A stretch of 34,656 nucleotides of DNA, from positions 1-34,656 of IMG/VR virus record IMGVR_UViG_3300042542_001685; one strand, given 5' to 3'. A program made the position numbers and the translations under genes. The number at the start of each line of letters is the position of its first letter. Position 1 is the first letter of the stretch. The notes below the pieces were generated by a model. That model searched no databases. It saw only the letters and a program-made list of their open reading frames with translations, and was not told the DNA's origin. The stretch is from a virus. Shown one piece after another: positions 1 through 34,656 of this stretch.

Positions 1-13
1 GTCGCGCGTTACC
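1..13. repeat. 13-bp terminal direct repeat, left copy
   Basis: GTCGCGCGTTACC here is identical to the last 13 bases of the window (34644-34656). Joining the two copies closes the molecule and keeps an open frame intact across the join. It may be an assembly overlap on a circular or circularly permuted genome. A cohesive-end sequence is also possible, because it lies upstream of terS, roughly where lambda-like phages place cos. Sequence alone cannot decide between them. Confidence 0.75.
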
Positions 14-78
14 CGCGTTCGATTTGCGCTGAAAGGACCCGTTTGCTCAATGATATCAATAGCTTGCGGGTTGCGCAT
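1..78 (-). CDS. Small ORF crossing the circle junction (5' part of 36 aa)
   Basis: On the minus strand an ATG at 78-76 overlaps the stop of the methyltransferase gene (TGATG), which suggests translational coupling. The frame stays open for 26 codons to base 1. With the 13-bp terminal repeats merged it continues at 34643 and ends at a TAG at 34611-34613, giving 36 residues that begin MRNPQAIDIIEQTG and end FLATELK. The stop lies 15 nt before the ParB-like gene. No family is recognised, and no membrane segment or cysteine is seen. Its main value is as evidence that the ends join in this register. It could be non-coding. Confidence 0.45.
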   Translation of the reverse strand, partial: MRNPQAIDIIEQTGPFSANRTRVTRD

Positions 79-635
79 CACCGTCTGGCTCCGGTGAAGC
101 GATAGGCGTGCCCTGTGCTTGCCTCTTCGATCATCTCGAAGCGTTGCACGAGGAGCGCGCGCCAGAAGGCGTCGGGCTCGACCGTAAGGTGCAGCGCTTC
201 GCCGATGAGTTCGCCGCAGCTATCGCGTCCGGTCGCGATCTGAAAGAACGCGGTGCGTTCGGTCGCGCGTGCGATGCAATCGATCACCGCCTCGACGTGC
301 GTCGGCGGAATATGTTCCATCACGTCGGCGCAGAAGGTGTGTGTCGCCGATAGATCGCGCGGCAGATCCCATAGGCAAGCGTTGATGAACGGAAGGTGGT
401 TGGTCTCGACCGCCGTGGTCACGAAGTCCACCAGCGTGACGACGAGCCCGCGTTCGTGGAAGTAGTCTCCCGCCCGTCCGGTGCCGCATCCCATATCGAT
501 CAGGCTATCGCCCGCTTCGCACTTCATCGTGCGATATGCGATCGGTGCTGCCTCGTATCCCGGCGACCATCCGCGATACGCCGGGAACGACCACATCCGT
601 TCGTATTTGTTCCGCTCTTTGTCTTCGATGCTCAT
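78..635 (-). CDS. Class I SAM-dependent methyltransferase
   Basis: This is a 185-residue protein with a compact Rossmann-type methyltransferase core. Motif I is LIDMGCGTGRAG (about residues 45-56). A motif II-like acidic strand end follows (VTLVDF), and then a motif IV-like FCADVMEHIPP. The length suits a minimal catalytic domain without a target-recognition domain, so the substrate cannot be read from sequence; a small molecule, protein or base are all possible. The ATG overlaps the stop of the upstream Z-like tail gene by four bases (ATGA), and its own stop overlaps the small junction ORF, so it is part of a tightly coupled leftward operon. On the circle it lies just ahead of the ParB-like and Mom-like genes, which makes a part in DNA modification an attractive but unproven idea. 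Confidence 0.8.
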   Translation of the reverse strand: MSIEDKERNKYERMWSFPAYRGWSPGYEAAPIAYRTMKCEAGDSLIDMGCGTGRAGDYFHERGLVVTLVDFVTTAVETNHLPFINACLWDLPRDLSATHTFCADVMEHIPPTHVEAVIDCIARATERTAFFQIATGRDSCGELIGEALHLTVEPDAFWRALLVQRFEMIEEASTGHAYRFTGARR

Positions 636-1216
636 CGAGCCGTCCTCATGGCTTGCTGAAGTGCTTTGCGATAGTTCGCATTGAAGTGGTCGTTCACGAT
701 CCGACGCGCGTCTTCGTAGAACGGGAAGCGCTTCGGAATGTTTGCGTCAGGCGTCAGCAGGTAGAGCATTTTGATCGGCTGTTTGCCGCGCCGTTGAAAG
801 ATGCCCTTGTCGGTCTTGAACGTGTCTTTGCGCGTCAGAACGTTGCGCGGTCGATCCGACTTACGGATCGCGCCGCCCGCCGTGCGCGCGGTGTTCTGCA
901 CGCCGGGAACTGCGATGCTGTTCCCGCGCGGGAGTTTCGTTCCGCCGATCGCTTGCCGTTGCAGATAGTCTCGGCCGAGCCGATCGAAGACGCGCGCTTC
1001 GAGTTTCGTCTTCGTCGATTTCTCGACCCGCAGCACCGCCGAGATGAAGCGCGGGTTCTTGACCTCGAAGGCGTCGGGATAGGTGTGCCGCACGATTTGT
1101 TGACGCACCTTAAACGCCGTGTCGTTGATCGCCTTCGATTGCGCGAACGGGATCTGACGTTCAATCTTCTTCACGTTCGCCATCACCTGCGCGATGTTCG
1201 TCGCTATCTGATACAT
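632..1216 (-). CDS. Putative minor tail protein Z-like (tail completion)
   Basis: This is a 194-residue basic protein. Its opening pattern, NVKKIERQIPFAQSKAINDTAFKVRQQI, followed by a segment with LEARVFDRLGRDYL and PVPGV-like text, resembles prophage minor tail protein Z-like proteins, which act at the head-proximal end of lambda-type tails. The match is by recollection of family style, so it is moderate. Supporting context is that the main tail operon has no Z-like gene between the FII-like and U-like genes, where lambda places it. Here the gene sits instead behind the primase-helicase, upstream of the packaging genes on the circle. The start follows GAGGGCGG by a short spacer and is 7 nt after a 32-residue membrane ORF. 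A different structural role is possible. Confidence 0.55.
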   Translation of the reverse strand: MYQIATNIAQVMANVKKIERQIPFAQSKAINDTAFKVRQQIVRHTYPDAFEVKNPRFISAVLRVEKSTKTKLEARVFDRLGRDYLQRQAIGGTKLPRGNSIAVPGVQNTARTAGGAIRKSDRPRNVLTRKDTFKTDKGIFQRRGKQPIKMLYLLTPDANIPKRFPFYEDARRIVNDHFNANYRKALQQAMRTAR

Positions 1217-1223
1217 GCCGCCC

Positions 1224-1322
1224 TCACAAATTGCGTCCGACCGCGATGCCCGCCGTGAACCAGAATAGCCATGTCACGAGCAGCACCCTACGCCAGAACC
1301 GTCGATCCTCTCTCTTCATCAT
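1224..1322 (-). CDS. 32-aa single-pass membrane protein
   Basis: A short minus-strand frame begins MMKREDRRFWRR and then has one hydrophobic stretch (VLLVTWLFWFTAGIAVG) before ending GRNL. The basic N-terminus followed by a hydrophobic helix predicts an inner-membrane protein with its N-terminus inside. GAAGGA lies 6-7 nt upstream of the first ATG, a good ribosome-binding site. The stop is 7 nt from the Z-like gene start. Function is unknown. Candidates are a small superinfection or host-membrane effector, or an extra lysis protein, with nothing in the sequence to choose between them. Confidence 0.6.
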   Translation of the reverse strand: MMKREDRRFWRRVLLVTWLFWFTAGIAVGRNL

Positions 1323-1342
1323 AGCATCCTTCCATCCGTAAC

Positions 1343-1517
1343 GTTCCGCGCCGCATCGGGTTGGGAACTAGGGAACACACCTATAGGTGTGTGTTCCGTT
1401 CCGTTCCCTAATCCCGCCTTTTTGCCCCGTGGTAACAGTTCCCGTTTTTTCCGTTCTGTTCCCTTGTTCCCATTTTGCGGTAACGGGAATTACCGGGAAT
1501 TTTTCCGTTTAGTTCCC
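1343..1517. repeat. Cluster of GTTCCC/GGGAAC repeats (possible origin or operator array)
   Basis: This mostly non-coding region after the primase-helicase gene carries GTTCCC at 1403, 1438, 1458, 1466 and 1512, and GGGAAC on the same strand at 1363 and 1371. GTTCCG occurs at 1343, 1393 and 1398, and GGGAAT at 1485 and 1495. The two CGGGAATT copies (1484 and 1494) are exactly 10 bp apart, one helical turn. AT-rich runs lie between the repeats. Such spacing is typical of protein-binding arrays such as iterons, but the role is inferred. Confidence 0.5.
1375..1392. promoter_or_regulatory. 18-bp perfect palindrome
   Basis: ACACACCTATAGGTGTGT is a perfect palindrome. Past a 2-nt offset the match resumes with GGAA upstream and TTCC downstream, so the imperfect symmetry spans about 1372-1397. 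There is no U-run on either strand, so an intrinsic terminator is unlikely. A dimeric protein site or an origin element fits better. It sits inside the GTTCCC repeat cluster. Confidence 0.5.
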
Positions 1518-3527
1518 GCCCATCTTGCGCATCATCATAGCGCTCGCATCGGCTTCGTTCGTGACGATCCATCCATTCTCGATCGGCTCGATGATGTGAG
1601 CCAGTAGCAGATCCGCGATCGGCTTTCCGGTTGCGCTCGGCTTGATGTAAACGCGCGCCGACGCCGGAGTGATGTCGAGATGGTTGATGAGATAATCCAC
1701 CATCGCCGATCGCGTGACGTAAGGAAGACCGTTCCGTTCCTCCGCACCGGATGACCACCAAGCGTTTTCGAACGCCTTGCGATGCCCATCGATCTTGCTG
1801 TCTTTCTTCGCGGTGACGGGAGGGGCTGCTTCGACCGGAACGGCACTCGAGACAGGCGCACCATCCTCGTCGAGCCATCCTTCGATATCGACCTTCTCAA
1901 GCCGCGCAAAGAGCGGATCGGCCAGTTCCGCGTCCTTCGACTTGCGCTGCACGAGCTGGATCGGCTCATCGCCTTTCGCCGGGACGACGCTGATTTCGAT
2001 ATCGAGCGCGCCGCGCCATGCCGAAGACCCGCGTGCGCGGTGCTGCGCTTCCTCCGATACTCCGGTGTGATGCACGAGCACGACCGAGCATCCGAATTCG
2101 CGCATGATGGCGTTGCACGCATCAAGCATCGTCTTCGCGTCCTGCGCGCTGTTCTCGTCGCCATTGAGGAAACGGTGCAGCGTATCGACCACGACCATAT
2201 GCGGTCGACGCGGCAACGACCGGATGTTCTCGACGACGCGCGAATATCCTTCGGCGGTATTGAGATCGCATCCGTCCTTCGAGATCCACATATCGAACGA
2301 CGCGGCTTTGTTGTGCTGCTTCCATGCCGCGACGCGCGAGCGAAGACCGTGGTGCCCTTCGCCCGCGAGGTAGACGACCGTTCCCGGCCGCACCTTCTGC
2401 CCGCGCCAATCTGATCGACCGGATGCGATATGAAGACACCAGTCGAGCACGACGAAGGTCTTACCGCCGCCGCTAGGACCGTGAACCATGATAAGAGCGT
2501 CGGACTGGATCCAGCGTTTGACGAGCCATGAGATCGGCGCGGGTTGCGCACAGAAATCGTCGGCCGGGATCAACCAATCGTCGATCGGCGGGTCGAGAAG
2601 CGCCGCGAGATCGTTTCCGGCCGCGACGTAATCATTCGCATCGCCGGGGATAGGAGGCATGACCATGCGCGCTCCGTGCTTCGCCGAGGCCTGTTCGGCA
2701 TAACGCTGCCCGACGCCGGATGCGTCGTTGTCTGCCACGATCACGATATCCTGCGTCGCTCCGTAACGCTGCCGGATCTCGCCCGTGACAGGCACGAGGT
2801 TCGACGCGGAATAAGCGACGATGACGGGTCGCTTCGTGACTTCATGGATGGTTGCCGCGGTCGCGAAGCCTTCGGCGATGTAGATCGGTCCCGGCTCGTC
2901 TGCGGCTCCGATCGTCCAGAAACAGCCGCCCGTTTGGGCGCCGGGATGATAAAGCTTCCCGCCTTCCGGATCGATGTATTGCAGCGAGGACAAGCCTCCA
3001 TCAGGCCGATAGAGCGGGACCACGAGACGACCGTCTCCGGTGACGCGAGCGCCATGCGGTTGAATGCCTTTGCGCCGCAGATACGGATGATCTGCGTGCG
3101 CACCGACGCAATCGGTCCAGATCGTCTCGACGGTGTTCGCCGCGACCTCGCGTTGCATCGCAAGCGCCGCATCGCGTGCGGCCTTCGCTTCGGTCATCCG
3201 GCGGATGTGCGCCATCTCTTCGGCCGGAGTGAGTTTCCGTCCGATATCCGCGCGCCATGCACTTTCGATCCCGGCACGCCAGCAGCCGAAGCGTCCCGCA
3301 GGAACGCCATCGGCATAAGCGATATACCATCCGGCCTTGTCACCGGATCCGCCGGAGCCTTTCGCGCCCGACCGGAAGCGATGCACGCGACCGTCAAGAA
3401 GGATGTTCGCCGGAGGCGCGAGGCCGGAAGCCGCGATCGCATCCGCAAGCTGCTGCTCCGGCGTCAGGTTTGATCCTTCGCTCGGAGGCGACCAGTTACC
3501 GCCGAGGATGTTGGTGAGATCAGCCAT
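1509..3527 (-). CDS. Primase-helicase (Toprim domain + RecA-like ATPase)
   Basis: This is a 672-residue replication protein. The N-terminal half has a Toprim fold: YIAEGFATA at about 215-223 and IVIVADNDASG at about 261-271 supply the acidic metal-binding residues. The C-terminal half is a RepA/DnaB-type RecA-like ATPase, with Walker A GPSGGGKT at 350-357, Walker B MVVVDTL at 444-450 and a sensor-like LVHHTG near 484-489. No CHC2 zinc finger is seen at the N-terminus, so the protein resembles the zinc-less Toprim-helicase fusions of phages and plasmids. It would unwind the phage fork and perhaps make primers. Its start overlaps the end of the Cro-like gene by 8 nt, so the two are probably cotranscribed from the promoter at 3741-3768. 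Confidence 0.92.
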   Translation of the reverse strand: MADLTNILGGNWSPPSEGSNLTPEQQLADAIAASGLAPPANILLDGRVHRFRSGAKGSGGSGDKAGWYIAYADGVPAGRFGCWRAGIESAWRADIGRKLTPAEEMAHIRRMTEAKAARDAALAMQREVAANTVETIWTDCVGAHADHPYLRRKGIQPHGARVTGDGRLVVPLYRPDGGLSSLQYIDPEGGKLYHPGAQTGGCFWTIGAADEPGPIYIAEGFATAATIHEVTKRPVIVAYSASNLVPVTGEIRQRYGATQDIVIVADNDASGVGQRYAEQASAKHGARMVMPPIPGDANDYVAAGNDLAALLDPPIDDWLIPADDFCAQPAPISWLVKRWIQSDALIMVHGPSGGGKTFVVLDWCLHIASGRSDWRGQKVRPGTVVYLAGEGHHGLRSRVAAWKQHNKAASFDMWISKDGCDLNTAEGYSRVVENIRSLPRRPHMVVVDTLHRFLNGDENSAQDAKTMLDACNAIMREFGCSVVLVHHTGVSEEAQHRARGSSAWRGALDIEISVVPAKGDEPIQLVQRKSKDAELADPLFARLEKVDIEGWLDEDGAPVSSAVPVEAAPPVTAKKDSKIDGHRKAFENAWWSSGAEERNGLPYVTRSAMVDYLINHLDITPASARVYIKPSATGKPIADLLLAHIIEPIENGWIVTNEADASAMMMRKMGGN

Positions 3528-3702
3528 TCATTCCGCTCCGTCCTTCGATGTATTTCGCGAGCCGCAGCACCGTCTCAAACCGCGGCTGCGTGCCGCCCTT
3601 CAAGAACCGATAGACCACGTTCGGATGCAGCCCCGTCGACCGCGCCACCGCTCGCACGTTCGAGTCTCGTAGAGCCGCCCGTATCTTGTCCAGATCGATC
3701 AT
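3520..3702 (-). CDS. Cro/CI-like small helix-turn-helix regulator
   Basis: This is a 60-residue DNA-binding protein made almost entirely of a helix-turn-helix. VRAVARSTGLHPNVVYRFLKG is the HTH core, followed by the RFETVLRLAKYI helix typical of Cro/CI-type folds. The ATG at 3702 is chosen because AGAGGTGAG lies directly before it, though the spacing is tight. A GTG at 3714 would add four residues but has no clear ribosome-binding site. It is the first gene of the leftward unit and borders the divergent promoter region, so it most likely controls the switch between the two early transcripts. There is no dimerisation or cleavage domain, so it is not a full lambda-type repressor. Confidence 0.8.
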   Translation of the reverse strand: MIDLDKIRAALRDSNVRAVARSTGLHPNVVYRFLKGGTQPRFETVLRLAKYIEGRSGMNG

Positions 3703-3736
3703 CTCACCTCTCACGAAAAAAATGTCCCGTTCGGGG

Positions 3737-3765
3737 TTGCATTATCGGGAGACGGTCTTTATTGT
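3737..3765 (+). promoter_or_regulatory. Rightward early promoter candidate
   Basis: TTGCAT (3737-3742), a 17-bp spacer and TATTGT (3760-3765) make a moderate sigma70-like promoter facing the early operon. It overlaps the stronger leftward promoter almost completely. A weak match of this kind usually needs regulation. Confidence 0.45.
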
Positions 3766-3768
3766 CAA
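3741..3768 (-). promoter_or_regulatory. Leftward sigma70-like promoter
   Basis: Read on the minus strand there is a perfect -35, TTGACA (3768-3763), a 16-bp spacer and a -10 of GATAAT (3746-3741, five of six consensus bases). It would drive the Cro-like regulator and the primase-helicase. Its -35 overlaps the -10 of the opposing rightward promoter, so the two should compete. Confidence 0.7.
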
Positions 3769-3805
3769 CCTATCGCCGGAACGGATAGGCCGACGCGGCG
3801 ATAGG
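3769..3805 (+). promoter_or_regulatory. 10-bp inverted repeat overlapping the first early ribosome-binding site
   Basis: CCTATCGCCG (3769-3778) and CGGCGATAGG (3796-3805) are perfect inverted copies separated by 17 nt. The right arm contains the AGG of the AGGAGA ribosome-binding site for the gene at 3817. It may be a protein operator or an RNA hairpin that masks translation of the leader gene. The arms also carry GATAGG-like text that recurs in the loop (GGATAGGC). Confidence 0.55.
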
Positions 3806-3816
3806 AGAGAACGAAG

Positions 3817-4038
3817 ATGACCACGCATAACGAAACCCTCCGCGCCATTACCACCCTGCTGCGCGCATCCGAGACCACGCAGGACCGGAGCTTCCGGGAC
3901 GCCTGCGCCCTCGTCGACTCGATTAATGACGATGCCGTGTTCGCCTCGGTCGTGGACCGTTGGCCGCATCTCATGAACTATGACGGCCGCGGGAACTGGG
4001 TCGGCTCCTGCGGGAACGAGAACGGCTGGACCGCATAA
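3817..4038 (+). CDS. Small hypothetical protein, first early gene
   Basis: This 73-residue protein is not recognised. The N-terminal half looks helical (ETLRAITTLLRASE...FRDACALVDSI). The C-terminal half is rich in Trp, Gly, Asn and Asp (NYDGRGNWVGSCGNENGWTA), suggesting a compact fold. AGGAGA sits 8 nt upstream of the ATG. As the first product of the rightward operon it would be made immediately on infection, a position often used for host take-over proteins. It is followed by a strong hairpin at 4060-4083 that may limit transcription into the genes beyond. Confidence 0.65.
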   Translation: MTTHNETLRAITTLLRASETTQDRSFRDACALVDSINDDAVFASVVDRWPHLMNYDGRGNWVGSCGNENGWTA

Positions 4039-4059
4039 CGCAGCGCTAACGACAACAAC

Positions 4060-4083
4060 GCCGCGTCTCTTCGGAGGCGCGGC
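4060..4083 (+). terminator. UUCG-loop hairpin, attenuator or weak terminator
   Basis: GCCGCGTCTC pairs with GAGGCGCGGC over 10 bp (one G-U) around a TTCG tetraloop, an exceptionally stable RNA hairpin. Only ATTTCC follows, so termination would be partial. It lies between the first and second early genes and may set their ratio or protect an RNA 3' end. Confidence 0.5.
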
Positions 4084-4102
4084 ATTTCCGCCGGAGCAAG
4101 AC

Positions 4103-4336
4103 ATGAACATCGATCGTCCCGCCCGCACCGTTGCCGATATCAACAAGATCCTTTGCTCGCACGGTCATGCTGAGCGCCTGATGAAAGGACAAGGCTATGT
4201 CTACTGGACAGACGGGACGACGCCGGAATGGGACAGTTCAATCATCTACGTCTATCGGCTCTCGGATATGACCATTCGGGAATATCTCGAAGATCATAAT
4301 GCGAGAGTTTGTAAGCATCTTAATCGCGACCGCTAA
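4103..4336 (+). CDS. Small hypothetical early protein
   Basis: This 77-residue protein starts at MNIDRPARTVADINKIL and is not recognised. The ATG at 4103 is preceded by GGAG with a 6-nt spacer. The frame is open further upstream, but that part covers the UUCG hairpin and has no ribosome-binding site. The middle is aromatic and reads like a small single-domain protein (GQGYVYWTDGTTPEWDSSIIYVYRLSDMT). It lies 24 nt before the Sak4-like gene and is probably cotranscribed with it. Confidence 0.6.
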   Translation: MNIDRPARTVADINKILCSHGHAERLMKGQGYVYWTDGTTPEWDSSIIYVYRLSDMTIREYLEDHNARVCKHLNRDR

Positions 4337-4360
4337 GGTCGAAACATAGGAGCGAAGATA

Positions 4361-5035
4361 ATGGCTATCTCACTTAAGACAACCGGAACGCTCGCAAGCG
4401 CTGGCGTTAAGCTTCTGGTCTACGGACAGGCCGGAGCCGGAAAGACAAGCCTGATCCGCACGCTGCCGGATCCGGTCGTTCTCTCCGCAGAAGGCGGATT
4501 GCTTTCGATCCAAGACGCGAACCTCCCGTATATCGAGATCGCCGATATGGCGACGCTGCGCGAAGCATACACTTGGCTCGGCTCGGACGAAGGCAAGCGC
4601 TTCAAGTCGGTAGCGCTCGACAGCATCTCGGAAATCGCCGAGGTCGTGTTGAACGCGGAGAAGAAGACCGCGAAGGATCCGCGTCAGGCTTACGGTGCAA
4701 TGCAGGAGCAGATGGCTGATATCATCCGCGCGTTTCGCGATCTTCCCGGTCGCCATGTCTACATGAGCGCGAAGCTTGAAAAGGCGCAGGACGAAACGGG
4801 ACGCATCCTCTATTCGCCGTCGATGCCGGGGAACAAGTCGGGACAGCAACTCCCGTATTTCTTCGACGAAGTGCTCGCGCTCCGCGTCGAGCGGGACGCC
4901 GAAGGCAACCCGCAGCGCGCGTTGATGTGCGACAGCGACGGTCTTTGGATCGCTAAGGATCGCTCGGGCAAGCTTGCTCAATGGGAAGCGCCCGACCTTG
5001 GCGAGATTATCTCGAAGATCGGAGGTCGGTCGTGA
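4361..5035 (+). CDS. Sak4-like RecA-fold ATPase (single-strand annealing/recombination)
   Basis: This 224-residue P-loop protein has Walker A GQAGAGKTS at about 22-30 and a Walker B-like strand KSVALDSISE at about 82-91, the layout of the phage AAA_24/Sak4 family. Known Sak4 proteins are RecA-core-only enzymes that promote single-strand annealing together with a phage ssDNA-binding protein. Here the DUF669 protein two genes downstream, a nuclease and a helicase complete the usual recombination set. The stop overlaps the GTG of the next gene. A TAGGAGCG ribosome-binding site lies upstream. A more general phage nucleotide-binding role is the alternative. Confidence 0.82.
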   Translation: MAISLKTTGTLASAGVKLLVYGQAGAGKTSLIRTLPDPVVLSAEGGLLSIQDANLPYIEIADMATLREAYTWLGSDEGKRFKSVALDSISEIAEVVLNAEKKTAKDPRQAYGAMQEQMADIIRAFRDLPGRHVYMSAKLEKAQDETGRILYSPSMPGNKSGQQLPYFFDEVLALRVERDAEGNPQRALMCDSDGLWIAKDRSGKLAQWEAPDLGEIISKIGGRS

Positions 5036-5418
5036 GGCTTGAACAACTCGCCGCAGGATGGCTCGCCGCCAAGGAAGCCGAGCGGGTCGCAACCGACAAC
5101 CGCCGCTCGATCGAGGACGATTTGATTGCTGCGCTCGGTGTCGATGAGAACCTCGACGGGACCGTCGTGCATCATCTGCCCGACGACTGGCTCATCAAAA
5201 TTACAGGTCGCATGACCCGCAAGGTCGATGGCGATCGTCTGCAAGAAATCGCCGCCGAAATGGGATTGTCGCATCACCTGACAAGCCTGTTTCGGTGGAA
5301 GCCCGAAGTGAACATGACGGCTTGGAAGGCAGCGGATGCTTACGTGGTGAAGCCGCTGTCTGCCGCGATAACGACCGCTCCCGGTCGTCCTTCCTTCACC
5401 GTAACCCGAAAGGACTAA
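5032..5418 (+). CDS. Hypothetical protein of the recombination cassette
   Basis: The start is placed at a GTG at 5032: GGAGG lies 6 nt upstream and the codon overlaps the stop of the Sak4-like gene (GTGA). The 128-residue product begins with a charged helical region (AAGWLAAKEAERVATDNRRSIEDDLIAALG), then a mixed region ending FTVTRKD. I do not recognise a named family with confidence. Phages often have a protein of this size between a Sak4-like ATPase and a DUF669 protein, so a helper role in recombination is likely but inferred. Confidence 0.7.
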   Translation: MRLEQLAAGWLAAKEAERVATDNRRSIEDDLIAALGVDENLDGTVVHHLPDDWLIKITGRMTRKVDGDRLQEIAAEMGLSHHLTSLFRWKPEVNMTAWKAADAYVVKPLSAAITTAPGRPSFTVTRKD

Positions 5419-5423
5419 GACAG

Positions 5424-5897
5424 ATGGCTTTCCTCACCGATCCCTTCGCGCTCGACGATCTCCCGGTCGCCGATCGCACTTATGACCTCCTGCCTCCCGG
5501 CTGGTACAACGCCACGATCGCCTCGGCCGAAGTCGCGAAGACGAAGGCGGGATCCGGCGAATATATCAAGCTTCGCTATGACATCACGGGACCGACCCAT
5601 CAGGGTCGCGCGGTGTTCGGCAACTTGAATATCCGCAATCCGAGCGCCGAAGCCGAGCGCATCGGTCGTCAGCAGCTTGGCGAATTGATGCGCGCGATCG
5701 GGCTCGCCCGCGTTACCGACACCGACCAGCTTGTCGGCGGTGCTTTGTCGATCAAAGTTGCCGTGCGGAAATCCGATCAGTATGGCGATCAGAACGACGT
5801 TCGCGGGTTTAAGGCGATCGGCGGTGCGTCGGCTCCCGTTCCGACCGCTGCACCCGCTCCGGCCGCGACGAAAGCCGCGCCGCCTTGGGCTAAGTGA
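5424..5897 (+). CDS. DUF669 ssDNA-binding-like protein
   Basis: This 157-residue protein has the DUF669 pattern: an aromatic YDLLPPGWYNATI strand, then KTKAGSGEYIKLRYDI, GRAVFGNLNIRNPSAEAERIGRQQL and an LMRAIGL helix. The family behaves as a phage single-strand DNA-binding protein in recombination cassettes. The C-terminus is a flexible Ala/Pro-rich tail ending PPWAK instead of the acidic tip of bacterial SSB. The ATG at 5424 is preceded by AAGGA. Its place next to the Sak4-like ATPase matches the usual Sak4 plus SSB pairing. Confidence 0.82.
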   Translation: MAFLTDPFALDDLPVADRTYDLLPPGWYNATIASAEVAKTKAGSGEYIKLRYDITGPTHQGRAVFGNLNIRNPSAEAERIGRQQLGELMRAIGLARVTDTDQLVGGALSIKVAVRKSDQYGDQNDVRGFKAIGGASAPVPTAAPAPAATKAAPPWAK

Positions 5898-5904
5898 TCT
5901 AACG

Positions 5905-5936
5905 AAAAAGGGGCGGCTCGTCAGTAGAGCCGCCCC
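5905..5936 (-). terminator. Intrinsic terminator acting on the antisense strand
   Basis: GGGGCGGCTC and GAGCCGCCCC (5910-5936) form a perfect 10-bp stem with a 7-nt loop. Read on the minus strand it is followed by five T (5909-5905), the textbook form. On the plus strand no U-run follows. Both neighbours are plus-strand genes, so it would stop antisense transcription or serve as an RNA-stabilising hairpin at the end of the DUF669 message. Confidence 0.65.
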
Positions 5937-5965
5937 AGTCGGACTTGGAGGAAGGAGCAGGACAG

Positions 5966-7015
5966 ATGAACATCCCACAGCCCGAGAATAGCATCGAGAC
6001 GCTGATCGATCAATTCCACGAGCAGCGCAGCGAAAAGCCGCGCCCGCATATGGGAGCCTCGACGATCGGGCATCCATGCGATCGATGGCTTTGGCTTTCG
6101 TTTCGCTGGGCAGTTCAACCGACCTTTCCCGGTCGTCTGCTACGTGTCTTCCGGCGCGGCAAGAACGAAGAACCGATCATCATTTCTGACCTGCGAGCGA
6201 TCGGTCTCGACGTGCGCCGCACCAGCGAGCGGCAGGAGCGAGTTGATTTCGGAGCGCATGTTTCCGGCTCGATCGACGCGATCATCGACGGAGGCGTGCC
6301 AGAAGCGCCGCAGACGACGCATGTCGCGGAATTCAAAACGCATTCGGCTAAGTCATTTAAGGATTTGCTCGACAAAGGCGTGCAGAAATCCAAGCCGATG
6401 CACTACGACCAGATGCAAGCGTATATGCTCGGCATGAAGATCGAGCGCGCGCTTTATATCGCGGTCTGCAAGGACGACGATCGCATTTACACCGAGCGGC
6501 TTAAGCTTGATCGCGATTATGCCGCGATCCGCGTCGCACGCGCGCAGAGCATAGCTCTTGCCGATCGTATGCCGGAGCCGATTAGTGCCGACCCGTCATG
6601 GTACGTCTGCAAGATGTGCCCCGCTCATTCGTTTTGCCACGAAACGAAACTGACGAAACACGTCAACTGCCGCACCTGCGCTCATTCGAGCGCGCTTCCG
6701 AATTCGACATGGCGGTGCGAGCGGCACGGAGCCGACGATATTCCGGTCGAGTTTCAGCACGAAGGTTGCGACGATCACGTTCTGCATCCCGACCTTGTGC
6801 CGTGGCAGCGGAAGGAAGGCTTTAACGAGTGGATTGCCGTTTACGTGATCGACGGGGTCGACGTATCGAACGGATCGCCCGACGCGACGATCTTTTCGAG
6901 CCGCGAGATCCTCGAACATACAGCAATCGTCAAAGACCCGCCCGCGCTTGTCTCCGAGGTACGGAAGGCGTTTCCCGGCGCAAAGATCATTGAGGTTCGT
7001 GATGCAACTTCGTGA
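5966..7015 (+). CDS. PD-(D/E)XK nuclease with Cas4/AddB-style cysteine cluster
   Basis: The 349-residue start at 5966 follows GGAGGAAGGAG. The nuclease core has HVSGSIDAII (D104), an AEFKTHS motif (E122-x-K124) and HYDQMQAYMLGM, the QxxxY-type helix of RecB-like nucleases. A cysteine near the N-terminus (C38 in GHPCDRW) and a later C-x2-C-x5-C (C215, C218, C224) reproduce the four-cysteine iron-sulphur arrangement of Cas4 and AddB nucleases. A further group (C235, C238, C251, C268) could bind zinc. It probably resects DNA ends for the Sak4/DUF669 system. The gene overlaps the SF2 helicase start by 14 nt, suggesting the two work together as a nuclease-helicase pair. Confidence 0.85.
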   Translation: MNIPQPENSIETLIDQFHEQRSEKPRPHMGASTIGHPCDRWLWLSFRWAVQPTFPGRLLRVFRRGKNEEPIIISDLRAIGLDVRRTSERQERVDFGAHVSGSIDAIIDGGVPEAPQTTHVAEFKTHSAKSFKDLLDKGVQKSKPMHYDQMQAYMLGMKIERALYIAVCKDDDRIYTERLKLDRDYAAIRVARAQSIALADRMPEPISADPSWYVCKMCPAHSFCHETKLTKHVNCRTCAHSSALPNSTWRCERHGADDIPVEFQHEGCDDHVLHPDLVPWQRKEGFNEWIAVYVIDGVDVSNGSPDATIFSSREILEHTAIVKDPPALVSEVRKAFPGAKIIEVRDATS

Positions 7016-8591
7016 TTATCAGACCCGCGCGATCAACCAGCTTTACGACTGGTTCGGCAAAGGCAACGCCGGGAACCCTTGCATCGTCCTTCCGACCGGA
7101 TCCGGTAAGTCGCACGTCATCGCCGCGCTTTGTAAGGACGCGATCCAGAACTGGCCTGAAACGCGCGTCCTGATGCTGACGCACGTCAAAGAACTGATCG
7201 AACAGAATGCCGAGAAGATGTTGCTGCATTGGTCCGAAGCGCCGCTCGGGATCTATAGCGCCTCGATCGGCTCGAAGGTTCTCGGCGAGCCGATCACGTT
7301 CGCCGGGATCCAGTCGATCCGCTCAAAGGCGGAGCAGATCGGTCATGTCGATCTGGTGATCGTCGACGAGTGTCATCTTATCAATCACAAGGACGAAGGC
7401 GGTTATCGCGGTCTTATCGATCGGCTTCAAGCGATCAATCCGGCGCTGCGAGTGATCGGTTTCACCGCGACGCCCTATCGGCTTGGTCACGGTCTGATTA
7501 CCGACAAGCCAGCCTTATTCGACGACCTGATCGAGCCGACCGGGATCGAGGAACTGGTCTTTAAAGGCTATCTCGCGCCGCTCCGCAGCAAAGTGACGGG
7601 GTTCAAACTCGACACGAGCGGAGTGCGGAAACGCGGTGGCGAGTTCATCGAAAGCGAACTGCATAAAGCGGTGGACACGCGCGACAACAATCGCAAGGCG
7701 GTTGCCGAGATCATATCGCTCGCCGGAGACCGCAAGGCATGGCTCCTGTTCTGCTCCGGCGTCGTTCACGCCGAGAACGTGTGCGCGATCTTGAACGAGC
7801 AGGATGTTCCGGCTGCGTGCGTTACCGGAGACACGCCGAAGACGGAACGCGAGCGCATCATCGCTGATTTCAAAGCGGGCAAGATCCGCGCGCTGACGAA
7901 TGCAAACGTGCTGACGACAGGCTTCGACTATCCCGATATCGACCTGATCGCGATGCTGCGCCCGACCATGAGCGCGAGCCTTTACGTGCAGATGGCGGGA
8001 CGCGGGATGCGACCGAAGTCGCACACCGATCATTGCCTCGTGCTCGACTTCGCAGGGGTCGTGCAGACGCACGGTCCTATTACCGCCGTGCGACCGCCGC
8101 GCAAAGGCGGAGACGGGACAGGCGAGGCTCCGGTTAAGGTCTGCGCCTCGTGCGGGGAGTTGTGCCACTTGTCGGCGCGCGAATGCACATGTTGCGGAGC
8201 CGAGTTCCCGGCGCGCGAGCCGAAGAAGCTGAAGCTGCACGATATCGACATCATGGGTCTCGAAGGCGTGACCATGAGCGTTCGTAATTGGCATTGGCGA
8301 AAGCACGTCAGCCGCGCGAGCGGGAAGGACATGCTCGCCGTGACGTATTACGGAGACCTTTCCGATCCGCCGATCACGGAATATTTCCCGCTGACGCATG
8401 GCGGTTACGCTGGAGAAAAGGCCATCGAGCGGGTCGCTTATATGGCGAAGAAAGGGAACGCGCCCAATGGGATTTTCGCGGTCGAGAACCTCGAGCACAT
8501 TGCCGCGAACATGAATTTTGCCGTGCCTCCTGCGACGATCGACTATAAGCAGGACGGTAAGTTTTATCGTGTGGTGAAGGTCGAATGGTAA
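7002..8591 (+). CDS. SF2 DEAH-type DNA helicase with zinc ribbon
   Basis: This 529-residue helicase begins MQLRDYQTRAINQLYDWF, a Q-motif-like opening. Conserved motifs are Walker A LPTGSGKS (30-37), VIVDECH (119-125), GFTATPYR (153-160) and QMAGRGMRP (330-338), the order found in UvsW/SSL2-like SF2 helicases. A cysteine-rich patch, CASCGELCHLSARECTCC (381-398), probably binds zinc. The start overlaps the nuclease gene by 14 nt and has GAGG upstream. Likely roles are branch migration, fork restart or replication initiation with the other early proteins. The end overlaps the VRR-NUC gene by 7 nt. Confidence 0.92.
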   Translation: MQLRDYQTRAINQLYDWFGKGNAGNPCIVLPTGSGKSHVIAALCKDAIQNWPETRVLMLTHVKELIEQNAEKMLLHWSEAPLGIYSASIGSKVLGEPITFAGIQSIRSKAEQIGHVDLVIVDECHLINHKDEGGYRGLIDRLQAINPALRVIGFTATPYRLGHGLITDKPALFDDLIEPTGIEELVFKGYLAPLRSKVTGFKLDTSGVRKRGGEFIESELHKAVDTRDNNRKAVAEIISLAGDRKAWLLFCSGVVHAENVCAILNEQDVPAACVTGDTPKTERERIIADFKAGKIRALTNANVLTTGFDYPDIDLIAMLRPTMSASLYVQMAGRGMRPKSHTDHCLVLDFAGVVQTHGPITAVRPPRKGGDGTGEAPVKVCASCGELCHLSARECTCCGAEFPAREPKKLKLHDIDIMGLEGVTMSVRNWHWRKHVSRASGKDMLAVTYYGDLSDPPITEYFPLTHGGYAGEKAIERVAYMAKKGNAPNGIFAVENLEHIAANMNFAVPPATIDYKQDGKFYRVVKVEW

Positions 8592-8929
8592 ACACCGAGC
8601 ATGAGGAACAACGCGCGTTCGTTCGTTGGTTCAAGCAGACGCATCCCGGCGTGCGGATTTTTGCGATCCCGAATGGAGGAGTGCGGTCGATCACGACAGC
8701 GACGCGGCTTAAGGCGGAAGGCGTATCGTCAGGCGTGCCGGATCTGTTTATCCCGGCTTGGCATCTTTGGGTCGAGATGAAACGCACGAAAGGCGGTGTC
8801 GTGAGCGACGAACAAAAAGACTGGCTCCGCTACCTCGAAAGCGTAGGCTATTCGACTTTTGTATGCCGCGGCTGCGATCACGCCATCGAACTTGTAAGCG
8901 AATTCCGTCGATCGATGAAGGAGCATTAA
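8585..8929 (+). CDS. VRR-NUC domain nuclease
   Basis: This 114-residue protein matches the VRR-NUC family throughout: IFAIPNGGVRS, LKAEGVSSGVPDLFIP (the PD motif), LWVEMKR (E-x-K), SDEQKDWLRYLESVGY and a final ALE-like helix. Stand-alone phage members act as structure-specific endonucleases, with Holliday-junction cutting shown for relatives. The gene overlaps the helicase gene by 7 nt and is part of the same recombination and replication unit. The length is normal for a single-domain member. Confidence 0.9.
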   Translation: MVNTEHEEQRAFVRWFKQTHPGVRIFAIPNGGVRSITTATRLKAEGVSSGVPDLFIPAWHLWVEMKRTKGGVVSDEQKDWLRYLESVGYSTFVCRGCDHAIELVSEFRRSMKEH

Positions 8930-8983
8930 CCGCGCGTTAAGACATCGGAGATAGGTTGCAGAAATGTCGAACGCGGTTATCAT
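8926..8983 (+). promoter_or_regulatory. Candidate internal early promoter with inverted repeat
   Basis: TTGCAG (8956-8961), a 16-bp spacer and TATCAT (8978-8983) form a possible sigma70-like promoter in the only sizeable gap of the operon. TAACCGCG (8927-8934) and CGCGGTTA (8972-8979) are perfect 8-bp inverted copies, the second touching the -10. It could drive the small membrane protein and DnaA-like gene group separately. Confidence 0.35.
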
Positions 8984-9000
8984 CTAAGCAGGAGGAAGAC

Positions 9001-9159
9001 ATGAACAGGACAATGATCCGTTATATCAGCGACTATCAACGCGCGGTCGAGCGCAAGCGTGCCGCTCGCGAAATCTGCGATACGATCGTCGGCTTGATCG
9101 GCTTGACGGTCGGCGCGATCGGCATCGTTTCGATCGTGATCCTGATCGAGGTGCTTTGA
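9001..9159 (+). CDS. 52-aa small membrane protein
   Basis: The start at 9001 has a strong GGAGGA upstream. A basic N-terminal half (YQRAVERKRAAREI) is followed by one hydrophobic C-terminal helix (IVGLIGLTVGAIGIVSIVILIEVL), so the protein should be tail-anchored in the inner membrane with most of its charge in the cytoplasm. No family is recognised. The stop overlaps the start of the DnaA-like gene (TGATG), which is a direct coupling. Membrane tethering of the replication machinery is one idea suggested by that coupling, with no further evidence. Confidence 0.7.
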   Translation: MNRTMIRYISDYQRAVERKRAAREICDTIVGLIGLTVGAIGIVSIVILIEVL

Positions 9160-9557
9160 TGCACGTTATCGAAATCCACCGTCGCCGCATCGAATTCATG
9201 GCGAAGATCGAAGAGAAAGCGCGCTTGTTGCAGCAGCAGAAAATCGAGCCCGTCAAAAAAATCGACGGTCTCGATCGGCAACTGATGAACATGCCGGAAT
9301 GGGTTTTCGATCGTCCCAAATGGAAACTGCTCGCCAAGGAGATATGCAAGAAACACAATCTGCCTATCGATGAGGTGCTGTCTGATCGCCAACATCGGCA
9401 TCTCGTCAAAGCGAGGCAAGAAATCTGGTATCGGATCCGCATCGATCTCGGGATGAGTTATCCCGAAATCGGAAAACGATTTAATCGCGACCACTCGACC
9501 ATCATGCACGGAGTGAAGGCGCACATCGAGCGTCTCGGCTTGGAGTTTCCAGAATGA
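9159..9557 (+). CDS. Stand-alone DnaA domain IV-like DNA-binding protein
   Basis: This 132-residue protein has a C-terminal half with the DnaA domain IV pattern: ICKKHNLPIDEVLSDRQHRHLVKARQEIWYRI, then MSYPEIGKRFNRDHSTIMHGVKAH (99-122). The latter corresponds to the DnaA signature with its DH(T/S)T core that reads DnaA boxes. There is no AAA+ ATPase domain. The N-terminal 50 residues are helical and charged. It could mark the phage origin, recruit host DnaA-dependent loading, or compete with host DnaA for its boxes. The start is set at the ATG overlapping the previous stop. ATG at 9198 is an alternative. Confidence 0.8.
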   Translation: MHVIEIHRRRIEFMAKIEEKARLLQQQKIEPVKKIDGLDRQLMNMPEWVFDRPKWKLLAKEICKKHNLPIDEVLSDRQHRHLVKARQEIWYRIRIDLGMSYPEIGKRFNRDHSTIMHGVKAHIERLGLEFPE

Positions 9558-9919
9558 ACCATCAAGACATCCTTTCGACCGCGAAGGCGACGATCTCGCA
9601 GCGCGGAAAAGAATATGGCGACGCTTTGCCTTCGTTCGTTCGCGCCGCGAACATCGCGTCCGCTATCCTCGACAAGCGGCTTAGTGCCTTCGATATCGCC
9701 GTGGTTATGATGGCGGTTAAGATGAGCCGCATCAGTCATCAACGCGGGCACGAAGATAGCTGGGTCGATCTCGCGGCTTACGTCGCGTTTGCGGCGCAGT
9801 TCTCCGCGCCGAGCACGAGTGATTATAACGACATCGTGCTCGCGCAGGTGCAAACGGATTTAGAGGATCATTTCCGCGATATCGCCGATGCAGCGCGCGA
9901 GGAAAAAAATGCAGACTGA
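9554..9919 (+). CDS. DUF6378-like phage protein
   Basis: This 121-residue helical protein has the pattern AKATISQRGKEYGDALPSFVRAANIASAIL, then VVMMAVKMSRI and DSWVDLAAYVAFA. It resembles the phage DUF6378 family, whose helical layout recalls all-alpha NTP pyrophosphatases (MazG/dUTPase-like). Catalysis is not established, and the acidic metal-binding pattern is only partly visible. The ATG overlaps the previous stop (ATGA). A role in nucleotide clean-up is inferred from the fold resemblance and from the dCMP deaminase further along the operon. Confidence 0.65.
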   Translation: MNHQDILSTAKATISQRGKEYGDALPSFVRAANIASAILDKRLSAFDIAVVMMAVKMSRISHQRGHEDSWVDLAAYVAFAAQFSAPSTSDYNDIVLAQVQTDLEDHFRDIADAAREEKNAD

Positions 9920-10151
9920 CGATCTTCCGAAGCTGCTTCGTGCTCGCGCCGACAGGCGCGGGCTATCGGCGATCGATTACACGCTCGACTGCGGTCTTGA
10001 TCGGATTGCCGCCGATGAGATTGAGCGGCTGCGCGAGGCGCTGCGCTATTACGCAAAGAACCACTATCCGAACATCGACGACGGGCCGTGGGGTCCGGGC
10101 AGCAACGACTTTGGCGATGTCGCTCGCGCCGCCCTCGGGGAGGAGAAATGA
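9909..10151 (+). CDS. Small hypothetical protein, ends in ...ARAALGEEK
   Basis: This 80-residue protein has its ATG at 9909 after GAGGA and an A-run. It contains IERLREALRYYAKNHYP and ends DVARAALGEEK, a pattern common in short phage proteins of unknown function. The gene at 10636 repeats the same scheme (IETLREALKFIV ... ARQALRD), so the two look like diverged paralogues on either side of the Dam gene. The 3' end carries the ribosome-binding site of the next gene and belongs to a 27-bp repeat. Confidence 0.65.
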   Translation: MQTDDLPKLLRARADRRGLSAIDYTLDCGLDRIAADEIERLREALRYYAKNHYPNIDDGPWGPGSNDFGDVARAALGEEK

Positions 10152-10154
10152 TGG
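10128..10154 (+). repeat. 27-bp direct repeat, copy 1
   Basis: The sequence beginning GCCGCCCTCGGGGAGGAGAA and ending TGATGG recurs at 10613-10639 with a single mismatch. Each copy encodes the last residues ALGEEK, the ribosome-binding site GGGGAGG and the next start codon. The two copies bracket the Dam-type gene. Confidence 0.85.
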
Positions 10155-10636
10155 GCTATTGGGAAGCAACGGGCAAAACCGACGAGTGGTATACGCCCAA
10201 GTATGTCTTCGACGCTTTGGGCTGCACGTTCGATCTTGATGTCGCTCATCCTCCGTTTCCGACGTTCGTGCCCGCTGTTTGTGTTCTGACAGAACACGGG
10301 TTGGAGAAAGACTGGAAAGGCTTCGTGTGGATGAACCCTCCTTTCGGCGGGCGTAACGGGATCGTCCCGTGGCTTGAAAAGTTCTTCGATCATGGCAACG
10401 GCATTGCTCTCGTACCCGACAGGACGAGTGCGCCATGGTTCCAGAAGTTCGCGCCAATGGCAGACGCAATCCTGTTCATGTCGCCCAAGATCAAGTTCAT
10501 CGGGGCAGACGGAAAAGAGGGGGCGTCACCAAGCACAGGAACCGCGCTCTTTGCAAAGGGAGAGCGTGCGCTTGCTGCTCTCGCAAATGGCAGTTCGCTT
10601 GGATTTCGATGTGCCGCCCTCGGGGAGGAGAAGTGA
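10151..10636 (+). CDS. Dam-type DNA N6-adenine methyltransferase
   Basis: This 161-residue protein starts MGYWEATGKTDEWYTPKYVFDAL, the typical opening of phage DNA N6-adenine methylases. The catalytic NPPF motif is present (FVWMNPPFGGRNGIVPWLEKFF). LVPDRTSAPWFQKF and AILFMSPKIKF follow as in that family. ATG 10151 is chosen because GGGGAGG lies 7 nt upstream, the same arrangement as the copy before 10636. An in-frame ATG at 10148 is possible. The last residues, AALGEEK, come from the flanking direct repeat and duplicate the tail of the preceding protein. The genome is rich in GATC, a plausible target, but specificity is not proven. Confidence 0.88.
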   Translation: MGYWEATGKTDEWYTPKYVFDALGCTFDLDVAHPPFPTFVPAVCVLTEHGLEKDWKGFVWMNPPFGGRNGIVPWLEKFFDHGNGIALVPDRTSAPWFQKFAPMADAILFMSPKIKFIGADGKEGASPSTGTALFAKGERALAALANGSSLGFRCAALGEEK

Positions 10637-10639
10637 TGG
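10613..10639 (+). repeat. 27-bp direct repeat, copy 2
   Basis: This is the second copy of the repeat at 10128-10154, with one A to G change. It closes the Dam-type gene and supplies the ribosome-binding site and start of the next gene. The pattern suggests that the methylase gene was inserted as a cassette by recombination at these ends, or arose with the duplication of the flanking small genes. Confidence 0.85.
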
Positions 10640-10845
10640 ACATTGTAATCAGGGCGCGAACCATCGCCAAGCAAGGCGATTATTATGCGGACTGGTGGGC
10701 GGAAGCGGCCACCGAGATTGAGACGCTGCGCGAGGCGCTGAAGTTCATCGTGACATATTCCGATTGCCACGAGGCTGCTCGCGACGCAGCCCGCCAAGCA
10801 CTCAGGGATGATAAGACTTTCGAGGACAGGTGGGACAATGCGTGA
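10636..10845 (+). CDS. Small hypothetical protein, paralogue-like to 9909 gene
   Basis: This 69-residue protein begins MDIVIRARTIAKQGDYYADWWAEAA with IETLREALKFIV and ARDAARQALRD afterwards. The helical layout matches the C-terminal part of the protein encoded at 9909-10151. GGGGAGG lies 7 nt upstream, inside repeat copy 2. The C-terminus overlaps the start of the following gene by 8 nt. No function can be assigned. Confidence 0.65.
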   Translation: MDIVIRARTIAKQGDYYADWWAEAATEIETLREALKFIVTYSDCHEAARDAARQALRDDKTFEDRWDNA

Positions 10846-11071
10846 GCGCTTCGAGATCGTGTACATCGACCCCCGCGGTGCCGAGCAAGTACTAACCCGC
10901 GCCTTGCCGAATGGCTTTGCCGCGCGCTGGAAGATCGTCAAACGCTACGCTGCCCGCGTGCTGCCGCATCCGATCCGCGAGACCGGGAATAACCCTCTTG
11001 GCTTGTCTTTCGTCGTCGGAAGCCTTTCGTCACCGGATAGCGGGTTCGTAGGCATCAGAGAGGTTCGATGA
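10838..11071 (+). CDS. Small hypothetical protein
   Basis: This is a 77-residue product, MRERFEIVYIDPRGAEQVLTRALPNGF..., with mixed strand and helix character and a basic middle (RWKIVKRYAARVLPHPIR). No family is recognised. The start overlaps the preceding gene and the stop overlaps the dCMP deaminase start (GATGATG). Overlap at both ends argues that it is translated as part of the operon. Confidence 0.6.
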   Translation: MRERFEIVYIDPRGAEQVLTRALPNGFAARWKIVKRYAARVLPHPIRETGNNPLGLSFVVGSLSSPDSGFVGIREVR

Positions 11072-11502
11072 TGGACTGGATCACGTATTACATGGGCTTT
11101 GCCGAGCACGCGGCCAAGAAGTCGAAGGACAGCACCAAGGTCGGTGCGGTGTTGGTCGGACCGGAGGGCGAAGTCAGGCTGACGGCCTACAACGGACCGC
11201 CTCGTGGCGTCGATGATCTGCCGGAACGCTTCGAGCGCCCGCAGAAGTATCTATTTGCCAGCCATGCCGAAGCCAACTTGATTGCCTTCGCCGCACGATC
11301 CGGCATCCAGACGGACGGTTGCACGGTGTACGTGACTCATGCACCCTGCGCGTCTTGCGCTCGGTCGCTGATCCAAGCCGGGATCGGACACGTCGTCTTT
11401 GGCAAAGGCACTACGTCAATGGCACAGGACGAGTTCACGGTAGCCGAGGAAATGCTGGACGAGGCTGGCGTATGGGTGAGCAGGGCAGATGATCCATCCT
11501 GA
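11068..11502 (+). CDS. Deoxycytidylate (dCMP) deaminase family protein
   Basis: This 144-residue zinc deaminase has the HAE motif in FASHAEANLIAFAARSG (His ligand, Glu proton shuttle) and PCASCARSLIQAGI (the two Cys ligands), the standard cytidine/deoxycytidylate deaminase signature. VGAVLVGPEGEV near the N-terminus fits the first strand and loop. It would convert dCMP to dUMP and feed dTTP synthesis, or supply a precursor for modified pyrimidines. No phage thymidylate synthase is seen here, so the host enzyme would finish the route. Two consecutive ATGs at the start overlap the previous stop. Confidence 0.88.
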   Translation: MMDWITYYMGFAEHAAKKSKDSTKVGAVLVGPEGEVRLTAYNGPPRGVDDLPERFERPQKYLFASHAEANLIAFAARSGIQTDGCTVYVTHAPCASCARSLIQAGIGHVVFGKGTTSMAQDEFTVAEEMLDEAGVWVSRADDPS

Positions 11503-11578
11503 AGACAGACTGACCATCCTGCTGCTGTCATTGCTGTATATGGCAGCCTTCGGTGCCCTGCTCTACGTCCTTCAGTAG
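11489..11578 (+). CDS. 29-aa membrane peptide at the operon end
   Basis: A short frame starting MIHPEDR continues into one hydrophobic helix (LTILLLSLLYMAAFGALLYVL) and stops at TAG 11576-11578. It overlaps the end of the dCMP deaminase gene by 14 nt and the end of the convergent phosphoesterase gene by 7 nt. The ribosome-binding site is weak (AGGG). The pattern is a single-pass membrane peptide with a short, mildly charged N-terminus. Function is unknown. A small lysis or inhibition factor is one possibility. Confidence 0.5.
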   Translation: MIHPEDRLTILLLSLLYMAAFGALLYVLQ

Positions 11579-12516
11579 ACGGGCTTGCCGCGAAAGACGG
11601 GGCGACCGCGCACCATCTCGCAAAATTCGGGAGGCATCAATTTGCCTTCCTCATCAAAACTAAGCACAACAAAACCCTCATGTGCGCGGCTAGGTTGTCC
11701 TTCATGATATTCGAATGCGCGCGAGCGAGGATCCCCAAGCATTCCCGCTTCCACTCCCCAGTGACTGCCGTTCCTGTTGCGGACGGCGGTAATCTGAAGC
11801 TGATGAGTGTGTCCCGTGACGACGGATATCCCGGCATGCAAGGCGTTATTCCAAGCAGCATGTATGCCGCCACGGAAGCGATGACGCACTTCGACATCCC
11901 CAAGGTGCGCGGCATAGCAAAATTCCCATTGAGGAAAGCGGTCCTCTAGACGACCGACGTAAACATCGAGTTCAGATGCCGCGTTCGCGAGGTACGTGTT
12001 CACCCTCTGGTCGTGATTACCGACAGGCCAAATCTGCAAGTCGGCGCGCGGCAGCATTCGAAGCGCATCATGCAGCGCATCGATTTCTTCGTCGATTTTA
12101 GGAGCCTTTGCGCCGAGCAAAGCGCCGTGGCGAGAAACCCGCGCGCCGTCGATCATGTCGCCATTAAGAACGATCGCCTTCGGCTTGATCTCGTGCGCGA
12201 CCGCGCAGAATGCGCGCCACATCAACGGCACTTCTCCCGGCCAGATATGCAGGTCGCCACCGACGATCGCGCATCCGTTGACGACCTCGTGAGAGATCAT
12301 TTGCGGGATCGTCCATGCCACCAAATCTTTCTGAGGATGGTGTATCGCGGTTTCAAAAAGCTTCGGAAACCGTTTCCGAGCCGTGCTGATTTGATCTTTA
12401 ACCGTTGAAGCGCTGAGTCCGAGCGACCTTGCAAGAGCAGCCGCGTTGCTCCCCATCTGATTATATTGGCGAATTCGCTCGCGCAGCATCTCGTCAGACA
12501 AAGGAGGTAGCGGCAT
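11572..12516 (-). CDS. Calcineurin-like phosphoesterase with N-terminal HTH
   Basis: This 314-residue protein has a two-part layout. Residues 1-50 carry a helix-turn-helix-like segment (AAALARSLGLSASTVKDQIS). Residues 80-240 are a metallophosphoesterase, with GGDLH (86-90), GDMID (119-123), GNHD (166-169) and GHTH (235-238), a full metal-binding set. Such enzymes hydrolyse phosphodiesters, including nucleic acids or cyclic nucleotides. The HTH suggests that DNA is near the substrate. It is the last gene of the leftward run, directly after the endolysin, and converges on the early operon with a 7-nt overlap. Being active during late infection is inferred from position. Confidence 0.87.
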   Translation of the reverse strand: MPLPPLSDEMLRERIRQYNQMGSNAAALARSLGLSASTVKDQISTARKRFPKLFETAIHHPQKDLVAWTIPQMISHEVVNGCAIVGGDLHIWPGEVPLMWRAFCAVAHEIKPKAIVLNGDMIDGARVSRHGALLGAKAPKIDEEIDALHDALRMLPRADLQIWPVGNHDQRVNTYLANAASELDVYVGRLEDRFPQWEFCYAAHLGDVEVRHRFRGGIHAAWNNALHAGISVVTGHTHQLQITAVRNRNGSHWGVEAGMLGDPRSRAFEYHEGQPSRAHEGFVVLSFDEEGKLMPPEFCEMVRGRPVFRGKPVY

Positions 12517-12518
12517 GG

Positions 12519-13034
12519 TTACAGCCCTGTCATTGCCTTGGCGGATTGCTCGACTTCATTCACGCGGTTTGTCCATCCGCGCCCGAAAGTGTCCCAGTGA
12601 CCAAGGCTGCGGAGGAAGCGCAGCCGCGCGTTGCAAAGATCCTCGATCAATTCAAGCGCATCGATCGACTTCGCCGCGCCGATCGTAAACGGTCCTATCG
12701 TCCCGTCGTCGTGCACACCGACGACCTGTTGCAGCGTGCGAGCCGCGCGACGCACGCCTGAATTCACCGCGAAGTCGAAGACCGCATAATCGACGCCGAT
12801 CGGCATATCGTTGCCGCGAACGCGATCCCAGTATTCCGCGCGATAAATCGGCGCTACGTCGTCAGGCGTTAAAGCGCGCATTTCGGCTTCGGTAACGCTT
12901 CGACCGACCCATCGCTCGTAAACCGATTTCGTCACGCCGAGGTTGGTCATTCCGCCGGGATCGCGCGGATTGTTGACGAAACCGCCTTCGTGTTTGAGCA
13001 AGAGCGAGAAAGAGCGCTCGAAGTTATTTGCCAC
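12519..13034 (-). CDS. Endolysin, GH108 N-acetylmuramidase
   Basis: This 171-residue enzyme has the GH108 signature at its N-terminus: LLLKHEGGFVNNPRDPGG, with E16 as the likely catalytic glutamate, and MTNLGVTK right after. The C-terminal part, DFAVNSGVRRAARTLQQVVGVHDDGTIGP, is a predicted peptidoglycan-binding module of the family that usually follows GH108. It has no signal peptide, so release depends on the holins encoded just upstream. The start overlaps the 3-TM holin gene by 11 nt. Confidence 0.93.
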   Translation of the reverse strand: MANNFERSFSLLLKHEGGFVNNPRDPGGMTNLGVTKSVYERWVGRSVTEAEMRALTPDDVAPIYRAEYWDRVRGNDMPIGVDYAVFDFAVNSGVRRAARTLQQVVGVHDDGTIGPFTIGAAKSIDALELIEDLCNARLRFLRSLGHWDTFGRGWTNRVNEVEQSAKAMTGL

Positions 13035-13431
13035 GCGCGACGCCTTTAACCTTCTCGAATGTCCTAAACCCGGCGATGCCGAGCATCCCGAAAGTCAGCG
13101 ACATTAATGCGTCAGCGTCGAACTTCGGTTGCGATACCGCGAAGCCGAAGATCGCGCCGATCCATGCGAGCACCGGAGCGACCACGTACATGAAGGCGAA
13201 GGCGAGCGCGCAGGACCAGCCGATAGCAGGGCGCCAGCCCGAGACGAAGACGGATGCGGATCCGGCTTCCACTTTGTTGATCTCGACCTGCCCGCGCATC
13301 TCTTCGATCGATGCCGCGAGGAGCGTCGCTTCGGCTTCAAGCTTCGCCTTCTCGCGCGCAGCTGGATCGGGGATACGATCGACAAGCTTATCGATAATAG
13401 GACCGATGACAGGAAGAAGTGTCTGGATCAT
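13024..13431 (-). CDS. Holin of the 3-TM GTA type
   Basis: This 135-residue protein has a charged helix, KLEAEATLLAASIEEMRGQVEINKVEA, then VFVSGWRPAIGWSCALAFAFMYVVAPVLAWI and a last hydrophobic run, LMSLTFGMLGIAGFRTFEK. The SGWRPAIGW text and the spacing match the holin family found in alphaproteobacterial gene-transfer agents and phages. It would make the membrane hole that releases the GH108 endolysin. ATGA overlap joins it to the preceding small holin-like gene. Confidence 0.88.
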   Translation of the reverse strand: MIQTLLPVIGPIIDKLVDRIPDPAAREKAKLEAEATLLAASIEEMRGQVEINKVEAGSASVFVSGWRPAIGWSCALAFAFMYVVAPVLAWIGAIFGFAVSQPKFDADALMSLTFGMLGIAGFRTFEKVKGVARGK

Positions 13432-13619
13432 TCGGCTTTATCCCTGCCGAGCCAGCCCTGCACCGTCTCGGTTTCCCAGATGCGGATCCCGGTCCAGAGG
13501 ATTGTAAAGATCGCCGCGATATGCGGCAGCATCCCGGCTAGGCTTCCGACCGCGGTCCCGACAGAGACAGCATCGAGAACGTTTTTGGTCGACTCGGAAA
13601 TATTGATGCTGTCCGACAT
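13428..13619 (-). CDS. Small holin-like membrane protein
   Basis: This 63-residue protein has a polar start (MSDSINISESTKNVLDAV), then VGTAVGSLAGMLPHIAAIFTILWTGIRIWETETVQGWL, giving one or two membrane helices followed by a charged tail. Small holins in many phages look like this, with an RIWETETVQ-like tail. It is directly before the 3-TM holin, so the two could act as holin and antiholin. Which does which is not decidable from sequence. Confidence 0.78.
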   Translation of the reverse strand: MSDSINISESTKNVLDAVSVGTAVGSLAGMLPHIAAIFTILWTGIRIWETETVQGWLGRDKAE

Positions 13620-13622
13620 GGC

Positions 13623-14099
13623 TTACTCCGCGGCAGAGACGACAGGCGCGTTCGGGTCGATCGGCCATGAGAATACCAAAGCCGCGAGCGCCTCGACAGT
13701 GGTGCAGGCGTTGATCGCGGTTTTATTGATCTCGAAAGCCGCGCGAACGGCAGCGCGATAAGCCGAGATAGCCGGATCGATCGGATCGCCGACTTCAGCC
13801 TTACGCACGACCATCCAGTCGGTGCGAAACAGCGTCGTGTAGGCATAACCGTCGATCTGATCGATCAGCATCTTCTGCACGTCGGGAACAGCCTTGGCGA
13901 TCGCCGTATAAGTCCCGTCGCCGTTATCCGTGACCCAATAGAAACGATCGTCGGGACGCAGCTGCTCGGCGATCTCGGTGATGCCGATCGCGGTCTTTTC
14001 CTTTGCGGTAGAGAGCCGCAGCCAGTTCGCCGGATAGCGAATGCCGCCCGTCTCGAAAGGCGTGTCGATCGGAAGAGGCTTTCCGTTAAGCAGGAACAT
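13623..14099 (-). CDS. Putative tail-fibre-associated protein (assembly/chaperone-like)
   Basis: This 158-residue protein begins MFLLNGKPLPIDTPFETGGIRYPANWLRL, a common opening in phage proteins encoded right after fibres. The C-terminal half has AISAYRAAVRAAFEINKTAINACTTVEALAALVFSWP, like the helical domain of tail-fibre assembly or DUF4376-type proteins. It overlaps the fibre gene stop and start by one base. A role in folding or attaching the fibre is inferred from position and style. Confidence 0.55.
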   Translation of the reverse strand: MFLLNGKPLPIDTPFETGGIRYPANWLRLSTAKEKTAIGITEIAEQLRPDDRFYWVTDNGDGTYTAIAKAVPDVQKMLIDQIDGYAYTTLFRTDWMVVRKAEVGDPIDPAISAYRAAVRAAFEINKTAINACTTVEALAALVFSWPIDPNAPVVSAAE

Positions 14100-16483
14100 T
14101 AGCGAGCCCTCGCGATTTTGAAGGGGTTTTCGGCGAACGCAGCGAAAACATAGGTTCCGCCGTTTTGATTAAGACCCTGAGCAGAGGTTCTAATTTTGAA
14201 GCCATTTGACAGCATATCAAACGGAGTTGACGACCCTTCGGCGACACTAGCGTTCGCAAGAAGTTCTTTTGATGTAACGTTAAACGTGTCGCGTGCTGTA
14301 TCATGGATAATCCAGTTCTCGGTTATCCCTGATGCGCGAACCAAAATCCAACGCGGCCGGAAACCACACCACACGAAAGGACCGTCAGCAGATCCGTTGC
14401 CCGTATAGGAGCCGAAACGCGAGAAGCCGGAAACCTCGGACCAAAGGTAGGCCACATAAGTTCCGGTGTTCGCGTTTACGTCGGTCGACGTTCCGACGCT
14501 AAAGACCGAAGATGTCGGGCTCGTGCTATTCCAATACGTCGCGCCCGACGCCGATGCAGCGCTGGAATTAAGAAGCAGATAGTTCGTGTTCGGAATAGAC
14601 GTGTGCCAAGTCGCCCAGTTCCCCGTTGTGTCGCGCCGCTTAACGATCACAAGGCTAGGAGCGACACCAAGGTTATGCGCGATCGTGCGATTAGCACCGT
14701 TTCCCGTATAGGTCACGATATCGAAGCCCGGGGTCGCGCCTTCGTCCCAACACCAAGACACATAGGTGCGGTTGTAGTAGTTCAACTCCCCGCCGTTCGC
14801 GCCCGTATTGTTCTGCGTGATGGTAAAACCAGTCGACGACACGGCAGACACATAAGATTGCTTAAGAGCCGTGTTTGTTTCCGCATCGGTTGAATTTGTT
14901 TTAAGGCCGTCATCAAACGCAAGTCCCCGACCTGTGTCGAACAGCCAATGACTTTCTGCATCGTTTCGATTTTTAGACCACACAAGGTCGGGACTTCCCA
15001 GCATGTTAAGACCGGAGACCGTGCGAGGCGAATTGTCGCCCGTGCCTGTATTGTCTTTGCCTGTACCCGTCCAAAGCGTGACGCCAAAATAATTCGCGCC
15101 ATTCTGAATTGAAGGCGTCGGGATGTTCTGCGTGTTTAGCGCCTTGAAGCCAGACGGAGGAGTGTAGGCGAAAGGACGCTGACCGAAGTTGCTATCTAAC
15201 GCGACTGGCGAAGACGTGCTCCACGTAGCCGGATAAACGGGACCGACAACGTTTGAATAAATAGCGTTCGTTCCTGCCGCCGGATTTCCGCTATTCAGCC
15301 ACGTTCCATTGCGTCCAAACCAAACTTTCCCGGCGTCGACATCAAAGGCAATGTTGACGACATCTCCGGTTCCGTAGGTTGTATAAGTCGCAGATGTTAC
15401 GCCGTTATGGAACGCTTGCCCGTTCGATGCATTGTTTTGAACGATGATCGCCCAGCCCTTTGCATCCCATCCGACGCCTTGATTAAGCGTCGCTCCGTTA
15501 GTGACAATGCCGATATATATCTGCGGCACGTTCCAAATCGTGATCGTGGTTTCAAAGTACCACTTACCGGATGTTACGCCGAGCGTCCCGATTGCTTGCG
15601 TATTGGATGTCGACCCGCGAAGGTTCCCGTCTGAAATAGCAGCGCCAGCATTCAGAGGATTTAGGACGCAATAGTTGCCGCGGCCGCTATTTCCATCCGC
15701 ATAATTCGTCGGGCTATCGAGCATTGAGTCATAAGTCGCGCCGCTCGTCAGGCTGACGTTATTCGTTGTCCAATCGTTAGAACCTGCATCGTCATAGCCG
15801 AGTGCGGTTGTCGACGCATTGTCTTTGAACGACAGATAGAACCCGTTCGTGCCGTAAGTGCCGGAATATTTCTTCGGCATCCAAACGCCAGTCACCGCAT
15901 CAGTCTGCGCAAACGACGAAGGCGTGAGCGCTTGACCATCGATAAGGTGAACTTCGGCGAAATACCCATCGAAGAAATCGACGCGAGCGCTTCCGTTATG
16001 CTGCGAACCGAGAGTATGAGCCAAGGCCGAATTGATTACATTCGCCGAGTTTTGCGTCGGATAAGATGCAGACGAATAGGTCTGCTGGACACCGTTCACA
16101 AAAAACTTCGAGCGATTTGCAGCCGTTGCATCGGTCGTGTCTGATACGAAAACGAAATGATACCACGCGGACGGATCGCGAAATACCGCATTTGTCGTTA
16201 CGTTGACACCGCCGGATCCGTACCAGATCAATGTATCATTCGACTGGAAGGTGATGAGTTCATAAGGCGATGCCGCTTGACGCGCGGCAACAATACCTTG
16301 CGTCGAAGACAGCGAACCGCGTTTAACCCACATGCTCAATGTGTATTTTGTCGAGAGCGTCGGGGTCGTCAAAGTGCGATTAAGATATGCTGATGCAGAT
16401 CGCCGAAGACGCAGCGACCGCTCAATGCGGTAATCCTGCGCGCCGCCCATCATCAGGTTATTGATCTCGACAGGAAGGCCCAT
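14099..16483 (-). CDS. Tail fibre / receptor-binding protein (LamG + SPRY + triple repeat)
   Basis: This 794-residue protein has several adhesion modules. Residues 25-185 look like a LamG/concanavalin-type sandwich (YTLSMWVKRG, WYHFVFV, GYFAEVHLIDGQAL). Residues 290-440 resemble SPRY (GKWYFETTI, GVGWDAKGWAI, IAFDVDAGKVWFGRNGTWL). Three units of roughly 100-130 residues follow at about 463-585, 586-690 and 691-790. They share patterns such as TYTGNG, HNLGVAPSLVIVKRR or GFRPRWILVR, W-hH/D and a closing YVxxxxxE. The third ends AFAENPFK. The gene has visibly fewer GATC sites and more A/T than its neighbours, a sign of exchange of host-range DNA. Confidence 0.8.
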   Translation of the reverse strand: MGLPVEINNLMMGGAQDYRIERSLRLRRSASAYLNRTLTTPTLSTKYTLSMWVKRGSLSSTQGIVAARQAASPYELITFQSNDTLIWYGSGGVNVTTNAVFRDPSAWYHFVFVSDTTDATAANRSKFFVNGVQQTYSSASYPTQNSANVINSALAHTLGSQHNGSARVDFFDGYFAEVHLIDGQALTPSSFAQTDAVTGVWMPKKYSGTYGTNGFYLSFKDNASTTALGYDDAGSNDWTTNNVSLTSGATYDSMLDSPTNYADGNSGRGNYCVLNPLNAGAAISDGNLRGSTSNTQAIGTLGVTSGKWYFETTITIWNVPQIYIGIVTNGATLNQGVGWDAKGWAIIVQNNASNGQAFHNGVTSATYTTYGTGDVVNIAFDVDAGKVWFGRNGTWLNSGNPAAGTNAIYSNVVGPVYPATWSTSSPVALDSNFGQRPFAYTPPSGFKALNTQNIPTPSIQNGANYFGVTLWTGTGKDNTGTGDNSPRTVSGLNMLGSPDLVWSKNRNDAESHWLFDTGRGLAFDDGLKTNSTDAETNTALKQSYVSAVSSTGFTITQNNTGANGGELNYYNRTYVSWCWDEGATPGFDIVTYTGNGANRTIAHNLGVAPSLVIVKRRDTTGNWATWHTSIPNTNYLLLNSSAASASGATYWNSTSPTSSVFSVGTSTDVNANTGTYVAYLWSEVSGFSRFGSYTGNGSADGPFVWCGFRPRWILVRASGITENWIIHDTARDTFNVTSKELLANASVAEGSSTPFDMLSNGFKIRTSAQGLNQNGGTYVFAAFAENPFKIARAR

Positions 16484-16486
16484 CGT

Positions 16487-17365
16487 TCACCCGATATTCG
16501 TAAGAAGCTGCGCCGCGATGCTCGTGCCGGAGCGCACCGTGTAGACGAGCACGTCGACCGCGTTTGCGGTGGTCGAGAGCGTCGGAGCGGTTGCGTTCGG
16601 GAAGTCCCACGAGGTGCCATAGGCGAGCGTTCGGGAACCCGTTCCGTCCTGCGTGATGAAGATGATCCCGCTCTGACCCGCGGTGAGGTTCGTCGGATTA
16701 GCAAGCGTGCGATTGCCGCCGAGCGTCACCGAAAAATTATTCCCGGTTGCGAAGTCGGCGGTGATCGTTGCGCCATCCGTAAGCGCGATGATGTCCATAT
16801 ATGCGCCGCCGCGAGCCGAGATGCGACCGGAGCTATCGATCAGGACACGCTGGACGCCGCCCGTGGCGATCGCGAGGTTATCGGCCGAGACCAGATAAAC
16901 GCCCGTATTGGTATCGCCGGAGAACGAATAAGCCGGAGCGCCGACCGTGCCGTTCTGCCCGCGCCACGGCAACGTAGCGGTGAATGCAGTCGTGTTGATC
17001 GTCAGACGAAGCGTGCCGCCCGTCGTGACGCCGATCTGATCCGCTGCTGGCTGATAAAGACCCGTGTTCGGATCGCCGCCCCATGAATAGCTAGGAACCG
17101 TCGCGCTATCCGACGAATTGCCGAAAAACTGCCCGACCGTGTCGGTCGTCTGGTTCAGCGTCAGGATGCTGATCCATGCGGCATTCGCTTCGTCGCGGAT
17201 CTTCAGCGTGTCATCAGTCGTGTCATACCAAAGCTGGTTAGCGAAGGTCGTCGCCGGAGCGGTCGCGCCGGATGACGTGCTGACGAGCGCAGCCAAGGCA
17301 TTATTGAGATCCGACCGGAAGGCCGGAAAGCCTTGGTTCGCGATGTTCATATCGTGCTGCGACAT
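16487..17365 (-). CDS. Tail fibre protein with phage-attachment N-terminus
   Basis: This 292-residue protein opens MSQHDMNIANQGFPAFRSDLNNALAALVSTSSG, then LWYDTTDDTLKIRDEANAAWI, the N-terminal module seen in many siphophage fibres and spikes. Two internal repeats (YSWGGDPNTGLYQPAADQIGVTTGG and YSFSGDTNTGVYLVSADNLAIATGG, each followed by a short strand) suggest a trimeric beta-rich shaft. It lies between the J-like tip and the large lectin-like fibre and probably connects them. No enzymatic motif is seen. Confidence 0.8.
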   Translation of the reverse strand: MSQHDMNIANQGFPAFRSDLNNALAALVSTSSGATAPATTFANQLWYDTTDDTLKIRDEANAAWISILTLNQTTDTVGQFFGNSSDSATVPSYSWGGDPNTGLYQPAADQIGVTTGGTLRLTINTTAFTATLPWRGQNGTVGAPAYSFSGDTNTGVYLVSADNLAIATGGVQRVLIDSSGRISARGGAYMDIIALTDGATITADFATGNNFSVTLGGNRTLANPTNLTAGQSGIIFITQDGTGSRTLAYGTSWDFPNATAPTLSTTANAVDVLVYTVRSGTSIAAQLLTNIG

Positions 17366-20298
17366 TAGATTGCTTTCCCGTAACCCTTCGCCACATAGTC
17401 GAAAGTCCGATTGATCGCCGTTCCTGCGCTATTGCGGAATTCGATCGTGAACCCTGACGCCGATTTCGCGGTTATAGCATAATAATCGCCCGTCGCTAAG
17501 TTGTCAGCCAGAATGCCGACGCCACCGAGCGCCTTGAAAGGCTGGGCGAAAGTCACCGTATACGGAGCCGCTCCGCTGACCACATCGCTTTCGGCTATCA
17601 CGCGATCCGGCATGTCGACGCTGACGCTGAGTTCGCGGATCGAGGGGCTCGCCGCGGCATCCGTCGTCGTCAGATATGCGCGAAATTTGAGAGCGCGCGC
17701 GGAATAGTCTCCGACAAAGAAAGGCTTCCAGTTCGACCATGTAGGCGTCCCGGCGGGATCGTCATCCGTCGTCGCGATTTGCAACTGCACGTTCGTGTCA
17801 TCGAAGGCGGTCACATCGCCATCGAAATCGCCGGAACGATCGTCGAAGTCTCCGAGCACCGAGTCGAACAGATTGATGAAGTCGATGCGCTCGTTTCGGA
17901 TTGAGGCGATGACGCGGCTCGTATATTTGTCGGTCAGATCGACGTAAGACGCGAAATCGTAATAGCCATCGCTTTCGATCGTTCCGCCGCCGCCATCGAA
18001 CAAGCCGACGCCACTATCGAAAAGACCCGTCATCGAGTCGAAACTCATCGATGTGTCGAGCTGCACCCAAACATCGACGCCATCGCCCGTCTTAACGGTG
18101 CGGGTTTTTGCACCCGCAAAAGCCGGATGCTCCGTAACGGTCTCGACGACGTTCAGCGCTTCGACGCTCGCGATGCTGGTGAGGAGCACAACCGTCGCCG
18201 GATTGACGGAGACGAGCCCCAGCTTATCGACCGCCTTCACGAAATAGGTGCCTTCAAGCGAAGGCACGATCACGGAGTTACCGGGACGCGAGATTTTATC
18301 GACGAGATCGATCGCGTTCTGGTAAGACGCGCCCGTCGTTTCGATCGAATAGCGCACCTTATAATGCGAAAGATCGAGATCGGGGACAGGCGTCCACGAC
18401 ATGATCGAACTGCCGCCGATTGAGTTGATCGATAGACCCGTCACGTCGCTCGGAGGCGCGGTCTTACCGACGACTTGATAATTCCGCGTCGCCCAGTCGG
18501 AGCGAACGCCGATCGCGTTTACGGCACGCGCGCGCACGTTATAGGTGGCGCCATCGATCACGTCGACCAGTTCGAAGCGATTTCCGCCCGCGATGCCGAG
18601 GTTCACGAAATCCGTTTCGCTTGCCTCCTTCGCTTGCACCTCGAAGGTCGAGGTAAAGGCGTTCGGCGACGAAATGTCTGCAACGAGGATCGAGAAGACC
18701 TGTTCGTTGACGACACGAAGGATATCGCTCACTGCCATAACCGGAGGATCAACCACGAAGGCATCGGGCAGATTGCTATTATCGGAGACGAAGGCTTCTT
18801 CCTCCGCATTCCAATCAAAGACGCTCGCGTTGATTTCCTTCAGCATCATATCGACGCCTAGAACCGGAGACTGTTCGTTTCCTTCGACCACAAAATTCCA
18901 CGAGACGACCTCGAAAGGCTTCGCGCTCCATCCGTATCGGTTATTTGTGATCGAGACGATATCACCGACCGAAACGCCGAATTGCGTCAACTTACACTTC
19001 AGTTCGACCGCGATTTGTTGCCGATTGCGATAAAGCGCGATTTTCGCAAGCCGCTGCGCCGCGGCGCTGGAAGTCGTGAACGGCAGCGTGAGATCGAGCA
19101 GCGCTTCGATATCGTTATCTTCGGCAAGGAACGTGTCGCTCATATACGCCGGATAATCGGTCGCTTGCCAGTTGGACTCCGGCGAAACGAAAACGCCTTT
19201 GATGCCGTTGTAATTATCGCGCCGGGAAAGCTTCGTCTGGATGCTGATCGGGCCGCGCAGGTCGTCATCCGTGATCGTTACGGTCGGAGCCTCGTAAGCG
19301 CCGACTTTTATCGACCAGACGCCGCCGGAATAATAGAGCGTTCCGGCGCACGAGGTGAGCATCGCTTCGAGGATAGGTTTAGGCGTGTCGTCGCTTTCGA
19401 CGATGCCATTACAGGTATAGCGCGCTTGCGTTCCGCCCGCTGCGAGCGTGACGCTTTCGTCGCAGATATTCGCTTCTGCTTCGAAGCGCGTGAAGTCGAT
19501 CTCGGAGTCGAGCGCGCCGAGGCCATAATCGCTATCTTGCAGATAATCGAGAAGGCAGAGCGCCGCGTTGTCGGAATAACCCGTCGTGTCAGTGCGCGGA
19601 TCGTATACCTTCTTCCCTTGTACGATCGCCGAGATATTCGGGATCCCGTTCGGGAATGCGTCCTGCGAAAATTTCAGCCGCACGTAGACATAAGCAATTT
19701 CGGAAAGTTTGTGGTTCACCGTCCACTTCCCGTCCGACTCCGCGACGAGCGTAGCGTCTGCCGCTTGCGTAGGCGATCCGAGATGCTTTTTAACGCGAAC
19801 GAAGCCGACGTATTTCGAAGGCGCGGTTACATCGCCATTCCCGTCGAGCGTAAGCGCTTCGTCGTTTAGATAGACCGTATCGATCGCCTCGACTTCGTGT
19901 CCCGCGAGCCCTACGATTAGATGCAGATATTCGTTCTTATTTGTGGTTTCGGCATAGAGGAGCGGTCCCGACGTTTTGACTTCGCCATAGATTACCGTTC
20001 GCGCGACGATCGATTGCTTGATCGTCTGCGTGCGATCGGAAAGCGCGGAAATTGACGGAGCCTTTTTCTGACCAGACTTCGACAGCATCTGCGACGCGAG
20101 GCCAAGCGCCGCTGAGATAGCGAACTTCGTAAAGAAGGTGCTAAATCCAAGAAAACCAAAAGTTCCGGCTGCCGTTATGCCGAATGAGCCAGCAGCCGCA
20201 GTTCCCGCTGCGATCAAGATGCTCACCGGATCGGCATGAGCAGGGGTCGCGAGCAGAAATCCGGCAAGAGCGGTCGTCGCCAAAAGCCTAAATTTCAT
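17365..20298 (-). CDS. J-like tail tip / central fibre protein with signal-peptide-like start
   Basis: This is a 977-residue host-attachment protein. After the N-terminus, a glycine/alanine-rich hydrophobic stretch (to about residue 68) leads into SISALSDRTQTIKQSIVARTVIYGEVKTSGPLLY, typical of the J/tip family. A Phage-tail_3-like hub region and a fibronectin-type III-like stretch (PPSDVTGLSINSIGGSSIMSWTPVPDLDLSHYKVRY) follow. The start is the ATG at 20298, with GGAGG 8 nt before it and a 4-nt overlap with the previous stop. Unusually, residues 1-22 (MKFRLLATTALAGFLLATPAHA) have the n-, h- and c-regions of a Sec signal peptide with an AHA cleavage site. Confidence 0.85.
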   Translation of the reverse strand: MKFRLLATTALAGFLLATPAHADPVSILIAAGTAAAGSFGITAAGTFGFLGFSTFFTKFAISAALGLASQMLSKSGQKKAPSISALSDRTQTIKQSIVARTVIYGEVKTSGPLLYAETTNKNEYLHLIVGLAGHEVEAIDTVYLNDEALTLDGNGDVTAPSKYVGFVRVKKHLGSPTQAADATLVAESDGKWTVNHKLSEIAYVYVRLKFSQDAFPNGIPNISAIVQGKKVYDPRTDTTGYSDNAALCLLDYLQDSDYGLGALDSEIDFTRFEAEANICDESVTLAAGGTQARYTCNGIVESDDTPKPILEAMLTSCAGTLYYSGGVWSIKVGAYEAPTVTITDDDLRGPISIQTKLSRRDNYNGIKGVFVSPESNWQATDYPAYMSDTFLAEDNDIEALLDLTLPFTTSSAAAQRLAKIALYRNRQQIAVELKCKLTQFGVSVGDIVSITNNRYGWSAKPFEVVSWNFVVEGNEQSPVLGVDMMLKEINASVFDWNAEEEAFVSDNSNLPDAFVVDPPVMAVSDILRVVNEQVFSILVADISSPNAFTSTFEVQAKEASETDFVNLGIAGGNRFELVDVIDGATYNVRARAVNAIGVRSDWATRNYQVVGKTAPPSDVTGLSINSIGGSSIMSWTPVPDLDLSHYKVRYSIETTGASYQNAIDLVDKISRPGNSVIVPSLEGTYFVKAVDKLGLVSVNPATVVLLTSIASVEALNVVETVTEHPAFAGAKTRTVKTGDGVDVWVQLDTSMSFDSMTGLFDSGVGLFDGGGGTIESDGYYDFASYVDLTDKYTSRVIASIRNERIDFINLFDSVLGDFDDRSGDFDGDVTAFDDTNVQLQIATTDDDPAGTPTWSNWKPFFVGDYSARALKFRAYLTTTDAAASPSIRELSVSVDMPDRVIAESDVVSGAAPYTVTFAQPFKALGGVGILADNLATGDYYAITAKSASGFTIEFRNSAGTAINRTFDYVAKGYGKAI

Positions 20299-20723
20299 TT
20301 TTCGAGCCTCCACGCGCGATCGACCGACGACCTATCAATATATGCCACACCAGCGAGCGTTGTGACAGCCAATCGCGAACCCATGCAGACGCCGAGCGCC
20401 TCTCCGACACCTTCGATCGGGCTATCGTCGCGGATCGAGACGATATCGCCACGCTGCGCCAGTCTCGGATCGATCTCGATCATATATCGAGATAGTGCCG
20501 TTTGCAGACTATCGGCATCGAAGAACGATCGCAGAAAGCGAGCCGCGCCTTTCGCGGTTTTGTATCTCCCGGCGAAGTGCGGGACTACGATTTCGCCATA
20601 TTGAACGGCAAGTGCTTCGCGCGCGAAGATCGCGCAATCGAATTCGCCCCATCGAAAAGGCGTGTTGCGTTGGGACTCGACATATTCGGCTAGATGCCGT
20701 TCCCAGTGCGCGACTTTAGGCAC
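20295..20723 (-). CDS. NlpC/P60-like tail assembly peptidase (DUF6950-like)
   Basis: From the GTG at 20723 this is a 142-residue protein containing WERHLAEYVESQRN and FRWGEFDCAIFAREAL, where the cysteine (residue 31) corresponds to the NlpC/P60 nucleophile, then RLAQRGDIVSI and VCMGSRLAVT. The family sits between hub and tip genes (lambda K position) and may cut peptidoglycan or process the tip. The GTG keeps the overlap with the previous gene to 8 nt. An ATG at 20756 would add 11 residues but overlaps 41 nt and lacks a ribosome-binding site. A catalytic histidine is not obvious. Confidence 0.75.
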   Translation of the reverse strand: MPKVAHWERHLAEYVESQRNTPFRWGEFDCAIFAREALAVQYGEIVVPHFAGRYKTAKGAARFLRSFFDADSLQTALSRYMIEIDPRLAQRGDIVSIRDDSPIEGVGEALGVCMGSRLAVTTLAGVAYIDRSSVDRAWRLEK

Positions 20724-21273
20724 GACCCCAGATGATCTCTTTATCTTGCAGATCATTGACGAAATCCAAGCCGAGATCGTCGGGATAAACCCGCTTCTGA
20801 TCTTCGCTCGTATAACGCCGGATCCGCGCGCGTTCCAAATCGATCAGCCTGTTTTCAACCGTCAGTTCGACCGTCAGGGTCGTTCCGGTGTCCTCGATGT
20901 TCATTTGATCCATCAAGCCGGAGAAGATTTCGCACATCTCCGGCGCACCGCTCGTGACGTTGAGCAGCCCGAAATAAATCTTGGCCGTTCGTCCCTGATA
21001 GTCCTCGTTAAGCGCGAGGCTGATGATTTCAGACGGGATGCCGGAAAGTGTCATGTTAGCGCCGCGCGCTGCGATCTCTGACGTTTCTTCGACAGCCGAG
21101 ACCGCGAGAAGCGATCCGGCTCCGGTGTAGGTCACGCCACCGACGACAAGAGGCGTCAGACCCGTCCAAAGCCTAACCGCTCCGCTATCGAACAATAGTT
21201 CGACCGCGAGAAACGGAGACATTACCGGATCTTCAAGGATCGCAGCAAAGTTAGCGGAAAACGACCGAGACAT
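20716..21273 (-). CDS. Tail hub / baseplate protein (L-like position)
   Basis: This 185-residue protein has LAVELLFDSGAVRLWTGLTPLVVGGVTYTGAGSLLAVS, then ARGANMTLSGIPSEIISLALNEDYQGR and FSGLMDQMNIEDTGTTLTVELTVENRL. These beta-rich patterns are common to siphophage hub proteins encoded between the distal tail protein and the NlpC/P60-like peptidase (lambda L position). It probably forms part of the ring at the tail tip. The start shares one base with the preceding stop, showing tight packing. Confidence 0.75.
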   Translation of the reverse strand: MSRSFSANFAAILEDPVMSPFLAVELLFDSGAVRLWTGLTPLVVGGVTYTGAGSLLAVSAVEETSEIAARGANMTLSGIPSEIISLALNEDYQGRTAKIYFGLLNVTSGAPEMCEIFSGLMDQMNIEDTGTTLTVELTVENRLIDLERARIRRYTSEDQKRVYPDDLGLDFVNDLQDKEIIWGRA

Positions 21274-21902
21274 TAGAGAGCCTCTATTGCGTTGAAAGTC
21301 ATCCCGTAGAACGACGCTTCGTTGATCGAGAAAGACGTTTCAGGCGTAGCGAGACGAAAGACGCCTTTAGCGTTTGACACAGTGACGACAGCGTTGTTTG
21401 CGGGGCTCGATCGCAAGGACGGCCAGATCGAAAGCGTTGCTTGTCCCGATCCGTTGCTTGAAGCGTTTTCGAGCAGTTTATAAAGCTGCGCGCCGGATCC
21501 GCTTCCGAGTTGGATGTAGTCGCCCGCTCGCAGGTAATTCGTTGCACTAAGAGGAAGACCATCGATTGCAAGCGTCGATCCCGTCTGACTAGTACCGTTC
21601 ACCAGAGGCGTTCCCGGCGTCGTTGCGGCCGATCCGCGAGGCGTCGCACCGTTCGGGTCGCCCATCAGAAAAGTGCCGTACTGCCCGCCGAGTGCGAACA
21701 GGAAGGCGATCCATTCTTCGGCATCCGCGCGCTGCATAGGCGGGAGCGTGACTTCGGCTTCCCAGCGGGCGCCGGGATGCTGCATGACCTGTTGCTTATA
21801 AGAAAAAGGCGAAGACGACACCGCGACCGCGTTTCGCGCGGTGATCCTGATCTGCGCGATGCCAGCGACGGTCGGAAGCGAGAGCGGATAGGTGATAGCC
21901 AC
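21273..21902 (-). CDS. Distal tail / minor tail protein (M-like position)
   Basis: This 209-residue protein opens MAITYPLSLPTVAGIAQIRITARNAVAVSSSPFSYKQQV, followed by WEAEVTLPPMQRADAEEWIAFLFALGGQYGTFLMGDP, a set widely found in siphophage distal tail proteins next to the tape measure. The middle is Gly/Ser/Thr-rich, and the C-terminus returns to the strand pattern SFSINEASFYGMTFNAIEAL. It is encoded right after the tape measure, as expected for the distal ring. Confidence 0.78.
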   Translation of the reverse strand: MAITYPLSLPTVAGIAQIRITARNAVAVSSSPFSYKQQVMQHPGARWEAEVTLPPMQRADAEEWIAFLFALGGQYGTFLMGDPNGATPRGSAATTPGTPLVNGTSQTGSTLAIDGLPLSATNYLRAGDYIQLGSGSGAQLYKLLENASSNGSGQATLSIWPSLRSSPANNAVVTVSNAKGVFRLATPETSFSINEASFYGMTFNAIEAL

Positions 21903-21904
21903 GA

Positions 21905-23740
21905 TCAGCCTCCGAAAGCCGTTGCGAATGTGCCGCCACGACGCCGCGCTTCAAGGACAGCGCTTTTCGTCGCGTTCGCGATCTGCGGCATGAGGCTTTG
22001 GATCTCGGCACGCACGGTCGCCTGCACGCCCGTCGATACGTTGATCGTCTGATTGATGACGAGGCTTTCGCCGCCGCCCGCATTCAGATTGTTGTTCGGG
22101 ATGATCGTACCGCTGCCGCCGGGAACGAAAAGTTCGGGACCACGCTCACCGACGATGTAAGGCGAATTCCCCATGACGGGACCGCCTTTCGCTTTGAACA
22201 GGCTCGAAATCCAGTCTCCGAAACCGCCGAAGAGATTTCCGAAAAGACCGCCGCCGCCGCTCGACCCAGCACCGGAAAGCGCGCTTTTCATCGTGTTCGC
22301 AAGCGGCTGGAAGATCGTCATTTTGTAGTAGAGCGTCAGGAGGTCTTTAATCATCGAATTGACCATCGACTTCCAGTCAGCCTTACCGGTAAGCGTAAAT
22401 TCGGCCATAGCCGAGGACGCATTATCGGCAAAGTTTTGCACGACGCCTTGTAGACCTTTGATCGCCATTGCAGTCGGATCGGTCTCCGCGCGCGCGTCGA
22501 TAAGCTTCTGACGCAGCCGATCCATGCCGATCGCGAATTGCTCCGCCGTGAACGCTCCGCCTTTGGCGAGTTTCTCAAACTCCGCCATCTGCTTGAGCAC
22601 TTCATAGCCGGGATCGATCAGCGCGCGATATTTATCGATCAGTTCTCCGGCGGCTTTGCCGTTCGCTTTGAGCGCTTCGGTGCCCTTGTTGACGGTGATC
22701 GTGTTCCCGTCATTCGCTTCCGAGTTGTTGTTGATGATGTCGGTCGCGTTTTTAAGGATCGTGTTGAAGTCGACTTGCTGCCCGATGCGATTGCGGATCG
22801 CCTCGCCCGCGCCAGCGAAATCGAGTTCAAGCGCTTTACCGACCGCTTCAACGAAGCTGATGATATCTCGACCGACTTCGAGGAACGCTTGCCCGATAAT
22901 GTAAACGCCAGCCGCGAGATAACGGAAGGCCGTTGCCAGCCCTTCGGCGATCGACTTAAGACCGCTGAATTTGCTCGACGCACGTTCCGTCTGGTTTGCG
23001 GTATCGCCGATCCTATCGAGAAACGTCGATACAGACGGGATGATGTTCGCCGCAAGAATGTTGAAGAAGCCTTCTCCGGCAAATTTGATGCGATCGAGAT
23101 CGTCGCCGAAGCCTTCGAGCGCTTGCGCGGACTGGCTCGCGAAAACCACGCCGAGGTTTTCCGCTTCTTCGAACATTTCGCGGATCCCATCCGCGCCTTC
23201 ATTGAGCAGCGGAATAAGATCCGCACCTTCGCGGCCGAAGATCGCTTGCGCGACAGCCGCCTTACGCATTCCGTCATCGAACCCGCTGATTTTATCGGCG
23301 ATTTCGAGGAACAGGTTTTCGGTCGTTTTTAGCTGACCATTAGCATCCGTGAGCGAAACACCGATGCGCTTGAAGTCATAGGCGATGTTCGATTTCGCGT
23401 TCGACGAAACTTCGTCCATCGCGCGCGAAAGTTTAATCATGCCTTTTTCGAGCGACTCGAATTCGACGCCGCTCATTTTGGCTGCGAAAGACATCGCAGA
23501 CAGAAACTCGACCGAGGCTCCGATTTTCTGCGCGGTTTCGGCGAACTTCGACGCGCGGTCGATCGCGCCTTGTATGCCTTGCACGAAGCCGGCAAAGACC
23601 GACGCGGTCGCGATCCCGGCGAATGCACTCTTAAGCGAAATCGACGCCTTGTTCAGCGTCGATAGGCTGCGATTAACGGAGTTGAACGCAGCTTGCGTTT
23701 TATCCTGCGCCGAGAGCGTGAAATTAAGCGTTTCGGCCAT
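21905..23740 (-). CDS. Tape measure protein
   Basis: This 611-residue protein begins with an alpha-helical region, FTLSAQDKTQAAFNSVNRSLSTLNKASISLKSAFAGIATASVFAGFVQG, as in tape measure proteins. Amphipathic and hydrophobic segments and a Gly-rich C-terminus follow (SGAGSSGGGGLFGNLFGGFGDWISSLF). Using the usual rise of about 0.15 nm per residue, the tail would be near 90 nm, so short for a siphovirus. The gene lies downstream of the G/GT chaperone frame and overlaps it by 17 nt. Confidence 0.92.
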   Translation of the reverse strand: MAETLNFTLSAQDKTQAAFNSVNRSLSTLNKASISLKSAFAGIATASVFAGFVQGIQGAIDRASKFAETAQKIGASVEFLSAMSFAAKMSGVEFESLEKGMIKLSRAMDEVSSNAKSNIAYDFKRIGVSLTDANGQLKTTENLFLEIADKISGFDDGMRKAAVAQAIFGREGADLIPLLNEGADGIREMFEEAENLGVVFASQSAQALEGFGDDLDRIKFAGEGFFNILAANIIPSVSTFLDRIGDTANQTERASSKFSGLKSIAEGLATAFRYLAAGVYIIGQAFLEVGRDIISFVEAVGKALELDFAGAGEAIRNRIGQQVDFNTILKNATDIINNNSEANDGNTITVNKGTEALKANGKAAGELIDKYRALIDPGYEVLKQMAEFEKLAKGGAFTAEQFAIGMDRLRQKLIDARAETDPTAMAIKGLQGVVQNFADNASSAMAEFTLTGKADWKSMVNSMIKDLLTLYYKMTIFQPLANTMKSALSGAGSSGGGGLFGNLFGGFGDWISSLFKAKGGPVMGNSPYIVGERGPELFVPGGSGTIIPNNNLNAGGGESLVINQTINVSTGVQATVRAEIQSLMPQIANATKSAVLEARRRGGTFATAFGG

Positions 23741-24217
23741 TTCTCTGCCTCTCGTTCACAAGTTCAAGATATGCCATCCATTCCAAGATTTCAGAATAAG
23801 GCAGATCCTCGATTTCCGAAACCGTCTTACCGAGCCGATCAGCGAGCGCGAAAGTGACGAAGCGCTCGTGATCGGTCTTCAGTTTTTTAGGAGATCATCC
23901 TGCGACGGTCCCGTCAGGATTTCGTTGGCGATCCGCGCCACGATGTCGGGATCCACTCCATTGAGCAGATCCCGCTTGTGTTCAAGCGTGAACACGTTCG
24001 CACCGGATCCGTCCTTCGCCTTCATGATGATGCAGTCGACGAGAACGCCGAGATCGTTCTCTTTCGCTCCGTTGAAAAGCTTGCGCTTTTCGGCGAGCGT
24101 TAGAGGCGTCACGTAAATAAGGAGAGGCTTGTCAGCCTCTCCCCATTCGGGAACCTCGATCGTTTTGACGGACTGCGCCTTGAAGTGAGCTTTAGCGCGC
24201 TCGATCGGCGAAGACAT
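23724..24217 (-). CDS. Tail assembly chaperone GT (-1 frameshift product)
   Basis: Reading the G gene and slipping -1 at A AAA AAC (23888-23882) opens a 52-codon extension that ends at TAA 23726-23724, for a 164-residue product. The extension begins LKTDHERFVTFALADRLGKTVSEIEDL and contains EILEWMAYLELV, the gpT-style pattern of tail chaperone extensions (LADRLGKTVxEL, exxEWxAY). It has no start codon or ribosome-binding site of its own, and the tape measure gene begins 17 nt before its end. This follows the lambda/HK97 G-GT arrangement, in which the rarer long form brings the tape measure to the tail tube. Confidence 0.88.
23835..23888 (-). promoter_or_regulatory. Programmed -1 frameshift signal: slippery heptamer plus stem-loop
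   Basis: The heptamer AAAAAAC (23888-23882) is in the zero frame as A AAA AAC, one codon before the TGA of the short product. Six bases later, CCGATCACGAGCGC (23875-23862) pairs with GCGCTCGCTGATCGG (23849-23835). This gives 14 bp with a single bulged C and a 12-nt loop. The site, spacing and stable stem fit the general rule for -1 frameshifting. Confidence 0.9.
23879..24217 (-). CDS. Tail assembly chaperone G (short product)
   Basis: This 112-residue zero-frame product begins MSSPIERAKAHFKAQSVKTIEVPEWGE, with PLLIYVTPLTLAEKRKLFNGAKENDLGVLVDCIIMKAKD in the middle and GPSQDDLLKN at the end. The pattern and position (after the tail tube, before the tape measure) are typical of gpG-like chaperones. 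AAAGGGATGA lies upstream of the ATG. The final codons contain the slippery site for the GT form, so G should be made in excess. Confidence 0.9.
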   Translation of the reverse strand: MSSPIERAKAHFKAQSVKTIEVPEWGEADKPLLIYVTPLTLAEKRKLFNGAKENDLGVLVDCIIMKAKDGSGANVFTLEHKRDLLNGVDPDIVARIANEILTGPSQDDLLKN

Positions 24218-24234
24218 CAGATCATCCCTTTATG

Positions 24235-24624
24235 TTAGACGGTCGACTTCGTGAGTGCGCCCGTGCCTTGGAAGTTGAAGGTCGCTTCGACCATACCGTC
24301 GAAGGACGCGGTCGCTTCGATCGACGTAACGAGCACGGTCCCGGTATAGTAGGTGTCGCCCGTCGTCGCGCCTTCGGGATACAGGTTCAGCGTCACCGAC
24401 GCACCCGCCGTCAGCGCCATCTGACCCGTCGTGTCGGTTTCGTCCCAGTAGCAGACGATCGAACCCGTGAAGGTCTTCATGCCGACCTTGTAGGTACGAT
24501 AGGCATCGCCCATCGTCGAGTCCTCGATAGTGTCGGCGGTTTCGGTCAGCGTCCACGAGCGCACTTCGGCGATCGTGTTCGCGCTGATCTTAACGACGCC
24601 TTCGGATCCGGTATGAGTAGCCAT
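24235..24624 (-). CDS. Major tail tube protein
   Basis: This 129-residue beta-rich protein begins MATHTGSEGVVKISANTIAEVRSWTLTETADTIEDSTMGD, a common opening in siphophage tail tube proteins (gpV type). KTFTGSIVCYWDETDTTGQ and TGTVLVTSIEATASFDGMVEATFNFQGTGAL follow as strand pairs. Length and place before G/GT fit the tube subunit. There is no added immunoglobulin-like domain. It would be the most abundant tail protein. Confidence 0.9.
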   Translation of the reverse strand: MATHTGSEGVVKISANTIAEVRSWTLTETADTIEDSTMGDAYRTYKVGMKTFTGSIVCYWDETDTTGQMALTAGASVTLNLYPEGATTGDTYYTGTVLVTSIEATASFDGMVEATFNFQGTGALTKSTV

Positions 24625-24633
24625 GTTATCGCC

Positions 24634-25077
24634 TCACGATGCGCTTTCAACGTCGGTTTCGGAGGTGCGGTAGCGCACCGAAAAAGTCATGCGGATCGAG
24701 CCGACAGGCTGTTCCCCATCCGAGTTATAATCTATTTCGGTCCCGGTTAAAACGGTGTCTTTCGCCAAGCCGTCGAAGGTCGGCGCTGACAACATCGCTT
24801 CTTCGACTTCCACCGCGATCTGATCGAGCGTGTTGTCGAGACCGGACGTTCCCTTCGCCATGCCTTCGATCATGAAATCGACCGTGCGCATATATTTCCG
24901 CGGTCGCGTCATGGTCTCCGGTTCCGAGACTTCGCGAAGAGTGTATATCAGCAAGCCGGGAAGCGCCGAGCCCTGCATAGGATAAAACCGCGTCTGATAG
25001 ACGCGCGCTCCGGTCGTCGTAAGACCCGTGACGCGGGTCGTGACTTTATCGCGGATCTGCTTGCGGAGGTGCGACAT
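24634..25077 (-). CDS. Tail terminator / minor tail protein U-like
   Basis: This 147-residue protein with MSHLRKQIRDKVTTRVTGLTTTGARVYQTRFYPMQGSALPGLLIYT, then MRTVDFMIEG and IRMTFSVRYRT, matches the gpU-like tail terminator style. These proteins cap the head-proximal end of the tail tube and bind the neck. It sits between the head-completion protein and the tail tube as in lambda. The gene overlaps its upstream neighbour by one base. Confidence 0.8.
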   Translation of the reverse strand: MSHLRKQIRDKVTTRVTGLTTTGARVYQTRFYPMQGSALPGLLIYTLREVSEPETMTRPRKYMRTVDFMIEGMAKGTSGLDNTLDQIAVEVEEAMLSAPTFDGLAKDTVLTGTEIDYNSDGEQPVGSIRMTFSVRYRTSETDVESAS

Positions 25078-25391
25078 CAGTTTTTCTCCAGAATGAGCGT
25101 CGTCATCCCGGTGCCATCAGGCTGTATAACTCGGACCTTATATGCGATCGACGATATCGTGATCGTATCGCCGAAATCCGCTCCGACCGGAAGGTCGGAG
25201 GACCGAATAAGAAACCGCGGCTGCGCCGACACGAAGACGACGCCAGCTTGCGCATCAGCGCCGAAATATTCGTTGTCGAAGATGCCGCTGATCGTCGACG
25301 TACCGCCGCCCGCTTTGACGTAGGTTCCGGCAACGCCGAAATCATCGATATCGACGAAGATCGCGCGCTCGATGTCGGTTTCCACTGCCAT
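25077..25391 (-). CDS. Head-tail joining protein, FII-like
   Basis: The start at 25391 has GGTGG upstream and yields 104 residues. It contains ERAIFVDIDDFGVAGTYVKAGGG, then IFDNEYFGADAQAGVVFVSAQPRFL and YKVRVIQPDGTGMTTLILEK. This beta-rich layout with a DFG opening and PDGTG close is that of lambda FII-like attachment proteins, which complete the head and receive the tail. The expected Z-like gene does not follow; the U-like gene does. Confidence 0.8.
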   Translation of the reverse strand: MAVETDIERAIFVDIDDFGVAGTYVKAGGGTSTISGIFDNEYFGADAQAGVVFVSAQPRFLIRSSDLPVGADFGDTITISSIAYKVRVIQPDGTGMTTLILEKN

Positions 25392-25636
25392 CAGCGATCC
25401 ACCTTCGAAGCCCACTTAAGCTTCCGCTTCGAGATCGGCGCAGCTTCGGAAAGACCGACCGAGCGGTTTTCTTCGATCACGGGAGCGGGTTCGGCGATCG
25501 CAGCGGGAGCGTCGTATTTCTTCGCGCGGCCGATCGCGATGAATTCAAAGGCGTCCTTCTCGACAATGTCGACGACGCTCCCGGCTTCGAGCAGTTCGCC
25601 GCGCCAGTAGGTCGAGCGGATCATTTCAATTTTCAT
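25391..25636 (-). CDS. Small head-region protein, hypothetical
   Basis: The start at 25636 (MKIEMIRSTYWRGELLEAGSVVDIV) has AAGGTG upstream. The 81-residue product has a beta-hairpin-like opening, EKDAFEFIAIGRAKKYDAP, then a basic tail. Short proteins with this LI/IAIGRA pattern often follow capsid genes in siphophages. Their role is unclear. It overlaps the FII-like start by one base and the preceding stop by 11 nt. Confidence 0.7.
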   Translation of the reverse strand: MKIEMIRSTYWRGELLEAGSVVDIVEKDAFEFIAIGRAKKYDAPAAIAEPAPVIEENRSVGLSEAAPISKRKLKWASKVDR

Positions 25637-26147
25637 CCCAGCACCTTTGCATTTCTGCGCATGTGAACCGGACCTTTGCGGGATCCGAAATAGAAGCCTT
25701 CGCGATAGACCAGATCGTCTTATCTCTCTGGTAGGCGTTGTTGAGCGCCCGTTCTTCCGGTTGGTCGTGCCAATACCGACGATCGGTCGCATACCCATCC
25801 ATACCACAAACTCGGATTTCATCATATCCGAGGAAATCGGCAAGCCATACCGCTTTGGGACCGGATAGATTGAAATTCGGGATGATCCCGGCCCAGATCA
25901 TTTTATCGCCGCGCAAATCTCGGAAGTGCGACACCTTGTAGGCCGGATGGTCTTTGACGAGATCGAAGACGGGACGATCGGAAAAGAGAACGTAGGACAA
26001 CGGCAGAAGCAGCGAGTGCTGATTGACGCCGATCAGGTCGAAGCGCTGCGGCAGATGATAGATATCATGCAGCAAGCTAGGAGCGCCGCCGAGAACCGCG
26101 ACGCTTTCCCCTTTGTGCCGATCTTTATAGATGATGAGGTCGTGCAT
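25626..26147 (-). CDS. DUF115/MptE-like Rossmann protein (possible glycosyltransferase-like moron)
   Basis: The start is set at ATG 26147 (MHDLIIYKDRHKGESVAVLGGAPSLLHD), directly after a transcription terminator. The frame is open further upstream, but that part would translate the terminator hairpin. The 173-residue product has a Rossmann-like VAVLGGAPSL, RFDLIGVNQH, SYVLFSDRPVFDLV and a late IRVCGMDGY, reminiscent of DUF115/MptE-like proteins, some of which act on sugars. No ribosome-binding site is visible. It is out of place between capsid and neck genes, so it may be an added cargo gene. Function stays uncertain. Confidence 0.6.
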   Translation of the reverse strand: MHDLIIYKDRHKGESVAVLGGAPSLLHDIYHLPQRFDLIGVNQHSLLLPLSYVLFSDRPVFDLVKDHPAYKVSHFRDLRGDKMIWAGIIPNFNLSGPKAVWLADFLGYDEIRVCGMDGYATDRRYWHDQPEERALNNAYQRDKTIWSIAKASISDPAKVRFTCAEMQRCWDEN

Positions 26148-26149
26148 AT

Positions 26150-26175
26150 AAAAATGGGCGGCCGAAGCCGCCCAT
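26150..26175 (-). terminator. Intrinsic terminator after the capsid gene
   Basis: On the minus strand ATGGGCGGC pairs with GCCGCCCAT around a TTCG loop, followed by TTTT and A. It begins 18 nt after the capsid stop. It should reduce transcription into the neck and tail genes, keeping capsid message in excess. Genes downstream would depend on read-through. Confidence 0.88.
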
Positions 26176-26192
26176 TCCTTTCGTGCCACGGA

Positions 26193-27455
26193 TTAGGTGG
26201 TGACGATTTCCTTACAAGCCGCGAAGGACTGCGCATTGCGCACAGCAACGTCCACGTCTTGGAAGAAGGCGATGCGCGTGCCGCCCGAGGTCGAGAGCGA
26301 CGACGTGTCGACCACGATATCGAGACCGGAGAACATGCCGATCATGAGATCGTTGAAGTTGCCGAAGATCATCGCCGAAAGAGCCGAGCCCGAGCCCTTC
26401 GTCAGATCGGACGGAACGAGGTTCGTTTCCGCGACCTGATAGCCGAGCAGGTTGTTCGTCTCGCCGAGGATGAAGTTACCTTCGACGCCGGAGGTCTGCT
26501 TCGCCGTCTGACGCAGCTTCGACACGACCTTCGAGTTCGTGAGATAAGCGAGCGAACCCGTAAGAGCGTTGTCGATCGCAACTTCACGCTGAAGGTTGAC
26601 GACGGTGGCATAGGTCGGAGCGCCGCCGTTGGTGCCGATCGTAACCGCGCCGATGCCCGAGGTGCCGAGGATGCCGACAGGCTCGTTCGAGCCGCCGCCT
26701 TCGATCGCCACTTCGTCGATCTTGCCCGCAATCTGACGAGTGATGTCGTCGCGGAGAACCGCTTCGACAGACGGGTCGGACTGGATCATGAGGCGACGAG
26801 ACAGGTCGACGTAACCCGCGACCGTCTTCGGCGACATCGTGACCTGAGCGAAGACGGGAGCGCCTTCGGTCGGAGCCGAGCCTTCAGCGACGAAGGCAAC
26901 GGCAGTGCGGGTCGACAGCTTCGGGATCGCCACGTTGCCCTGCAGACCCGTCATCATGCGAGCGCCGAGGCTCGAGATGACGAGCGCTTCGCGCAGCGCG
27001 TCGATGAAGAGATCACCGCGGTGATCGGTGCCGACCAGATAGCCGCCCTTCGACGTGCCCGTGCCGATGCCCGTCGTCACATCGCGCTGCGACCAGCGGA
27101 TGTCGTTCGGGACGTAGAAGCCGCGAGCGTCCTTGCCGGTACGCTTGGCGATTTCGTCGGACAGTTCGCGCTCGAAGCCGGCCTTGCGCCAGTCGTTCGA
27201 AGCCGCCGCGTTGATCGCGCGGAGGAGGCTATAGTTGCGCTTTTCGGCGACGGTCAGGCCGACCATGGCGTTCGAAGCGAAAGCTTCGGTGCCGATTGCA
27301 TCGAGGATTACGCCACGGAACTGCTCGACGGAGAGACCGTCAGCAACAGCCTTTTCGGCGAGGTCGCGCTTGTTGTGCTTCGCGCCGAGGTCCATGATGG
27401 ACTTGGCGTTGCGAGCGAATTCCGCCCGCATTTCGTCGTGATTAACTTCGGTCAT
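26193..27455 (-). CDS. Major capsid protein from internal start
   Basis: TAAGGAG (27468-27462) lies 6 nt upstream of an in-frame ATG at 27455, so a 420-residue protein beginning MTEVNHDEMRAEFARNAK could be made independently of the fusion. This size fits an HK97-type precursor with an N-terminal scaffold-like segment of about 100 residues that is cleaved off. The preceding residues (IPKITVVKESP) show no stop codon, so the long fusion should also form. The arrangement would give many capsid subunits per protease, as capsids need. Confidence 0.85.
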   Translation of the reverse strand: MTEVNHDEMRAEFARNAKSIMDLGAKHNKRDLAEKAVADGLSVEQFRGVILDAIGTEAFASNAMVGLTVAEKRNYSLLRAINAAASNDWRKAGFERELSDEIAKRTGKDARGFYVPNDIRWSQRDVTTGIGTGTSKGGYLVGTDHRGDLFIDALREALVISSLGARMMTGLQGNVAIPKLSTRTAVAFVAEGSAPTEGAPVFAQVTMSPKTVAGYVDLSRRLMIQSDPSVEAVLRDDITRQIAGKIDEVAIEGGGSNEPVGILGTSGIGAVTIGTNGGAPTYATVVNLQREVAIDNALTGSLAYLTNSKVVSKLRQTAKQTSGVEGNFILGETNNLLGYQVAETNLVPSDLTKGSGSALSAMIFGNFNDLMIGMFSGLDIVVDTSSLSTSGGTRIAFFQDVDVAVRNAQSFAACKEIVTT

Positions 27456-28988
27456 GGGACTCTCCTTAACGACCGTGATTTTCGGGATCTCTGCGCTTCG
27501 TCCGACTCCCACGGATGCATCAGCGGGGATAGAGACGACAGAGACTTCAAGAGGGGTCCAGTCGTTAACGCGGAAGATCGTCCCATCTGCCGCATCTTCT
27601 CGGACCATGTTGTTGACGCGATAGCCGACCGAGATGTTCGACCGGATCCCGTCCACGACATCATCGAAGACCTCTTTAGCCAGTCCGCTTCTCCCGAAGC
27701 GAACCGTCGCTCGCATCACGCGAGCCGAGCTATCGACGGTGATATCTTCGACAATGCCGATCTGCTGCCGCGGATCGTGGTCGAGCAGCAAAGGCGCGCG
27801 ACCGGATCCGAGGAAACTAAGATCGATGCTCGACGAGGTATGGTCGAGCACTTCGACGCCGAAAGACCTTTCGACAGGCATTTCGGACGAAACTGCAATG
27901 CGAACCCGACGCGAGGTTTCGTCGACGGGTTTCGCGCCCATAAGCATGGAACGATGCGAGAGATCCGCCGCGCGGTCCTCATTGAGCATCATGCCGGGAG
28001 CCATTTCCATCGCGATATCATCTTCGATATCATCGGCTTCGGCTTCCGGCTCTTCCATTTCCGGCTTCGGGTCGGTGTCGATTTCGACTTCGACCGTGAC
28101 CATCATTCGCTGTTCGTCGGTCATGTCGTCCTCGCCGATAGCCTCTTCGAATTCGATCGGCGAATAATCATGTTCATCGAGCCATGCACGCGCCGCAGAC
28201 GGTGAGAACAATCTACTGTCAAAACGGATGGCTTGCAATTCTGCCGTACCGCCCGTGATACCATAGATCGCATCGATGCCTTCGCCGAAGGCGTCGTTTT
28301 CGCGCCGGAAGCGTTCGTATTGATCGGGATCGCGAAGCCGCGCCGCGTGTTCGTTCGGATAGGGACGCTCGTCATAACCGCGCAGTGCGTTGATTTTGCG
28401 CAGCGTCGAGAAGCGATGCCCGACGAGCGTTTCGGTCGCTTCCCAGCCTTCCGATCCTTCGCGATAGATGCGGATCAACGCAGCCGGATCTTCCGGCGTC
28501 GCGTTGATTGAAAATTCGGAGTCGGGGATGCCGAGAACGCCTTCGCGCATGATGTGTTCGATCCGGCCGCGAGCGGTGCCGCCGGAGGAGTCCCACGACA
28601 CGAAATCACCGACTTCGAGATCGCCGGGAGCCGCGCGATCGTTTTCATCGATCGAGTCCATACGAGCCGCCTTTGCTTCTGCCCATGATTTGCCGGGATC
28701 GCCGCCCCAAAGAGCCCATGCGATCCGACCGTTCGACGGATAGCCATCCTCACCGGGACGGAAACCTTCGGCCTGTTTATCAACCTCGTGGCGCGCGAAG
28801 AAACTCGTCATCCGCCCGATCGTCTCCGGCGAAAGATCGACCTTGTTCTTGATGTCGCGCGCGCGAGCGATCCCAACCTCGGTGCCGCCGCGGCCGAATT
28901 CTTGCCGCCACGCGAGACCGCGTTCGGCTTCTTCGGCCATCGCGTCGCTCGGCACGAGATTGATTTCGACGCCTTTATACGTTGCCAT
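26193..28988 (-). CDS. Multi-domain fusion: N-terminal modules, prohead protease and HK97 major capsid
   Basis: One frame of 931 codons. Residues 1-115 hold GLAWRQEFGRGGTEVG, FFARHEVD and GRIAWALWGGDPGKSW, a module often separate in phages. Residues 120-285 resemble a DUF2945 Tudor-like strand set (VGDFVSWDSSGGTARGRI) plus RPYPNEHAARLRDPDQYERF and QAIRF. Residues 335-500 are an S78-type protease, with LLLDHDP (H404) and RSNISVGYRV (S453), about 50 apart as in HK97. Residues 512-931 are a capsid with a helical delta-like segment and an HK97 fold (GGYLVGTD, VGILGTSG, FGNFNDLMIGMF). GAGG precedes the first ATG. A strong internal start lies at 27455. Confidence 0.9.
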   Translation of the reverse strand: MATYKGVEINLVPSDAMAEEAERGLAWRQEFGRGGTEVGIARARDIKNKVDLSPETIGRMTSFFARHEVDKQAEGFRPGEDGYPSNGRIAWALWGGDPGKSWAEAKAARMDSIDENDRAAPGDLEVGDFVSWDSSGGTARGRIEHIMREGVLGIPDSEFSINATPEDPAALIRIYREGSEGWEATETLVGHRFSTLRKINALRGYDERPYPNEHAARLRDPDQYERFRRENDAFGEGIDAIYGITGGTAELQAIRFDSRLFSPSAARAWLDEHDYSPIEFEEAIGEDDMTDEQRMMVTVEVEIDTDPKPEMEEPEAEADDIEDDIAMEMAPGMMLNEDRAADLSHRSMLMGAKPVDETSRRVRIAVSSEMPVERSFGVEVLDHTSSSIDLSFLGSGRAPLLLDHDPRQQIGIVEDITVDSSARVMRATVRFGRSGLAKEVFDDVVDGIRSNISVGYRVNNMVREDAADGTIFRVNDWTPLEVSVVSIPADASVGVGRSAEIPKITVVKESPMTEVNHDEMRAEFARNAKSIMDLGAKHNKRDLAEKAVADGLSVEQFRGVILDAIGTEAFASNAMVGLTVAEKRNYSLLRAINAAASNDWRKAGFERELSDEIAKRTGKDARGFYVPNDIRWSQRDVTTGIGTGTSKGGYLVGTDHRGDLFIDALREALVISSLGARMMTGLQGNVAIPKLSTRTAVAFVAEGSAPTEGAPVFAQVTMSPKTVAGYVDLSRRLMIQSDPSVEAVLRDDITRQIAGKIDEVAIEGGGSNEPVGILGTSGIGAVTIGTNGGAPTYATVVNLQREVAIDNALTGSLAYLTNSKVVSKLRQTAKQTSGVEGNFILGETNNLLGYQVAETNLVPSDLTKGSGSALSAMIFGNFNDLMIGMFSGLDIVVDTSSLSTSGGTRIAFFQDVDVAVRNAQSFAACKEIVTT
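27462..27468 (-). promoter_or_regulatory. Internal Shine-Dalgarno for capsid
   Basis: TAAGGAG on the minus strand matches the 16S anti-Shine-Dalgarno over seven bases, with 6 nt to the ATG at 27455. It is a better site than most real gene starts in the window, and decides the internal capsid start. Confidence 0.85.
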
Positions 28989-30462
28989 TCGGTGCCTCTT
29001 CGCCGTCTATCATCGGAGGAGCCGGAGCCTTTTGTCCGAAAGGCTGGAACGCGGTTTTGATGTTGTAGGTTTCGGCAAGTTCGCGTTCGGCATCGAGCTG
29101 CTCGAAGACCTCTTCAACGTCTCGACCGTAATGCGCCGCGATATCCTGCATCGTGACAATGCCGTTTTGCAGCCCGACGACGTGTGCGTTAATTTCCTTC
29201 AGCGGGTCGACCCAGTTCCAGCCGCGCGCACGGAAGATAAGGTTATCGGCGAACTTGTCGTATTTCGTATCCGGGATCGGGATCGCCGCTTTCGTCATCG
29301 ACATCAACAGCCATTCCTTGAAGATCGGCTCGATGAAATGCTCGATCATGAACTGCTGCATCATGCGGTAATGGTCGCGATCCTCCATCGTCCCCTGACG
29401 GATCGAGGAATAAGAGACGCCTTCGAGATTGTTCGCGAGCGAGACGTAGTTCACGCCGAGACCGGAGGCGATACCGCGCAGCACCGCCTTTTCGAATTCG
29501 GCGAAGGCGGAAACGGGATGCTGCGGATCGAAGGTCTGGAACTGCATCCCGGCGGGAAGCTGCTCGAACATTCCCGGCTGCGCTTCCATGATCGGGTTAT
29601 GCACGTCCTCGTAATCCGAGCCCGTGTAACCGTCGCCATCCGGCGACGTGAAGAAACCCATCTTCGAGGCAGCGACGCGCGCCGCGACCAGTTCGGCTTC
29701 CTCGTATCCGTCGAGCATCTTAAGACGGGTTAGCGCCGTCGCCATCGAGGACATGCCGCGTGTCTGACCGGGACGCTCGCGAAGATAGATATGCAGGATC
29801 TCATCCGCCGGAATGCGCTTGCGCATCACGGTATTCGGTCGCGTGTAGATATCCGCGCCGGGATGGTTTTCGAGCATGTGATATGCGACCGCCTTGCCAT
29901 ATTTGTCGATCTCGACGCCCATGCGAATTTCGTTGCCGTTATCGGCTTGCCGCAGGTTGTACTGATCGTCGAGATAGTCGGCTTCGATGAAGTGGATTGC
30001 GAAACCGTAAGGCAGATTGCGGTTTTTGATCTTCTGCACGATGACTTCGCCATCGCGCGCGAGCGTCTCGATAAAAAGCTTCTGGCAATCCAGCCAAGAA
30101 AGCTTTCCGTCCATCGTGCAGATGCCTTTGGTACCCCACCGCGACCATGCGTTTTCGATGATCGTGTTGCCGGGATTATCGAGGCTTCGATCGGAGTTGC
30201 GCCCGCGAACCTGCACGCGCACGCCAGTCGACCCGACGATATTCGTCGTCATCAGTTGCAGATAGCGCTTCGCATAATCGTTGTTGCGCGCCACGTCGCG
30301 GCAGCGATCGCGAACGATCCGCAGCGCCGGATAGATTTCGCTATCTGCGCTTTTCTGCGTAACGAGGAAATCCGCGAGAAGGCGTCCCTTCTGCGCGGCT
30401 GCGTACTGGCGGAGGCTGATCGGCTTTTTCTTCCGACCGAAAACGCGATCGAGCAGACCCAT
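28975..30462 (-). CDS. Portal protein (lambda B-like)
   Basis: This 495-residue protein starts MGLLDRVFGRKKK and has DRCRDVARNNDYAKRYLQLMTTNIVGSTGVRVQ, then ARDGEVIVQKIK, MSSMATALTRLKMLDGYEEAELVAARVAASKMGFF and GLGVNYVSLANNLEGVSYSSIRQG, a chain typical of the lambda-type portal family. It forms the ring through which DNA enters and to which TerL docks. The gene overlaps the capsid fusion by 14 nt and follows the gpW-like gene by one base. Confidence 0.93.
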   Translation of the reverse strand: MGLLDRVFGRKKKPISLRQYAAAQKGRLLADFLVTQKSADSEIYPALRIVRDRCRDVARNNDYAKRYLQLMTTNIVGSTGVRVQVRGRNSDRSLDNPGNTIIENAWSRWGTKGICTMDGKLSWLDCQKLFIETLARDGEVIVQKIKNRNLPYGFAIHFIEADYLDDQYNLRQADNGNEIRMGVEIDKYGKAVAYHMLENHPGADIYTRPNTVMRKRIPADEILHIYLRERPGQTRGMSSMATALTRLKMLDGYEEAELVAARVAASKMGFFTSPDGDGYTGSDYEDVHNPIMEAQPGMFEQLPAGMQFQTFDPQHPVSAFAEFEKAVLRGIASGLGVNYVSLANNLEGVSYSSIRQGTMEDRDHYRMMQQFMIEHFIEPIFKEWLLMSMTKAAIPIPDTKYDKFADNLIFRARGWNWVDPLKEINAHVVGLQNGIVTMQDIAAHYGRDVEEVFEQLDAERELAETYNIKTAFQPFGQKAPAPPMIDGEEAPNGNV

Positions 30463-31047
30463 TTAGAACCTCACCAGAATGTTCGCGCCCGTACCGATCC
30501 CGCGACGCACGCGGTCCTTACGAAGTTCGCGCAGATATTCCGCTTTATAGCGATCCCGCCACATCATCAAATCGGCAAGCGGCAGTTTCGTCAGGCTGCG
30601 ACCGTTGATCGAATAGGACGCAACATCGCCATCGGCTCGGCCTTGCAGGACGGCCTCGATCTTTTCGACCATGATTTGAGCGTGCGACCGCGGGTCGGAT
30701 CCGTTCACGTCGAGATCGGCGACGACTCGGAATTCGCCGCGATCGACCACGATCCGGTTATTATCCGAGTTGCGAACGATCTCGAGCTGCCAGTGATAAT
30801 TTCCGACGTTGAAGCTTGCCGAGGTTGCAGACGTAACGGTGAAAAGATAGTCGCCGTTATAGTTCGTGCCAGTTACCTGCACTTCGGTCGAAGCGCCGCC
30901 CGCGATCCGCGCCACATAAGTCGCGGTATACGAAGTCGGCGGATAGTCGGATCCGAGATCGATGCGCCGCCAAAGCAGATAATCGCCGGGGACGATTTCT
31001 TCCGGCTCCATCGTCGGAGAGCTAGCAGGATCGAAAGCGTTAGCCAT
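30463..31047 (-). CDS. gpW-like head-tail connector with extra N-terminal domain
   Basis: In this 194-residue protein the last 60 residues (INGRSLTKLPLADLMMWRDRYKAEYLRELRKDRVRRG, ending ILVRF) resemble gpW, which lambda encodes at this exact place between terminase and portal. Lambda gpW is only about 68 residues. Here about 120 residues of beta-rich sequence precede it (PGDYLLWRRIDL, TYVARIAGGASTEVQVTG, YHWQLEIVRNSDNNRIVVDRGEFRV), likely an immunoglobulin-like domain. It probably seals the packaged head and may decorate the neck. A stand-alone structural role for the first domain is possible. Confidence 0.7.
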   Translation of the reverse strand: MANAFDPASSPTMEPEEIVPGDYLLWRRIDLGSDYPPTSYTATYVARIAGGASTEVQVTGTNYNGDYLFTVTSATSASFNVGNYHWQLEIVRNSDNNRIVVDRGEFRVVADLDVNGSDPRSHAQIMVEKIEAVLQGRADGDVASYSINGRSLTKLPLADLMMWRDRYKAEYLRELRKDRVRRGIGTGANILVRF

Positions 31048-31048
31048 G

Positions 31049-32959
31049 TCATCTCCACCCGTTAACGAAGCCGCCCCGCTGAGGCGACCGCCTTACCGGC
31101 CTTTGAGCGATCGGCAGCGGCTTTTCGGTCGGCTGTATTTCGGTCGTCTGCTCTGGTTCGGATACGGTTGGTCGCGATTGTATCTTATCCGCGATCAAAT
31201 TCATATTCGCGTTTAAGAGCGAATATGCCGCGAGTGCGTAGACTCGGCAGTCGAGCGCTTCGTTGCGGGGTCGGATCTTTTGCCACTCGCGCCGGAGAAA
31301 GCCTTTGTGATACCGCGAGACCAGTTGTTCGGCCGTCAACTGCCGAAAATATTCGTCGTCATAGCCAGCCGGGAAGTGGCAATATCCCGGTCCCGGCTCC
31401 GTGATCCGCAGCCGCGAATAGACGAGTTCCTTCGCCGTATCGACGCCGATCGGGAACAATTTAACCTTCGCCGCGTTGTTGATAGTCGGACGACCGACGA
31501 GCGGTTTTCCTTCGCCGCCGACGCCGCGGATCGCGAAGATCCGTCGTCCTTCGCGCGCTTTACAGAACGCATAGACAGATTGCGTGTGATGCCCGCCCGA
31601 GTCTACGCACGCCGCGCGGATCGGGATTTCGACGCCGCGTTCGTGAAAGTAGGTTTTCCGCAACATCCCGTCGAGTTCCGTCCAGACGATCGCTGACGAC
31701 GGATCGCCGTAGATCGTTTTATATTCGAGCGACCAGCTTTCGTCGTTCCTTCCCCATCCGACGATTTCCATTTCGAGGCGATCGTCTTGCACGTCGATCC
31801 CGGCGGTGACGACGAGGACGCCGGAAGGCAGCGTTTCGCCGTAATCTTCGCGCCGCTCGGATACGCCGATATCATCAACCCGTTCGCCTTCTTCCTCCCA
31901 AGTCTCGCCGAGATAGGTATTGATCCAGACGCGAAGCGTCGCGGGTTGCTTGCGCGCTTCGAGGAAGTCGCGAACGCCGTCTTCCAGACTCATCCAAGGC
32001 GAATATAGGGCGGAAAGACGGAAACCAGCCGTGCCTTTGAACGGAGCGTGTGCGCGCCATTCGCCTTTGCGGATCGCGCGGAGCCGCTTCGCGTCGTCCC
32101 ATGCCGAGCCGCACGCTTCGCAGACATAGATCGCGGTTTCCGGCGCTTCCTTGTCGAACTGCACGTTCGCCCATTTGAGCGTGTGGAATTCCGCGCAATC
32201 GGGACAAGGAACGTAATATTCGCGCTGGTCGCTTTCCGCGAACGCGGCTTCGATCCGGCTCTGCCCTTTGACGGTCGGGGTCGAGACCATAATCAGTTTC
32301 TTGTTCCAGAACGTCGCCGAGCGCTTTCGCGCGAGCGAGATCGGATCGCCTTCGGCTCCGGCCGAGACGGGATAGCGATCGACCTCGTCGCAAAGCACGA
32401 TGCGGATCGGTCGAGACGCGAGCGACGAAGGCGAGTTTGCGCCGCACGCCGTGATATGCCCGCCGGGAAAGACCTTGTGCAGGGTCGTGTTGCCGCTATC
32501 GCGCGATCGCGGATCCGCGACCTTGCCTTGCAGGACAGGAGTATCTCGAAGCATCGGCGCAAGGCGATCCTTCGACCACGCTTGCGCCATGTCGAGCGTC
32601 GGCTGCACGACGAGGATCGGCGACGGATCTTGATCGATGTGATAGCCGAGGACGTTGTTGCATATCTCGGTCTTACCGATCTGTGCCGAGGACATGACGA
32701 CGATATTCGCCACGGCCGGATCAGTCACGGCATCCATGATGCCGCGCTGATATTCGGCGCGCGCGGTCGACCATGATCCCGGCTCGGCGGAAGCCTCCGG
32801 CGAAAGGCGACGGTTTGCATCAGCCCATTGGCTCACCGACAGGTTCGGCGGTGGCGTCAAGATCGCCATCGTCTGCCGCACTAGATCCGCCATTCGCGGA
32901 TGCGATGACGGGATTTCGAGTTTTGACTTCGACGCCGGAGAGTTCCGCGAGCGCTTCAT
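31049..32959 (-). CDS. terL: Terminase large subunit (GpA-like)
   Basis: This 636-residue packaging motor has an ATPase domain with SSAQIGKTE as the variant Walker A (90-98) and IVLCDEVD as Walker B (187-194). Two CxxC pairs (CPDC 252-255, CEAC 280-283) could bind zinc. The nuclease domain starts with TAGIDVQDDRLE (D389) and continues through ACVDSGGHHT. This is the lambda GpA type, usually linked to cos packaging. The first ATG (32959) overlaps TerS by 140 nt without a clear ribosome-binding site. M23 (32893) is a possible start. Confidence 0.95.
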   Translation of the reverse strand: MKRSRNSPASKSKLEIPSSHPRMADLVRQTMAILTPPPNLSVSQWADANRRLSPEASAEPGSWSTARAEYQRGIMDAVTDPAVANIVVMSSAQIGKTEICNNVLGYHIDQDPSPILVVQPTLDMAQAWSKDRLAPMLRDTPVLQGKVADPRSRDSGNTTLHKVFPGGHITACGANSPSSLASRPIRIVLCDEVDRYPVSAGAEGDPISLARKRSATFWNKKLIMVSTPTVKGQSRIEAAFAESDQREYYVPCPDCAEFHTLKWANVQFDKEAPETAIYVCEACGSAWDDAKRLRAIRKGEWRAHAPFKGTAGFRLSALYSPWMSLEDGVRDFLEARKQPATLRVWINTYLGETWEEEGERVDDIGVSERREDYGETLPSGVLVVTAGIDVQDDRLEMEIVGWGRNDESWSLEYKTIYGDPSSAIVWTELDGMLRKTYFHERGVEIPIRAACVDSGGHHTQSVYAFCKAREGRRIFAIRGVGGEGKPLVGRPTINNAAKVKLFPIGVDTAKELVYSRLRITEPGPGYCHFPAGYDDEYFRQLTAEQLVSRYHKGFLRREWQKIRPRNEALDCRVYALAAYSLLNANMNLIADKIQSRPTVSEPEQTTEIQPTEKPLPIAQRPVRRSPQRGGFVNGWR

Positions 32960-33389
32960 TGATTTCGTCTTTCAAGATCGACTTCGCCTCATTGAGGCTT
33001 TCGGCAGCGTAAACGGCCGGAGCCGCCTTCGACGGGATCGCCAGCATCTTCGATCGCATGTTGGCAGTCATCGCCTCCCATGCCGATGCGATATCCTCCG
33101 CAGGAATGAGGCGGTTTTCCATCTGCGCCTTTTCCATCTCCGCGAGATCCGCTCGCGCAGCCGTCAGGCGCGTGCGGTGCGAGGTAAGGTCTCCGCCGAC
33201 CGAAGCCGCGTCGCCTTTCAACGCGCGTTCGCGCAGGAACTTGATGTAACCGCGAACGACCGGGACGAGCTCATATCGCCCGCGCGAGTGCCGCGGAATT
33301 ATACCATCGTTCACCAGCCGCGCGATGCTTTGCGGTGTCAGGTCGAGAAGCTTACAGATCGTTTCGAGCGGGAAGGTCTGCGCGGCCAT
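32820..33389 (-). CDS. terS: Terminase small subunit (Nu1-like)
   Basis: This 189-residue protein begins with a winged helix-turn-helix: FPLETICKLLDLTPQSIARLVNDGIIPRHSRGRYEL, then VVRGYIKFLRERA, as in lambda Nu1. A coiled-coil-rich middle follows (RTRLTAARADLAEMEKAQMENRLI and MTANMRSKMLAIPSKAAP). It recognises the packaging site and recruits TerL. Pairing with a GpA-type TerL favours cos packaging. The ATG overlaps the Mom-like gene stop (TAATG). Confidence 0.93.
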   Translation of the reverse strand: MAAQTFPLETICKLLDLTPQSIARLVNDGIIPRHSRGRYELVPVVRGYIKFLRERALKGDAASVGGDLTSHRTRLTAARADLAEMEKAQMENRLIPAEDIASAWEAMTANMRSKMLAIPSKAAPAVYAAESLNEAKSILKDEINEALAELSGVEVKTRNPVIASANGGSSAADDGDLDATAEPVGEPMG

Positions 33390-34075
33390 TAGTTGTTATC
33401 CTTTGGAGCGTGCGGGTCAGTGCCGCCCTGCCGCTGTGCCGAGGGGTTCTCGGTCATCGCCTGCTTCGCACGCTTAGGATATGGCTTCGCAAGCGGCAGA
33501 ATACGATCGCGCATCGCTGCGTCAAGTGGCATGAGGTAGCGATGTTTTCCCGGAACATCGACGACGTATGCGTTCGGGTCGAGTTTTTGGGCGCCTGATA
33601 AATTTTGAATAAGCCCAAGAGACCCGAGAGATCTTGGATGCGTTAGTTTGCCTTTAATCATATAAAATTTCGCACTCCCGCTTTGACCTGCATAAATCCA
33701 GTTTCCGGCCTGATAGATGCCGCCATGATGCCCCTGCGATTGATCGGCGAATGAAACGATCAGTTTTATTTTTGGATTGGATTTTTTCAAAAACTTGACG
33801 GCTATAGCCGCAATTTTTGAAACAGGCGTTTGATGTTTGGTCAGTGCAATCCGCACCAGTTCGACACATTCGTCTTGCCCAAGATTATACGGATTTCCGA
33901 GATTAGGCGTTGCGCCGCGCGCAAACAAAACGACGCCGATAAATTTACCGTTCTCCCATGCGCCGACTTTCACTAGCTTCCCTACCGGAATGCATTTGCT
34001 GTAATGCCAGTTTTCACATGCGAACTTGGCGGCTTCGTGCGTTGCCCAGTCGATTTTGAGATCAACCATTTTCAT
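33389..34075 (-). CDS. Mom-like DNA modification protein
   Basis: This 228-residue protein has the Mom-type acetyltransferase-like pattern: ENWHYSKCIPVGKLVKVGAWENGKFIGVVLFARGA, then ECVELVRIALTKHQTPVSKIAAIAVKFL and LIVSFADQSQGHHGGIYQAGNWIYAG. Mu Mom adds a carbamoylmethyl group to adenine and blocks host restriction. Relatives are common in phages. The last 40 residues (KRAKQAMTENPSAQRQGG) are disordered-looking. The middle of the gene (about 33600-33850) is notably A/T-rich compared with neighbours, suggesting later acquisition. It overlaps the ParB-like gene by 14 nt. Confidence 0.82.
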   Translation of the reverse strand: MKMVDLKIDWATHEAAKFACENWHYSKCIPVGKLVKVGAWENGKFIGVVLFARGATPNLGNPYNLGQDECVELVRIALTKHQTPVSKIAAIAVKFLKKSNPKIKLIVSFADQSQGHHGGIYQAGNWIYAGQSGSAKFYMIKGKLTHPRSLGSLGLIQNLSGAQKLDPNAYVVDVPGKHRYLMPLDAAMRDRILPLAKPYPKRAKQAMTENPSAQRQGGTDPHAPKDNN

Positions 34076-34595
34076 GCTTTCTCAAATCGAATTCTTTTCG
34101 ACAATGAGGGCAAGTCACCATCTTCGGATCGAGCTCATCAAGCTTGCCTTGGTCGTCTTCGGTGCCGGGAGCAAAATCGGCTTCGTCGAGATAGATTTTC
34201 AATTCGCCATCATCGAAGCCCATCAGGGAAAGATCGAAGTCTTCCTCTTTGAGCCCGCGCAATTCATTGGCGAGCATCGCGTCATCCCAGCCGGAATTCA
34301 GGGCCAGCTTGTTATCGGCGATGACGTAAGCGCGCTTTTGCGCCTCGGTAAGATAACCGAGCCGGATGCACGGTACTTCGTCGAGACCAAGCTTATTCGC
34401 CGCCATCACGCGCCCGTGTCCCGCGATGATCCCGTTCTCGGCATCGATGAGAACCGGATTAGTGAACCCGAATTCACGGATCGAGGACGCGATTTGCGCG
34501 ACTTGCGTGTCGGAATGAGTGCGCGAATTGCGCACGTACGGGATCAAATCTGCGGTTTTAAGCTGCTCGATTTGCATAGCCATCTTCGGAGCCAT
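34062..34595 (-). CDS. ParB/Srx-like DNA-binding protein with zinc knuckle
   Basis: This 177-residue protein has the ParB N-terminal domain: LKTADLIPYVRNSRTHS, IASSIREFGFTNPVLID, IIAGHGRVMAANKLGLDEVPCIRL and LTEAQKRAYVIADNKLALNSGWD. It ends in CPHCRKEFDLRKHE, a short CxxC motif with a His. No ParA or helix-turn-helix centromere domain accompanies it, so plasmid-style partition is unlikely. Phages often place such domains next to DNA modification genes, and here it precedes the Mom-like gene. It may target modification or act as a nuclease. Three in-frame ATGs lie near the start. Confidence 0.8.
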   Translation of the reverse strand: MAPKMAMQIEQLKTADLIPYVRNSRTHSDTQVAQIASSIREFGFTNPVLIDAENGIIAGHGRVMAANKLGLDEVPCIRLGYLTEAQKRAYVIADNKLALNSGWDDAMLANELRGLKEEDFDLSLMGFDDGELKIYLDEADFAPGTEDDQGKLDELDPKMVTCPHCRKEFDLRKHENG

Positions 34596-34610
34596 GTTAT
34601 TTTAACGTCC

Positions 34611-34643
34611 CTATTTGAGTTCTGTGGCTAGGAAAGAGCCGGG
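34611..34643 (-). CDS. 3' part of the 36-aa ORF crossing the circle junction
   Basis: Eleven codons (PGSFLATELK and TAG) that continue the frame from bases 78-1 once the 13-bp terminal repeat is merged. The stop lies 15 nt before the ParB-like start. See the entry at 1-78. Confidence 0.45.
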   Translation of the reverse strand, partial: PGSFLATELK

Positions 34644-34656
34644 GTCGCGCGTTACC
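34644..34656. repeat. 13-bp terminal direct repeat, right copy
   Basis: GTCGCGCGTTACC, identical to bases 1-13. It is in the short gap upstream of the ParB-like, Mom-like and terminase genes. Confidence 0.75.

Follow-up and report, generated by a model that had tools for sequence, protein, structure and literature searches.

The G and GT tail assembly chaperones of phage lambda reportedly arise by −1 programmed frameshifting, as described by Xu, Hendrix and Duda, and the lambda slippery heptamer is GGGAAAG. Lambda produces gpG and gpGT at about 30:1; the tape measure protein is bound by the G parts and the tube subunit by the T part (PMC5009743). The closest annotated cultured example to the locus described here is Rhodobacter phage RcCronus, whose record already annotates the chaperone as a join; the −1 frameshift is also named in the paper on this phage (PMC4882933). 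Lambda-type G/GT −1 frameshifting being already well known, the locus that we describe in the 34,656-nt stretch of viral DNA analyzed (IMG/VR record IMGVR_UViG_3300042542_001685, positions 1 to 34,656, hereafter the window) is clear but ordinary in kind. Based on its anatomy, conservation, coding constraint and homology, we consider it very probable that it encodes a G/GT tail assembly chaperone with a lambda-type −1 frameshift in an uncultured siphovirus-like phage.

Pfam and PHROG profile matches give a minus-strand gene order of tail terminator, major tail protein, G(T) and tape measure (Table 1), so that G(T) is flanked by the genes for the major tail protein and the tape measure, as in known G/GT loci, and the end of the extension overlaps the tape measure start (23740) by 17 nt. 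Against PHROG, G alone matches phrog_16513 (E = 4.9e-6) and phrog_344 (E = 1.2e-4), both described as “tail assembly chaperone,” and in a Pfam search neither G nor the extension scored above the cut-off. Furthermore, when an AlphaFold2 model made of G alone (pLDDT 86) is compared with solved structures, the HK97 tail assembly chaperone 2OB9 ranks first (Foldseek E = 0.012, probability 1.00, TM about 0.6, 18% identity), and the best viral structure matches include the RcRhea tail assembly chaperone (E = 1.3e-4). The profile and fold matches show the short form to be homologous to known tail assembly chaperones, and the G part is predicted from the model to fold like that of HK97. Together with the gene order, these matches uphold the earlier note, made from the DNA letters alone, in its reading of the locus as a tail chaperone GT. 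A PDB sequence search returned a weak match (E = 0.005) to an unrelated protein, which we regard as chance. Elsewhere in the window, a 759-codon open frame on the plus strand (25926-28205) lies antisense to a 931-aa gene on the minus strand (26193-28988) and is probably a codon-bias artefact.

Table 1. Features of the G/GT locus in the window
Feature	Coordinates	Strand	Evidence or remark
Tail terminator	24634..25077	-	phrog_4204, E = 2.5e-27
Major tail (tube) protein, directly 5' of G	24235..24624	-	Phage_tail_2, E = 2e-6; phrog_1407, E = 1.4e-18
Gene G, tail assembly chaperone short form, 112 aa/codons	23879..24217	-	ORF; PHROG matches; AlphaFold2 model
AGGA, Shine-Dalgarno-like, 9 nt 5' of heptamer	23898..23901	-	Kept in 5/5 close sequences
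Slippery heptamer A AAA AAC	23882..23888	-	Phase verified; kept in 17/17 loci of the G-only search (AAC or AAT form)
UGA stop of short form, adjoining the heptamer 3' end	23879..23881	-	Distance 0 also in 69/73 unique loci
Spacer UGAAGA, 6 nt, stop included	23876..23881	-	Sequence re-read; close-relative alignment
Stem-loop: 14 bp, one bulged C, 12-nt loop	23835..23875	-	Fold; close-relative alignment
T-like extension, 52 codons plus UAA stop (23726..23724)	23724..23882	-	-1 frame; PHROG matches; coding signature
Tail tape measure protein, 611 aa	21905..23740	-	Tape_meas_lam_C, E = 1.3e-9; phrog_8462, E = 9.3e-49

On the minus strand, the 3' end of G reads ...CUA AAA AAC UGA. The site had been described in the earlier note as a heptamer A AAA AAC followed immediately by the short-form stop codon, a 6-nt spacer, a 14-bp stem with one bulge and a −1 frame of 52 codons without a start of its own, and we find each of these parts as described: the heptamer is base-exact and in phase, the spacer and the stem with its bulged C are exact, and the extension runs to its UAA with the first start-like codon at codon 33. 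The stem is built from a 5' arm of 14 nt (23875..23862), the 12-nt loop and a 3' arm of 15 nt (23849..23835), and the run of A at the slip site is A6 only. The octamer AAAAAACT is found twice in the window versus 0.76 times expected and is by itself common enough; what chance does not account for is that it sits where G ends and that it recurs in relatives.

With respect to this recurrence, we queried IMG/VR with the G protein but not the extension and obtained 17 loci from about four lineages, all 17 of which carry A AAA AAC or A AAA AAT adjoining the G stop together with a homologous −1 extension. At the level of sequence comparison, we take this recurrence to be the decisive evidence against chance. 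Loss of the heptamer or of the reading frame in close relatives, which had been named beforehand as the result that would count against a programmed frameshift, is not seen at any of these 17 loci. As to the conservation among homologues that was proposed for checking at the same time, the heptamer is kept in 17/17 loci and the stem in the four nearest relatives only. A wider locus set shows the heptamer arrangement in 96/96 cases, these loci being mostly selected with the whole fusion and hence query-biased. Among 73 unique loci, the heptamer is A AAA AAC in 52, A AAA AAG in 14, A AAA AAT in 4 and another sequence in 3, and the stop follows it directly in 69 (14 of 18 clusters at 60% identity). 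A nucleotide search of cultured phages gave partial matches only (60 to 80%).

The length of the A-run in the 73 unique loci is 6 (12 loci), 7 (10), 8 (28), 9 (15) or 10 (6), with no A-run in 2, and runs of A9-A10 at the slip site are seen in AT-rich marine relatives (L006-L014, L019, L023 and others). Runs of A9-A10 are plausible polymerase slippage sites, and the fused frame could in principle be carried by part of the mRNA if RNA polymerase added an A within the run, an explanation favored by the slip site being an A-run that reaches 9 to 10 bases in some of these loci. The run in the window is merely A6, however, transcriptional slippage would need neither a stem nor X XXY YYZ phasing, and RcCronus has GGGAAAC at the same place, with no A-run of the required length. 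We consider transcriptional slippage very unlikely as an account of the locus; it is disfavored for the window and possible for the A9-A10 relatives.

The extension, with the translation LKTDHERFVTFALADRLGKTVSEIEDLPYSEILEWMAYLELVNERQRNGRNA over its 52 codons, begins with CUG (23882..23880) in a −1 frame that is open from 23894, and the earliest ATG, GTG or TTG in this frame lies within the conserved part of the extension, indicating that it has no start of its own. We compared the window with its four closest relatives (85 to 90% identity), summing codon differences over pairs, and observe 129 synonymous versus 66 nonsynonymous differences in the −1 frame of the extension, whereas the other two frames show synonymous:nonsynonymous counts of 25:163 and 14:182 and both carry stops, indicating that the extension is protein-coding in the −1 frame. 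The best match of the extension alone is phrog_337 (tail protein, E = 2.4e-7); against phrog_16513, the extension alone gives E = 0.028. For the fusion of G and extension, the match to phrog_16513 (tail assembly chaperone; profile of 160 residues) spans residues 5 to 156 and has an E value of 7.3e-14, much stronger than that of either G alone or the extension alone. The extension is a T-homologous −1 frame under protein-level selection that lacks its own start, as is characteristic of a G/GT locus.

If the extension were instead a gene T of its own, with translation by reinitiation or at a nonstandard start, its first codon CUG would make termination and restart overlap, and a 36-aa open reading frame is annotated at this place in phage phi3LM21. 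This is highly improbable with no ATG, GTG or TTG ahead of codon 33, with a −1 frame that opens merely four codons ahead of the extension and with a heptamer that is kept, though reinitiation would not need one. Readthrough of the UGA in frame 0, which in the window is open for a further 40 codons, is less credible still: three of the four close relatives have a stop in frame 0 within about 8 codons, one close relative has UAA instead of UGA, and the frame-0 sequence is without coding constraint (25:163). That the frameshift reflects decay or a sequencing error in a GT gene that is really continuous, conceivable for a single contig with an indel-prone A-run, can likewise be all but dismissed, as 17 other contigs and cultured phages of separate projects have the same arrangement, mostly with the abutting stop.

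The stem downstream of the heptamer folds at −25.1 kcal/mol (z = −3.1), with 1 of 200 dinucleotide shuffles equally stable, and its stability is reached by 2 of 2,000 synonymous draws using the phage's own codon usage and by 0 of 2,000 synonymous shuffles. In the window and its four nearest relatives the stem is nearly invariant, the loop-closing pair alone varying. Variable third codon positions number 1/10 in the stem versus 25/35 in the rest of the extension (Fisher's P = 0.0008), or 1/10 versus 26/42 without exclusions (P = 0.004). This third-position constraint speaks for a constraint at the RNA level that comes without covariation, and no compensatory base changes in the stem were found among these five sequences. 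Remoter relatives have other or weak folds, and with conservation confined to the four nearest relatives, a role of the stem in stimulating slippage is plausible and not more; G/GT loci usually, though not necessarily, have a stimulatory RNA structure 3' of the heptamer. Averaged over 73 loci, the z score of the downstream fold is −1.6, with a strong stem limited to a few groups, and we therefore claim no family-wide RNA structure; an Rfam search of the frameshift site gave no match. Upstream of the heptamer, the AGGA is a possible stimulator, suggestive only, and resembles the upstream stimulator of dnaX. Furthermore, GAG is enriched over GAA 8 to 17 nt 5' of the heptamer across the 73 unique loci (43/67 versus 223/630, P = 8e-6, in a comparison that ignores kinship).

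Under lambda-type −1 frameshifting, most ribosomes would stop at the UGA and release gpG of 112 aa, while a minority would shift into the −1 frame on A AAA AAC and translate a further 52 codons to give a gpGT of about 164 aa; the tryptic peptide expected from the window's own protein is TVSEIEDLPYSEILEWMAYLELVNER. We infer the slippage itself, its rate and its stimulation by the stem and AGGA. By analogy with lambda, the G part would serve to coat the tape measure protein, with tube subunits recruited by the T part, so that the G:GT ratio may well matter for tail assembly. Frameshifting in E. coli is much weaker on A AAA AAC than on A AAA AAG (PMC5009743), which makes the use of A AAA AAC here notable and leaves the frameshift efficiency in this phage's host uncertain; no tRNA genes were found in the window, so this source gives no clue to the host. 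With the stop adjoining the heptamer in most loci and A AAA AAC as the prevailing form, the stop could have a role in slippage. The stop itself might then belong to the signal, with a ribosome paused at termination, tRNA-Asn in its P site, slipping back, which we regard as a speculative and rather unlikely option. If true, this would make the locus a variant of −1 frameshifting coupled to termination, in which release-factor supply would tune G:GT. Loci that combine A AAA AAC with the abutting stop provide a test set for −1 slippage outside E. coli.

The locus adds a well-conserved G/GT frameshift example in an uncultured lineage related to alphaproteobacterial phages. Among cultured relatives, the heptamer is at stop distance 0 in six of eight, with phi3LM21 at distance 3. 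The Cronusvirus phages RcCronus, RcSaxon and RcRhea resemble the window in a homologous G (29% identity), a stop directly after the heptamer and a −1 extension, there of 46 codons, and differ from it in the heptamer, which is GGGAAAC rather than AAAAAAC. Roseobacter phages CRP-823 and CRP-811 and Pelagibacter phages HTVC026P, HTVC202P and HTVC112P share with the window both a homologous G and a homologous extension, with A AAA AAC right before the stop in all but HTVC112P, which has A AAA AAG; unlike the window, they are without an equivalent strong stem. In the records of these five phages (L020, L026, L019, L023 and L025, respectively), G is annotated and the T extension, present immediately 3' of the G stop, is not. 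The word “unannotated” in the earlier note thus fits several cultured relatives, though not RcCronus. In Sinorhizobium phage phi3LM21, the 36-aa “hypothetical protein” p41 (L021:2893-3003) lies inside an apparent −1 chaperone extension.

The distance of zero between heptamer and stop is mildly unusual when set against the PRFect means of 26 nt for the SEA-PHAGES training set and 36 nt for the Xu set (PMC10274946). Compared with lambda G/GT, the window has the same placement of the site between the tube and tape measure genes, the same −1 direction, a heptamer at the end of G and a short form accompanied by an extended form with a T-like extension, and it differs in that the stop directly adjoins A AAA AAC and in that its T part, at 52 codons, is shorter.

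Follow-up and report, generated by a model that had tools for sequence, protein, structure and literature searches.

Sequence evidence for a second in-frame start at the junction of fused prohead protease-major capsid genes in tailed phages

Background

In phages lambda (C/Nu3) and Mu (I/Z), the 3' part of the protease gene is also translated alone from an in-frame internal start; that product is a scaffold protein in its own right, many copies of which co-assemble with a few that bear the protease. In HK97, the protease (gp4) and the capsid protein (gp5) are encoded by two genes, and the capsid protein carries its scaffold (delta) domain attached at the N-terminus (PMC10275583). Genes in which the prohead protease is fused to the major capsid protein have been described earlier (PMC5513430), and the part of that paper drawn on here describes one fusion gene and mentions no second start. 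The names that denote this fusion class are phrog_617, NCBIfam NF045541, Arthrobacter clusters AM/AU/AN and Rhodococcus RRH1. No earlier account of an internal start in a protease-capsid fusion turned up in the open-access literature, but one may exist.

The DNA analyzed here is a stretch of 34,656 nt from a virus (IMG/VR record IMGVR_UViG_3300042542_001685, positions 1 to 34,656; hereafter, the window). A preliminary description, made from its sequence alone, had stated that fused protease-capsid genes are known in some phages, in agreement with phrog_617, NF045541 and the part of PMC5513430 referred to above. Like the phrog_617-type fusions, one gene of the window encodes an S78 protease followed by a capsid protein in a single ORF, with the catalytic His and Ser present, while differing from the phrog_617/NF045541-type fusions by the addition of an N-terminal extension of about 335 aa. 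It resembles HK97 gp4/gp5 in having an S78-type protease, a delta-like N-terminal domain and the HK97 fold, but combines them in one frame with a nested start rather than in two genes. In contrast to the lambda and Mu systems, the predicted inner product is a delta-like domain plus an HK97-fold capsid, not a scaffold lacking a capsid fold, and it would be the shell subunit itself that bears the protease. Fused genes are known, and so are nested starts for scaffolds; the surprise is the recurrence of a nested capsid start across unrelated fusions.

Gene Layout and Domains

The long ORF (26193-28988, minus strand, as are all features given below unless stated otherwise) begins with ATG and encodes a predicted protein of 931 aa and 100.8 kDa, consisting of the N-terminal extension, the S78 prohead protease, a delta-like domain and the HK97-fold capsid. 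Reading-frame analysis gave one uninterrupted frame with zero stops between the protease and capsid parts, as had been described, and the Pfam domains Peptidase_S78 (27516-27800, residues 397-491; 26.4 bits, cut-off 21) and Phage_capsid (26217-27047, residues 648-924; E 3e-34) both lie within it. The two residues that the preliminary description had named for the S78 protease, H404 (27777-27779) and S453 (27630-27632), are invariant in all 21 divergent homologues and are good candidates for the catalytic His and Ser. Residues 350-928 match phrog_617, a single family of major head proteins (PHROGs, E 1e-137), while the NF045541 profile aligned with residues 355-574 only, at 135 bits against a curated cut-off of 525.

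Upstream of the long gene are those for the terminase large subunit, head-tail joining and the portal, and downstream are head closure and tail genes. The first 14 nt of the long form (28975-28988) also belong to the 3' end of the portal gene, and the Shine-Dalgarno (SD) match of its start, at -5.8 kcal/mol, is weaker than that of the internal start described below. Immediately 3' of the capsid stop codon is a UUCG hairpin resembling an intrinsic terminator (26150-26179; -22.4 kcal/mol, z -5.6), and the Mano and Mica records have a terminator annotated at the matching position.

The Internal Start Site and Its Predicted Product

Within the long gene, the sequence TAAGGAG (27462-27468) is followed by the 6-nt spacer AGTCCC and an in-frame ATG at codon 512 (M512; 27453-27455), which opens a nested reading frame (26193-27455) for a predicted capsid precursor of 420 aa beginning MTEVNHDEM. 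This arrangement is exactly as first described, and the sizes then given for the two products, about 100 and 45 kDa, agree with the predicted masses of 100.8 and 44.3 kDa. The SD match at 27455 was calculated as -9.2 kcal/mol, an energy that presumes the usual anti-SD in the host. It ranks second among the window's 28 listed start candidates and is equalled by no other in-frame ATG of the gene (27 in all), and matches as strong occur at only 0.2% of all codon positions. Of 49 homologues, 35 have a stronger SD at the internal site than at the start of the long form.

In a structural model of the 420-aa product (mean pLDDT 74), helices at residues 6-106 and a low-confidence stretch at 123-147 precede an HK97 fold, and its fold matches include PDB 8gta and HK97. 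In the numbering of the long protein, the delta/scaffold-like domain, all-helical by prediction, covers residues 517-617 (27138-27440), and the low-confidence stretch, which is probably flexible and the likely zone of maturation cleavage, covers residues 634-658 (27015-27089). The model thus predicts the layout of HK97 gp5: M512 opens a delta-like, helical domain of roughly 100 residues, and the HK97 fold follows.

The nearest solved capsid is that of roseophage R4C (PDB 8gta; E 7e-36), the virion of which has a T=7 shell with 415 copies of the capsid protein (PMC10276861). The main text of that paper (PMC10276861) is silent on both protease and cleavage, and the sequence record calls the gene (vBDshSR4C_006, MK882925, 1402-3291) 'major capsid protein' only, yet it is a fused protease-capsid gene of 629 aa. 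As in the window, the ATG with the strongest SD (GGAGG, -9.5 kcal/mol) is at the protease-capsid junction, at codon 189, equivalent to M512; unlike the window gene, R4C has no long N-terminal extension. The deposited chain begins at residue 362, opposite residue 648 of the window protein, and this may be the mature N-terminus or merely the limit of the modelled part.

Homologues with the two parts separated, which the preliminary description had suggested looking for, do occur. One unfused relative (L058) has a separate capsid gene of 430 aa with its own AAGGAG, and the encoded protein is 42-43% identical, its first residue aligning with M512. The gene order in this relative is inverted, the capsid gene (2956-4248) being followed by a separate S78 protease gene (4334-4930). 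Protease and capsid are also separate in Dulem virus 34 and in two further loci (L191, L193).

Conservation and Selection at the Internal Start

Homologues were taken from 64 loci of viral contigs, to which annotated phages were added, and conservation was counted in 21 representatives, all sharing less than 80% identity. The M512 column has Met in 19 of the 21, and in 16 an SD at least as strong as -5 kcal/mol. The mean SD at this column is -6.9, and that of the other in-frame ATGs (460) is -2.7 (p 9e-6). No more than 15 codons from the junction, 16 of 21 representatives (76%) have an ATG with such an SD, against 16% of 31-codon control windows in the same genes; the binomial probability of this enrichment is 2e-9 if the representatives are independent, and kinship within each family inflates p-values of this kind. 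Three apparent exceptions (L053, L190, L198) result from shifted alignment, and each has an SD-bearing ATG nearby.

Across the whole collection, almost all homologues have ATG at the M512 column, and the SD before it varies in sequence, spacing and frame: TAAGGAG, CAAAGGAGT, TTGGAGGAT, TCGGAGGGT, AAGGAGG and GAGGAGG. All three reading frames are used to encode it, and the linker peptides differ (KES, QRSD, LEDV, SEGL, EEGT). When codons were replaced at random by synonymous ones with the protein fixed, the resulting sites were weaker than the real ones (Fisher p 0.022 for the window family and 0.0023 for 36 genes). Over the eight codons before the ATG, synonymous difference falls to 0.00 in the clade of the window, against a gene mean of 0.32, and to 0.03 (versus 0.31) and 0.17 (versus 0.41) in two further clades, a dip with a combined p of 2e-4. 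SD conservation, codon choice and the synonymous dip are together signs of present selection at the nucleotide level and not of a fossil, and at the level of sequence the protease gene contains an internal in-frame start with a ribosome-binding site under selection.

RNA structure around the internal starts was also considered. It is lower than the gene average in 36 of 36 cases (p 1e-11), but a codon-shuffle null traces most of this effect to the amino acids of the linker, and accessibility of the RNA is for that reason not counted as evidence.

Among fused homologues, an SD at the junction is missing in cyanophages S-CBS1 and S-LBS1 (L005 and L082) and in three other loci (L063, L064, L068), the last three of which keep the in-frame ATG despite the missing SD. 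It is possible that initiation in the hosts of these five is SD-independent.

Other Fused Protease-Capsid Genes

Fusions unrelated to that of the window were found to have the same feature. In the S1-like genes, a protease part with a weak S78 match is joined to a different Pfam capsid family, Phage_capsid_4, and a junction ATG with an SD of -5 kcal/mol or better is present in 31 of 38 representatives, compared to 14% of control windows. The mean SD at the junction site is -7.7, against -3.8 at the conserved first Met of the same genes. A nested start was also seen in 10 of 19 Jilinvirus-like genes, with modest SD scores, in four of five VP882-like genes, and in the single example of a Helicobacter prophage fusion. 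Single actinophage examples are Arthrobacter phages Maggie (codon 160) and Gordon (codon 241, -10.8) and Rhodococcus RRH1 (codon 274). A hidden second start is present in every unrelated fused group checked, and not in all members of each. That it may be overlooked in annotation had been anticipated, and the examined records of fused genes bear this out, as each has one CDS only and in none is the nested start annotated.

Proposed Mechanism and Alternatives

Taken with the above, the sequence data support the earlier two-product interpretation, in which we infer both products and their ratio; each of its predictions that could be checked against sequence was borne out. Very probably the gene has two in-frame starts, and 101-kDa protease-capsid molecules, few in number, assemble together with a large majority of 44-kDa precursors. 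Ribosomes starting at 28988, with its weaker SD and portal overlap, would make the 101-kDa protein (extension, S78 protease, delta-like domain and capsid), and those starting at the strong SD of 27455 would make the 44-kDa delta-capsid precursor, the counterpart of HK97 gp5. Since the capsid part is common to both, the two forms could be built into one and the same prohead, and the protease would come in on the rare long copies. The protease would then trim all subunits up to about residue 640-648, so that both forms mature, and the internal start would set the ratio of protease to capsid while leaving the gene unsplit. Packing considerations point the same way: if the head is T=7, as in R4C, and the entire extension lies inside, a full set of 415 segments covering residues 1-640 would have a mass of 29 MDa and a volume of about 35,500 nm3, compared to 33,500 nm3 for a sphere of 20-nm radius. 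A capsid made of long subunits only would overfill the head, and most subunits should therefore be short with a minority long; the ranking of the SD matches and the packing estimate both fit a rare long form and an abundant short one.

The alternative that fares best is that only the 931-aa protein is made, assembled and cleaved, the internal ATG and SD being the fossil of a formerly separate capsid gene. The continuous frame agrees with this, a fossil is conceivable given the existence of unfused relatives whose capsid gene has an SD of its own, and maturation cleavage is in any case expected far downstream of M512. Against it are the constraint at the nucleotide level, the shifting of the SD between frames and among peptides, and the persistence of the site down to about 40% identity and in capsid families that are unrelated, together with the free variation in length of the N-terminal extension and the overfilling of a T=7 prohead by 415 long copies, all of which make a single product unlikely.

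In herpesviruses (UL26/UL26.5), a shorter transcript arises from a promoter inside the protease part, and a comparable transcript in the window virus could be the main source of the capsid precursor, with the internal site as its ordinary ribosome-binding site. The same two proteins would result and the same ribosome-binding site would be preserved, but a scan for sigma-70-like promoters, confined to that type, found none on the minus strand of the region, and in bacteria an internal ribosome-binding site is enough by itself, so that this explanation is considered highly improbable. SD-like motifs within genes have been proposed to slow ribosomes, and the position of the site at a domain boundary would suit a pause between protease and capsid that aids folding with no initiation, yet a pause has no need of an ATG at a fixed distance, and with Met kept in 19 of 21 representatives, as well as in 28 of 38 S1-like genes (27 of these 28 with an SD of -5 kcal/mol or better), it is barely credible.

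With two in-frame starts as the preferred reading, it appears fairly likely that a second in-frame gene is, as a rule, concealed within the protease-capsid fusions of tailed phages. The boundary start would have persisted, or arisen anew, in several unrelated fusions involving at least two Pfam capsid families, the strengths of the two starts would set the number of protease-bearing subunits per prohead, and annotation pipelines would miss the start and misname the precursor. Such genes would show how a low-copy enzyme can be joined to the most abundant structural protein of a phage while sparing each shell hundreds of proteases. A rule for annotation follows, namely to seek an SD and ATG at the protease-capsid junction, and the predicted capsid precursor would be corrected for many sequenced phages, including R4C with its solved virion. 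The two start sites of the gene can be tuned by silent changes, offering a way to study the number of proteases that a prohead requires.

The N-Terminal Extension and Antisense Reading Frames

The preliminary description had the site right, and missed both its occurrence in unrelated fused genes and the N-terminal extension (27984-28988, residues 1-335), which differs in length among homologues. Its predicted structure was too weak (pLDDT 56) and a fold search returned zero significant matches. The first 120 residues or so belong to phrog_2859, a family annotated as unknown that is also found in the protease genes of other phages. Annotated prohead or capsid-maturation protease genes of Pontimonas phage phiPsal1 and Actinomycetia phage DSL-LC01 contain this part, and it is found as well in Vibrio phages and Halorubrum tailed virus 4. 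A Hva1_TUDOR-like match (28470-28610, residues 127-173) is just under the cut-off (23.5 versus 24.1 bits) and is missing in some homologues. Pieces of the extension are missing in certain homologues (e.g., L008 and L017), and the extension therefore seems to travel with the protease.

Opposite the protease-capsid gene, the plus strand of the window has an open frame of 759 aa (25926-28205), which is probably a consequence of codon bias in the real gene. In VP882 (EF057797, locus L070), two hypothetical genes antisense to the fused gene (locus positions 1618-1815 and 2407-2814) are likewise probably spurious.
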